From Candidatus Stoquefichus massiliensis AP9 (GTDB lineage: Bacteria > Bacillota_I > Bacilli_A > Erysipelotrichales > Coprobacillaceae): a stretch of DNA of 43,523 nt. Under the pieces are notes generated by a model that was given only the letters and a program-made list of their open reading frames with translations, did no database searches and was not told the origin of the DNA. The position numbers were made by a program, and so were the translations under genes. Shown one piece after another: positions 1-43,523 of this stretch; the stretch's first letter is position 1, and every line of letters begins with the position of its first letter. Location of the stretch: NCBI RefSeq assembly GCF_000455285.1, contig NZ_HG005297.1:19249-62771 (forward strand). The letters are read 5' to 3'.

Positions 1-136
1 GCGTTGTTTTTCCAGATCCAGGTGCTGCAACAATATGCACCTTCCCATCACTTTTATATTCTACAAAACGGTCCAATACTCTTCTTTGATAAGAACGCCA
101 CTCACCTTGAAAACGCAATATATGATCATATAGCAT
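1..136 (-). CDS. N-terminus of a DEAD/DEAH-type helicase (partial)
   Basis: Only the first 45 codons lie in the window; the gene runs off the left edge. The reading begins MLYDHILRFQGEWRSYQ and reaches a Walker A P-loop, APGSGKTT. This arrangement (a short 'RxYQ' Q-motif-like stretch, then the P-loop about 20 residues later) is typical of superfamily 2 helicases of the type III restriction 'ResIII'/DEAD family. The start is supported by GGAGG at 145-149, eight bases upstream of the ATG. Substrate and full domain layout cannot be judged from this fragment. A restriction-system subunit or a general DEXH helicase are both possible. Confidence 0.7.
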   Translation of the reverse strand, partial: MLYDHILRFQGEWRSYQRRVLDRFVEYKSDGKVHIVAAPGSGKTT

Positions 137-243
137 AATATCATCCTCCATGACTAACTTCATCATATCATAACAAGAAACATTAATAAAGAATTCAAAA
201 ACTCATCCATTAAAACTTATTCCAATCAGTTTCATTTGCTGAT

Positions 244-286
244 AAAAAAAGCAACTCAATATACATAATCAATGTAAGATTGAGTT
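244..286 (-). terminator. Rho-independent terminator after the ChbG-like gene
   Basis: On the minus strand AACTCAAT (279-286) pairs perfectly with ATTGAGTT (253-260). The loop contains a further ACAT/ATGT pairing, and the stem is followed by GC and seven T residues (244-250). It sits about 40 bases past the stop codon of the deacetylase gene. Confidence 0.75.
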
Positions 287-323
287 AACTTTCGTAATGT
301 CTTTTCACAATCATTGTTTTCAA

Positions 324-1082
324 TTATATGAAATCTCTAAAAGAAATAATTTGAATATCTTGTTGCTGTAACCATTGTTTTAAGGATGGGCTTGTGACTA
401 ATGCATAATCTTTTAAGCGTTCATCAATCATTGATGATGTCATATAAAGATCATAATCAATAAACCCAGGATGTGTCACAAGAAGATTGAAACCATCTTT
501 CATTTCATATTCCCCATTGATAAACATATTTTCAAAATGATCATCGTGATGCTGATAATATTCATACTGTTTCATTGATTGCTCATGAATGGAGTGGTCA
601 AAGCATTTATCATATATGCATACTGGAACATGATATTCTTTATAAATTCGTAAGATTGGATGAATGAGTTCAGGTACTTCTAAGACATGAAAATCAATAT
701 ATTCAGGTATGTCTCCAACCCATTCAATGTATCTTTCGATTTGATATTTAGCTTCTAAGTATGCTTCATCTTCATTAAATAATGTTTCTCCTTTAGCAAG
801 TTGTTCTCTTCTTAAACGACTTGAAATAAAAATACCATTTTCATCAACTAATGTTGGAATTTGATCAATTGGTGCTAAAGCTTTACCATTGGTCACATTC
901 ACGTGCAACCCTAAACAAAGTCCTTTATGTTTTTTGGCAAGCAATATCGCTTCTTTAGCATAAGGCATATTAATCATAACTGCCATACTATTCACTATTC
1001 CTTTTTCATAAGCCGATATCATTCCTAATGTGACACCTTCACTATATCCTAAATCATCACCACGTATTAATAACTTTTTCAT
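324..1082 (-). CDS. ChbG/YdjC-family carbohydrate deacetylase
   Basis: A 252-residue protein of the YdjC/ChbG/HpnK family, metal-dependent deacetylases that remove acetyl groups from N-acetylated sugars such as chitooligosaccharides. Family marks visible are the N-terminal RGDDLGYSEGV (the DD metal ligands), GLHVNVTNG, the D-x-H in YIDFHVLEV and the late THPGF motif. The open frame extends 34 codons further upstream, but the start at 1082 is chosen because the family begins with 'MKKLLIRGDDLG', and GAGG lies seven bases before this ATG; the extension would overlap the preceding gene. It is the last gene of the glycerol-oxidoreductase cluster, 22 bases after the broken lipoprotein gene, and is followed by a terminator. 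The true substrate is unknown; linkage to glycerol genes does not clarify it. Confidence 0.85.
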   Translation of the reverse strand: MKKLLIRGDDLGYSEGVTLGMISAYEKGIVNSMAVMINMPYAKEAILLAKKHKGLCLGLHVNVTNGKALAPIDQIPTLVDENGIFISSRLRREQLAKGETLFNEDEAYLEAKYQIERYIEWVGDIPEYIDFHVLEVPELIHPILRIYKEYHVPVCIYDKCFDHSIHEQSMKQYEYYQHHDDHFENMFINGEYEMKDGFNLLVTHPGFIDYDLYMTSSMIDERLKDYALVTSPSLKQWLQQQDIQIISFRDFI

Positions 1083-1104
1083 ATCATACCTCAATTCTTT
1101 CTTA

Positions 1105-1616
1105 TCATTGACTTTGGCTATCCATTTTGATGACCATATTTTTATTGAATTGAACAAGATAGAGATTACGATTTTGATCTTCAAATGTTATATAATCTCC
1201 TGTATCATAACCACTCATATCAGTTGTTGTTTTGAGAATAACATCTTGTTCCAGAAATGTTTTTGCAAATAATTTGACAAGAGATTTGGCTTCATCTTCA
1301 TTAATATGTTTTTCATTCATACTCTCTACAAAACCATATTCTTTGCTGACATATTGAATAAGCTGATCTCCTTTATACGTAAAATCTAATCTTAAAGTTG
1401 GATTCTGAGCATCATTACCGAGGAGAAGCGTATCATCAATTTGAGTACAAACACCCTTATCTTCAAGTTCCTCATAAATAGAATAAGGCATTGTCATTTT
1501 TATTTTTTGTATGAGCTTAGCTGGTAGTATTTGTGTGTTTTCTATTTGATTGATATTTTTTTGTTGAGTACATCCCCATAACATATCATCATTAATATAA
1601 AAATAATCTTTTTCAT
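1105..1616 (-). pseudogene. Lipoprotein gene with a frameshift in its signal peptide
   Basis: The readable frame gives about 159 residues beginning MLWGCTQQKN, which looks like the end of a lipoprotein signal peptide (lipobox LWGC). Its natural start, ATG AAA AAG at 1616 (MKKIIFILMM), is seven bases after the stop of the upstream gene but in another frame. Removing one AT from the ATGATGATATG stretch near 1585 would join the two frames and give MKKIIFILMMMLWGCTQQ, a textbook lipoprotein signal with Cys15. No ribosome binding site is visible before the internal ATG at 1584. The mature part has no domain I recognise; it ends with 'NRNLYLVQFNKNMVIKMDSQ'. It could be an inactivated gene, a sequencing error or, less likely, a slippage-controlled gene. 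Confidence 0.65.
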
Positions 1617-1623
1617 AATTTCT

Positions 1624-1986
1624 TTAATCTACTTTCTTCATGCTACGACTCGCAATGATATCAATACCTAATCCAAAAATATCTTTCATAATGATATCTT
1701 TTTCATAAATAGGAGCAGTCACAGCAACTTCTTTAAGTAATTTCATAGTTTCTTCTATTTTATCTAATGGTATCGGAGCAGAAGATATAACTGGTAACTG
1801 ATGATAAAGAGCATTTTTAATAACAACTGTTGTTGTAAGCATTCTCGTTGGATTGGTTAATTCCGCAATAGCATATTGTTTTCCTCTTGGACAAGTATTA
1901 CCAGTCACTTCTATGTCATCACCATCTTGTCGTATAGTTAAATGACACCCTATAGGACAAGTGATACATATCATTTCTTTCAACAT
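1624..1986 (-). CDS. DUF1667 protein of the glycerol oxidoreductase cluster
   Basis: A 120-residue protein starting MLKEMICITCPIGC, with cysteines in the pattern CxxCxxxC near the N-terminus and another in TCPRG, the hallmark of DUF1667 proteins. In Bacillota these are regularly found just after a GlpA-like and an FAD/NAD oxidoreductase gene. The four cysteines suggest a metal or iron-sulfur centre, possibly an electron-transfer subunit for its neighbours; this is inference. The start at 1986 overlaps the upstream stop codon by seven bases and puts the first cysteine motif where the family has it. An alternative start at 2001 would add five residues. Confidence 0.85.
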   Translation of the reverse strand: MLKEMICITCPIGCHLTIRQDGDDIEVTGNTCPRGKQYAIAELTNPTRMLTTTVVIKNALYHQLPVISSAPIPLDKIEETMKLLKEVAVTAPIYEKDIIMKDIFGLGIDIIASRSMKKVD

Positions 1987-3230
1987 TCTCTCACTTCCCA
2001 TTCTATATCCTGATGAATTTGTTTTAAATCAGCAACTCTTAAAATAACCTTTTCCATTTCAGCTGGTGCAACACTACGTTTTTTAACAATCTTTTGAAAA
2101 TCACCACTTTTTATGATAATTTGACAATCTTTATGAGGAGCTTGCACTCTCAATGAACATTCAATATCAGCTTGCGCGTTTTCATGAATAACTTGGGGAA
2201 GAACATAAGAAATACCATTGTTTGCGATTTGATTGATAAGATGACCATCTCCCGTTTGACCTTGAATATATTTCACTGCCCAATAACCTGCCTTATTGGC
2301 CTCAGAAGTGACAAAATCAACAAGATCATGAACGTGTAAAACATTACCACAAGCAAAAATACCAGGTATTGAGGTCATATAACATTCATCAACAATGGCT
2401 CCCTTCGTTTGAGAATGAAGTTTAATACCAGCATCTTCACTTAATTTATTTTCAGGAATCAAACCAACTGATAGCAATAAAGTATCAACCTCAAATTCCA
2501 TTTCTGTATCTGGTATGACTTGACGATTTTCATCCACTTGAGAAATAACAATCTTTTCAAGATTATCTTTTCCAATTATTTTTGTAATTGTATGACTCAA
2601 ATAAAGAGGAATATCAAAATCTTCAAGACATTGTTTAATATTACGTGCGAGTCCATTTGAATATGGCATTAATTCAGCAACTCCTAAGACTTTCGCTCCC
2701 TCAAGCGTCATTCTTCTAGCCATTATTAAGCCAATATCACCACTGCCTAAAATAAAGACTCTCTTTCCAACCAAATAACCATCAAGATTTAAAAATTTCT
2801 GTGCTTGTCCTGCATTATAAATCCCATTGGGACGTGTTCCTTTAATATCAATAGCCCCTCTTGTTCTTTCCCGACAGCCCATAGCTAAAATAATAGCCTT
2901 TGCGTGAATCTCAAGATAGCCTTTTTTTGGTGAAACAACAGTAAGCGTTTTATCATTTCTCATTTCAATGACTGTACTTTCTAACCAAATATCAATATCA
3001 GGATTATTTTCAACACGATCAATAAAACGTTGAGCATATCCTGGACCACTCAATTCTTCTTTAAAAGTATGAAGCCCAAATCCATTATGAATACATTGCT
3101 GTAAAATACCTCCACATTCAACACCCTGCTCAATAATTAATATATCATGACAGCCGTTTTGACTGGCTTGATAAGCAGCTGCAAGGCCTGCACTTCCTCC
3201 ACCTATAATAACGATATCATGTGTTTCCAT
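1980..3230 (-). CDS. FAD/NAD(P)-dependent oxidoreductase (GlpA-partner type)
   Basis: A 416-residue two-dinucleotide-binding flavoprotein. The N-terminal FAD site reads VIIGGGSAGLAAAYQA (about residues 7-22). A second Rossmann motif, VFILGSGDIGLIMARR (around 160), binds NAD(P), and a C-terminal 'GIFACGNVLHVHDLVD' resembles the conserved GD/GN flavin motif. Such proteins accompany the GlpA-like protein in clostridial glycerol clusters and probably pass electrons from glycerol 3-phosphate to another carrier; the exact acceptor is unknown. The ATG at 3230 overlaps the upstream TGA stop (TGATG) and has AAAGGAGG about nine bases before it, so translation is coupled. The longer reading with an extra Met would need a TTG start. 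Confidence 0.88.
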   Translation of the reverse strand: METHDIVIIGGGSAGLAAAYQASQNGCHDILIIEQGVECGGILQQCIHNGFGLHTFKEELSGPGYAQRFIDRVENNPDIDIWLESTVIEMRNDKTLTVVSPKKGYLEIHAKAIILAMGCRERTRGAIDIKGTRPNGIYNAGQAQKFLNLDGYLVGKRVFILGSGDIGLIMARRMTLEGAKVLGVAELMPYSNGLARNIKQCLEDFDIPLYLSHTITKIIGKDNLEKIVISQVDENRQVIPDTEMEFEVDTLLLSVGLIPENKLSEDAGIKLHSQTKGAIVDECYMTSIPGIFACGNVLHVHDLVDFVTSEANKAGYWAVKYIQGQTGDGHLINQIANNGISYVLPQVIHENAQADIECSLRVQAPHKDCQIIIKSGDFQKIVKKRSVAPAEMEKVILRVADLKQIHQDIEWEVREC

Positions 3231-4660
3231 CAAAGTGCCTCCTTTGCCTTGGCAGGTAATATTTCTGTATGCTTCCCTTTGTATTCAATGCTTTGTTTAT
3301 CTTTATGAAGTTCCCTTGCTAGAATTGCTAAAACTTCTGGTGAACAGAATCCTCCTTGACATCCACCCATGCCTGGACGACAACGTTTTTTCACACCATC
3401 AATTGTTGTCGCTCCGGCGTAACGATGAATCACATCTATGATTTCTCCTTCACTAATTTGTTCACAACGACAAATGATTTTTCCAAAACGGGAATCTTTT
3501 TGAATCAGTTGATTTCGTTCTTTATGAGAAAGATGTGCGCAGACAATATCTGGTCGACGTTTCTGATAAGACTCCTTTTTAATAAGTTGGAATTTCTGAG
3601 CAACAAACGTATCCTTTATATATTTGGCAATCGCTGGAGAAGCCGTTAATCCTGGTGATTCAATGCAAGAAACATGTATAAAGTTTGAATGATTTTCATC
3701 TTCTTCAATCACAAAATCTCCTGTATTACCAGTTGGACGTAAGCCTGAAAATGTTCTAATGATTTTTTGAAACGGAATATCTTTGACAGTCTTGATAACA
3801 TTCTTTTTCACTTCATTTAATGCATCTGTTGTTGATACATCTTCTTTATCAGATATCGGTTCACTATTTGGTCCTAACAAAACATTTCCATGAATAGTCG
3901 GAACAACCAAAACCCCTTTTCCTCGAGATGAAGGAACAGGATAAATAATATGATTCACTATTGGTTCTGTCAGTTTCCCTAAAATATAATATTCTCCACG
4001 CCGAGGTGTTATCTGATAAGCAACATCTTCTAAATAACCTGCAATGGTATCGGCATATACACCTGCTGCATTGATGACCATTTTCGCATCAAAGGATTCA
4101 TAAATTGTAAAAATACGATATCCATCTTTAATATGCTTAATTCCTTTAACTTCATGATTCAAATAAAGTGCTACACCATTTTCCATTGCTTCTTCCATTG
4201 CTGCAATCGTGACTTTCCATGGTGTAATAATTCCTGTTGTTGGAAGTGATAATGCTTCTGTAACTCCATCACCAATATGTGGTTCCTCAGCTAAAATATC
4301 TTCACGATTTAATCTTGCATAAGGAATTCGTCGCTCTTTTGCCTGCTGTTCAAGACGATCTAATGTGAGTGATTCTTCTTGACTAGTCGAGACAACAAAA
4401 GCACCAATTTGTTGATAATCAACTTGTAACTCTTTACATAAATCTGGGAACATACGATTTCCTTCTAAATTAAAACGAGCCTTTAATGTATTAGGTTTTG
4501 GATCATGTCCAGAATGGACAATAGCACTATTCGCACCCGTTGATTCCAAAGCAACATCATTATTTTTTTCTAAAACAGCAACATCTAATTGATATTTTGA
4601 TAACTCATAAGCCATTAAACTTCCTGTTATACCGCATCCAATAATAACAATATCTTTCAC
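3230..4660 (-). CDS. GlpA-like FAD-dependent oxidoreductase with BFD-type [2Fe-2S] domain
   Basis: A 476-residue DAO-family flavoprotein, probably a glycerol-3-phosphate dehydrogenase. It opens with the FAD-binding IVIIGCGITGSLMAYELSK and has the family's 'STGANSAIVHSG' and 'GLRPTGNTGDFVIEE' blocks. The last ~90 residues form a BFD-like iron-sulfur domain with cysteines in ICRCEQ and KKRCRPGMGGCQGGFC. The start is a GTG at 4660: AGGAGG lies seven bases upstream, inside the last codons of glpK (GAG GAG GAC TAA). An ATG five codons earlier has no ribosome binding site. Just one base separates this gene from glpK, so expression is coupled. It could oxidise a related hydroxy substrate, but adjacency to glpK favours glycerol 3-phosphate. 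Confidence 0.87.
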   Translation of the reverse strand: MKDIVIIGCGITGSLMAYELSKYQLDVAVLEKNNDVALESTGANSAIVHSGHDPKPNTLKARFNLEGNRMFPDLCKELQVDYQQIGAFVVSTSQEESLTLDRLEQQAKERRIPYARLNREDILAEEPHIGDGVTEALSLPTTGIITPWKVTIAAMEEAMENGVALYLNHEVKGIKHIKDGYRIFTIYESFDAKMVINAAGVYADTIAGYLEDVAYQITPRRGEYYILGKLTEPIVNHIIYPVPSSRGKGVLVVPTIHGNVLLGPNSEPISDKEDVSTTDALNEVKKNVIKTVKDIPFQKIIRTFSGLRPTGNTGDFVIEEDENHSNFIHVSCIESPGLTASPAIAKYIKDTFVAQKFQLIKKESYQKRRPDIVCAHLSHKERNQLIQKDSRFGKIICRCEQISEGEIIDVIHRYAGATTIDGVKKRCRPGMGGCQGGFCSPEVLAILARELHKDKQSIEYKGKHTEILPAKAKEAL

Positions 4661-4661
4661 A

Positions 4662-6158
<1,497 letters not shown>

Positions 6159-6176
6159 CTACCTTAATTTAATTAA

Positions 6177-6204
6177 ATCATAAATAACAACCTTAAACAA
6201 TCAA
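6177..6204 (-). promoter_or_regulatory. Predicted promoter of the glpK operon
   Basis: Reading the minus strand, TTGATT (6199-6204) and TATGAT (6177-6182) are separated by 16 bases. This would start transcription near 6170, about 20 bases before the glpK start. An AT-rich palindrome TTTAATTAAA follows directly and could be an operator. No CcpA-type site is obvious. Confidence 0.45.
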
Positions 6205-6224
6205 AAGACATACTCTATCTCAAG

Positions 6225-6254
6225 AAAAAAGTTAAATAACAATCGTTATTTAAC
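6225..6254 (-). terminator. Rho-independent terminator after the ORF6N pseudogene
   Basis: GTTAAATAAC pairs with GTTATTTAAC in a perfect 10-bp stem with a four-base loop, followed on the minus strand by TTTTTT (6225-6230). The terminator itself is intact although the gene before it is broken. Confidence 0.85.
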
Positions 6255-6255
6255 C

Positions 6256-7197
6256 TTATTCTACAATCAATTCTTCAATAATAGGATGAAAACAATCTCT
6301 ATCACTTATTTGATTGATACCACATAATTGTCTACCAGCATCTTTACCAGAAGCATCACAATGATATATTTTTTCATTTTCTGTTTTATAATCTATAATC
6401 ATATATCTATCATGTGACACTCCATTATGTTTTAATTTTAATGATGGGTATTCATTTTGAAAATCCCTAGTTTCTTTTTTCCTAAATTTTCACTAAATAA
6501 AACCACCTCAATATCCTTTCTTTTACACTTCAAGTAACTTAATGTATCAATATTCATATAATTAATTATCAATCATATATATACTTTGATTTGCATGTCT
6601 ATAAATACAGCAATACACTTCATCCGCTTCAAGTTTTTGTCCATTTAAGATTATAATTTCTTTAATTTTGTTTTCATCAACAAAAGAATTCATGACCTTT
6701 TCAAAATCTTCTTTTGTAGCCATTTGATTCTTTAATTCTAAAATATCGTTATCATGTTTATAGAGTTTCTTATAGATTGTTAATACCTCACCATCAGTTA
6801 AACATAATTGATTATTAATAAGATAATGCCTCATTTCTTTAAATGCTCTTATAATATTAATATTCTGTTGAATAGCAATTTCTCCTCTTAGTACAGATGA
6901 AAGCATGTATATTCCTTGTTCAGTAAATGCATATGGAAGGTATCTTCTTCCACCAATTTCGCTTGAGGTGTCATTTTGGTGCCTCAAAACATTCGTATAT
7001 TCCTCATTAGTAATCTAAAACATAAAATCTTCAGGAAATCTTTCTATGTGTCTTTTAACTTGTCTATTAAATTGTTTAACTTCATATCCATATAACATTG
7101 CTAAATCAGAGTCTAACATCACTTGTTGTCTTTGTATTTCATATATTAAATCCTTAACTTCTGCTTGTATTAAATTCTTTATAAGAGTTTTGTCCAT
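6256..7197 (-). pseudogene. ORF6N-domain protein, inactivated by three lesions
   Basis: A degraded gene of the ORF6N family, DNA-binding proteins common in phages and accessory regions. The N-terminal piece (from 7197) has the family core 'QQVMLDSDLAMLYGYEVKQFN' and 'HIERFPEDFMF'. The next codon is TAG at 7015-7017 where the family has Gln (CAG). The same frame continues with NEEYTNVLRHQN and GGRRYLPYAFTEQGIYMLSS. Near 6562 an extra TAAT after IYMIDN breaks the frame; without it the text runs on as IDNYMNIDTLSYLK. One base (a G) is missing near 6470, after which the frame resumes as FQNEYPSLKLKHNG, HDRYMIIDYK and a natural stop. All three changes can be pinpointed, so decay looks recent. A longer start at 7236 is possible. 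Confidence 0.85.
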
Positions 7198-7312
7198 ATT
7201 TTCATCCTTTCCATATAACGCTTTGTCAATTTTCATGAATCAACTCAACCGTCTTTAAAACATATAATGTACTGAGCAATTTATTTTATTAATAAAATAA
7301 GAGATTTACTTC

Positions 7313-8536
7313 TCAATTGCACAAAACAATAGAAAAAGAAATCTCCTTAAATCTATAGAAAGAACTTTTAAATACATTTAAAAAAAACAACTTGACATCT
7401 GGACTTAATGGATAATTCTCTAAGGTATTACAAACAATAATCTGATTCATAATTGGATACATAGAATTTTCTAATTGATGAAATGATTTCACATCTGAAA
7501 GATGAAAAGAAACTCCTTGCTTAATGTCAATAAGTGATAATTGTCCATCATATAATAGGACAAGATCTATTTCATTTTGATTTACATCTCGATAATAATA
7601 TGCATGAAATGCTAGCTTATTGTTAATGAATGATTTTCTAATTTCATTCATGATAAAGTTCTCATTGAAAGCACCAGAAAAGTTTGAGATAAGAAGTATC
7701 TCACTTTGATTCAATCTTGCTAAATAAGCAGCCAATCCAGTATCAGAAAAATATATTTTAGGTGATTTAATCACTCCCTTAACAATAGAAAGATCATTGT
7801 ATGGTTGGAGAAAATAAATAATGCCTGTTGCCACTAAAATATATAACCAGTGATTTATTGTTTTATAAGTCACACCTATCTTTCGTCCTAATTCACTTGC
7901 ATTAATCTGTTGTGATGTAGGAGCTGCAAGATATTGTAAAAAACTATGAAATTTCAATTTGTCTTTTATATTAATAAGTTCACTTATATCTCTATCTATA
8001 TAAGTATTCATATAGTTTTCATAATAATCACTAGTTACCTTATTCTTTTCTTTGTATAACTCTGGATACATGCCTTTCACAATATATTGAAATAATTCCT
8101 TAGCTTCTATTCCTTCTCTATTATTAAATTTCTTGATTCGTTGAGAATTTAGAATAAAAGGTTGACTTTCATATCCCAAAATCTCAGCAAGACTCAGTGG
8201 TAACATCTCCATAACACTCACTCAACCTACCAGTGATTGAGTGACATTATTCATGAGATGAAAAGCATGTGACCCAGTGAGAATAAACATTCCATTTGCT
8301 GATCCCTCTTTAAGTCTTTTCATATTTACAATTTCTTCTATGACTTCAAACAATATGGGTGCATATTGTACCACATCAATAATAAGTGGTTTATGAAATT
8401 GTTGAAGAAAATACTTAGGATCACGGATTGCGATTTGTCTTTGTTCTATATTATCTAATGAGACATAATCAAAACCTCTTTCCTTAACATACCCATAAGC
8501 CAATGTTGATTTTCCAACTTGTCTTGCTTTATACAT
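7313..8536 (-). pseudogene. AAA_14/DUF4143 ATPase, 5'-truncated and nonsense-mutated
   Basis: Remnant of an AAA-like ATPase with N-terminal AAA_14 and C-terminal DUF4143 domains. The sequence opens abruptly at the P-loop, MYKARQVGKSTLAYGY, lacking the roughly 25 residues that normally precede it. A TGA at 8222-8224 then interrupts the frame exactly where the family has Arg (SLVG-R-VSVMEMLPLSLAEI), consistent with a CGA to TGA change. Reading through it, the frame continues for about 300 codons with DUF4143 features such as IYFSDTGLAAYLARLN and NEIDLVLLYDGQLSLIDIKQG. The Walker B region reads LIIDVVQYAP where the family has IDEIQ, so the catalytic Glu is also lost. Function in the family is poorly defined; this copy is almost certainly dead. 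Confidence 0.83.
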
Positions 8537-8666
8537 AGAAAAAATATTTATTATTTAATTTATTGCTTATATTTGACTATTTAAATATGTAATAATAATG
8601 CAAAATACTACACAATATAAGTTAAAATAATAAATCACTGAATAATATTAAAGACAAAATGATAAG

Positions 8667-8696
8667 AAAAACATCCCCATTTAGTTTTGGAGATGT
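8667..8696 (-). terminator. Terminator of the purine operon
   Basis: ACATCTCC (8689-8696) pairs with GGGGATGT (8671-8678) with one G-U pair, followed by a T-run on the minus strand. It lies a few bases after the purB stop codon. Confidence 0.8.
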
Positions 8697-8703
8697 TCTT
8701 TCA

Positions 8704-10086
8704 TTATTTCAATTTTAAATCAGCTAGAATATCAGCTAAACCAATATAAGATGCTGGTGTCATATTCACAAGTGTTGCACGATCCTCATCAGATAAAATA
8801 TCTAATCCTTCTGCAAACTTAATAATATCTTCTTTGGAAATACTCTTTCCTCTTGTTAAGGCTTTTAAAGTATCATAAGCATCTGGTACACCATATTTTC
8901 TTAACATTGTTTGAATAGGTTCTGCTAAAACTTCCCACTTTTCATTTAAGTCAGCAGCAAGTTTATCTTTGTTCACAACACATTTTGCTAAACCATTCAT
9001 CGTTTCATTAATAGCCTGTAAAGAATATCCAACTGCTAATCCTAAGTTTCTTTGTGATGAAGAGTCAGATAAGTCTCTTTGCATACGAGATTTAGGAAGC
9101 TTATTAGATAAAGCGACACAGATATTATTTGACATATCAATATTTGCTTCACTATTCTCAAAACGAATTGGATTGACTTTATGAGGCATTGTACTACTTC
9201 CAACTTCACCCTTCACAGGAATTTGTTTGAAGTATTCCATAGAAATGTATAACCACATATCTACATCAAAATCAACCAATACATTATTGAAATGACGAAT
9301 ACCATCAAGAATATGACATGTATAATCATGACTTTCAATTTGAGTTGTGAGTGGATTAAAAGTTAATCCTAGATAGTCTTCAACAAATTTTTTAGCCATA
9401 ACTTGCCAGTCAACATTAGGAAAAGCAGTTAAAATAGCACTATAGTTTCCAGTTGCTCCATTGAATTTTGCTTTAATTTGAATATTTTCAATATTTTCAA
9501 TACTAGATAAGAAACGATAAGCATAAACTTTAAATTCCTTACCAATTGTTGTTGGAGTTGCTGGTTGTCCATGTGTATGAGCTAACATGGCATCATCTTT
9601 ATGTTCAACAGCCCATTGATTAATGATATTAGCAAATTCTTTGGCTTTTGGTAACCATACATCTTTTAAGCCATATTTTAACATACAAGCATAAGATGTA
9701 TTATTGATATCCTCTGAAGTACATCCAATATGAACAAAACTGATTAAATAATCATAACCCATATCTTTTAATGTATTTCCAATGAAATATTCTACAGCTT
9801 TGACATCATGTCTTGTTGTTGCTTCAATCTCTTTAATTTTAGCAAATGAATCAGCATTGAAATCATTAGAAATAGATTCAATTTTATTCATATCTGCTTT
9901 ATTAAACTTTGCTAAAATATCATTTTTAACATTCTCAATTAAGAACTTTAACCATTGAATTTCAACAAACACTCTATATTTCACTAAAGCATATTCTGAA
10001 AAATATTCACCTAATGCATCTTTAATTCCAGAATAGCGTCCATCTAATGGACAAAGTGTCATACTTTCAAACTCTTGTCTTTCCAT
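8704..10086 (-). CDS. purB: Adenylosuccinate lyase
   Basis: A 460-residue fumarase/aspartase-superfamily enzyme that removes fumarate both from SAICAR and from adenylosuccinate. The superfamily signature is present as GSSTMPHKVNPIRFE (near residue 290), with the active-site HTHGQPATPT block earlier and the N-terminal PLDGRYSG. The length is normal. The ATG directly abuts the purL stop codon (TAG ATG), with AAAGGTGG upstream, so it is the last gene of the operon and translationally close to purL. A terminator follows. Confidence 0.97.
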   Translation of the reverse strand: MERQEFESMTLCPLDGRYSGIKDALGEYFSEYALVKYRVFVEIQWLKFLIENVKNDILAKFNKADMNKIESISNDFNADSFAKIKEIEATTRHDVKAVEYFIGNTLKDMGYDYLISFVHIGCTSEDINNTSYACMLKYGLKDVWLPKAKEFANIINQWAVEHKDDAMLAHTHGQPATPTTIGKEFKVYAYRFLSSIENIENIQIKAKFNGATGNYSAILTAFPNVDWQVMAKKFVEDYLGLTFNPLTTQIESHDYTCHILDGIRHFNNVLVDFDVDMWLYISMEYFKQIPVKGEVGSSTMPHKVNPIRFENSEANIDMSNNICVALSNKLPKSRMQRDLSDSSSQRNLGLAVGYSLQAINETMNGLAKCVVNKDKLAADLNEKWEVLAEPIQTMLRKYGVPDAYDTLKALTRGKSISKEDIIKFAEGLDILSDEDRATLVNMTPASYIGLADILADLKLK

Positions 10087-13000
10087 CTATTTACCACCTT
10101 TAAAATAATTTACACCAGCTTCAAATAACTTCTGATCCATTTCACCATAGATATTTTTATTTCTATTTTCACCTTGACGTTCACTATGTGCCATTTTCCC
10201 AAGTACGCGTCCATCAGCAGATAAAATACCTTCAATAGCCATCATTGATCCATTTGGATTGTATGGTGATTGCATTGTTGGCTGTCCTTGTGAATCAACA
10301 TATTGCGTAAAGACTTGTCCATTTTCAAATAATTTTTCAATCACTTCTACAGGTGCAACAAAACGTCCTTCACCATGACTAATAGGTACTGTATGAATAT
10401 CTCCTACATTGACATTTGCTAACCAAGGTGACTTCACAGAAGCAATTCTTGTATCCACCATTTGTGATAAGTGACGTCCAATTGTATTAAATGTTAATGT
10501 CGGATCATCTTTATCCATCTCTTTAATATGTCCATAAGGAAGTAATCCTAACTTCACTAATGCCTGGAATCCATTACAAATACCAATCATTAAACCTTCA
10601 CGATTATCTAATAAATCTGTAATAGCATCTTTTAATTTTGGATTTCTTAAAACTGTCGCAATAAACTTACCTGAACCTTCTGGTTCATCACCAGCACTGA
10701 ATCCACCTGGCAACATCATAATTTGTGCATTTTTAATAGCTGCTTCTAATTCATCAACAGACTTCTTAATATCTTCTTCTGTTTTATTTCTAATTAAAAC
10801 AAGTTGAACTTTTGCACCAGCTTTTTCAAAAGCACGCTTTGAGTCATATTCACAGTTTGTTCCTGGAAAAACAGGAATCACAACATTGACTTCATCATAT
10901 GTTTTTGATGCATGTAATGGTGTTCTTTCATCACAATCTTTGACAATCATTTCAGTTGTTTGAGCTTTTTCAGTTGTTGGATAAACATCATCAAGAACAG
11001 ATGCATAAACTGCATAAGCATCATCTAATGCGAATGATTCTCCACAATATGATACTTTATTGGTATCATTTGTATGACCAATAATTCTTGTATTTTCAAA
11101 ATTCACAACATTATCATTATCAACTTCCAAAATAATATTTCCATAATCTTTAGTCATCAATGATTCTAATGCAATATCAGCAAGTTCTACTCCAATCACA
11201 TTCCCAAATGCCATCTTATAAATTGCTTCAATCACACCACCATCTTTAACTGTATATGCACTATAAACTTGACCATCTTTCATCAATTTCATCACAGCAT
11301 CATATTGCGCTTTTAAAGCATCAAAATCATAAACATGGAAAGCATCTTTTGGTAACATCACTTCTACTAAAGTATGTCCTGGTGCTTTTAATTCAGGAGT
11401 CATCACATTTTTGACATCTCCACCTGTAATCGCAAATGATACCAATGTTGGTGGGACATCTAAGTCTTCAAATGTTCCTGACATAGAATCTTTTCCACCT
11501 ATAGAGGCCAACTTCATTTCAGATTGTACACGATATGCTCCTAATAATGCAGCCAATGGTTTGCCCCATTTGCTTGGAACATCTAATAATTTTTCAAAAT
11601 ATTCTTGGAATGAGAAACGAATTGTATGATAATCCCCACCCATTGCAACGATCTTTGCGATTGATTCAACAATCGCATACATAGCACCATGATATGGTGA
11701 CCATTTAGAGATCACTGGATTATATCCATAACTCATTAATGAACAAGTGGTTGTTTCTTTTCCTAAAACAGGAATTAACGCTGCCATTCCTTCTGTTTCT
11801 GTTCTTAATGTTTTGCCACCAAATGGTGATAAAACTGTTCCATTTCCAATTGAAGAATCGAATCTTTCAATCAAACCTTTTTGTCCACAAACAGATAAAC
11901 GACTTAATACTTCTTTTGAAGTTTCAACAAATGAATTTTGTTTCACTGCATCAAAAGGTGTTTTCTCAAAATCAGGTAATTCAACTTTAACACTTTGATA
12001 ACGAGCAGCCCCATTCTTATCTAAGAAGGCTCTGTCAATATCAACAATTGTTTGTCCCATATAATACATTGTTAAACGATTATTATCAGTGACAGTTGCC
12101 ACACGAACAACTTCTAAGTTTTCATCATAACAAGCTTGCTTAATCATATCTTCATCTTTTTGATCAATGACAATAGCCATACGTTCCTGTGATTCTGAAA
12201 TCGCAAGTTCTGTTCCTGTTAAACCTTCATATTTCTTTAAGACTGCATCTAAATTGATATTTAAACCAGGTGCCAATTCACCAACAGCAACGCAAACACC
12301 ACCTGCTCCAAAGTCATTACAACGTACAATTTTTTCTGAAACTGCTTTGTTTCTAAATAATCTTTGAATCTTTCTTTCTTCAACAGGATTTCCTTTTTGA
12401 ACTTCAGCACCAGCTGTTGTTGTGGTTTTTAATTCATGTTTCTTAGAAGAACCTGTTGCTCCTCCAATACCATCACGACCAGTTCTTCCACCAATTAATA
12501 AGACAATATGATCTTTTAATGGTTCTAAACGTTTAACTTGATCTTTTGGTGCAGCTGCGACAACAGCTCCAAGTTCCATACGTTTTGCAACAAAGCCATC
12601 ATCATAAACTTCATGCACAAACCCAGTTGTTAAACCAATTTGGTTCCCATAACTTGAGAATCCATGAGCTGCTTCTGTACAGATTTTTCTTTGAGGGAGT
12701 TTCCCTGGCATTGTTTCATCTAATGAAAGTCTTGGATCACCTGCTCCAGTAATACGCATTGACTGATAAACATAAGCACGTCCTGATAATGGATCACGGA
12801 TAGCTCCACCTAAACATGTTGCTGCTCCACCAAATGGTTCGATTTCAGTTGGATGGTTATGTGTTTCATTTTTAAACATCAATAACCAATCTTCATCACC
12901 ATCAGATGTATGAACTGTTAATTCTACTGAACAGGCATTGATTTCTTCAGAGACTTCTAAATCATCTAAATAACCTGTTTTTCTTAATTCTTTCATTGAA

Positions 13001-13842
13001 ATGGTCGCTAAGTCCATTAATGTTAATGGACGTTTTGTATCTACACCATAAACCACATGTCTCGATGTTTTATAATCTTCAACATCTTTTTCTAAGATTT
13101 CTTTGAATGCTCCTGATTCAATATCTAAGTCTGTAATAATTGTCGCAAAGGTTGTATGACGACAATGATCAGACCAATATGTATCTAAAACCTTTAATTC
13201 AGTTTCTGTAGGATCTCTTTTTTCTTCATTCTTGTAATAATCTTGAGTGACTTTTAAATCATCAAAGTTCATAGCCATTCCATTATCTTTAATATATTGA
13301 TTTAATTCATCATCTGTATAATTGATAAATCCTGTGATAACAGGAACTGCATCAATATGCACATCAGCATCACTTAAATCTTCAACTTTATCTAAAGACG
13401 CTAGTCTTTGATCAACTGGATTGATCATATATTTTTGAATACGTGCAACATCTTCATCAGATAATTCACCCACTAAGACAATTAATTTTGCACACTTGAC
13501 TTTGACATTCTTTTCACCAGTTAATAATTGGAAGCATTGTTCACAAGCATCTGCTCTTTGATCATATTGACCAGGCAAAAACTCAATCGCAAAGACTTTT
13601 GCACCAACACTTGCTGGATAGTCTTCTTTGTAAACATCATCAACCATTGGTTCACTTAAAATTGTTGGAATTCCTTGATTTAAGACATCTTCGTTGACAC
13701 CTTGAACATCATAGCGATTGACAATGCTTAAAGATGTTATATTCTCAATTTTTAATTGTGTCTTTAAGTCATTTAATAATTCATCTGCCTCAACAGCATA
13801 ATCTTTTCTTTTTTCTACATATATTCGATAGACTTTACTCAT
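10087..13842 (-). CDS. purL: Phosphoribosylformylglycinamidine synthase, single-chain
   Basis: A 1251-residue FGAM synthase that converts FGAR, glutamine and ATP to FGAM, the fourth step of purine synthesis. It joins on one chain what bacilli make as PurS, PurL and PurQ: an N-terminal PurS-like part (about 1-170), tandem AIR-synthase-type domains (with SDHCRHTTF, NETHNHPTEIEPFGGA, GGRTGRDGIGGATGSS and SIGGKDSMSGTF), and a C-terminal glutamine amidotransferase with VFPGTNCEYD, MLPGGFSAGDEP and the nucleophile motif GICNGFQALVKLGLLP, plus the HGEGRF histidine. No smPurS or separate purQ is needed. Such fused ~1250-residue enzymes occur in Clostridia and related gut Bacillota as well as in proteobacteria. 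The start follows purD by 12 bases. Confidence 0.96.
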   Translation of the reverse strand: MSKVYRIYVEKRKDYAVEADELLNDLKTQLKIENITSLSIVNRYDVQGVNEDVLNQGIPTILSEPMVDDVYKEDYPASVGAKVFAIEFLPGQYDQRADACEQCFQLLTGEKNVKVKCAKLIVLVGELSDEDVARIQKYMINPVDQRLASLDKVEDLSDADVHIDAVPVITGFINYTDDELNQYIKDNGMAMNFDDLKVTQDYYKNEEKRDPTETELKVLDTYWSDHCRHTTFATIITDLDIESGAFKEILEKDVEDYKTSRHVVYGVDTKRPLTLMDLATISMKELRKTGYLDDLEVSEEINACSVELTVHTSDGDEDWLLMFKNETHNHPTEIEPFGGAATCLGGAIRDPLSGRAYVYQSMRITGAGDPRLSLDETMPGKLPQRKICTEAAHGFSSYGNQIGLTTGFVHEVYDDGFVAKRMELGAVVAAAPKDQVKRLEPLKDHIVLLIGGRTGRDGIGGATGSSKKHELKTTTTAGAEVQKGNPVEERKIQRLFRNKAVSEKIVRCNDFGAGGVCVAVGELAPGLNINLDAVLKKYEGLTGTELAISESQERMAIVIDQKDEDMIKQACYDENLEVVRVATVTDNNRLTMYYMGQTIVDIDRAFLDKNGAARYQSVKVELPDFEKTPFDAVKQNSFVETSKEVLSRLSVCGQKGLIERFDSSIGNGTVLSPFGGKTLRTETEGMAALIPVLGKETTTCSLMSYGYNPVISKWSPYHGAMYAIVESIAKIVAMGGDYHTIRFSFQEYFEKLLDVPSKWGKPLAALLGAYRVQSEMKLASIGGKDSMSGTFEDLDVPPTLVSFAITGGDVKNVMTPELKAPGHTLVEVMLPKDAFHVYDFDALKAQYDAVMKLMKDGQVYSAYTVKDGGVIEAIYKMAFGNVIGVELADIALESLMTKDYGNIILEVDNDNVVNFENTRIIGHTNDTNKVSYCGESFALDDAYAVYASVLDDVYPTTEKAQTTEMIVKDCDERTPLHASKTYDEVNVVIPVFPGTNCEYDSKRAFEKAGAKVQLVLIRNKTEEDIKKSVDELEAAIKNAQIMMLPGGFSAGDEPEGSGKFIATVLRNPKLKDAITDLLDNREGLMIGICNGFQALVKLGLLPYGHIKEMDKDDPTLTFNTIGRHLSQMVDTRIASVKSPWLANVNVGDIHTVPISHGEGRFVAPVEVIEKLFENGQVFTQYVDSQGQPTMQSPYNPNGSMMAIEGILSADGRVLGKMAHSERQGENRNKNIYGEMDQKLFEAGVNYFKGGK

Positions 13843-13854
13843 CTTTTCACCTCA

Positions 13855-15111
13855 TTAATTTAGACCAATGTCTTTACGATAATATTTACCTTCAAAATCA
13901 ATCACTTCAGCAGCTTTATAAACTTTCTCTCTTGTTTCATCAAGATTTTTACCAAAAGCACAAATATTTAAAACACGACCACCACTTGTGACAATCTCAC
14001 CTTGATCATTTTTAGCTGTTCCCGCATGGAAAACAATTATATCATCATCAACTTTATCTAATCCTGTAATGACTTTTCCTTTTTCATAGCTGCCAGGATA
14101 TCCACCACTAGCAAGAACTAAACAAGCCACATGTTCAGCTTTCCACTTCACATCCACTTGATCTAATGAATGCGTACTCACTGCATACATAATATCAAAT
14201 AAATCAGTATCTAAACGCAATAAGATTGATTGTGTTTCAGGATCTCCAAAACGAACATTAAATTCTAAAACTTTAGCTTGATTGTTTTCAATCATTAAGC
14301 CAATGAAAACAACTCCACGATAATCCATATGATCAGCTTTTAAGCCAGCCATAAATGGGTTTAAGATATCTTTTTGGAAAACTTCATCCATACCTTCTGG
14401 TAAGAATGGATTGGGTGAAACAGTTCCCATACCACCAGTATTCGGTCCTTGATTGCCATCATAAACTTGCTTATGGTCTTTGGCACTGACCATTGGAACA
14501 ATTGTTTTTCCATCAGTAAAGCAAAGTAATGAACATTCAAATCCTGTTAAGAATTCTTCTAGCACGACTTTACTTCCTGCACCATCTAATGCCCCATCAA
14601 TCATCATATCTTTCAAAGTTTCAACAGCCATTTCTTCATCTTCACAAATGACAACACCTTTCCCAGCTGCTAAACCATCTGCCTTGACAACAACTGGATA
14701 TGTAAATGATGATAATGCTGCAATAGCTTCATCATAAGAATTGACTTCTCGATAAGTGGCCGTAGGAATATGATGTCTTGCCATGAAATCTTTAGAAAAA
14801 GCTTTACTTCCTTCTAATGTAGCTGCATGTTTGGTTGGTCCAAACACTTTATGACCATGACTTTCTAATAAATCTGCCAATCCCATGCATAATGGCACTT
14901 CTGGTCCTATCACTGTAAAATCAATCTGATTTTTTTCAATAAAAGATAAAATACCATCTAAGTCCTCTACACTCCCTGGATGACAAGTCCCTATTTCAGC
15001 AATCCCAGGATTACCCGGAATAGCATGTATTTCATCAACTTTAGGACTTCTCTTTAATGCATAAGCAATCGCATGTTCACGACCACCACTACCAATAATT
15101 AAAACCTTCAT
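13855..15111 (-). CDS. purD: Phosphoribosylamine-glycine ligase (GAR synthetase)
   Basis: A 418-residue ATP-grasp enzyme that joins phosphoribosylamine and glycine. The N-terminus is MKVLIIGSGGREHAIAYALK. The ATP-grasp core includes VVKADGLAAGKGVVI, and the signature near the end is EFNVRFGDPETQ. The frame extends 25 codons upstream into purH, but the start at 15111 is chosen because AAGGAGGAAACC directly precedes it and the family begins at this glycine-rich loop. Ten bases separate it from the purH stop. It is a stand-alone enzyme, unlike the eukaryotic trifunctional form. Confidence 0.96.
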   Translation of the reverse strand: MKVLIIGSGGREHAIAYALKRSPKVDEIHAIPGNPGIAEIGTCHPGSVEDLDGILSFIEKNQIDFTVIGPEVPLCMGLADLLESHGHKVFGPTKHAATLEGSKAFSKDFMARHHIPTATYREVNSYDEAIAALSSFTYPVVVKADGLAAGKGVVICEDEEMAVETLKDMMIDGALDGAGSKVVLEEFLTGFECSLLCFTDGKTIVPMVSAKDHKQVYDGNQGPNTGGMGTVSPNPFLPEGMDEVFQKDILNPFMAGLKADHMDYRGVVFIGLMIENNQAKVLEFNVRFGDPETQSILLRLDTDLFDIMYAVSTHSLDQVDVKWKAEHVACLVLASGGYPGSYEKGKVITGLDKVDDDIIVFHAGTAKNDQGEIVTSGGRVLNICAFGKNLDETREKVYKAAEVIDFEGKYYRKDIGLN

Positions 15112-15121
15112 GGTTTCCTCC

Positions 15122-16645
15122 TTAATGTCTAAAATGTCTATATCCTGTAAAGACCATTGGAACATTGTGTTCATTACATAAATCAATAGAATCCTGGTCT
15201 CTCACACTACCACCTGGTTGAACGATTGCAGTCATACCTGCATCAATCGCAACTTGAGCACAGTCATTAAATGGGAAGAATGCATCACTTGCTAAAACAG
15301 CCCCATGAAAATCCTTATCTGGATTATTAGCAATCGCATTTTCTAATGCCCAGATACGTGAAGTTTGTCCTCCACCAATAGCTAAAGTCACACCATCTTT
15401 CACAATACAAATCGCATTTGATTTGACATATTTCACAACTTTCATACCAAATTCCATATCTGAAATTTGTGTTTCAGTAGGTGTAGCAGTTGTGACAACT
15501 TTCATTTCATCTATCATCTTTGTATTTAATTCTTGAACCAATACTTTTCCTTCAAGATATTTAATATCATATTTCGCATCTCTAGCATTTAAGTTCTTTA
15601 ATTTTAAAATACGTAAGTTTTTCTTTTTCTTTAAGACTTCTAAAGCATCATCATCATAATCTGGTGCTGCCACGATTTCTAAGAAAATCTTATGCATTTC
15701 TTCAGCTGTTGCTTTGTCAATTTTATAGTTTACTGCCACAATGCCACCAAAGATTGATTGTGGATCAGCTTCATAAGCTTTCATATAAGATTCATAACCA
15801 GTACTTGCAACAGCGACACCGCAAGGTGTTGAGTGTTTAATCGCAGCAGTGACAATTTGATCACCAAATTCTCTAACAACTGCAACCGCACCATATAAAT
15901 CATTGACATTATTAAATGAAATTTCTTTGCCATGTAATTGTTCATAATCTAATAATGATTTTTGAACAAATGGATCTTCATATTTATTCGCTGCCTGCTG
16001 AGAGTTTTCTCCATAACGTAAATGTTCTACTTTCTTTAAAGAAATATTTAAAGTATCTGGGAAGTCATCACCTACAACACCTGCAAAGTAACGAGAAATC
16101 ATTGCATCATAAGCACCAGTTGTACTAAATGCTTTATATGCTAAATTTAATCTGAAATCATAATCATCTGTTTTATTTTCAATTGCCTCTAAAACGTTAT
16201 TATAATCAGCAGGATCAGTAACAATTAAAACATCCTTAAAATTCTTAGCAGCACTTCTAATCATTGAAGGTCCACCAATATCAATATTTTCAATCATATC
16301 AGCCATTGGTTTACCATCTTTTAATGCTTTTTCAAATTCATATAAATTCACACATACTAAATCAATTGGAGCAATTCCATGTTCTTCAACTGTTTTGACA
16401 TGTTCAGGTAAATCCCTTCTAAATAACAAACCACCATGAACTTTTGGATGTAATGTTTTCACACGACCATCTAACATTTCTGGAAATCCAGTGACATCAT
16501 CAATAGTGATAGCTTTAATTCCGGCTTCTTTAAGCTTGTTATAAGTTCCACCTGTAGAAACAATTTCAAAACCTAGTTTCTCTAATCCTTTACAAAAATC
16601 AACAACACCATCTTTATTTGTGACACTGACTAATGCTCTTTTCAT
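15122..16645 (-). CDS. purH: AICAR transformylase / IMP cyclohydrolase
   Basis: A 507-residue bifunctional enzyme for the last two steps of IMP synthesis. The N-terminal MGS-like cyclohydrolase domain opens RALVSVTNKDGVVDFCKGL and contains VSTGGTY and GGRVKTLHPK-type (DGRVKTLHPKVHGG) motifs. The C-terminal transformylase domain has the KHSTPCGVA block, SNAICIVKDG, GGGQTSR and the terminal GYRHFRH. It uses 10-formyl-tetrahydrofolate, made by fhs in the same operon, and its substrate AICAR (ZMP) is the precursor of the ZTP sensed by the operon's riboswitch. The start overlaps the purN stop by four bases. Confidence 0.97.
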   Translation of the reverse strand: MKRALVSVTNKDGVVDFCKGLEKLGFEIVSTGGTYNKLKEAGIKAITIDDVTGFPEMLDGRVKTLHPKVHGGLLFRRDLPEHVKTVEEHGIAPIDLVCVNLYEFEKALKDGKPMADMIENIDIGGPSMIRSAAKNFKDVLIVTDPADYNNVLEAIENKTDDYDFRLNLAYKAFSTTGAYDAMISRYFAGVVGDDFPDTLNISLKKVEHLRYGENSQQAANKYEDPFVQKSLLDYEQLHGKEISFNNVNDLYGAVAVVREFGDQIVTAAIKHSTPCGVAVASTGYESYMKAYEADPQSIFGGIVAVNYKIDKATAEEMHKIFLEIVAAPDYDDDALEVLKKKKNLRILKLKNLNARDAKYDIKYLEGKVLVQELNTKMIDEMKVVTTATPTETQISDMEFGMKVVKYVKSNAICIVKDGVTLAIGGGQTSRIWALENAIANNPDKDFHGAVLASDAFFPFNDCAQVAIDAGMTAIVQPGGSVRDQDSIDLCNEHNVPMVFTGYRHFRH

Positions 16646-17232
16646 AATATTTCAACCCTTTCATTTTCAACTTTTAAACGACCATCACAGAATAATTTCA
16701 CTGCTTCTGGCAATATGCGATGTTCAATGGTTAAAACCATTTGCTGTATGTCCTCTGGAGACTTAGCTGATGAAACATCCAGCGCTTCCTGAAGAATAAT
16801 TGGTCCTCCATCAACAACTGGTGAAACAAAGTGAACAGTTGCACCACTTACTTTGACTCCTCTTGCAAAAGCATGTTCATGCACATGAATTCCATAGAAC
16901 CCCGGTCCACAAAATGAAGGAATCAATGATGGATGGATATTGATAATTTTATTGTGATACAGAGTGGTTAACTCATCACTTAATATTGCAAGATATCCTG
17001 CTAAAACAATGAAATCAACGCCTTCTTCTTTTAAACGTTGAATTAATAATTGATCATCTTTGATACATTCTGCCTGAATGCCTGCTTTTTTAGCTCTTTC
17101 TAACCCATAAGCATTTTTTCTATTAGAAACAACTAAAACAATTTCACCGTTGATGCTACCAGATTTGGTAGCATCAATCAGTGACTGCAGGTTTGTTCCT
17201 CCACCAGAAACAAAGACTGCCATTTTTAGCAT
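16642..17232 (-). CDS. purN: Phosphoribosylglycinamide formyltransferase
   Basis: A 196-residue GAR transformylase, the folate-dependent enzyme of step three. Visible are VFVSGGGTNLQSLIDA (phosphate loop), VLAGYLAILS, the catalytic NIHPSLIPSF block (Asn and His), and VSGATVHFVSPVVDGGPII with the catalytic Asp. The stretch after IPSF reads CGPGFYGIHVHEHAF, as in clostridial PurN. The start at 17232 is supported by AAGGAG seven bases upstream; it overlaps the purM stop by seven bases, and its own end overlaps purH by four. It draws on the same 10-formyl-THF pool as purH. Confidence 0.96.
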   Translation of the reverse strand: MLKMAVFVSGGGTNLQSLIDATKSGSINGEIVLVVSNRKNAYGLERAKKAGIQAECIKDDQLLIQRLKEEGVDFIVLAGYLAILSDELTTLYHNKIINIHPSLIPSFCGPGFYGIHVHEHAFARGVKVSGATVHFVSPVVDGGPIILQEALDVSSAKSPEDIQQMVLTIEHRILPEAVKLFCDGRLKVENERVEIL

Positions 17233-18254
17233 AATTCGACTCCTTTATCACCAGCTTCAATTTTTCCAACAATATAACATTGATCTCCAGCTTCAGTAAT
17301 AGCTCTCATTGCTTTATCAACATCATCAGGATTTAAAGCAATAACCATACCTAAGCCCATGTTAAATGTGTTATACATCATTTCTTGAGCAATATTTCCA
17401 TTTTTCGCAATTAAATCAAAGATGGCTGGTAGTTGATAGCTGTCTTTTTGAATGATTGCTTTCACACCTTCAGGTAACATTCTTGGTACATTTTCATAGA
17501 ATCCCCCACCTGTGATATGACTACATCCCTTAATACGAATACCTGCTTTTTGAATATTTTTAAGTGCTTTGACATAGATTCTTGTTGGTTCAATTAAGGC
17601 TTCACCCAATGTTTTTCCTAATTCATCATAATATGTATCTAAAGATTCTTTTGTCATTTCAAAAACAGAACGAACAAGTGAGAATCCATTACTATGAACA
17701 CCGCTTGATGCCAATCCTACTAAGACATCACCTGACTGAATTGTTGAACCATCAATAATATCTTTCTTATCAACAACTCCAACTGCAAAACCAGCTAAAT
17801 CATAATCATCTTCAGGCATTAAACCAGGATGTTCAGCAGTTTCTCCTCCAACAAGGGCACATTCTGATTGTTTACATCCTTCAGCAACTCCACTGACAAT
17901 TGTTGCGATTTTTTCAGGATAGTTTTTTCCACATGCAATATAGTCTAGAAAAAATAATGGTTCTCCACCAGAACATACAATATCATTGACACACATAGCC
18001 ACTGCATCAATACCAATCGTATCATGTTTATCCATTAAAAATGCTAATTTGACTTTTGTTCCACAACCATCAGTTCCTGATAAAAGTACAGGTTCTTCCA
18101 TATTTTTAATAGCACTTAAATCAAATGCACCAGCAAATCCACCAAGTCCACCAAGCACTTCTGGACGCATTGTTTCTTTAACATGTTTTTTCATCAATTC
18201 AACAGATTTATATCCTGCTTCAATATCGACTCCAGCCTTTTTATAATCCATCAT
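17226..18254 (-). CDS. purM: Phosphoribosylformylglycinamidine cyclo-ligase (AIR synthetase)
   Basis: A 342-residue AIR synthetase, step five of the pathway, which closes the imidazole ring using ATP. Typical stretches are YKKAGVDIEAGYKSVELMK, LLSGTDGCGTKVKLA, IDAVAMCVNDIVCSGGEP and LVGGETAEHPGL, with ITGGGFYENVPRMLP later. Two neighbouring ATGs (18254 and 18251) both follow AGGAG, at four and seven bases; the second has the better spacing, and the difference is one residue. It sits ten bases after purC and overlaps purN. Confidence 0.96.
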   Translation of the reverse strand: MMDYKKAGVDIEAGYKSVELMKKHVKETMRPEVLGGLGGFAGAFDLSAIKNMEEPVLLSGTDGCGTKVKLAFLMDKHDTIGIDAVAMCVNDIVCSGGEPLFFLDYIACGKNYPEKIATIVSGVAEGCKQSECALVGGETAEHPGLMPEDDYDLAGFAVGVVDKKDIIDGSTIQSGDVLVGLASSGVHSNGFSLVRSVFEMTKESLDTYYDELGKTLGEALIEPTRIYVKALKNIQKAGIRIKGCSHITGGGFYENVPRMLPEGVKAIIQKDSYQLPAIFDLIAKNGNIAQEMMYNTFNMGLGMVIALNPDDVDKAMRAITEAGDQCYIVGKIEAGDKGVELC

Positions 18255-18264
18255 TAATCTCCTT

Positions 18265-18969
18265 TTATTTATTTTGCATTCTTGCTAAAACTGCTTTATA
18301 AGTTTCAATTAAATCTCCAATATCTTGTCTAAAAACATCTTTATCATATTTTTGGTTTGTATCAACATCCCATAAACGACATGAATCTGGTGAAATTTCA
18401 TCAGCTAATAAGATTTCTCCATCAGGTGTTTTCCCAAATTCAATTTTGAAATCAACTAATTTTAAATTGAATTTTAAGAAAAATTCTTTCAATAATTCAT
18501 TAATCTTTAATGTCGTTTCTTTAATATATGCATATTCTTCTCTGGTACATAATTTTAATGCAACAGCATGATCTTCATTAATTAATGGATCACCATAATC
18601 ATCATTTTTATAACTTAATTCAAAGATTGGTTCATCTAAAACAATACCTTCAGGTGCTCCTAATCTTTTACAGAATGATCCTGTTGTAATATTTCTAATA
18701 ATGACTTCTAATGGGAAGATTTCTACTTTTTTAACTCTAATATCACGATCATTGATTTTTTCAATCATATGTGTTTTGATACCAGCTTCTTCTAACATAT
18801 CAAAGATAATACAAGAAATTGTGTTATTTAAAACACCTTTTCCTTCAAATTGGTCATGTTTGACACCATTTCCTGCTGTTGCATCATCTTTGTAATGAAT
18901 TAAATATTCGTCTTCTTTGTCTGTCTTGTAAACTTGTTTTGCTTTTCCTTCATATAATAATTCTGCCAT
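18265..18969 (-). CDS. purC: SAICAR synthetase
   Basis: A 234-residue phosphoribosylaminoimidazole-succinocarboxamide synthase, which adds aspartate to CAIR with ATP. It starts [13 protein letters not shown] and shows [30 protein letters not shown] and the signature [14 protein letters not shown]. The length is typical of the bacterial stand-alone enzyme. It lies 17 bases after purE with a purine-rich ribosome binding site between them. Confidence 0.97.
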
Positions 18970-18986
18970 TTTTCTTTGCCCCTTTT

Positions 18987-19475
18987 TTATTTATATTTTT
19001 CTATCATTTCATCGTTAGCACGCATTGCTTGTGCTTCCATGTCTTTTCGATAAGTCAATAATTTTTGTTTGATTGAATCATGTTTGATAGCCATGATTTG
19101 TAATGCTAAGTATGCTGCATTCTTACTTCCATTTATCGCAACTGTTGCGACAGGAATACCAGAAGGCATCTGAACGATTGATAATAATGCATCCATACCA
19201 TCTAATGTTGCTCCACTCATAGGTACTCCAATAACGGGTAAAACAGTTTGCGATGCAACAACACCAGGTAACGCTGCTGCCATTCCAGCAGCTGTAATAA
19301 TCACTTCTGTTCCATCTGTTTCTGTCTCTTGAATAAAGGCACTGAGTCCCTCATGTGCACGATGTGCTGACAAACATCTGACACTCACTTCTACACCATA
19401 CTCTTTTAAAATCCCAATAGCTGGTTCAACTTTTGATAAATCACTTGTTGAACCCATAATAATTGCAACTTTCAT
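18987..19475 (-). CDS. purE: N5-CAIR mutase / AIR carboxylase catalytic subunit
   Basis: A 162-residue PurE protein for step six. It starts [18 protein letters not shown], with the conserved SAHRAHEGL loop, the glycine-rich [16 protein letters not shown] and the GVPMSG block. Whether it works on N5-CAIR (class I, needs PurK) or takes CO2 with AIR directly (class II) cannot be settled by eye; no purK is found in the window. It is the first of the purine genes proper, about 50 bases after fhs, with a hairpin in that gap. Confidence 0.95.
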
Positions 19476-19502
19476 CTTTTCCTCGTCCTTTCTTTTTAAA
19501 CG

Positions 19503-19524
19503 CCAAAAGAGACATTTGTCTCTT
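19503..19524 (-). terminator. Intercistronic hairpin between fhs and purE
   Basis: Immediately after the fhs stop codon, AAGAGACA and TGTCTCTT form a perfect 8-bp stem closed by a tiny loop. Only four T residues follow on the minus strand. It is more likely a partial terminator or RNA-processing/stability element than a full stop, because the purine genes continue in the same direction with no obvious new promoter. Confidence 0.5.
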
Positions 19525-21195
19525 CTAGAATAACCCTACTATTTTTCCTTTTTCATCAATATCCATATTGACTGCAGCTGGAACTTTAGGAAGTCCAGGC
19601 ATACGCATGATATCACCACTAATAGCTACTAAGAAACCAGCTCCAGTATTTGGAATTAAATCATTGATTTCAACGACAAATCCACTTGGTCTTCCTAATA
19701 ATGTTGGATCATCTGATAAAGAATATTGTGTTTTCGCAACACAGATTGGTAAATTTCCTAATCCCTGTGCCTCATATTTCTTCATCTTATTGAAAACTTT
19801 CTTAGTGAAAGTGACATCATCAGCACCATATATTTCTTTTGCAATTGTCTTGATTTTTTCAGCAATAGATAAATCAAGATCATAGATAGGTGAAAAATGA
19901 GCCTCTTTTGTTTCTAAAACTTCTAACAATTTTTCAGCTAGTTCAATTCCACCATCTGCACCCTTGGCCCATACTTTACTAATTGCCACATCTACACCTT
20001 TGGCTTGACAGATTTCATTTAATAATTGTAATTCTGCTTCAGTATCAGTTGGGAATGCATTAATCGCAACCACACTAGGGAGGTTGTATTTGGCTATATT
20101 TTCAATATGCTTTTCAAGATTTTCAATTCCTTTTCTTAAAGCATCTAAATTTTCTTCACTTAAATCTTTTTTTGCGACACCACCATGCATTTTTAAAGCA
20201 CGAACAGTCGCAACAATCACTACAGCATCTGGATTCAATCCAGCCTGACGACATTTAATATCTAAGAATTTTTCTGCTCCTAAATCCGCACCAAAACCTG
20301 CTTCAGTAATCGCATAATCACCTAATTTCATAGCTAAGTTTGTTGCCATAACAGAGTTACATCCATGTGCAATATTCGCAAATGGTCCACCATGTACAAA
20401 TACTGGTGTATGATCCAATGTTTGTACTAAATTAGGTTTAATCGCATCCTTTAATAATAATGTGACTGCTCCAGTTGCTTTAATATCATCAACAGTGACA
20501 GGTTCACCAGCATGATTATAAGCCACAATCATACGTCCTGCACGCTGCTTTAAATCTTCTAATGAAGTTGCTAAACATAAAATAGCCATGACTTCACTTG
20601 CAACACTAATATCAAAACCATCTTCTCTTGGTACACCATTGACTTTTCCACCTAATCCGACAACAATATGTCTTAAAGCACGGTCATTTAGATCTACAAC
20701 ACGTTTCCAAACAATTTGTCTTGTATCTATATCTAATGGATTCCCTTGTTGTATTGAGTTATCAAGCATGGCTGCAATTAAGTTATTGGCAGTTGTAATC
20801 GCATGAATATCTCCTGTGAAGTGTAAATTAATATCTTCCATTGGTACAACTTGGGCATAACCTCCACCCGCAGCTCCACCTTTGACACCAAAACAAGGAC
20901 CTAAACTCGGTTCACGCATAGCGACAACTGATTTTTTCCCTAACTTATTTAAAGCTTGAGATAATCCAATCATTGTTGTTGTTTTTCCTTCTCCTGCAGG
21001 CGTTGGATTAATAGCTGTAACAAGAATTAATTTTCCATCTTTGTTATTCTTTAATTTAGTAATTGCTTCTAAAGAAATCTTGGCTTTATATTTTCCATAA
21101 AGTTCCAAATCATCTTCATCTAAACCTACTTTTTGTGCAATTTCCTTTATTGGTTTCATTTTAGCACTTTGTGCAATTTCTACATCTGTTAACAT
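19525..21195 (-). CDS. fhs: Formate-tetrahydrofolate ligase
   Basis: A 556-residue ATP-dependent enzyme making 10-formyl-THF from formate and THF. It is recognised by [16 protein letters not shown], the P-loop-like [42 protein letters not shown]-type motif (residues about 95-115), the [10 protein letters not shown] stretch and the C-terminal PGLPKVPAA with [12 protein letters not shown]. The start at 21195 fits the family N-terminus and a GGAAGGTG ribosome binding site; another ATG lies one codon earlier, and a longer open frame upstream begins with GTG and has no support. It supplies the formyl donor for PurN and PurH and heads their operon, downstream of a ZTP riboswitch. Confidence 0.96.
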
Positions 21196-21274
21196 CATGA
21201 CACCTTCCTTTTTAGTTTTTTTATTTAAGGACTTTGACACTTCTTTTATACCATAAATTGATGTTTTTCTCCAG

Positions 21275-21288
21275 TGATATTAATATCA
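21275..21288. repeat. 14-bp perfect palindrome in the fhs leader
   Basis: TGATATTAATATCA is a perfect inverted repeat between the riboswitch terminator and the fhs start. It could be a regulator binding site or a short RNA hairpin; nothing identifies a protein for it. Confidence 0.4.
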
Positions 21289-21299
21289 TTTGAAGAAAA

Positions 21300-21398
21300 A
21301 CAAAAAAAGAGCGTACTCATCCAGACAATTGCCCAGACGGTCGACTCTTTTCTATTATACTCCATGTGGTTAATTCCACTTCCGCCAGTTGTATAACT
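21300..21398 (-). promoter_or_regulatory. ZTP (pfl-motif) riboswitch controlling fhs-pur operon
   Basis: The minus-strand sequence matches the pfl/ZTP riboswitch consensus piece by piece. P1 is TTATAC (21391-21396) with GTATAA (21355-21360). The conserved AACTGGCGG follows P1. P2 is GTGG/CCAC (21376-21379 with 21366-21369), then GGAG, and downstream the diagnostic CCGTCTGGGC (21331-21340) of the P3/pseudoknot arm. AAAAGAGT and GCTCTTTT can pair around P3 and run into seven T residues (21301-21308), giving an intrinsic terminator as expression platform. In the known family, ZTP/ZMP binding prevents termination when 10-formyl-THF is short, and fhs and pur genes are established targets. An apparent 63-codon reading frame here is not a gene. 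Confidence 0.92.
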
Positions 21399-21404
21399 AC
21401 ATGA

Positions 21405-21433
21405 ATAATAGCATTTCTTATAGTATTTTTCAA
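21405..21433 (-). promoter_or_regulatory. Promoter of the riboswitch-fhs-pur transcript
   Basis: TTGAAA (21428-21433) and TATTAT (21405-21410) are 17 bases apart on the minus strand, and TGC directly before the -10 makes it an extended -10. The expected start point, near 21398, falls just before P1 of the riboswitch, which supports both calls. Confidence 0.75.
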
Positions 21434-21462
21434 CCACTATTCAACAATTTTTTCACCTAATT

Positions 21463-22164
21463 TTAATAATGATTCATAAAAGACTGAATCGCATCATCAA
21501 TGATTTCACGATTCATTGCTGAAGTTGGAATAACATCATCATTATCCATAATTAATTCTCCACTTCTAATTAATTCAATATGTTCCATATTAACAAAGTA
21601 TTGAGGATGCATTTGAAAAAAATGATACTCCAATAACCTTTGTTTTAAAGGAAGATAATTTTCAAAATAGCCTCGATAACGATTATCACTTGTTATGACA
21701 TTCACAATATCTCCTGTTGACTCAATATATACAATTTCTCCAGGAATAAAATCATGTGTCGTTCCATCTTCTAAATAAAACAAAACATGATAATGCTGTT
21801 TTTTATATAAATCAAGTGCCCTATAGAATTCACTCTCCAATAGTTTCTCCTGAGATTTTAATAACATTTGAAACGCAAATGCTCTAAAAGCTTCATGCAT
21901 ATATTCATAATCATCACATACGTAAATAATCTTACAATCCGGACAATTTTTATGAACTGTTCTCCCCAAATCAAATCCACTTTTATTATCTATTACCGGT
22001 TCTAAATAAGCAATATCAAAATCATCTGATTGTACTCTAATAGAAATTCCAGATGTACGTGTATAACTTTCAAGATATATTTTCTCATCACATTCAAATG
22101 TTTTTATTTTCTTAACAAGATATTTTAGAAATTTTTCATCATCCATACAAATTAGTATTCTCAT
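21463..22164 (-). CDS. LytTR-type response regulator with atypical receiver (Asp to Glu)
   Basis: A 233-residue protein with an N-terminal receiver-like domain (about 1-115) and a C-terminal LytTR DNA-binding domain (about 130-230; IPGEIVYIESTGDIVNVIT, then FFQMHPQYFVNMEHIELI). The receiver keeps an acidic pair (MDDE, residues 7-10) and the late lysine (LLKS), but the phospho-acceptor strand reads FDIAYLEPVIDNKSG, with Glu near position 55 instead of Asp. It may therefore be phosphorylation-independent or fixed in an active-like state. No histidine kinase gene is adjacent. The start at 22164 is set by GGGGGA about seven bases upstream; ATGs just before it are less well placed. It is transcribed divergently from an ABC transporter operon, its likely target. 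Confidence 0.87.
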   Translation of the reverse strand: MRILICMDDEKFLKYLVKKIKTFECDEKIYLESYTRTSGISIRVQSDDFDIAYLEPVIDNKSGFDLGRTVHKNCPDCKIIYVCDDYEYMHEAFRAFAFQMLLKSQEKLLESEFYRALDLYKKQHYHVLFYLEDGTTHDFIPGEIVYIESTGDIVNVITSDNRYRGYFENYLPLKQRLLEYHFFQMHPQYFVNMEHIELIRSGELIMDNDDVIPTSAMNREIIDDAIQSFMNHY

Positions 22165-22202
22165 ATTCATTCCCCCAATCATTTTTATTGTACTACATAT
22201 TT

Positions 22203-22219
22203 TGACAAAAAAAATGTCA
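22203..22219. promoter_or_regulatory. Inverted repeat in the LytTR/ABC divergent region
   Basis: TGACA-N7-TGTCA lies between the divergent regulator and transporter genes (gap 22165-22318). The gap also has a TCTGTTAAT element near 22274-22282 that resembles LytTR half-sites, and a weak TATGTT -10-like box about 20 bases before the transporter start. None of these is strong enough to name an operator, but this is where control of both units must act. Confidence 0.35.
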
Positions 22220-22318
22220 CTTTTGCGCCATTTTGTGCACTTTTTACGCCTTTAAGTCTTTTTTTAGCATTTTTCTGTTAATCTTTAGAAGATTTGTTTA
22301 TGTTAGAAGGAGGAAATT

Positions 22319-23161
22319 ATGAAAAGAAGAAAAGAACTTTGGTCACCATTTTTGACCATAGAAAAAGGTTTATTGATTATTGGAATCTTTATTCTTATAC
22401 TCATCAGTATGGCTATTGTATATAAAAATTCTATTTACTCATATGATAATTATAGTCAAGTTTATCCTAATGCTGGTTTAGAATTTTTTTATTATCTCTA
22501 CTGCGTTGGTGTCAATCCATTCTTATTTATTTTATTAATGCTGCTGATTCCTAATTTGATGGCATACGACTTTTTAAATATCCATCAAAATCATGCCACT
22601 TATATGATTGAAACAAGAATATCTAAAAAACAATATTATAATAATATTTTTATTAAAAACATTATTATGACAGCAATTATTATCTTTATTATACAAATAG
22701 GAATATTATTAACTGTTCATTTCTTTTATGCCCCCATTCATTTTAATAGTATGACCTATCCACAAGATTATTATTCTATGACACAAATCTTTTGCCAAAA
22801 TGAAATCATAAACCTAATTCTATTTATCGCCTCAACATCAATAGGCTATGCTATTATCTCAAGTCTTATTTTCTCATTACAGATGTTTGTAACAAATAAA
22901 TATATTTATCGATGTTGTGGTGTCATCTTTGGTATTCTTTTGGTTTTAATTCCCGCCTTAATTCAAGGTTTTCTTCCTATTCCAGATTTTGCTTTTCTTT
23001 TACAAATTAATAATGTCGTTGCGATTGGAATGGAAAATGTAAGAGCTAATCCTTTTGGTTTTACAAATCTCTTCTTATATTTTATAAGTAGTTTTATTTA
23101 TTTACTTATATCACTTGGATGCTTCCATATACTACATAGATGGAGAGAAAAATATGATTAA
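22319..23161 (+). CDS. ABC-2-type transporter permease subunit
   Basis: A 280-residue membrane protein with about six hydrophobic segments, e.g. GLLIIGIFILILISMAIVY near the N-terminus, FLFILLMLLIPNLM, the TAIIIFIIQIGILLTV helix and a C-terminal FISSFIYLLISLGCF. The pattern (an early helix, a loop with 'ETRISKKQYY', then paired helices) resembles ABC-2 permeases of peptide or antibiotic exporters. AGAAGGAGG precedes the ATG. It opens an operon with a second membrane protein and an ATPase, opposite the LytTR regulator. Substrate is unknown; resistance to or export of an antimicrobial peptide is the usual role of such modules. Confidence 0.75.
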   Translation: MKRRKELWSPFLTIEKGLLIIGIFILILISMAIVYKNSIYSYDNYSQVYPNAGLEFFYYLYCVGVNPFLFILLMLLIPNLMAYDFLNIHQNHATYMIETRISKKQYYNNIFIKNIIMTAIIIFIIQIGILLTVHFFYAPIHFNSMTYPQDYYSMTQIFCQNEIINLILFIASTSIGYAIISSLIFSLQMFVTNKYIYRCCGVIFGILLVLIPALIQGFLPIPDFAFLLQINNVVAIGMENVRANPFGFTNLFLYFISSFIYLLISLGCFHILHRWREKYD

Positions 23162-23651
23162 GAAACTTTATCGATTATTAGATAAACGTTTTGTATTCCT
23201 TTTGTTCATTATGTTAATCGCTTCCCCGACTCTTTGTGGACAAAACACATATACAATTTGTTTGATTTATTCGCATTATCTCACTGTTTATATGAACAAT
23301 ATATTCCTACTTATGACTTATCAGTTTGCTTATCGTTTCAATGTGTTTTTTGCACCAATGGTTATTCGAATCGGTGAAAAAGTTGTCTTTACTTGGACAT
23401 ATGTTGCTTTATTCCTTCTAGGATCCATATATACCATCATTATTTATATAAGTTATGCCTTTTTCTTTGGGGCTATACCTCATGATACTTACCAGTTAAC
23501 TCTTTTATTTATGATTTTTAACTTTATTATAACAGGACTAGAGACAACTATTATATATTTACAAATTGGTCAAAAGAAGAATTTTCTTTATTTAGCTTTA
23601 CCTGTGTTTATTAATTTCTTATTTCATATTATATTTATTAATTTATCATAA
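23154..23651 (+). CDS. Small membrane protein, second permease-like subunit
   Basis: A 165-residue hydrophobic protein with about four membrane segments (FVFLLFIMLIA, an ALFLLGSIYTIIIYISYAF stretch, LLFMIFNFIITGL, LALPVFINFLFHIIF). The ATG at 23154 overlaps the preceding stop codon (ATGATTAA) and has GGAGAGAAA before it, so the two are coupled; an upstream ATG in frame lacks a binding site. It carries no named domain that I recognise, but its place between permease and ATPase genes suggests a subunit of the same exporter. Confidence 0.7.
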   Translation: MIKKLYRLLDKRFVFLLFIMLIASPTLCGQNTYTICLIYSHYLTVYMNNIFLLMTYQFAYRFNVFFAPMVIRIGEKVVFTWTYVALFLLGSIYTIIIYISYAFFFGAIPHDTYQLTLLFMIFNFIITGLETTIIYLQIGQKKNFLYLALPVFINFLFHIIFINLS

Positions 23652-23662
23652 AGGAGAATATT

Positions 23663-24280
23663 ATGTTAGAAATACATGACTTAACAAAATCATTTCATCA
23701 ACATATTGTATTAAATCATTTAAATTTAAAAATTCAAAAAGGAGATCTTATTTATATTCATGGTATTAACGGTTCAGGAAAATCCACCTTATTTAAACTT
23801 ATCTGTGATATTTTAAAACCTGATAGTGGAACAATTCAATTATCTGAAGATACTCATATAGGTGCTTTGATTGAAAATCCAGGTTTTTTGGAAAATGAAA
23901 CACTAAAATTTAATTTAACTTTTTTAGCCTCTTTAAATCAGCATTATGATTCGGAAAAAATAAACAAACTTTGTGAACAGTTTCAACTAGATTATATGAG
24001 TCATATTAAATTAAAAAATTATTCTTTAGGGATGAGACAGAAAGCTGGGATTATCCAGGCTATTATGGAAGACCAGAACTTTATTCTTTTAGATGAACCA
24101 ACAAGAGGATTGGATTATGAGTCAGTAAAAGTCTTTTGTAATATTATTAATCAATTACATTTAGAAGGAAAAACAATTATTATTGCAGCACATGATTATT
24201 TGAAAGAAATCCAATATAATCAGATTTACCATTTAGAAAATGGTCAATTCAAACAAGATGAAATGGTTTCAAATAACTAG
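23663..24280 (+). CDS. ABC transporter ATP-binding subunit
   Basis: A 205-residue ABC ATPase, somewhat shorter than the usual ~230. Walker A is GINGSGKSTLFKL (about residue 35), the signature is YSLGMRQKAGI, Walker B is FILLDEPTRGLD, and the switch histidine is in IIIAAHDY. The Q-loop region is reduced (ALIENPGFLENETLKFNL), which is typical of bacteriocin/lantibiotic-immunity type ABC-2 exporters. AAAGGAGAA precedes the start. It powers the permeases encoded just upstream. Confidence 0.92.
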   Translation: MLEIHDLTKSFHQHIVLNHLNLKIQKGDLIYIHGINGSGKSTLFKLICDILKPDSGTIQLSEDTHIGALIENPGFLENETLKFNLTFLASLNQHYDSEKINKLCEQFQLDYMSHIKLKNYSLGMRQKAGIIQAIMEDQNFILLDEPTRGLDYESVKVFCNIINQLHLEGKTIIIAAHDYLKEIQYNQIYHLENGQFKQDEMVSNN

Positions 24281-24710
24281 TCTCTATCTTTGTATATTTC
24301 TATTTTTAAAAAATCTCTATGAACCTATATTACCTTCTATCATCTTTCATTATCCTTTTATCGATTTTCGTTATCTTTTATTTATCTGTATTCAAATCTT
24401 TTGGTGTTCCATCTTTTATCAAATCGTTTATCAATATATAATTCTTTATGATTTTATGCGTATTCGTCTTTCTTTTACTCAATGTATTCAAATTCTCATC
24501 AAACAATTTATCAAATATTCCTTTTTTTACATAATTCTACATTTTTTTCTATTTTTCGTTTTTTTTCAACAAATTCCCTTTTATAGTCTATTTATTAACT
24601 TAATAATCCAATGTATTGGTTTTATTTTGGTTTTATTATTTAAAAAAGTTTGGAATTATAGTTATTTCTTTATCATCTTTATCGTTCTTTGCAGTCATTT
24701 TATAGTATAA
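24258..24710 (+). CDS. Hydrophobic membrane protein of the ABC operon
   Basis: About 150 residues, extremely rich in Phe, Ile and Leu, with around four membrane helices (SLYLCIFLFLKNLY, LLFICIQIFWCSIFY, FFYIILHFFLFFVFF, then FIIFIVLCSHFIV at the end). It overlaps the end of the ATPase gene. The start is uncertain: ATGs at 24240 and 24258 are both in frame and neither has a good ribosome binding site, suggesting translation coupled to the ATPase gene. No family recognised; probably an accessory subunit of the exporter. Base composition is even more AT-rich than its neighbours. Confidence 0.6.
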   Translation: MKWFQITSLYLCIFLFLKNLYEPILPSIIFHYPFIDFRYLLFICIQIFWCSIFYQIVYQYIILYDFMRIRLSFTQCIQILIKQFIKYSFFYIILHFFLFFVFFQQIPFYSLFINLIIQCIGFILVLLFKKVWNYSYFFIIFIVLCSHFIV

Positions 24711-24736
24711 TTAATTAAAAGAAAGAGGTATAAAAT

Positions 24737-24925
24737 ATGAATAACAATAGTGTAGATAAAGCCAATGATTTATTATATGAAACTTTATTATTATTAGGTA
24801 AATTTAATAATGATCAATTAACATTTGATCAAAAACAACAAATTGATGAAGTTATTGATAATTTAGAAGAAGTTAGACATTTATTATATGAATTTAAAAA
24901 TGAGCTCCATAAAAATGTAGCATAA
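24737..24925 (+). CDS. Small acidic helical protein (62 residues), unknown
   Basis: Begins MNNNSVDKANDLLYETLLLLG and continues as an amphipathic, Leu/Asn/Glu-rich helix pair (QQIDEVIDNLEEVRHLLYEF). GAAAGAGG seven or eight bases before the ATG is a good ribosome binding site, and a terminator follows directly, so it looks like a real gene and the last of the exporter operon. There is no signal peptide, double-glycine leader or cysteine pattern to suggest that it is the exported peptide. A small regulator or immunity-like protein is a guess only. Confidence 0.6.
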   Translation: MNNNSVDKANDLLYETLLLLGKFNNDQLTFDQKQQIDEVIDNLEEVRHLLYEFKNELHKNVA

Positions 24926-24929
24926 AGAA

Positions 24930-24962
24930 AACAAGTTATCTTATGAGATAGCTTGTTTTTTG
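24930..24962 (+). terminator. Terminator of the ABC exporter operon
   Basis: AACAAGTTATCT and AGATAGCTTGTT form a 12-bp stem (one G-U) with a TATG loop, followed by TTTTT. It begins a few bases after the stop of the 62-residue gene. Confidence 0.85.
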
Positions 24963-25011
24963 ATTTAAAGAATTAGGATTTGTCAAATATCTTATGAAAT
25001 ATATTTGCTTA

Positions 25012-25038
25012 TTACATTATGCATTTATTCATTATAAT
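25012..25038 (+). promoter_or_regulatory. Possible promoter before two small ORFs
   Basis: A perfect TATAAT at 25033-25038 with a poor TTACAT 15 bases upstream. It is the only promoter-like signal in the 484-base gap between the exporter terminator and the hydrolase gene. Confidence 0.35.
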
Positions 25039-25070
25039 ATGATAAGGGTATAAAAGTTTTCGAGGATAAT

Positions 25071-25133
25071 ATGAATATACATTCTTATTTTTGTCCTTTC
25101 TTTATTCTGCCGAAAGGAATCCATTATGCCTAA
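25071..25133 (+). CDS. Possible 20-codon leader peptide
   Basis: ATG at 25071 is preceded by GAGGATAAT, a plausible ribosome binding site. The frame encodes MNIHSYFCPFFILPKGIHYA and stops at a TAA that overlaps the start of the next small ORF (ATGCCTAAG). The binding site of the second ORF (AAAGGA) is inside this frame. Such an arrangement fits translational coupling or a leader peptide, but a chance ORF in AT-rich DNA cannot be excluded. Confidence 0.35.
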   Translation: MNIHSYFCPFFILPKGIHYA

Positions 25134-25311
25134 GATTACGATTTCTTCAACACATGTCTATTATAAAGATTTATATCATGATGATGCATTGACCATCCAT
25201 TATGATATTGTTCTCTATCATTCTATGCTTCATAAAGCTTATCATAACAATATCATAAATTCCAAACATCTGAAGAATATAGCAACTATTTACCTTGAAG
25301 ACATGGTATAA
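25126..25311 (+). CDS. Small hypothetical protein (61 residues)
   Basis: Starts MPKITISSTHVYYKDLYHDD, has several His and Tyr residues and ends IYLEDMV. AAAGGA lies about eight bases before the ATG. No family recognised. The region after it to 25446 holds no gene that I can support, only a hairpin near 25408-25434. It could be the remnant of a longer gene, and it stands alone between a terminator and a convergent gene. Confidence 0.4.
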   Translation: MPKITISSTHVYYKDLYHDDALTIHYDIVLYHSMLHKAYHNNIINSKHLKNIATIYLEDMV

Positions 25312-25407
25312 GAAAACCATATCAATGGAACAGACTTACAGACAATGAATATTAATCTATAGACAGATCTGTAAAAGCTATAACATTATTCAGAGGACAA
25401 GGAAGTA

Positions 25408-25434
25408 ACTGGACTATTGAGATAATAGACCAGT
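25408..25434. repeat. Hairpin downstream of the hydrolase gene
   Basis: ACTGG-A-CTATT and AATAG-A-CCAGT pair around a five-base loop, with one A-A mismatch. It lies at the 3' end of both the small ORF and the convergent hydrolase gene but lacks a T-run on either strand, so it is not called a terminator. Confidence 0.4.
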
Positions 25435-25446
25435 GGACCGATGAAA

Positions 25447-26388
25447 TCATTCCCTTTCTTGTATATATTTATTAATAAAATCAAAAACTGTTTGATAATA
25501 AATATCTTCACCTACAGAACAACTATTAGCATGTCCAGCCCCTTCTATAATCAATTTCTCCTTAGGACAGTTTGCTGCCTCATATAACTCATTAAGCATT
25601 AAAAAAGGAACAAAGTTATCCTGACTACCATGGATAAATAACATAGGAGTATGACTCTTTTTAACCTGTTCTATTGGCTTAACATCTTCTAAATAATAGC
25701 CTGCTCTCATCTTTGTTACAAAGCTCGCCATATGCAATGCTATTTCACTTTCCAAGTCATTCATATTAATATGTGATTTAAAAACATCCCAAACACTTGT
25801 ATAACCACAGTCTTCTATAATTGCTTTAACCTGATGCGGTATATTCTCACCAGCAACATTCATGACTGTTGCCGCTCCCATTGATACACCATATAAAACA
25901 ATAGAAGCTTGTTTATCTTTTCCAAGAATATATTCTATCCATTGCATAATATCAAGACGATCATCCCAGCCCATACCAATATAATCCCCTTCACTTTGCC
26001 CATGTCCCCTTAAATCTGGAATCAACAAATTATATCCCTGCTTTTTAAAGTTCTTAATTGGGGAGATAATACTTGCACCATCTCCTCGATATCCATGGAC
26101 CATTATAACATAAACAGAACTTCCTTGGTCAATATAACGTCCATATAGATTAAGATGTTCCTGATTTTCTAAAGAAACATTAACACTATTTTGATTTAAC
26201 CATTGTCGTGATGCTTGAGCCACTTCATCATTTGTTTCTATCTTTTCTGATATATTATGTTGTGAATAAGGATTTAAAGTATAATCATAAAGATAATTTC
26301 CAACATATAATGATACACAACACATCAGCAAAACAAATACTAGGCCTGATATCATTAATATTTTCATTATTTTTTTAATATGAATCAC
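25447..26388 (-). CDS. Membrane-anchored alpha/beta hydrolase
   Basis: About 306-313 residues. An N-terminal hydrophobic segment (ILMISGLVFVLLMCCVSLYVG) anchors or exports it. The hydrolase fold follows with VYVIMVHGYRGDG (oxyanion), LIPDLRGHGQSEG, the nucleophile elbow VLYGVSMGAA (Ser), the acid in HGSQDNFVPF and the histidine in EGAGHANS. It resembles the YqkD/BAAT-like family of bacterial serine hydrolases of unknown substrate. The start is unclear: the annotated GTG overlaps the GAGGTG that looks like the binding site itself, and the first in-frame ATG (26367) is some 20 bases further, so a rare ATT/other start is possible. It is divergent from the flavin-reductase-like gene. Confidence 0.85.
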   Translation of the reverse strand: MIHIKKIMKILMISGLVFVLLMCCVSLYVGNYLYDYTLNPYSQHNISEKIETNDEVAQASRQWLNQNSVNVSLENQEHLNLYGRYIDQGSSVYVIMVHGYRGDGASIISPIKNFKKQGYNLLIPDLRGHGQSEGDYIGMGWDDRLDIMQWIEYILGKDKQASIVLYGVSMGAATVMNVAGENIPHQVKAIIEDCGYTSVWDVFKSHINMNDLESEIALHMASFVTKMRAGYYLEDVKPIEQVKKSHTPMLFIHGSQDNFVPFLMLNELYEAANCPKEKLIIEGAGHANSCSVGEDIYYQTVFDFINKYIQERE

Positions 26389-26390
26389 CT

Positions 26391-26419
26391 CGCTTATCTA
26401 ACATTCGTTATGCTATAAT
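26391..26419 (+). promoter_or_regulatory. Extended -10 promoter of the flavin-reductase-like gene
   Basis: TGC-TATAAT (TATAAT at 26414-26419) has no good -35 box. Transcription would start near 26426, only a few bases before the AAGGAGG ribosome binding site, so the leader would be very short (about 14 bases). Confidence 0.55.
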
Positions 26420-26439
26420 ATCCTCAAGGAGGAAAAATT

Positions 26440-26943
26440 ATGACTTTTCAAAAAATAAATATTCAGGATTTTAATATAAATCCCTTCACAGCCATTGGTG
26501 AAGATTGGATGCTCATTACAGCTGGTGATCAGCTAAAAGCTAATACAATGACTGCATCATGGGGTGGTATGGGGGTATTATGGAATCAAAATGTTGTGAC
26601 AGTGTATGTTCGCCCACAACGCTACACAAAAGAATTTATCGATTCTCAAGACTATTTTTCACTTTCATTTTTCCAAGATTATCACAAAGAGCTTAGATAT
26701 TTAGGAAATGTATCTGGTCGTGATATTGATAAAATGAACAAAGCACAATTACACATTACTTATCTTGATGGGGTTCCCACGTTTGAAGAAGCAAAGCTTG
26801 TCTTTATTATTCAAAAAATATATCAGAACACTATAACACCTTCTGGTTTTATAGATAATTCACTTAACCAAGTGAATTATCCTCAAAAGGATTACCATAT
26901 CATGTATATTGGTAAGATAATAGATATATATCAAAAATTATAG
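26440..26943 (+). CDS. Flavin reductase-like (FMN-binding split-barrel) protein
   Basis: A 167-residue protein of the flavin reductase-like domain family. The pattern WMLITAGDQLKANTMTASWGGMGVLWNQ, with VVTVYVRPQRYTKEFID just after, is the FMN-binding part seen in small Bacillota members, and YFSLSFF follows. They bind FMN; many are annotated as flavoredoxins or NAD(P)H:flavin reductases, but the electron partner is unknown. AAGGAGG gives a strong ribosome binding site. The gene is a single unit between a divergent hydrolase and a shared terminator. Confidence 0.85.
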   Translation: MTFQKINIQDFNINPFTAIGEDWMLITAGDQLKANTMTASWGGMGVLWNQNVVTVYVRPQRYTKEFIDSQDYFSLSFFQDYHKELRYLGNVSGRDIDKMNKAQLHITYLDGVPTFEEAKLVFIIQKIYQNTITPSGFIDNSLNQVNYPQKDYHIMYIGKIIDIYQKL

Positions 26944-26977
26944 AATTGATACTATCTTTTCTATTTTAACCAGAATC

Positions 26978-27009
26978 AAAAAATCATAACCTAAAAGTTA
27001 TGATTTTTT
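26978..27009. terminator. Bidirectional terminator between convergent genes
   Basis: AAAAAATCATAAC and GTTATGATTTTTT form a perfect stem with a six-base loop and have T-runs on both strands. It serves the flavin-reductase-like gene (plus) and the ABC-F gene (minus), which converge here. Confidence 0.9.
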
Positions 27010-27017
27010 CTATAAAA

Positions 27018-28619
27018 TTAGCCATTCAGCTGATCTTTATATTCTAAATATTCATCATAAGTAGAAAGACGATCAATAAATCCATTTTGATTAAATTCAA
27101 TAACTCTATTTGCAACAGTTTGAACAAACTGATGGTCATGAGATGTAAATAAGATATTTTCTTTAAAACGCATCAAACCTTCATTTAATGCCTGAATAGA
27201 TTCTAAATCAAGATGGTTTGTTGGTTCATCCAAAATAAGGACATTACAATTTGCCATCATCATCTTCGCTAGCATACATCTCACTTTTTCTCCTCCAGAT
27301 AAGACATTTGCCTTTTTCAAAGCTTCTTCACCTGAGAAAAGAACTCTTCCTAGCCATCCTCTTAAATCCTGATCATAGACATCTTCATCAGTAAATTGAC
27401 GTAACCAATCAACAAGTGTAAGATCGCAATTTTCAAAATACTCATTATTATCTTTTGGAAAATAAGACTGTGATGTTGTTACACCCCATTGGAATGTTCC
27501 TTCATAGTCTGTAATTTCTCCAGTAATAATTTTAAAGAAAGATGTCACAGCTAATTCATGTTCACCTACAAAAGCAATTTTATCCTTTGGATTTACAGAA
27601 AATGATAAATGATTCAATATTTTTTCACCATTTACTTCATAAGATAAATTTTCTACATTTAAAACAATATTTCCCACTTCTCTATCGGGTGTAAAACCAA
27701 TAAATGGATATCTTCTTAATGATGGTTTAATATCTACCATTTCTAAATTATCTAATAACTTCTTACGTGATGTTGCTTGTTTTGCTTTTGAAGCATTTGC
27801 ACTAAAACGCGCAATAAACTCTTCTAATTCCTTCTTTTTTGCTTCAGCTTTCTTATTAAGATCCTTAGCCTGTTTAATCATCATTTGCGAATATTCATAC
27901 CAAAAATCATAATTTCCTACATAAAGCTGAATTTTGCTAAAATCAATATCAGCAATATGAGTACAAACCTTGTTTAAAAAATGTCTATCATGAGAAACTA
28001 CAATAACAGTATTAGGAAAATTTAATAAGAAGTTTTCTAACCAGTTAATACTTTTAATATCTAAATGGTTTGTCGGTTCATCTAATAAAAGAATATCTGG
28101 ATTTCCAAATAATGCCTGTGCTAATAAAACCTTCACTTTTTGCTGATCACCTAGTTCTCTCATCAATAAATGATGATATTCACCAGTGACCCCTAATCCA
28201 TTAAGTAAGATTTCAGCATCAGTTTCAGCATTCCAACCATCCATTTCCATAAATTCACCTTCAAGTTCAGCTAATTCAATACCATCTTCATCATTAAAAT
28301 CAGCTTTGCTATAAAGTTCTTCTTTTCTAACCATAATTTCATATAAACGTTTATTTCCCATCAGTACAGTCTTGAGGACTTCATCATCATCATAAGCAAA
28401 ATGATCCTGTTTTAAAACAGATAATCTTTGACCTGGTGTCATGATAACCTCACCTTTATTAGGTTCTATCTCGCCAGATAATATTTTTAAAAAAGTTGAT
28501 TTTCCTGCCCCATTTGCACCAATGATTCCATAGCAGTTTCCTTCTGTAAACTGTATTGAAACATTTTCAAACAAAGCTCTATCACCATATCTTAATGTTA
28601 CATTTTGTGTTGATATCAT
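27018..28619 (-). CDS. ABC-F family ATPase (YkpA/YbiT type)
   Basis: A 533-residue ABC-F protein: two nucleotide-binding domains joined by a charged linker (about 240-290), no membrane segments. Members act on ribosomes. NBD1 has a full Walker A, GANGAGKST (34-42), and Walker B LLLDEPTNHLD (177-187). Its signature is degenerate, LGDQQ (156-160), instead of LSGGQ. NBD2 has LSGGE (440-444) and Walker B LILDEPTNHLD, but its Walker A reads VGEHELAVTS (351-360) without the P-loop lysine. The two defects fall on the same composite ATP site, leaving one canonical site. Short length and the opening MISTQNVTLRYGDRALFENV place it with YkpA/YbiT rather than with antibiotic-resistance ABC-Fs. GGAGAAATAG precedes the start. 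Confidence 0.92.
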   Translation of the reverse strand: MISTQNVTLRYGDRALFENVSIQFTEGNCYGIIGANGAGKSTFLKILSGEIEPNKGEVIMTPGQRLSVLKQDHFAYDDDEVLKTVLMGNKRLYEIMVRKEELYSKADFNDEDGIELAELEGEFMEMDGWNAETDAEILLNGLGVTGEYHHLLMRELGDQQKVKVLLAQALFGNPDILLLDEPTNHLDIKSINWLENFLLNFPNTVIVVSHDRHFLNKVCTHIADIDFSKIQLYVGNYDFWYEYSQMMIKQAKDLNKKAEAKKKELEEFIARFSANASKAKQATSRKKLLDNLEMVDIKPSLRRYPFIGFTPDREVGNIVLNVENLSYEVNGEKILNHLSFSVNPKDKIAFVGEHELAVTSFFKIITGEITDYEGTFQWGVTTSQSYFPKDNNEYFENCDLTLVDWLRQFTDEDVYDQDLRGWLGRVLFSGEEALKKANVLSGGEKVRCMLAKMMMANCNVLILDEPTNHLDLESIQALNEGLMRFKENILFTSHDHQFVQTVANRVIEFNQNGFIDRLSTYDEYLEYKDQLNG

Positions 28620-28647
28620 CTCTATTTCTCCTTTTACAATCCATCTT

Positions 28648-28675
28648 ATTATACATGAATAAATATATTTTTCAA
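28648..28675 (-). promoter_or_regulatory. Promoter of the ABC-F gene
   Basis: TTGAAA (28670-28675) and a perfect TATAAT (28648-28653), 16 bases apart on the minus strand, about 30 bases before the ABC-F start. Confidence 0.65.
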
Positions 28676-28725
28676 CTTAACCTTTACTTTTTTAAGAAAG
28701 CTTCTTTCATAATATTTTGTGTTGA

Positions 28726-30120
28726 TTAGTTTTGTACAGTATGATGAAATGTTGGTGAATATTGATTGATTGCTTCAAACTGATAACCTTTTTTGATAAG
28801 ATGATCTAATATTGCAGGTAGCGACTTAACAGTATTACTCTGCCCTGAACTATCATGCATTAAAAACATAATATCTTCTTGATCTCCTATTTCTTCTACT
28901 GCTTTCTTTTTTAACCCGTCTACTGTTTTTATTCCTTCACCATCCCCATTGATAGATGTCCAGTCATAATACTGATAACCAAGGTCTATGACTTTTTTAG
29001 TAAGGCGTTTCATAATTCCTACATTGTATTTTTTTGATACAAGATTACTTGAGCCTCCTGGAAAACGTATAAACTTTGTTTCTATTCCTGTTTGTTTATA
29101 AACAACTTCTTTTATTTTATTTAAATCATTAATATAGTTTTTGAGTGAACTATAAATCAGTTCATAATCATGACTATAGGTGTGTAAGCCGATTGTATGA
29201 CCTTTCTGATGTGCTTCTTTAATATAATGAAAATCTTGAGGTGATGTTCCTGTCACAAAAAATGTTGCTTTGATATGATATTCATCAAGTATTTTTAAAA
29301 TTTTAGCTGTATTATTCGAGGGCCCATCATCAAATGTTAAATAACACACTTTTTGACCATCTCGTTTTGCTTCTCGATTATCATACTGACTTAAGACTTC
29401 TATTATCCTTGTATATGTTTCTTGATTACCTGAATCATCTTCAACACGATAATAGACTTCATATTCTCCAATTTTACGAATATTTAACTTTGAATCATCA
29501 ATGGTCAGTTTAGGATTCTTATCATGATCATCTTTTAATATGACACCCTTTTTTAAATCAATTTGATCACCTATCAATATTGTCATTTTCTCTATTCCTT
29601 GAATAGTCGGTGCTTCACTATCTTTTTCTTCAACTAAGACATAAGCATTCTTTTCTGTTTTATTTTCATATTCATCTTCTACAACTACAATCACTCGATA
29701 TGTCTTCATTTCATTAAAGATATAATCTTCTTTAAAATAAACAATTGTTTTGGAATCATCTTGTATATTTTTGACCAATGACTCTGGATTGACTTTTTCA
29801 TTTCTTAGAATTTTTGTATTAATAGTTTCAAATTGAGGAGGTATTTTATCATCAATAAATATTTTTAATGTAAATGTACGTTTTCGATAAATATATTCTA
29901 TTTTATATTCTCCTAGTTTTTCATTATTCACATGACTTTGAATTTCTAATTCCTCTATATCCATATGTGAAACTTCTTCAATATAATCATATGGTTTGAC
30001 TTCTTCATATAAAGAAAGATGTATTTCATTATGAATAAAATGAATACGTGGCTGTTGAGAAATATAGAATAAACCTGCTATTGTAAGAACTGCTATAAAA
30101 GAAAAAAAGAACTTTTTCAT
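28726..30120 (-). CDS. Secreted polysaccharide deacetylase with Ig-like domains
   Basis: A 464-residue exported enzyme. It starts with a signal/anchor (KKFFFSFIAVLTIAGLFYIS). Residues ~30-240 are a chain of beta-rich, DUF5011-like bacterial Ig repeats (e.g. 'PTIQGIEKMTILIGDQIDLKKG', with YEVYYRVEDDSGN). The C-terminal half is a NodB-homology domain with TFDDGPS (catalytic Asp and metal-binding Asp), HTYSHDY (metal-binding His pair) and FRFPGGSSN. This layout fits a peptidoglycan N-acetylglucosamine deacetylase of the PgdA/PdaC group. It acts outside the membrane on wall sugar. The start at 30120 has GGTGAT seven bases upstream. It follows murE by about 50 bases, so both concern the wall. Confidence 0.88.
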   Translation of the reverse strand: MKKFFFSFIAVLTIAGLFYISQQPRIHFIHNEIHLSLYEEVKPYDYIEEVSHMDIEELEIQSHVNNEKLGEYKIEYIYRKRTFTLKIFIDDKIPPQFETINTKILRNEKVNPESLVKNIQDDSKTIVYFKEDYIFNEMKTYRVIVVVEDEYENKTEKNAYVLVEEKDSEAPTIQGIEKMTILIGDQIDLKKGVILKDDHDKNPKLTIDDSKLNIRKIGEYEVYYRVEDDSGNQETYTRIIEVLSQYDNREAKRDGQKVCYLTFDDGPSNNTAKILKILDEYHIKATFFVTGTSPQDFHYIKEAHQKGHTIGLHTYSHDYELIYSSLKNYINDLNKIKEVVYKQTGIETKFIRFPGGSSNLVSKKYNVGIMKRLTKKVIDLGYQYYDWTSINGDGEGIKTVDGLKKKAVEEIGDQEDIMFLMHDSSGQSNTVKSLPAILDHLIKKGYQFEAINQYSPTFHHTVQN

Positions 30121-30167
30121 ATGTATCACCAAGATACTATATGCAAAAATATTCTTTTTCAGTCCAA

Positions 30168-31619
30168 TTATTGAAAATAATTTTCAATTATTTCTTTTTC
30201 ACTAAATGGTAAAGGCTCTTTATCAATAATCTGATAATCTTCATGCCCTTTTCCTAAACACAGAATGACATCTCCATCCTGTGCATGTGACAAAGCATAA
30301 TGAATTGCTTCCTGACGATCCTCAATAATCACATAATCACCTTCAGCTCTCTTAATCCCTGTCACGATATCCTGACAAATCTTATGAATATCCTCACCTC
30401 GAGGATTATCAGCAGTAACAACTGAGAAAGCCTGATACTTTGCAACGATTTCCCCCACATCATAGCGGCGTTGCACATCACGATGTCCACCTGCTCCATA
30501 GACACAATAAATCTGATGAGGCTTATATTCCTCAATTGTCGCAAGAATGCTTTCAAAAGAAAGAGGATTGTGAGCATAATCAATCATCACTGTATATTTT
30601 TGTTCAACGGGCACAATCTCAACACGCCCTCTTACACGAACTTGTTTTAAGGCTTCCTGAATATAAGGAACATCAATATGAAGTAAATAACAAATCATTA
30701 TAGCTACTAAAGAATTATAAACACTAAAATTACCTGGGATGTCTGTTTCAAACTGACCATCAACAAGTCCACTTGTCTGAAACTTCACCCCCAATGTTCC
30801 CACACCACGACACAAATGAATATGAGAGGCTTGTAAATCGCTGTCTTTTTCAATAGAATATGTTTTCTTTATACACTTGACACCATTAATCATCTCTTCA
30901 TAATGAGAATCGTCTTTATTAAAGATACCGATTTTACACATTTGAAATAATTTTTTCTTACATGCCATATAATGCTCAAATGAATGATGTTCATGTTCTC
31001 CTATATGATCAGGCGATAAATTTGTAAAAACACCATAATCAAAATCAATCCCTGCAACACGATTTAACATTAATCCCTGAGAAGAAACTTCCATCACACA
31101 GTATTCACAACCATTTTCAACCATTTCATTCATTAATCTTTGTAATTCAAATGATTCAGGCGTTGTATTCTTTGTTTTCCTCAATTCACCATTAATCAGT
31201 GATCCAATTGTTCCAATAATACCAACCTTTTTATGTGCTTTATTTAAGATTGATTCTACCATATAAGATGTTGTTGTCTTGCCCTTTGTTCCAGTAATAC
31301 CAATAACTGTCATCTTACGACTAGGATGATCAAAAAATGCACATGATAATAATGCTAAAGCAATTCTAGCATCTTCAACTTGTAGATATGTGATTCCATC
31401 CTGATAAGGAACATCCTTTTCAATAATAATGGTCGTTGCACCTTTTTGAATCACATCATTAATGAAATCATGTCCATCAACATTAGCACCTGGTATACAT
31501 ACAAATAAACTATCCTGTTGAACTGTTCGTGAATCATAATCTATTTGACTCACAAACTGATTTAAATTTCCTTGAATAAAATCATAATCTATTTCTTTTA
31601 ATAATTGTTTTAATTTCAT
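30168..31619 (-). CDS. murE: UDP-MurNAc-tripeptide synthetase, DAP-type motif
   Basis: A 483-residue Mur ligase that adds the third amino acid to the peptidoglycan precursor. Domains in order: an N-terminal UDP-binding part (DSRTVQQDSLFVCIPG), the ATP-binding centre VIGITGTKGKTTTSYMVESIL, TTPESFELQRLM, SPDHIGEHEHHSFEHY (with Lys in MACKKKLF), DYAHNPLSF, and the substrate loop TADNPRGEDI. DNPR is the motif of meso-diaminopimelate-adding MurE; lysine-adding enzymes have a different loop. The start at 31619 is preceded by AGGTGAGAAAA; a GTG three codons earlier overlaps that site. It follows the terminator of the PTS-like gene, so probably has its own promoter. Confidence 0.95.
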   Translation of the reverse strand: MKLKQLLKEIDYDFIQGNLNQFVSQIDYDSRTVQQDSLFVCIPGANVDGHDFINDVIQKGATTIIIEKDVPYQDGITYLQVEDARIALALLSCAFFDHPSRKMTVIGITGTKGKTTTSYMVESILNKAHKKVGIIGTIGSLINGELRKTKNTTPESFELQRLMNEMVENGCEYCVMEVSSQGLMLNRVAGIDFDYGVFTNLSPDHIGEHEHHSFEHYMACKKKLFQMCKIGIFNKDDSHYEEMINGVKCIKKTYSIEKDSDLQASHIHLCRGVGTLGVKFQTSGLVDGQFETDIPGNFSVYNSLVAIMICYLLHIDVPYIQEALKQVRVRGRVEIVPVEQKYTVMIDYAHNPLSFESILATIEEYKPHQIYCVYGAGGHRDVQRRYDVGEIVAKYQAFSVVTADNPRGEDIHKICQDIVTGIKRAEGDYVIIEDRQEAIHYALSHAQDGDVILCLGKGHEDYQIIDKEPLPFSEKEIIENYFQ

Positions 31620-31664
31620 TTTTCTCACCTGTTCTCATTATATCTTTTTTCTTTTATAAAAGAA

Positions 31665-31688
31665 AGAAAAAATCATCCATAGATGATT
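31665..31688 (-). terminator. Terminator overlapping the stop codon of the PTS IIC-like gene
   Basis: AATCATC (31682-31688 read on the minus strand) pairs with GATGATT (31671-31677) around a four-base loop and runs into TTTTTTC. The 5' arm begins inside the TAA stop codon of the upstream gene. Confidence 0.8.
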
Positions 31689-32706
31689 ATAATCTTGTTA
31701 ATTTTAAATCTCCACTTTTTATATAATTTAATTTACGAAAAGCCTTATACATACTCCAACAAATAGCTATTGGAAGTAATACATCAACAATAATTAAAGG
31801 TAGCCAAAAATGATTTCCCATGACTTGAATACATTCTAATAAACCAACAAGTCCAGCTGTCCCCATACCAGAACCAACTGCAGTACATTGAATTTGCAAA
31901 ATAGCAGATGAGATAACACCTGATACTAAGCTCGCAACAATAGGAGGCACCCAAATAATAGGTCTTTTTACAATGTTTTTAAATTGTAACATACTTGTTC
32001 CAACCCCAATAGCAATCACATCTCCAATTTCATTATCTTCCATTGACATAATAGCTAAACCTACCATCTGAGCACAGCAACCTGCTAAAGCCGCACCTGC
32101 TGCTAAACCATTCAATCCTAACATAATACCAATTGCTGCAGAAGATATTGGTGCAGTTAATGCCATACCCATAAGAACTGCTACAATCATTCCCATTAAA
32201 AAAGGTTGCATTGTTACTCCTTGATTAATCAAATCACCAATCCAAACAATGAGTTGTGAAATATATGGACCAATAAACTTTGTTATAAAACCTGCACACA
32301 TTATTGATGTGAATGGTACTAATAAAATATCCAAAGGCGTCTTATCTTGAACAAGTCTTGTCGCTTCAATCGCTAAAATAACTGCTAAATACGCTGATAC
32401 AGGATTACCAACAGCAACTGATACATTCTGACCAGAAATTGAAAATGTCCCTGCTCCAATTGCTCCAGCAATAACTGCTGATATCATATTTAAACCCTTA
32501 GCATCTAAAACAACACCAATACCAACACCAATTGCTGGCCCCATTAAATAAGTTGCTAATTGTCCCCAATGAGCAAGTTCTCCCCAATGAACAGCAGCTC
32601 CTATTTGTTTAAGAATTGTTCCAATAATTAAACTTGCAAAAAAACCATATGCCATTCCATTAAGTGTTTTAACAACATAATTTTCTTTCTGTGATGCACG
32701 TGCCAT
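31687..32706 (-). CDS. PTS_EIIC_2-family membrane permease
   Basis: A 339-residue, very hydrophobic protein with about nine or ten membrane segments (for example YGFFASLIIGTILKQIGAAV, GPAIGVGIGVVLDAKGLNM, FLMGMIVAVLMGMALTAP, GLAAGAALAGCCAQMVGLAI). The sequence fits the PTS_EIIC_2 group, IIC-like proteins often encoded alone in Bacillota without IIA or IIB genes. Substrate is unknown; with no phosphotransfer partner nearby it may work as a facilitator or borrow other PTS proteins. GGAGG lies before the ATG. It follows the MATE gene by 16 bases. Confidence 0.82.
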   Translation of the reverse strand: MARASQKENYVVKTLNGMAYGFFASLIIGTILKQIGAAVHWGELAHWGQLATYLMGPAIGVGIGVVLDAKGLNMISAVIAGAIGAGTFSISGQNVSVAVGNPVSAYLAVILAIEATRLVQDKTPLDILLVPFTSIMCAGFITKFIGPYISQLIVWIGDLINQGVTMQPFLMGMIVAVLMGMALTAPISSAAIGIMLGLNGLAAGAALAGCCAQMVGLAIMSMEDNEIGDVIAIGVGTSMLQFKNIVKRPIIWVPPIVASLVSGVISSAILQIQCTAVGSGMGTAGLVGLLECIQVMGNHFWLPLIIVDVLLPIAICWSMYKAFRKLNYIKSGDLKLTRL

Positions 32707-32722
32707 TATCTTTCCTCCTTTT

Positions 32723-34093
32723 TTATGAATAAACTGTATCCTGTGTTAATGTCATATTTTTAGCCCAACGTCCTTTTTTAAAGAAGTATGTTGCCACAAA
32801 TAATTTTATCAAATCACACGATTCTACAATTGCAAATAACCCAATCAATGGAATACCTGTAAAAACAGACAAGATGGTAGAAAGCAGAACTCCTGCACAC
32901 CATAAAAAACCAGAATCCATTAACATTGTTGAAAAAGTATCTCCACCAGCCCTTAATGTAAAGAAAATACAAACATTATACACATAGATTGGCAGTAATA
33001 AAGATTTAATTCTTAATAAAATCACTATTGTTTCCTTAATAATATCTTCAACGTTATAAAATGATGCTATTAATGGAGCAACACTTACAAAAATAACACT
33101 AATAGTTAAGCCTATCATAACACCAAATGCTAATAACTTATAAGCATTAGACTTAGCTTCAGCAATTTGATTTGCGCCCAATCGATTCCCAATCAAGATA
33201 GAAATGGCACTTGATAAACCTCCAAATACAATATAAGCAATTTGCATTACTGTATCAACAACACTAATCGCTGAAATTAAACTTTCATCACAACGCATAT
33301 AAGATAAAAAAATCATTGCTAAACCTAATGAAAAAAATATTTCATTAGCAGTCAGTGGAATGGCTTTCCTTATCATAGAGCGAATAAGTGAAAAATCAAG
33401 ATGATACAATTCTCTCAGTGAGAAAGTAAAGAAGTGTTTTTTTCTCATTAAAATGATCAGATATATAAACATTTCTAAGAATCTCGCAATAGCAGTTGCT
33501 ATGGCTGCACCTTGAACTCCAAGTGCAGGAAAGCCAAAATTACCAAAAATCAATATATAATTTAATGTTGTATTCGTCGCAACTGTTAACATCCCTACAC
33601 CTAACTGTATCTTATTTATTCCTACAGCACGTAAGGCCATCATAATACTAAAACTAAAAGCATAAGGAATATACGTTAAAACAGCAAATTGGATATAACG
33701 TAAACTCTCGTCAATGACCTCTGGATTAGCAGAAAAAATTTCCATGAGCTGTTTTGGCATAATAATCAAAGCACTCATAAATAGGCAAGCAACTAATAGA
33801 CCACAGGTTAAATTAATATTTAATATTTTTTGACATTTTGTATAATTTTTAGCCCCATAATACTGTGCAATAAATATTCCAGCAGCTCCACATATGCCAA
33901 ACATTGTAGAATTGAATATCAAATAAACTCTATTTGCAACTGTTACTGATGTCAATGCAAGGCTACCAACACTTCCAATCATTATATTATCAATTAAGTT
34001 AACAAAGCTTGTTACAAATTGTTGAGCCATAATTGGTAAGGCGATTGATAATGTTGTAAAGTAGAATGCCTTATTCCCAAAAAACTTTTTCAT
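32723..34093 (-). CDS. MATE-family efflux transporter
   Basis: A 456-residue antiporter with two repeats of six helices. Marks are the N-terminal LPIMAQQFVTSFVNLIDNIMIGSVG and the second-repeat equivalent SAISVVDTVMQIAYIVFGGLSSAISILIGNRLGA. It probably exports cationic or aromatic compounds using a sodium or proton gradient; substrate not predictable. GGGAGG precedes the start, ten bases after the CmpB-like gene, so the two are likely co-transcribed. Confidence 0.93.
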   Translation of the reverse strand: MKKFFGNKAFYFTTLSIALPIMAQQFVTSFVNLIDNIMIGSVGSLALTSVTVANRVYLIFNSTMFGICGAAGIFIAQYYGAKNYTKCQKILNINLTCGLLVACLFMSALIIMPKQLMEIFSANPEVIDESLRYIQFAVLTYIPYAFSFSIMMALRAVGINKIQLGVGMLTVATNTTLNYILIFGNFGFPALGVQGAAIATAIARFLEMFIYLIILMRKKHFFTFSLRELYHLDFSLIRSMIRKAIPLTANEIFFSLGLAMIFLSYMRCDESLISAISVVDTVMQIAYIVFGGLSSAISILIGNRLGANQIAEAKSNAYKLLAFGVMIGLTISVIFVSVAPLIASFYNVEDIIKETIVILLRIKSLLLPIYVYNVCIFFTLRAGGDTFSTMLMDSGFLWCAGVLLSTILSVFTGIPLIGLFAIVESCDLIKLFVATYFFKKGRWAKNMTLTQDTVYS

Positions 34094-34103
34094 ACTTCCT
34101 CCC

Positions 34104-34826
34104 TTATTTCTTTTTCTTCATCAAATGAGGAAAAGCTTTAATAATACGCTTTTCAACAAACTTTGTTTGTTTAATAAATTCCTGATAGATAGGACTATCT
34201 TTGACATTCATATCTTCAATGATATCATATATATTTTGACGACCTGCTTCAAGACCTTCAAATGCTTTAGAAGCATATTCTTCAATTATCTTCACAAATA
34301 TATCCAAACGTTCCTCCAGATGTATTAAAGCAATCACTGTAAAAATCAAATCAATGAACAAGATTGTTGTTAAAAATGTTGCAGTTACAATAAGGAAAAT
34401 AGAGTTATACTGTAATAACCAACTCATGATAGTAGGTTGTACAAACTTAACAGCAATGACACTAAAAAGGCCAAAAACACCAAAACCCTCTAAACAAACT
34501 CTACCATTGACATTAAAAGCCTTATCAGAATAATCCCACCAGCGATGATGATACATAGCTTCCATTGCCCATGATGTAAAATATTCAATCACACAAGCAA
34601 CAAATGCACCCTCGATAAAAATAGATAAATAACTTTCATGATAAGAAAACAATAAAGATACAACAATCGCTCCAACTCCATAAATAGGAACTATTGGACC
34701 ATTCAAAAATCCACTATTTTTCATTTTATTTTTAGTTATAATAGGACAAATAAAAGATTCCCAAATCCATCCACAAAAGCCATAAATAAAAAATGAAACA
34801 ATGAGTGCACCGACATATTTCTCCAT
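34104..34826 (-). CDS. CmpB-family (putative ABC permease) membrane protein
   Basis: A 240-residue protein with about five or six membrane helices in the first 180 residues and a charged cytoplasmic tail. The core 'YGFCGWIWES' followed by FLNGPIVPIYGVGAI and YFTSWAMEAMYHHRWWDYS is diagnostic for the CmpB family (putative ABC-transporter permease), frequent in Erysipelotrichales and Clostridia. Despite its name no ATPase is adjacent, and the function is unknown. AGGAGG lies upstream. The tRNA terminator lies just before it, so its transcription may be partly read-through or from an unseen promoter. Confidence 0.85.
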   Translation of the reverse strand: MEKYVGALIVSFFIYGFCGWIWESFICPIITKNKMKNSGFLNGPIVPIYGVGAIVVSLLFSYHESYLSIFIEGAFVACVIEYFTSWAMEAMYHHRWWDYSDKAFNVNGRVCLEGFGVFGLFSVIAVKFVQPTIMSWLLQYNSIFLIVTATFLTTILFIDLIFTVIALIHLEERLDIFVKIIEEYASKAFEGLEAGRQNIYDIIEDMNVKDSPIYQEFIKQTKFVEKRIIKAFPHLMKKKK

Positions 34827-34847
34827 TATTTTTCCTCCTAATATAAT

Positions 34848-34869
34848 AAAAACGTTACATAAGTAACGT
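34848..34869 (-). terminator. Terminator of the tRNA cluster
   Basis: ACGTTAC and GTAACGT make a perfect 7-bp stem with a four-base loop, followed by TTTTT on the minus strand, just after the tRNA-Ala gene. Confidence 0.82.
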
Positions 34870-34880
34870 ATCTTTACAAT

Positions 34881-34956
34881 TGGTGGAGCTTAGCGGGATC
34901 GAACCGCTGACCTCCTGCGTGCAAAGCAGGCGCTCTCCCATCTGAGCTAAAGCCCC
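34881..34956 (-). tRNA. tRNA-Ala (anticodon TGC)
   Basis: Folds as a 76-base tRNA. The acceptor is GGGGCTT/AAGCTCC (one G-U), the D arm TAGCTCAGATGGGAGAGC, the anticodon stem CCTGC/GCAGG around loop TTTGCAC, and the T arm is GCGGTTCGATCCCGC. CCA is encoded. It is the last gene of the cluster. Confidence 0.97.
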
Positions 34957-34974
34957 AATTCTATAAAATTAATA

Positions 34975-35051
<77 letters not shown>

Positions 35052-35069
35052 ATATTAAACAGAAATTAA

Positions 35070-35146
<77 letters not shown>

Positions 35147-35164
35147 ATTAATGACTGCCCTAAT

Positions 35165-35193
35165 ATATTAGCATAGCACCTATTTTTCGTCAA
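35165..35193 (-). promoter_or_regulatory. Strong promoter of the tRNA cluster
   Basis: TTGACG (35188-35193) and TAATAT (35165-35170) are 17 bases apart on the minus strand, directly before the first tRNA-Ile; TATGC precedes the -10. Confidence 0.8.
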
Positions 35194-35235
35194 TACTTTT
35201 TTGTACTTTTTTATAAAATTGTGAAGATAAGCTTT

Positions 35236-38214
35236 TTACTTATCTTCACAATGACTTTTATGATAATCTAAGATACTTTGTATACCTACACAATCAATTT
35301 CTGCTGGAAGTGGCATTGCTTTAGCAAACAAGTACCCTTGAACAAAATCAACCTTCAATCCCATAACAACATGAAGTTCTGATACTGTTTCAATTCCTTC
35401 AGCAATAACGCTCTTTCCTCTTTCATGACAATAAGAGACAATATTTTCAACAATCTTCTGTTTATCAATATCTTTATCAATATCACGAATGATATCCATA
35501 TCTATTTTTACATATACTGGATTAGCCATGAGTAAATTACGTTCACTGTTATAACCACTACCATAATCATCCAAAGCTATTTCAGCATTCCAACGTTTTA
35601 ATATATCCTTCTTAGCTTCAAAATATTCCTCATTCACATCTTCATATTCTGTAACTTCTAAAACAATATTTTGAAGAATATCATGATATTCTCTTTCCAA
35701 ATCATCAATACACTGTTGTGATATTATCTGATGAGAAAGAGAGTTAATAAAGAGTTTGTGATTCTTATGAACCTGACCTTGCTGATAATACTCATAATAT
35801 GTTTTTAATGCTTCCTGCCATGTCATGAGTTCAATTCGATTTAGCTGAGCCTCTAATTTCGCTAACATGATAATTTCTTGTGGATCCTTAAGAGAAGGAT
35901 GAGATGAACGCAGTAAAGCTTCATAGCCATAAATCTTACCACTATTCACACTAATAATTGGCTGAAAATAATAAATCATCATATGTTCATCCATAAATTG
36001 ATGAAAATCAATACGTTTTTTCATGATATAGGAATTATTTTCATAATCCAAAATATTAAAGACACCTATTTCACCTTTAACAGTATGTTTTACAGAATAC
36101 ATTGCATAATCAGAATATCTTTGTAACTCTTCAAAATCTCTACTATCTTCTGGGTACCATGCGACACCCCCAGAAACACGTACTTTTACTTTTTGCTGAT
36201 TAGGAAGTTCTATAAATGATTCTCCAATAGCTTCTTTTAACGTATTTAAATGCCTATTAATCTCTTCTTTATCTCCATATCCATAATAGAAAAGATAAAA
36301 TTCATCACCAGATGTTCTTGATACAATCGTCTGCTCAGGAGAATGAAGTTTAAATATTTGAGCTATTCCTCTAATATAAGCATCACCACAGTCATGTCCA
36401 TATTTATCATTAATGGATTTTAGATTATCTAAATCCATCATAACTAAAGCGGCAGTTTTTAACTGCTCTTGTTGAATACTAAATAACTTTTTCATTTTTC
36501 TTTGAAAAGCTCTTCGATTCATAAGACCAGTCAATACATCATGATCTCTTTCATGCTCAATGGCTTTTCTCTCTTTTATAACGTCACTAATTTCTTCAAT
36601 GAGACCAACACATTTATCTTTATCACTATGATATCTTAATCTTAAATAAATATGTTCATTAGATGTCTCAATATGATAAATATATTCATTATGATTCTGT
36701 GTTGGTTGACAACAATCATTAAATATTTCAAATATTTTCTTAAACTCTTCTATTGACATCTGCCTTGTATCGATATCATCTAACATAAAAATCTCAAAAA
36801 AATCATCAGTAATAAATAATTGATTCGTTGAATAATCAATTTCAAAACCAGCTAATTGTGTATTTGCTAAGCGTATAATATTGGTAAAACGTGATGCAGA
36901 TGCTAAAACATCATTACTCATTTTCTCAATCGCATCAATCAATTGATCTATCTCTATAATATTTGTTTTTTCTAGGTTTAAACGTGATATAGCATTTGTT
37001 TTATGAGATATCCGTTTAGATAAATCGATAATTGGTTTCGTTATATAACGTGTTAAAATAAATGATAAAAGTGTTCCTAATATAATAATAAATGCAAATA
37101 TAAAAGTTAAAATTTCAGTTAATTGATATGTCATACTATAAAGTTCCGTCTTATCAACAAGACCTAATAATACCCAATGATCATTAGCATTTGGTGTATT
37201 GGTATTATATAAGTTTAAAGAAGAAACTGAGCAATAAATCTTATTATCTATATAATTTTCATTGACTTGAATTTTTCCAAAATGATTAAATGTACGTGAA
37301 AAATAAGGTCCATTTAAAAACATTGATTGGTATGAATTTTCACTATCTTTTAAAGCGAGTACATAGCCACTATTACCACTACTCATAAGTTCATCATAAT
37401 CAAGTAGTTTTTGTAGATAATCAAACGAAATATCTATTCCTATAACTCCATAAATTTTTTGATCATAAATCAAAGGCAACATATAGGATATACAATATGT
37501 ATCACTACCATTGAGTTTATAAGGCTTTGTCCAGCAACCGACATCTTTTAGTGAAAAATCTGAATTCTTAACAACTAGCTGAAAGTTCTCAAATGTTTTT
37601 TGATAAAATTCATAGTCTTCTGGATGAAATTCAAATGAAGGCTGCCAACAACTATCTGTTGATATATTCAACTTATTAACAAGTTCTGTTGGTGATCTTG
37701 CTAATAAAAGATCAGTATTTGTAGCACTATAAACACTTTCCGGATCATTATCAGTAAAATAAAGTCCTGGATAATATTCTCCTTCTTCACTATCAAATTT
37801 TCCATTACACAAAAACATATATGCTCCTGTTGTCCCATGATTCCTAAGGATAGTAATTAATTCATCAGAGACATTTTCTAACAGTGTAAGGCTATCTGAA
37901 GATGAGTGAGATAAATTATCAATTGAAATCCGATCAGATTCAACAAGTTCTTCTGTTATTTTTTGAATACGGTTCATATCTCCTTCTAGATTAGACCATT
38001 TTGTAATCATTGATGTTTCTAAGTCATGTGTTCTATTCTTCACTTGCTGATCAAATAAGCTGCGACTATTAGAATCCATTTTACCTAATATATCAGAATA
38101 AACTCCAACTCCAATCAACATGACAGTAATAAAACCTATTAACACACACATTGGAATAAATATACGTTTAAATAAAGAATTCTTTTGAAATCTTTGCATA
38201 TTCCTCTGTTTCAT
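35236..38214 (-). CDS. Membrane sensor with Cache, HAMP, PAS-like, GGDEF and EAL domains
   Basis: A 992-residue cyclic-di-GMP enzyme. Helix 1 (~19-40) and helix 2 (~366-388) flank an outer Cache-type sensor; VIGIDISFDYLQKLL at ~257-271 is typical of its membrane-distal repeat. HAMP-like (~389-440) and PAS-like (~445-545) parts follow. The GGDEF domain (~555-715) has DVLTGLMNRRAF and SGDEF (635-639), a permitted variant of GGDEF; no RxxD inhibitory site precedes it. The EAL domain (~735-985) has EALLR (765-769), N824, E853, DD 882-883, K903, AEGIE and QGY, so all phosphodiesterase ligands look present. It starts four bases after the solute-binding lipoprotein gene, suggesting that the lipoprotein presents a ligand to its outer domain. 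Net activity (synthesis or breakdown) cannot be told. Confidence 0.92.
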   Translation of the reverse strand: MKQRNMQRFQKNSLFKRIFIPMCVLIGFITVMLIGVGVYSDILGKMDSNSRSLFDQQVKNRTHDLETSMITKWSNLEGDMNRIQKITEELVESDRISIDNLSHSSSDSLTLLENVSDELITILRNHGTTGAYMFLCNGKFDSEEGEYYPGLYFTDNDPESVYSATNTDLLLARSPTELVNKLNISTDSCWQPSFEFHPEDYEFYQKTFENFQLVVKNSDFSLKDVGCWTKPYKLNGSDTYCISYMLPLIYDQKIYGVIGIDISFDYLQKLLDYDELMSSGNSGYVLALKDSENSYQSMFLNGPYFSRTFNHFGKIQVNENYIDNKIYCSVSSLNLYNTNTPNANDHWVLLGLVDKTELYSMTYQLTEILTFIFAFIIILGTLLSFILTRYITKPIIDLSKRISHKTNAISRLNLEKTNIIEIDQLIDAIEKMSNDVLASASRFTNIIRLANTQLAGFEIDYSTNQLFITDDFFEIFMLDDIDTRQMSIEEFKKIFEIFNDCCQPTQNHNEYIYHIETSNEHIYLRLRYHSDKDKCVGLIEEISDVIKERKAIEHERDHDVLTGLMNRRAFQRKMKKLFSIQQEQLKTAALVMMDLDNLKSINDKYGHDCGDAYIRGIAQIFKLHSPEQTIVSRTSGDEFYLFYYGYGDKEEINRHLNTLKEAIGESFIELPNQQKVKVRVSGGVAWYPEDSRDFEELQRYSDYAMYSVKHTVKGEIGVFNILDYENNSYIMKKRIDFHQFMDEHMMIYYFQPIISVNSGKIYGYEALLRSSHPSLKDPQEIIMLAKLEAQLNRIELMTWQEALKTYYEYYQQGQVHKNHKLFINSLSHQIISQQCIDDLEREYHDILQNIVLEVTEYEDVNEEYFEAKKDILKRWNAEIALDDYGSGYNSERNLLMANPVYVKIDMDIIRDIDKDIDKQKIVENIVSYCHERGKSVIAEGIETVSELHVVMGLKVDFVQGYLFAKAMPLPAEIDCVGIQSILDYHKSHCEDK

Positions 38215-38218
38215 ATCA

Positions 38219-39640
38219 TTAACCTACAATATCCTTTAATACCTGATAAGTTTCCTGATACCATTCATCAAAATAATCCTGACTATCATAAAGAGACCAT
38301 AATGAATCTATATTTTTTCCTTCATTAATTGCTTGAACAACAGTTTTACGATCATTTGTTGCTTTATTTTTTAAACATTCTTCTAATTCTGTTCTTAATT
38401 TTGCTCCATTATCGAAAGCTTTTGTTGTATAAAGATTTTTAGTATTAACAGTATTCACTGATGTTTCAATAACTTCTTTCATTAAATCAGATTGAATAGT
38501 CGTAGATGATTCTATAGTTGAAAAATCATTAGCTTTCTTCATGACTGGTAAATAACCAGAATCTATTGAAAATGCAATATTTTGTTTCTGCTCTGTAAAC
38601 CATTTTAAAAACTCAACAGACCCTTCTATATGTGCATCATCACTCTTTGTAACAATCATTCCTGCTCCTTGTTGAACCGCATATTTTTGACCATCTTTAA
38701 AAAGAGGTGCTTCTAAAACTTTAACATCTATAGGATAAGCCTTTTCATCATCAACTATGACTTGATTTGGAAAAAATGTTGCACCTGATGAAGAACCTAT
38801 AAAACTGAGAATATTACCTAATTTAACATCATCACTTCTAAAACGACCTTCTGATAAAAAATAGCCATGAACATAAGGTGTATAATAATTATCCCATAAT
38901 TTCTTCACTGTTTCTTTATCAAAATCCAAAGTTGCTTTACCATCACTAGATACAGTTACAATATCATGTCCTAATTGTTTTAATCCAATAACAATATAAT
39001 TTGCCATAGCATCTCTACCAAAAAATGCTTTTCCATCATTTGCTTTTGGCGTCAATTGATCAGTATATTCATAATATTTTTTAGATACTGCAGTTATACC
39101 TTCGATTGTTGACAAATCTTCTAACTGGACACCTGTTGCTTTTGCAAACTTATTAAAATCGGTCATATTAATCATCATAATTTCTACAGATTTAGCGGTT
39201 GGAAAAATCTTAAGTTCCTCATTAAACATGCCTTCTTCAATATATCCATTAATATATTGAGAAAGTTCCTTATCACTAAAATAAGGCTTTAAATCTTGAA
39301 CAAGACCCAAAGAGTCAACAAGATAAGCAGTATCTGCATAAGCTGCAAAAATATTTGGAACTTCTTTTGCTCCTACTTTTTTATTAGCAGCATCTAACAC
39401 ACTATTACCTAATTCATTCACATTGCCAAAACCAGTAACCTCAACAATAATTCCTTTTTCTTTTCCAACACTTCGATTAAAATTCTCTACTAATGTATTA
39501 AATGATTCTAATTGTTTTCCTGTGTAATAATTCCATAATTTAATAGTCACAGGATTATCTGCATCTAAATGGCTTTTTGAAGAACATCCCATACATATTA
39601 ATAAAGCAGAACAGCATAGCACCTTTAATAATTTCTTCAT
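38219..39640 (-). CDS. Extracellular solute-binding lipoprotein (ABC family 1 type)
   Basis: A 473-residue substrate-binding protein anchored by a lipid: signal KKLLKVLCCSALLICMGCSS with Cys19 in the lipobox. The fold marks are NPVTIKLWNYYTGKQ at the N-terminus, VPNIFAAYADTAY, and the late SVEFLKWFTEQKQNIAFSI, as in carbohydrate-binding proteins of cluster B/family 1. No permease or ATPase gene is nearby; its only partner is the Cache/GGDEF/EAL gene four bases downstream. It probably serves signalling rather than uptake; ligand unknown (sugar likely). A good promoter precedes it. Confidence 0.9.
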   Translation of the reverse strand: MKKLLKVLCCSALLICMGCSSKSHLDADNPVTIKLWNYYTGKQLESFNTLVENFNRSVGKEKGIIVEVTGFGNVNELGNSVLDAANKKVGAKEVPNIFAAYADTAYLVDSLGLVQDLKPYFSDKELSQYINGYIEEGMFNEELKIFPTAKSVEIMMINMTDFNKFAKATGVQLEDLSTIEGITAVSKKYYEYTDQLTPKANDGKAFFGRDAMANYIVIGLKQLGHDIVTVSSDGKATLDFDKETVKKLWDNYYTPYVHGYFLSEGRFRSDDVKLGNILSFIGSSSGATFFPNQVIVDDEKAYPIDVKVLEAPLFKDGQKYAVQQGAGMIVTKSDDAHIEGSVEFLKWFTEQKQNIAFSIDSGYLPVMKKANDFSTIESSTTIQSDLMKEVIETSVNTVNTKNLYTTKAFDNGAKLRTELEECLKNKATNDRKTVVQAINEGKNIDSLWSLYDSQDYFDEWYQETYQVLKDIVG

Positions 39641-39669
39641 ATCAAAAACTCCCCTTCAGTATTTCTATT

Positions 39670-39698
39670 ATCATACCATTATTATTCTCTCTTTACAA
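39670..39698 (-). promoter_or_regulatory. Promoter of the lipoprotein/c-di-GMP gene pair
   Basis: TTGTAA (39693-39698) and TATGAT (39670-39675) lie 17 bases apart on the minus strand with TGG before the -10 (extended -10). GGGGAG follows as ribosome binding site. Confidence 0.65.
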
Positions 39699-39706
39699 TA
39701 GAAATG

Positions 39707-40256
39707 CTATACCCCAGAGGTCAAGGAATTATAATATTGTTCTATTCCATCACTAATGGCAACAGCTAATTTTTGATGATATTTAGCACTTTTTAACTGT
39801 CCTCTTTCATTTGCATTTGATAAAAAGCCACATTCTATTAAGACTCCCAAAGATTGCGTTGCTCTTAAAACATAAAAACCACAAGATGAGATATTTTTAC
39901 GTGTTCCTGTAATAGGTTTCATACTATCATGAATATTCTTAGCTAATCTTTCACCTTCCTGACTATTTTTATAGTAAAAGACTTGCGATCCCCATGCTCC
40001 TGATGAAGAAGAATTCAAATGAATACTCAAAAACAAATCTGGATTATATTCATCAATCTTTAAAACTCTTAAATACATATCATCCTGTTTAGAATAATTA
40101 TAATCACGTTTTGTCATATCCTGATCATCAGTACGTGTCAAATAAATTGTTGCACCTCTTGCTTCTAACTCTTCCTTTAATGCAAAACAAATCTTTAAAT
40201 TCAATTCATCTTCATTCACTTTTCCCACATTTGCTCCATTGTCTAAACCACCATGT
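39707..40256 (-). pseudogene. N-acetylmuramoyl-L-alanine amidase (Amidase_3), 5' end lost
   Basis: The remaining ~180 codons encode most of a zinc-dependent peptidoglycan amidase: HGGLDNGANVGKVNEDELN, TIYLTRTDD, LFLSIHLNSS (zinc His) and the catalytic GVLIECGFLSN. The open frame can start only at a GTG (40228), but the same frame reads back to THGGLDNG near 40256. The family has DPGHGG there, preceded by signal peptide and strands. Upstream the homology stops and a TAA is reached at 40265-40267. The gene thus lacks its secretion signal and the first part of the fold. The break coincides with the 3' side of a large serine recombinase gene, so integration of that element is the likely cause. 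Confidence 0.82.
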
Positions 40257-40259
40257 GTA
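40250..40259. repeat. Candidate attachment-site repeat, left copy
   Basis: ACCATGTGTA falls exactly on the junction between the truncated amidase and the recombinase element and recurs at 42777-42786 in the same orientation. A shared core at an integration junction is what a serine recombinase leaves, but ten bases is short evidence. Confidence 0.35.
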
Positions 40260-40301
40260 GGGTGTTAATTGCGTAAATTTTGATATCTTTTTAAAACAAT
40301 G

Positions 40302-41921
40302 TTATTCATCTGAAATAGCATTGTAAACTGAGGTAAATAGATGTTCTAACTCATCAGAAAAGTTATAAATAATCTTAATTTTCTTATCTTCATAGATAGA
40401 AATCTGATAAATCATTTCAACAACAATATCTCTATCTAATGATTCAATATCTTTTAGTTCTAATAATCTTTTTATCCAAGGTGATTCAAAAACATGACTT
40501 GTTATTCCTTCATCCTTTTCTTTTTCTAATACTTCTAATTGCTTTAAATAAAGTTCCTCTTTTTTTGTATAATCTTCACGATATGAAAGAAATTCTTCTT
40601 TAGAAATTAAACCTTCTTTATAATCTTCATATACTGATTTTTTTAATTTTTTTATGCGTTCTACATCTTGTTCTATTTTATGAATTTCAGTCTTTGCTAC
40701 TTGTTTAGATTTTTCAATATTCAGATTTTGCGATTGTACAAGTGATTTGAGATCATCAACACTGCCAACAATCTTTTTTAAATCATCTAATACAATATTC
40801 TCTAATATCTTTAATGGTATCCTATGGGGTGTACAGTACTGTTTTCCATTGCGTCGATATGTTCCACAATAAAAATCATACACTCTCGTTTCATCTCTAT
40901 TTTTATAAATCATTTTCGTCATTGATCTACCACAATCTCCACATTTTAGAAAGCCAGCAAATATATTCTTATTAGTTTCTAAATCCAACTTTCGTGTACG
41001 TCTTTTCAAGAGCATCTGTACTTTGTTCCATGTTTCCATATCAATAATTGGATCATGTGTATTTTCAACAATAATCCACTGATCTTTAGGAACTTTCTTC
41101 TGTTTCCCACGCATTCGCTGATATCTTGTTCCTTGTACCATATTTCCTATATAAATCTCTTTATTTAAAATCGAATTAATTGTTGTATAAGACCAATATG
41201 TGGTACTTTCTAATCTTCTAGGATTATTATAGTTTAATCCATTAATCTTTTTATATTCTGACGGACAAAGAATACCTTCACCATTTAAAACCATAGCAAT
41301 TCGTTGTTTCCCATAACCTTGAATATACATAGCAAATATGCGTCTAACAACATTGGCGGCATATTCATCTATAATTAATTTATTTTTATCTGTAGGAGAC
41401 TTCTTATATCCATAACTTGTAAAAGAACCAATAAACTCTCCAGCCTTTTGTTTTGTTTTTACTGCTGTTTGTACTTTTTTTGAAATATCCCTAGCATACT
41501 GTTCGTTAAAGATATTTTTTATAGGTAATAACATATCATAGACTTGTTTAAGACTATCTATTCCATCTGTGATAGAAATAAATCTAACTCCCAAATCTGG
41601 AAACACTCTTTCTAAATAGCGCCCTGTTTCAATATAATCTCGACCAAATCTTGATAAATCTTTTACAATAACACAATTGACCTTGCCAGATTCTATATCT
41701 TCAATCATTCTTTGAAAACTAGGTCTCCTAAAGTTAGTACCACTAAAACCATCGTCTATATAAGTATCATATAAAATCAAATCCTCTTTTTTAGCAACAT
41801 ACTCTGCTAACAATCTTCTTTGATTTCCAACACTATCACTTTCTTCTTTATCACCATCTTCCTTTGATAATCTAATATAAACTGCTGTTTGAAATAAGTT
41901 TAAAATATTTAATGTATTCAT
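40302..41921 (-). CDS. Large serine recombinase (TnpX/TndX-like)
   Basis: A 539-residue site-specific recombinase. The N-terminal resolvase domain (~12-150) has the catalytic serine in AVYIRLSKEDGD (Ser19) and VIVKDLSRFGRDYIETG. The recombinase domain (~165-290) includes GYGKQRIAMVLNGEGI and NKEIYIGNMVQG. A zinc ribbon follows (KCGDCGRSMTK, then YCGTYRRNGKQYC), then a long coiled coil (~390-480) and a C-terminal DUF4368-like tail. It breaks and rejoins DNA at att sites through a serine-DNA link. The gene end lies some 45 bases from the junction with the amidase gene, the usual position next to an attachment site. The ribosome binding site (GGTG) is weak. Confidence 0.93.
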   Translation of the reverse strand: MNTLNILNLFQTAVYIRLSKEDGDKEESDSVGNQRRLLAEYVAKKEDLILYDTYIDDGFSGTNFRRPSFQRMIEDIESGKVNCVIVKDLSRFGRDYIETGRYLERVFPDLGVRFISITDGIDSLKQVYDMLLPIKNIFNEQYARDISKKVQTAVKTKQKAGEFIGSFTSYGYKKSPTDKNKLIIDEYAANVVRRIFAMYIQGYGKQRIAMVLNGEGILCPSEYKKINGLNYNNPRRLESTTYWSYTTINSILNKEIYIGNMVQGTRYQRMRGKQKKVPKDQWIIVENTHDPIIDMETWNKVQMLLKRRTRKLDLETNKNIFAGFLKCGDCGRSMTKMIYKNRDETRVYDFYCGTYRRNGKQYCTPHRIPLKILENIVLDDLKKIVGSVDDLKSLVQSQNLNIEKSKQVAKTEIHKIEQDVERIKKLKKSVYEDYKEGLISKEEFLSYREDYTKKEELYLKQLEVLEKEKDEGITSHVFESPWIKRLLELKDIESLDRDIVVEMIYQISIYEDKKIKIIYNFSDELEHLFTSVYNAISDE

Positions 41922-41999
41922 ATTTACACCATTTCAATTGCTATATCTACGGCAATTATACTTGATTTTTTTAATATCATCCAATGTACAATCATACAA

Positions 42000-42134
42000 T
42001 TAATCACCTTTCTTTGATGTTTCGATATTTATATGAGACTTGATGATACGAATCAATAATTCCTCAATAGATAGTTTTGATAAAAATTCTCTTTCTACTA
42101 TATATTGTGTATTTTCTTTCTTTTGCATTTTCAT
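42000..42134 (-). CDS. Small TnpW-like transposon protein (44 residues)
   Basis: Begins MKMQKKENTQYIVEREFLSK and ends HINIETSKKGD. GAGGAGG five bases before the ATG is a very strong ribosome binding site. The 'YIVERxF ... ELLIRIIKSHI' layout resembles the short TnpW/SHOCT-like proteins encoded just before TnpX-type recombinases; this is recognition by pattern and position, not by a clear motif. Function is unknown. It lies between the MazF-like gene and the recombinase gene on the same strand. Confidence 0.65.
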   Translation of the reverse strand: MKMQKKENTQYIVEREFLSKLSIEELLIRIIKSHINIETSKKGD

Positions 42135-42191
42135 CAACCTCCTCATATAATACCTATTCATCTAAAAATCAATTATGTATGATCACATTTA

Positions 42192-42542
42192 TTAAACATA
42201 TAAACCTATACTTATTAACAATGCTTTATTGAGATATTGCATTTCTTCATGATTAATACACCCTACTTTCCTTATCAATTTAGATTTATCAATAACTCTT
42301 ATTTGTTCCATCATGACTATGGATTTGCATGTAATACCACTTTGTTTAGATAGTATGATATGTGTTGGTAAAGATGACTTAGATAATTTTGTAGTAATCG
42401 GAGTTACGATTGTTGTTGGACTAAAATGATTACCTACATTGTTTTGAATAATTATAACTGGTCTAATCCCACCTTGTTCGCTACCTATAGCCATACCAAG
42501 ATTAGCTAAATAAATATCACCTCTTAATATCTTTTCATGCAT
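42192..42542 (-). CDS. MazF/PemK-family endoribonuclease toxin-like protein
   Basis: A 116-residue protein with the MazF/PemK fold signature: ILRGDIYLANLGMAIGSEQGGIRPVIIIQNN, then SPTTIVTPITTK, THIILSKQSGI and SIVMMEQIRVIDKSKL. Members cut mRNA at short sequences. The key Arg in GGIRPV and the Ser/Thr of the VTPIT strand are kept. MazF toxins are usually encoded after a MazE-type antitoxin; none is upstream here, only a 420-base non-coding stretch, and the next gene downstream (44 residues) does not look like MazE. AAGGAGGAG gives a strong ribosome binding site. In clostridial elements such lone PemK-like proteins may have other roles. Confidence 0.9.
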   Translation of the reverse strand: MHEKILRGDIYLANLGMAIGSEQGGIRPVIIIQNNVGNHFSPTTIVTPITTKLSKSSLPTHIILSKQSGITCKSIVMMEQIRVIDKSKLIRKVGCINHEEMQYLNKALLISIGLYV

Positions 42543-42566
42543 ACATACTCCTCCTTATCTATGTAA

Positions 42567-42627
42567 ATAGAAAATATCCTTTTTGTTTGATTTATTTAAC
42601 AAATAATTAAATAAGGATATTTTCTAT
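42567..42627 (-). repeat. Bulged 21-bp dyad before the MazF-like gene
   Basis: ATAGAAAATATCC (42615-42627 read on the minus strand) pairs perfectly over 13 bp with GGATATTTTCTAT (42567-42579). Inside it TTATTTAA pairs with TTAAATAA (8 bp, seven-base loop); one 12-base bulge lies on one side. There is no T-run after it. An alternative small hairpin GATAT-AGAAA-ATATC uses the same 5' arm, so two exclusive folds are possible. The ribosome binding site of the toxin gene is only about ten bases further. Confidence 0.75.
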
Positions 42628-42776
42628 ATCTTTATAAATGACATCCTATAGTATTTATAGACTGTTCTGCCAAAACAGTTCCACGAGACAATATAAATTA
42701 TATACTGCTATCTCTTAGGGCTTTCACCTAAATGATATCTATACTTGCGACGTTGCTAACGCTCGAATTAAGACTT

Positions 42777-42786
42777 ACCATGTGTA
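42777..42786. repeat. Candidate attachment-site repeat, right copy
   Basis: Second exact copy of ACCATGTGTA, in direct orientation, inside the structured leader. Excision between the copies would release about 2.5 kb with the recombinase, TnpW-like and MazF-like genes, but the sequence beyond it does not restore the amidase gene, so this may be coincidence. Confidence 0.25.
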
Positions 42787-42912
42787 TCATTATATTTGAT
42801 ATTATCATCGCCATAGTAACAGCAAATTACTTTTTAATTAGATATTTCTCGCTCTTATGAAATGAACTTCATCGTCTTGGCGTATCTATTAACAGGCCAC
42901 AATATCATTAAC

Positions 42913-42940
42913 GTTATAAATACTACTATTCAATTGTCAA
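42913..42940 (-). promoter_or_regulatory. Promoter of the structured leader / MazF-like gene
   Basis: A consensus TTGACA (42935-42940) and TATAAC (42913-42918), 16 bases apart on the minus strand, 25 bases after the sigma-factor stop codon. It predicts a transcript start near 42906. Confidence 0.6.
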
Positions 42941-42964
42941 AGAACCTTTGGGATTTTTTCTCCC

Positions 42965-43420
42965 TCACTTATTAGCCGACGAAAACATGCCTTTGGTAAC
43001 AATTTTTTTTATTTTTTTTCTTACACGATAAACTCTTTGCTTTACAGATGATAAACTTAGATTCATTGACATACTGATTTCCTTATATGAATACCCTAGA
43101 ATCTTCATATAAATAATCTTTAATGTTATATCATCTAATGACTTCATTACCTTTAGTAATTGTTCATTATCTAAATAATCAATAATATCATCAATATTAT
43201 TAATTGGTAATTTATCCATTGTTTGAGCAGTATACTTCATAAAATCACAATTCGTATAATGCTTTTCTAAAAACTTACGTTCCTGATTAAATGATTTCCA
43301 ATCATATTCATGTAATTCATCTATAACCTTTTCATCTACACCTAACTGATGTAATAGATTTTCTTCCTTTGTTTTCCATAAAAGCCATAATTTTTCTTCT
43401 CTTGCCTTATTATAGATCAT
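42965..43420 (-). CDS. Sigma-70-like factor (region 4) of an integrative element
   Basis: A 151-residue protein. The C-terminal third is a sigma region-4-type helix-turn-helix: LKIIYMKILGYSYKEISMSMNLSLSSVKQRVYRVRKKIKK. The N-terminal part (WLLWKTKEENLLHQLGVDEKVIDELHEYDW, then RKFLEKHYTN) resembles small sigma-like regulators of Tn916/Tn1549-type conjugative elements rather than a housekeeping sigma factor; there is no clear region 2. It may turn on element genes. GAAGGAGG lies before the ATG. The remaining 100 bases to the window edge hold no gene that I can support, only a TATAAT-like box near 43480 on the minus strand. Confidence 0.85.
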   Translation of the reverse strand: MIYNKAREEKLWLLWKTKEENLLHQLGVDEKVIDELHEYDWKSFNQERKFLEKHYTNCDFMKYTAQTMDKLPINNIDDIIDYLDNEQLLKVMKSLDDITLKIIYMKILGYSYKEISMSMNLSLSSVKQRVYRVRKKIKKIVTKGMFSSANK

Positions 43421-43523
43421 CTTTGTCTACCTCCTTCTTTTTGTTAAATAGAAGAAAGGTGGTGATCTACAATGTAATACGATTATAAAATAGGCATCCC
43501 TATCATTCAGTAAGACTATGAAA

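Follow-up and report, generated by a model that had tools for sequence, protein, structure and literature searches.

In Candidatus Stoquefichus massiliensis AP9, a cwlD-like amidase gene has been split, with a probability of about 0.93, by a conjugative-type element that integrated site-specifically through its large serine recombinase. The window, i.e., the whole stretch of 43,523 nucleotides analysed here, covers positions 19249–62771 of contig C14 of this 24-contig genome (G000), and the insertion of an element into the amidase gene is as certain as sequence allows. In the proposed mechanism, the recombinase would exchange its attP, CGCAATT-N11-CA-N11-AATTGCG, with an attB centred on the CA of a His codon. 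After integration, one side would keep the start, the signal peptide and DPG, and the other the stretch from HGG to the stop; the enzyme would be off while the element is in place because the 3′ part has no start codon, and excision at the same CA dinucleotide would restore the exact reading frame.

The preliminary description had noted that amidase homology starts abruptly at THGGLDNG and had proposed that a serine-recombinase element is integrated in the gene at its zinc-site motif. The abrupt start was confirmed. On the minus strand the frame at the junction reads LRN*HPTHGGLDNGANVGK, in which the Amidase_3 frame opens at HPTHGGLDNG immediately after the stop codon, and the fragment matches PF01520 with 136 bits from profile position 5. 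The proposed integration found support as well, with the cut falling on the zinc-ligand His codon (40253–40255, minus strand). From this codon the 3′ part of the gene runs to its stop (39707–40255, minus strand); an open reading frame of the gene-caller kind (39707–40228) has its start codon, a GTG, past the motif in the downstream direction, and the true homology reaches 40255. For the window amidase, the possibility that the element provides a new 5′ end was considered and rejected, as a TAA stands just upstream of HGG; in several relatives the upstream frame is open for up to 62 codons, and no signal peptide was seen there by eye. The crossover dinucleotide CA corresponds to bases 1–2 of the His codon (40254–40255, minus strand) and is common to attL and attR, the window attL and the attR on contig C11 having CATGG in common at the crossover. 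The left attP arm, CGCAATT, lies at 40267–40273 (minus strand) and has its mirror, AATTGCG, in the attR on C11. Elsewhere in the window, one tRNA-Ala(tgc) and two tRNA-Ile(gat) genes stand in tandem at 34881–35146.

G001, the only further genome of the genus, has the same gene whole, reading KKVIVLDPGHGGMDNGANVGK. Counted from its listed start the product is 226 aa long; its N-terminus resembles a signal peptide, and it contains LDPGHGGMDNGANVGK. Downstream of it follow a solute-binding lipoprotein gene, which in the window is the host flank at 38219–39640 (minus strand), and then a GGDEF/EAL protein (a name read from the sequence), in the same order. The best NCBIfam model is TIGR02883 (CwlD), with 182.6 bits for the G001 protein and 164 for the window fragment, neither of which reaches the cut-off of 221.55; the two other Amidase_3 proteins of G000 score 110.2 and 69.7 bits with it. 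A fair conclusion is that the split gene is CwlD-like, the most so of the three Amidase_3 genes in G000, CwlD proper being not proven; a CwlD-like enzyme would probably make it a sporulation gene.

Uninterrupted copies in related genomes, a comparison suggested in the preliminary description, do exist: an orthologue was found at E 1e-30 or better in 32 of the 43 family genomes, and 24 of these cross the junction without a stop. The gene is split at HGG in five family genomes (G000, G037, G039, G040 and G041) and carries a +1 frameshift at HGG in three (G022, G024 and G025). Among the four other split genomes, 5′ halves ending in DPGHGG were found in G037, G040 and G041, and no convincing one in G039. 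The recombinase of G037 belongs to the same group (66.6% identical), and the junction there equals that of locus L045 (Thomasclavelia saccharogumia), which could mean that both are the same organism. No recombinase was present within the short stretch seen in G039 and G041. In G040 (contig C24, L151), the same cwlD His codon is occupied by another serine recombinase, with 28.9% identity, and the 5′ and 3′ amidase halves are about 12 kb apart on one contig; since this recombinase differs, at least two recombinase lineages chose the codon.

The three frameshifted genes (G024, G022 and G025; loci L142, L143 and L140) come from three species of one genus and have an extra base after the His codon, CAT-C-GGA-GGG, which puts HGG out of frame. 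Between G022 and G024, dS is 0.85, dN 0.021 and omega 0.025, as if the gene were still working; a programmed +1 frameshift or a scar left by an excised element would explain the extra base. In G025 the His is replaced by Asn and a stop comes early. For the split gene itself, the window 3′ part compared with G001 gives dN 0.06, dS 0.98 and omega 0.061, the three neighbours having 0.17, 0.15 and 0.084. It shows no sign of decay, which fits a recent insertion and a regularly restored gene equally.

The preliminary description had expected the missing amidase 5′ part at the far end of the element, and a start codon, a signal-peptide region and DPGHGG were found there, on C11. When the N-terminal 52 residues of the G001 amidase were searched against G000, the 5′ half was located at C11:61375–61521 (88% identity over query residues 1–49, E 1.9e-25); the DNA match extends over C11:61381–61573 with 91% identity over 193 bases, and no second copy was found in G000 in the search with the 5′ end. 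The C11 frame reads ...KKVIVLDPGHGG and then departs from amidase. The window end can be written CGCAATT-AACACCCTACA-CA-TGGTGG and the C11 end CA-TGGCGGATATG-AATTGCG; combined, they give the dyad CGCAATT-N11-CA-N11-AATTGCG with the CA of the His codon as its centre. The ends thus have the anatomy of large serine recombinase elements, a short core common to attL and attR with the arms of an attP dyad. Chance is excluded for a cut at HGG because the 5′ half is in the same genome and fragments starting at HGG recur in the relatives (53 of 80, see below). Synonymous divergence from G001 is 0.18 in the 5′ half and 0.55 in the 3′ half; the intact pair G002/G003 is skewed in the same direction (0.29 and 0.69), and as the skew recurs in intact pairs, contamination is not needed as the source of the 5′ half.

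The two contigs that hold the element are separated by a stretch that is unsequenced or masked, and continuity of the element is assumed. The part inside the window (40256–43523) continues to the end of C14, about 5.6 kb in all, and presumably, after the gap, over C11:1 to about 61380. C11 looks element-like as far as base 61380, and the size is at least about 67 kb if the C11 and C14 pieces are one element and all of C11:1–61380 belongs to it. The large serine recombinase, of 539 aa (40302–41921, minus strand), has the Resolvase, Recombinase and zinc-ribbon domains (Pfam) of its class and is presumed to be the integrase of the element. Just upstream of it a 44-aa protein is encoded (42000–42134, minus strand), for which no Pfam family was found and which is a candidate recombination directionality factor that may direct excision. 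In a single motif search, 60 of 81 loci showed an ORF like it ahead of the recombinase, with the motif YxIEREFL...RII..H, and 21 loci were missed. Next come a MazF/PemK-like toxin gene (42192–42542, minus strand; PF02452, 103.7 bits) and a sigma-70 region-4-like protein (42965–43420, minus strand; PF08281, 37.5 bits), both inside the element. On C14 past the window (L004:5765–7759), masked bases are followed by another resolvase-like N-terminus and another sigma-factor-like protein, both within the element and both named by eye.

On C11 there is a relaxase (PF03432, 132.6 bits), as in an integrative and conjugative element (ICE), adjoined by a NikA-like/MobC protein. Other cargo of this contig includes ParB, a lantibiotic dehydratase, a lysozyme/CHAP protein, a SpaA/thioester surface protein, a very large SNF2-like protein and two reverse transcriptases, one of which has an HNH domain and a group II intron maturase domain. 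A TrbL_4 match is below the cut-off. An ORF first read as VirB4 was not borne out, a Pfam match being absent over the 432 residues tested, and the 617-aa ORF at C11:30427, first read as VirD4, is a reverse transcriptase. The neighbours of the lantibiotic dehydratase gene (C11:10346–12790) resemble a peptide cluster.

Relatives of the recombinase were sought in 84,980 species genomes, and the best 80 of 197 confirmed loci were kept. A split target gene is present at the recombinase-side end in 72 of these best 80, comprising 31 CwlD-like, 23 CwlC-like and 18 PdaB-like targets; assignment failed for three (L050, L053 and L109). A forward-strand amidase fragment starting from the same HGG is found in 53 of the best 80, within 200 nt of the recombinase stop in 35 of them, within 800 nt in 47 and at 1.4–4.1 kb in 6, and 51 of the 53 carry an arm CG[CT]A[AT] in the 27 nt that precede the His codon. 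In L075 the amidase fragment is present in reverse orientation. The 54 amidase loci were sorted by similarity to six reference fragments, with the CwlD-like assignment of L041 weak (77 against 65 bits). The CwlC-like label is based on SPOR-type matches (FtsN 16 and MPL36 17 of 54 members), on several loci whose 5′ parts have no signal peptide, and in part on the nature of B. subtilis CwlC. In the 18 PdaB-like loci, the 5′ or the 3′ part of the deacetylase gene faces the recombinase, and in five loci beyond the 72 (L060, L071, L083, L092 and L093) a piece of one of the target gene kinds lies elsewhere in the locus. TIGR02764 is the best model for the two PdaB-like fragments tested, at 206.6 and 194.5 bits, below its cut-off of 237.4.

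As a control, 18 more distant recombinases from viral contigs (23–50% identity) were inspected, and none is followed by such an amidase or deacetylase fragment; among them L111 has no sequence after the recombinase, and L115 has an opposite-strand amidase 3.4 kb away. On the recombinase tree, built by a quick method and with some long branches, the target changes at least 23 times among the three classes, and a Blautia MAG, a Lachnospiraceae genome and Thomasclavelia (L043–L045) have recombinases that are nearly identical. From these two observations, the recombinase group is mobile, and what it recognises is a DNA motif, not one particular gene. Two elements each, one with a CwlC-like and one with a CwlD-like target, were seen in genomes C77 and B57_57_RB_H (L046 with L070; L047 with L048). 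About 90–130 nt past the recombinase stop of L060 stands a complete palindrome with both arms, CCGCAAGTTACCGC...GCGGTAACTTGCGG, which looks like an unused attP.

Both ends are in view in 15 amidase loci. In every one of them the run common to attL and attR includes the CA of the His codon, and in four (L062, L081, L082 and L088) it is CA alone. When the flanks are joined, each of the 15 yields an open frame, 169–312 aa long; that of L068 is shortened, as its fragment ends after 87 codons, 37 bases from the contig end. In L062 a membrane-anchored CwlD-type 5′ half is paired with a CwlC-type 3′ half, probably a chimera of assembly or of recombination. L061 and L062, on two contigs of MAG MO.6_4, have identical recombinases, and the twin elements may have recombined, or the pairing may be an assembly artefact. 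For the deacetylase targets, 20 loci have a PdaB-like piece; 10 of them were taken in, and the 3′ piece was found in seven; with the anchor used it was not found in L056, L059 and L094. The common run in these seven includes TGGG at the Trp codon of FDAAW, the TG being CA on the opposite strand. Five of the seven joins are long frames (298–350 aa), L077 giving 218 aa and L093 128 aa; the 3′ part of L077 is itself in two pieces. Element sizes are 2.6–9.5 kb in the amidase loci and 3.4–7.1 kb in the PdaB-like loci, biased to small values since at most 10 kb of flank was fetched per side. As in gene-intervening elements, a probable sporulation gene is split in frame here, the gene being CwlD-like, its role taken from B. 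subtilis, and the frame being restored in the joined related loci. The targeting of the same codon, or of a matching site in a second spore enzyme gene, in many gut spore-formers suggests a reversible gene switch.

As to what the insertion means for the host, the account that survives best, at slightly better than even odds, is that of an ordinary mobile element with its attB in a conserved gene. The target would be silent in growth and cost little until sporulation, excision would serve transfer only, and carriers would form defective spores or none. The relaxase and NikA/MobC protein agree with this account, as do the class changes on the tree, the occurrence of the target motif in unrelated genes and surveys describing serine recombinases aimed at one conserved gene site (PMC10083194). 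It accommodates less easily that the best 80 relatives hit three spore-wall gene kinds though 10 of the hosts hold 3–8 Amidase_3 matches each (49 in total), a pattern which survivor bias could also give.

Programmed excision coupled to sporulation, as in skin, is possible, with the odds somewhat against it. The recombinase and its small partner would be switched on in the mother cell, the element would leave, and cwlD, cwlC or pdaB would be restored in the doomed cell, the spore retaining the element. All three target kinds correspond to sporulation genes by their roles in B. subtilis, where the cortex requires the sigma-E-controlled cwlD, lysis of the mother cell is the work of cwlC, and SpoIIID binds ybaN (pdaB) (PMC517825). 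SpoIVA is present in G000, G001 and 19 of the 20 hosts tested; the L041 host (Erysipelotrichaceae bacterium OPF54), whose target amidase scores 73 bits as CwlD, has no match. Precedents are known in sigK (skin), spsM, gerE, spoVFB, spoVR and yabG, sporulation genes split by elements. Many of the related elements are small, whereas the window's is large and has transfer genes. Selection on the split gene is not relaxed in the comparison with G001 (omega 0.061 against 0.084–0.17), which recent insertion explains equally well, and the near-identical recombinases of the Blautia MAG, Lachnospiraceae and Thomasclavelia look like ordinary horizontal spread.

The promoter evidence bears on the same question of timing. 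A conserved block stands upstream of the small ORF in two groups of loci, and KMATATT-N15-CATA-like boxes are found in a recurring block ahead of the recombinase operon; in this genus, spoIVA carries a CATATATT box. The sigma-E-type consensus with N15 spacing, which was used for the scan, fits the block in many loci. The match is weak: p is at most 0.05 in 15 of 59 loci, which are non-independent, with a median of 0.158. The candidate in the window, TTATATG-N15-CATACATA (42174–42203, minus strand), has a shuffle p of 0.119, non-significant by itself. Timing of the excision by sporulation is conjectural. A chromosomal rearrangement or misassembly instead of an insertion, which would agree with amidase halves on different contigs and with genes upstream of the 5′ half that differ from those in G001, is very improbable in view of the matching att arms, the exact core, the integrase adjoining attL and the 15 related amidase loci in which this anatomy is seen on a single contig.

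The broadest reading, that this group of serine-recombinase elements, ranging in size from about 2.6 kb to conjugative elements, may be a sporulation-timed DNA switch over gut Firmicutes, with catalytic codons of the spore-wall genes (CwlD, CwlC-like, PdaB) as attB and excision in the doomed mother cell, is tentative and rather doubtful. Were it true, cortex maturation, mother-cell lysis and spore release would depend on the element, and the spore line would keep it. With excision timed by sporulation, spore maturation in many gut commensals would be under the control of a group of mobile elements, and the rearrangement of genes during development would be much more frequent outside Bacillus than one would judge from the few cases described. 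Without such timing, these strains have a defective cortex or lysis gene, which would affect spore formation and host-to-host passage, and annotations of cwlD or pdaB as absent or as pseudogenes would be of the wrong kind. In both cases the recombinases form a set with a single defined CA core and with natural attB variants in the dozens.

Among the open-licence papers listed in the literature searches, none is about an intervening element in cwlD, cwlC or pdaB. We liken the window's putative intervening element to skin, gin and SPbeta/spsM. The skin element in sigK of B. subtilis and C. difficile likewise has a large serine recombinase and splits a sporulation gene in frame; sigK is restored on its excision, and that of C. 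difficile has a small directionality factor (PMC5025042). In contrast to skin, the target genes here are others, no phage genes were recognised among the proteins scanned, and excision is predicted. The gin element in gerE of B. cereus is likewise a non-phage element with a serine recombinase in a sporulation gene; it has an excision factor, GirX, a size of 28.6 kb, three recombinases, one target gene and a 9-bp common core (PMC5595907), whereas here one recombinase group, three kinds of target gene and a CA core are found. The yin element in yabG of C. botulinum, also an intervening element in a sporulation gene, is a prophage with its recombinase beside the 5′ end and, according to its authors, unique to one strain (PMC10747680); the recombinase here is beside the 3′ part and has many relatives. 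SPbeta, whose excision reconstitutes spsM (PMC4191935), is similarly a mobile element in a spore-envelope gene, but a phage, unlike the conjugative-type element described here. Finally, Durrant et al. (PMC10083194) surveyed site-specific large serine recombinases, which resemble the present group in that diverse recombinases are aimed at one conserved codon stretch; the example given there is a prolyl isomerase, and the word amidase is absent from the main text.
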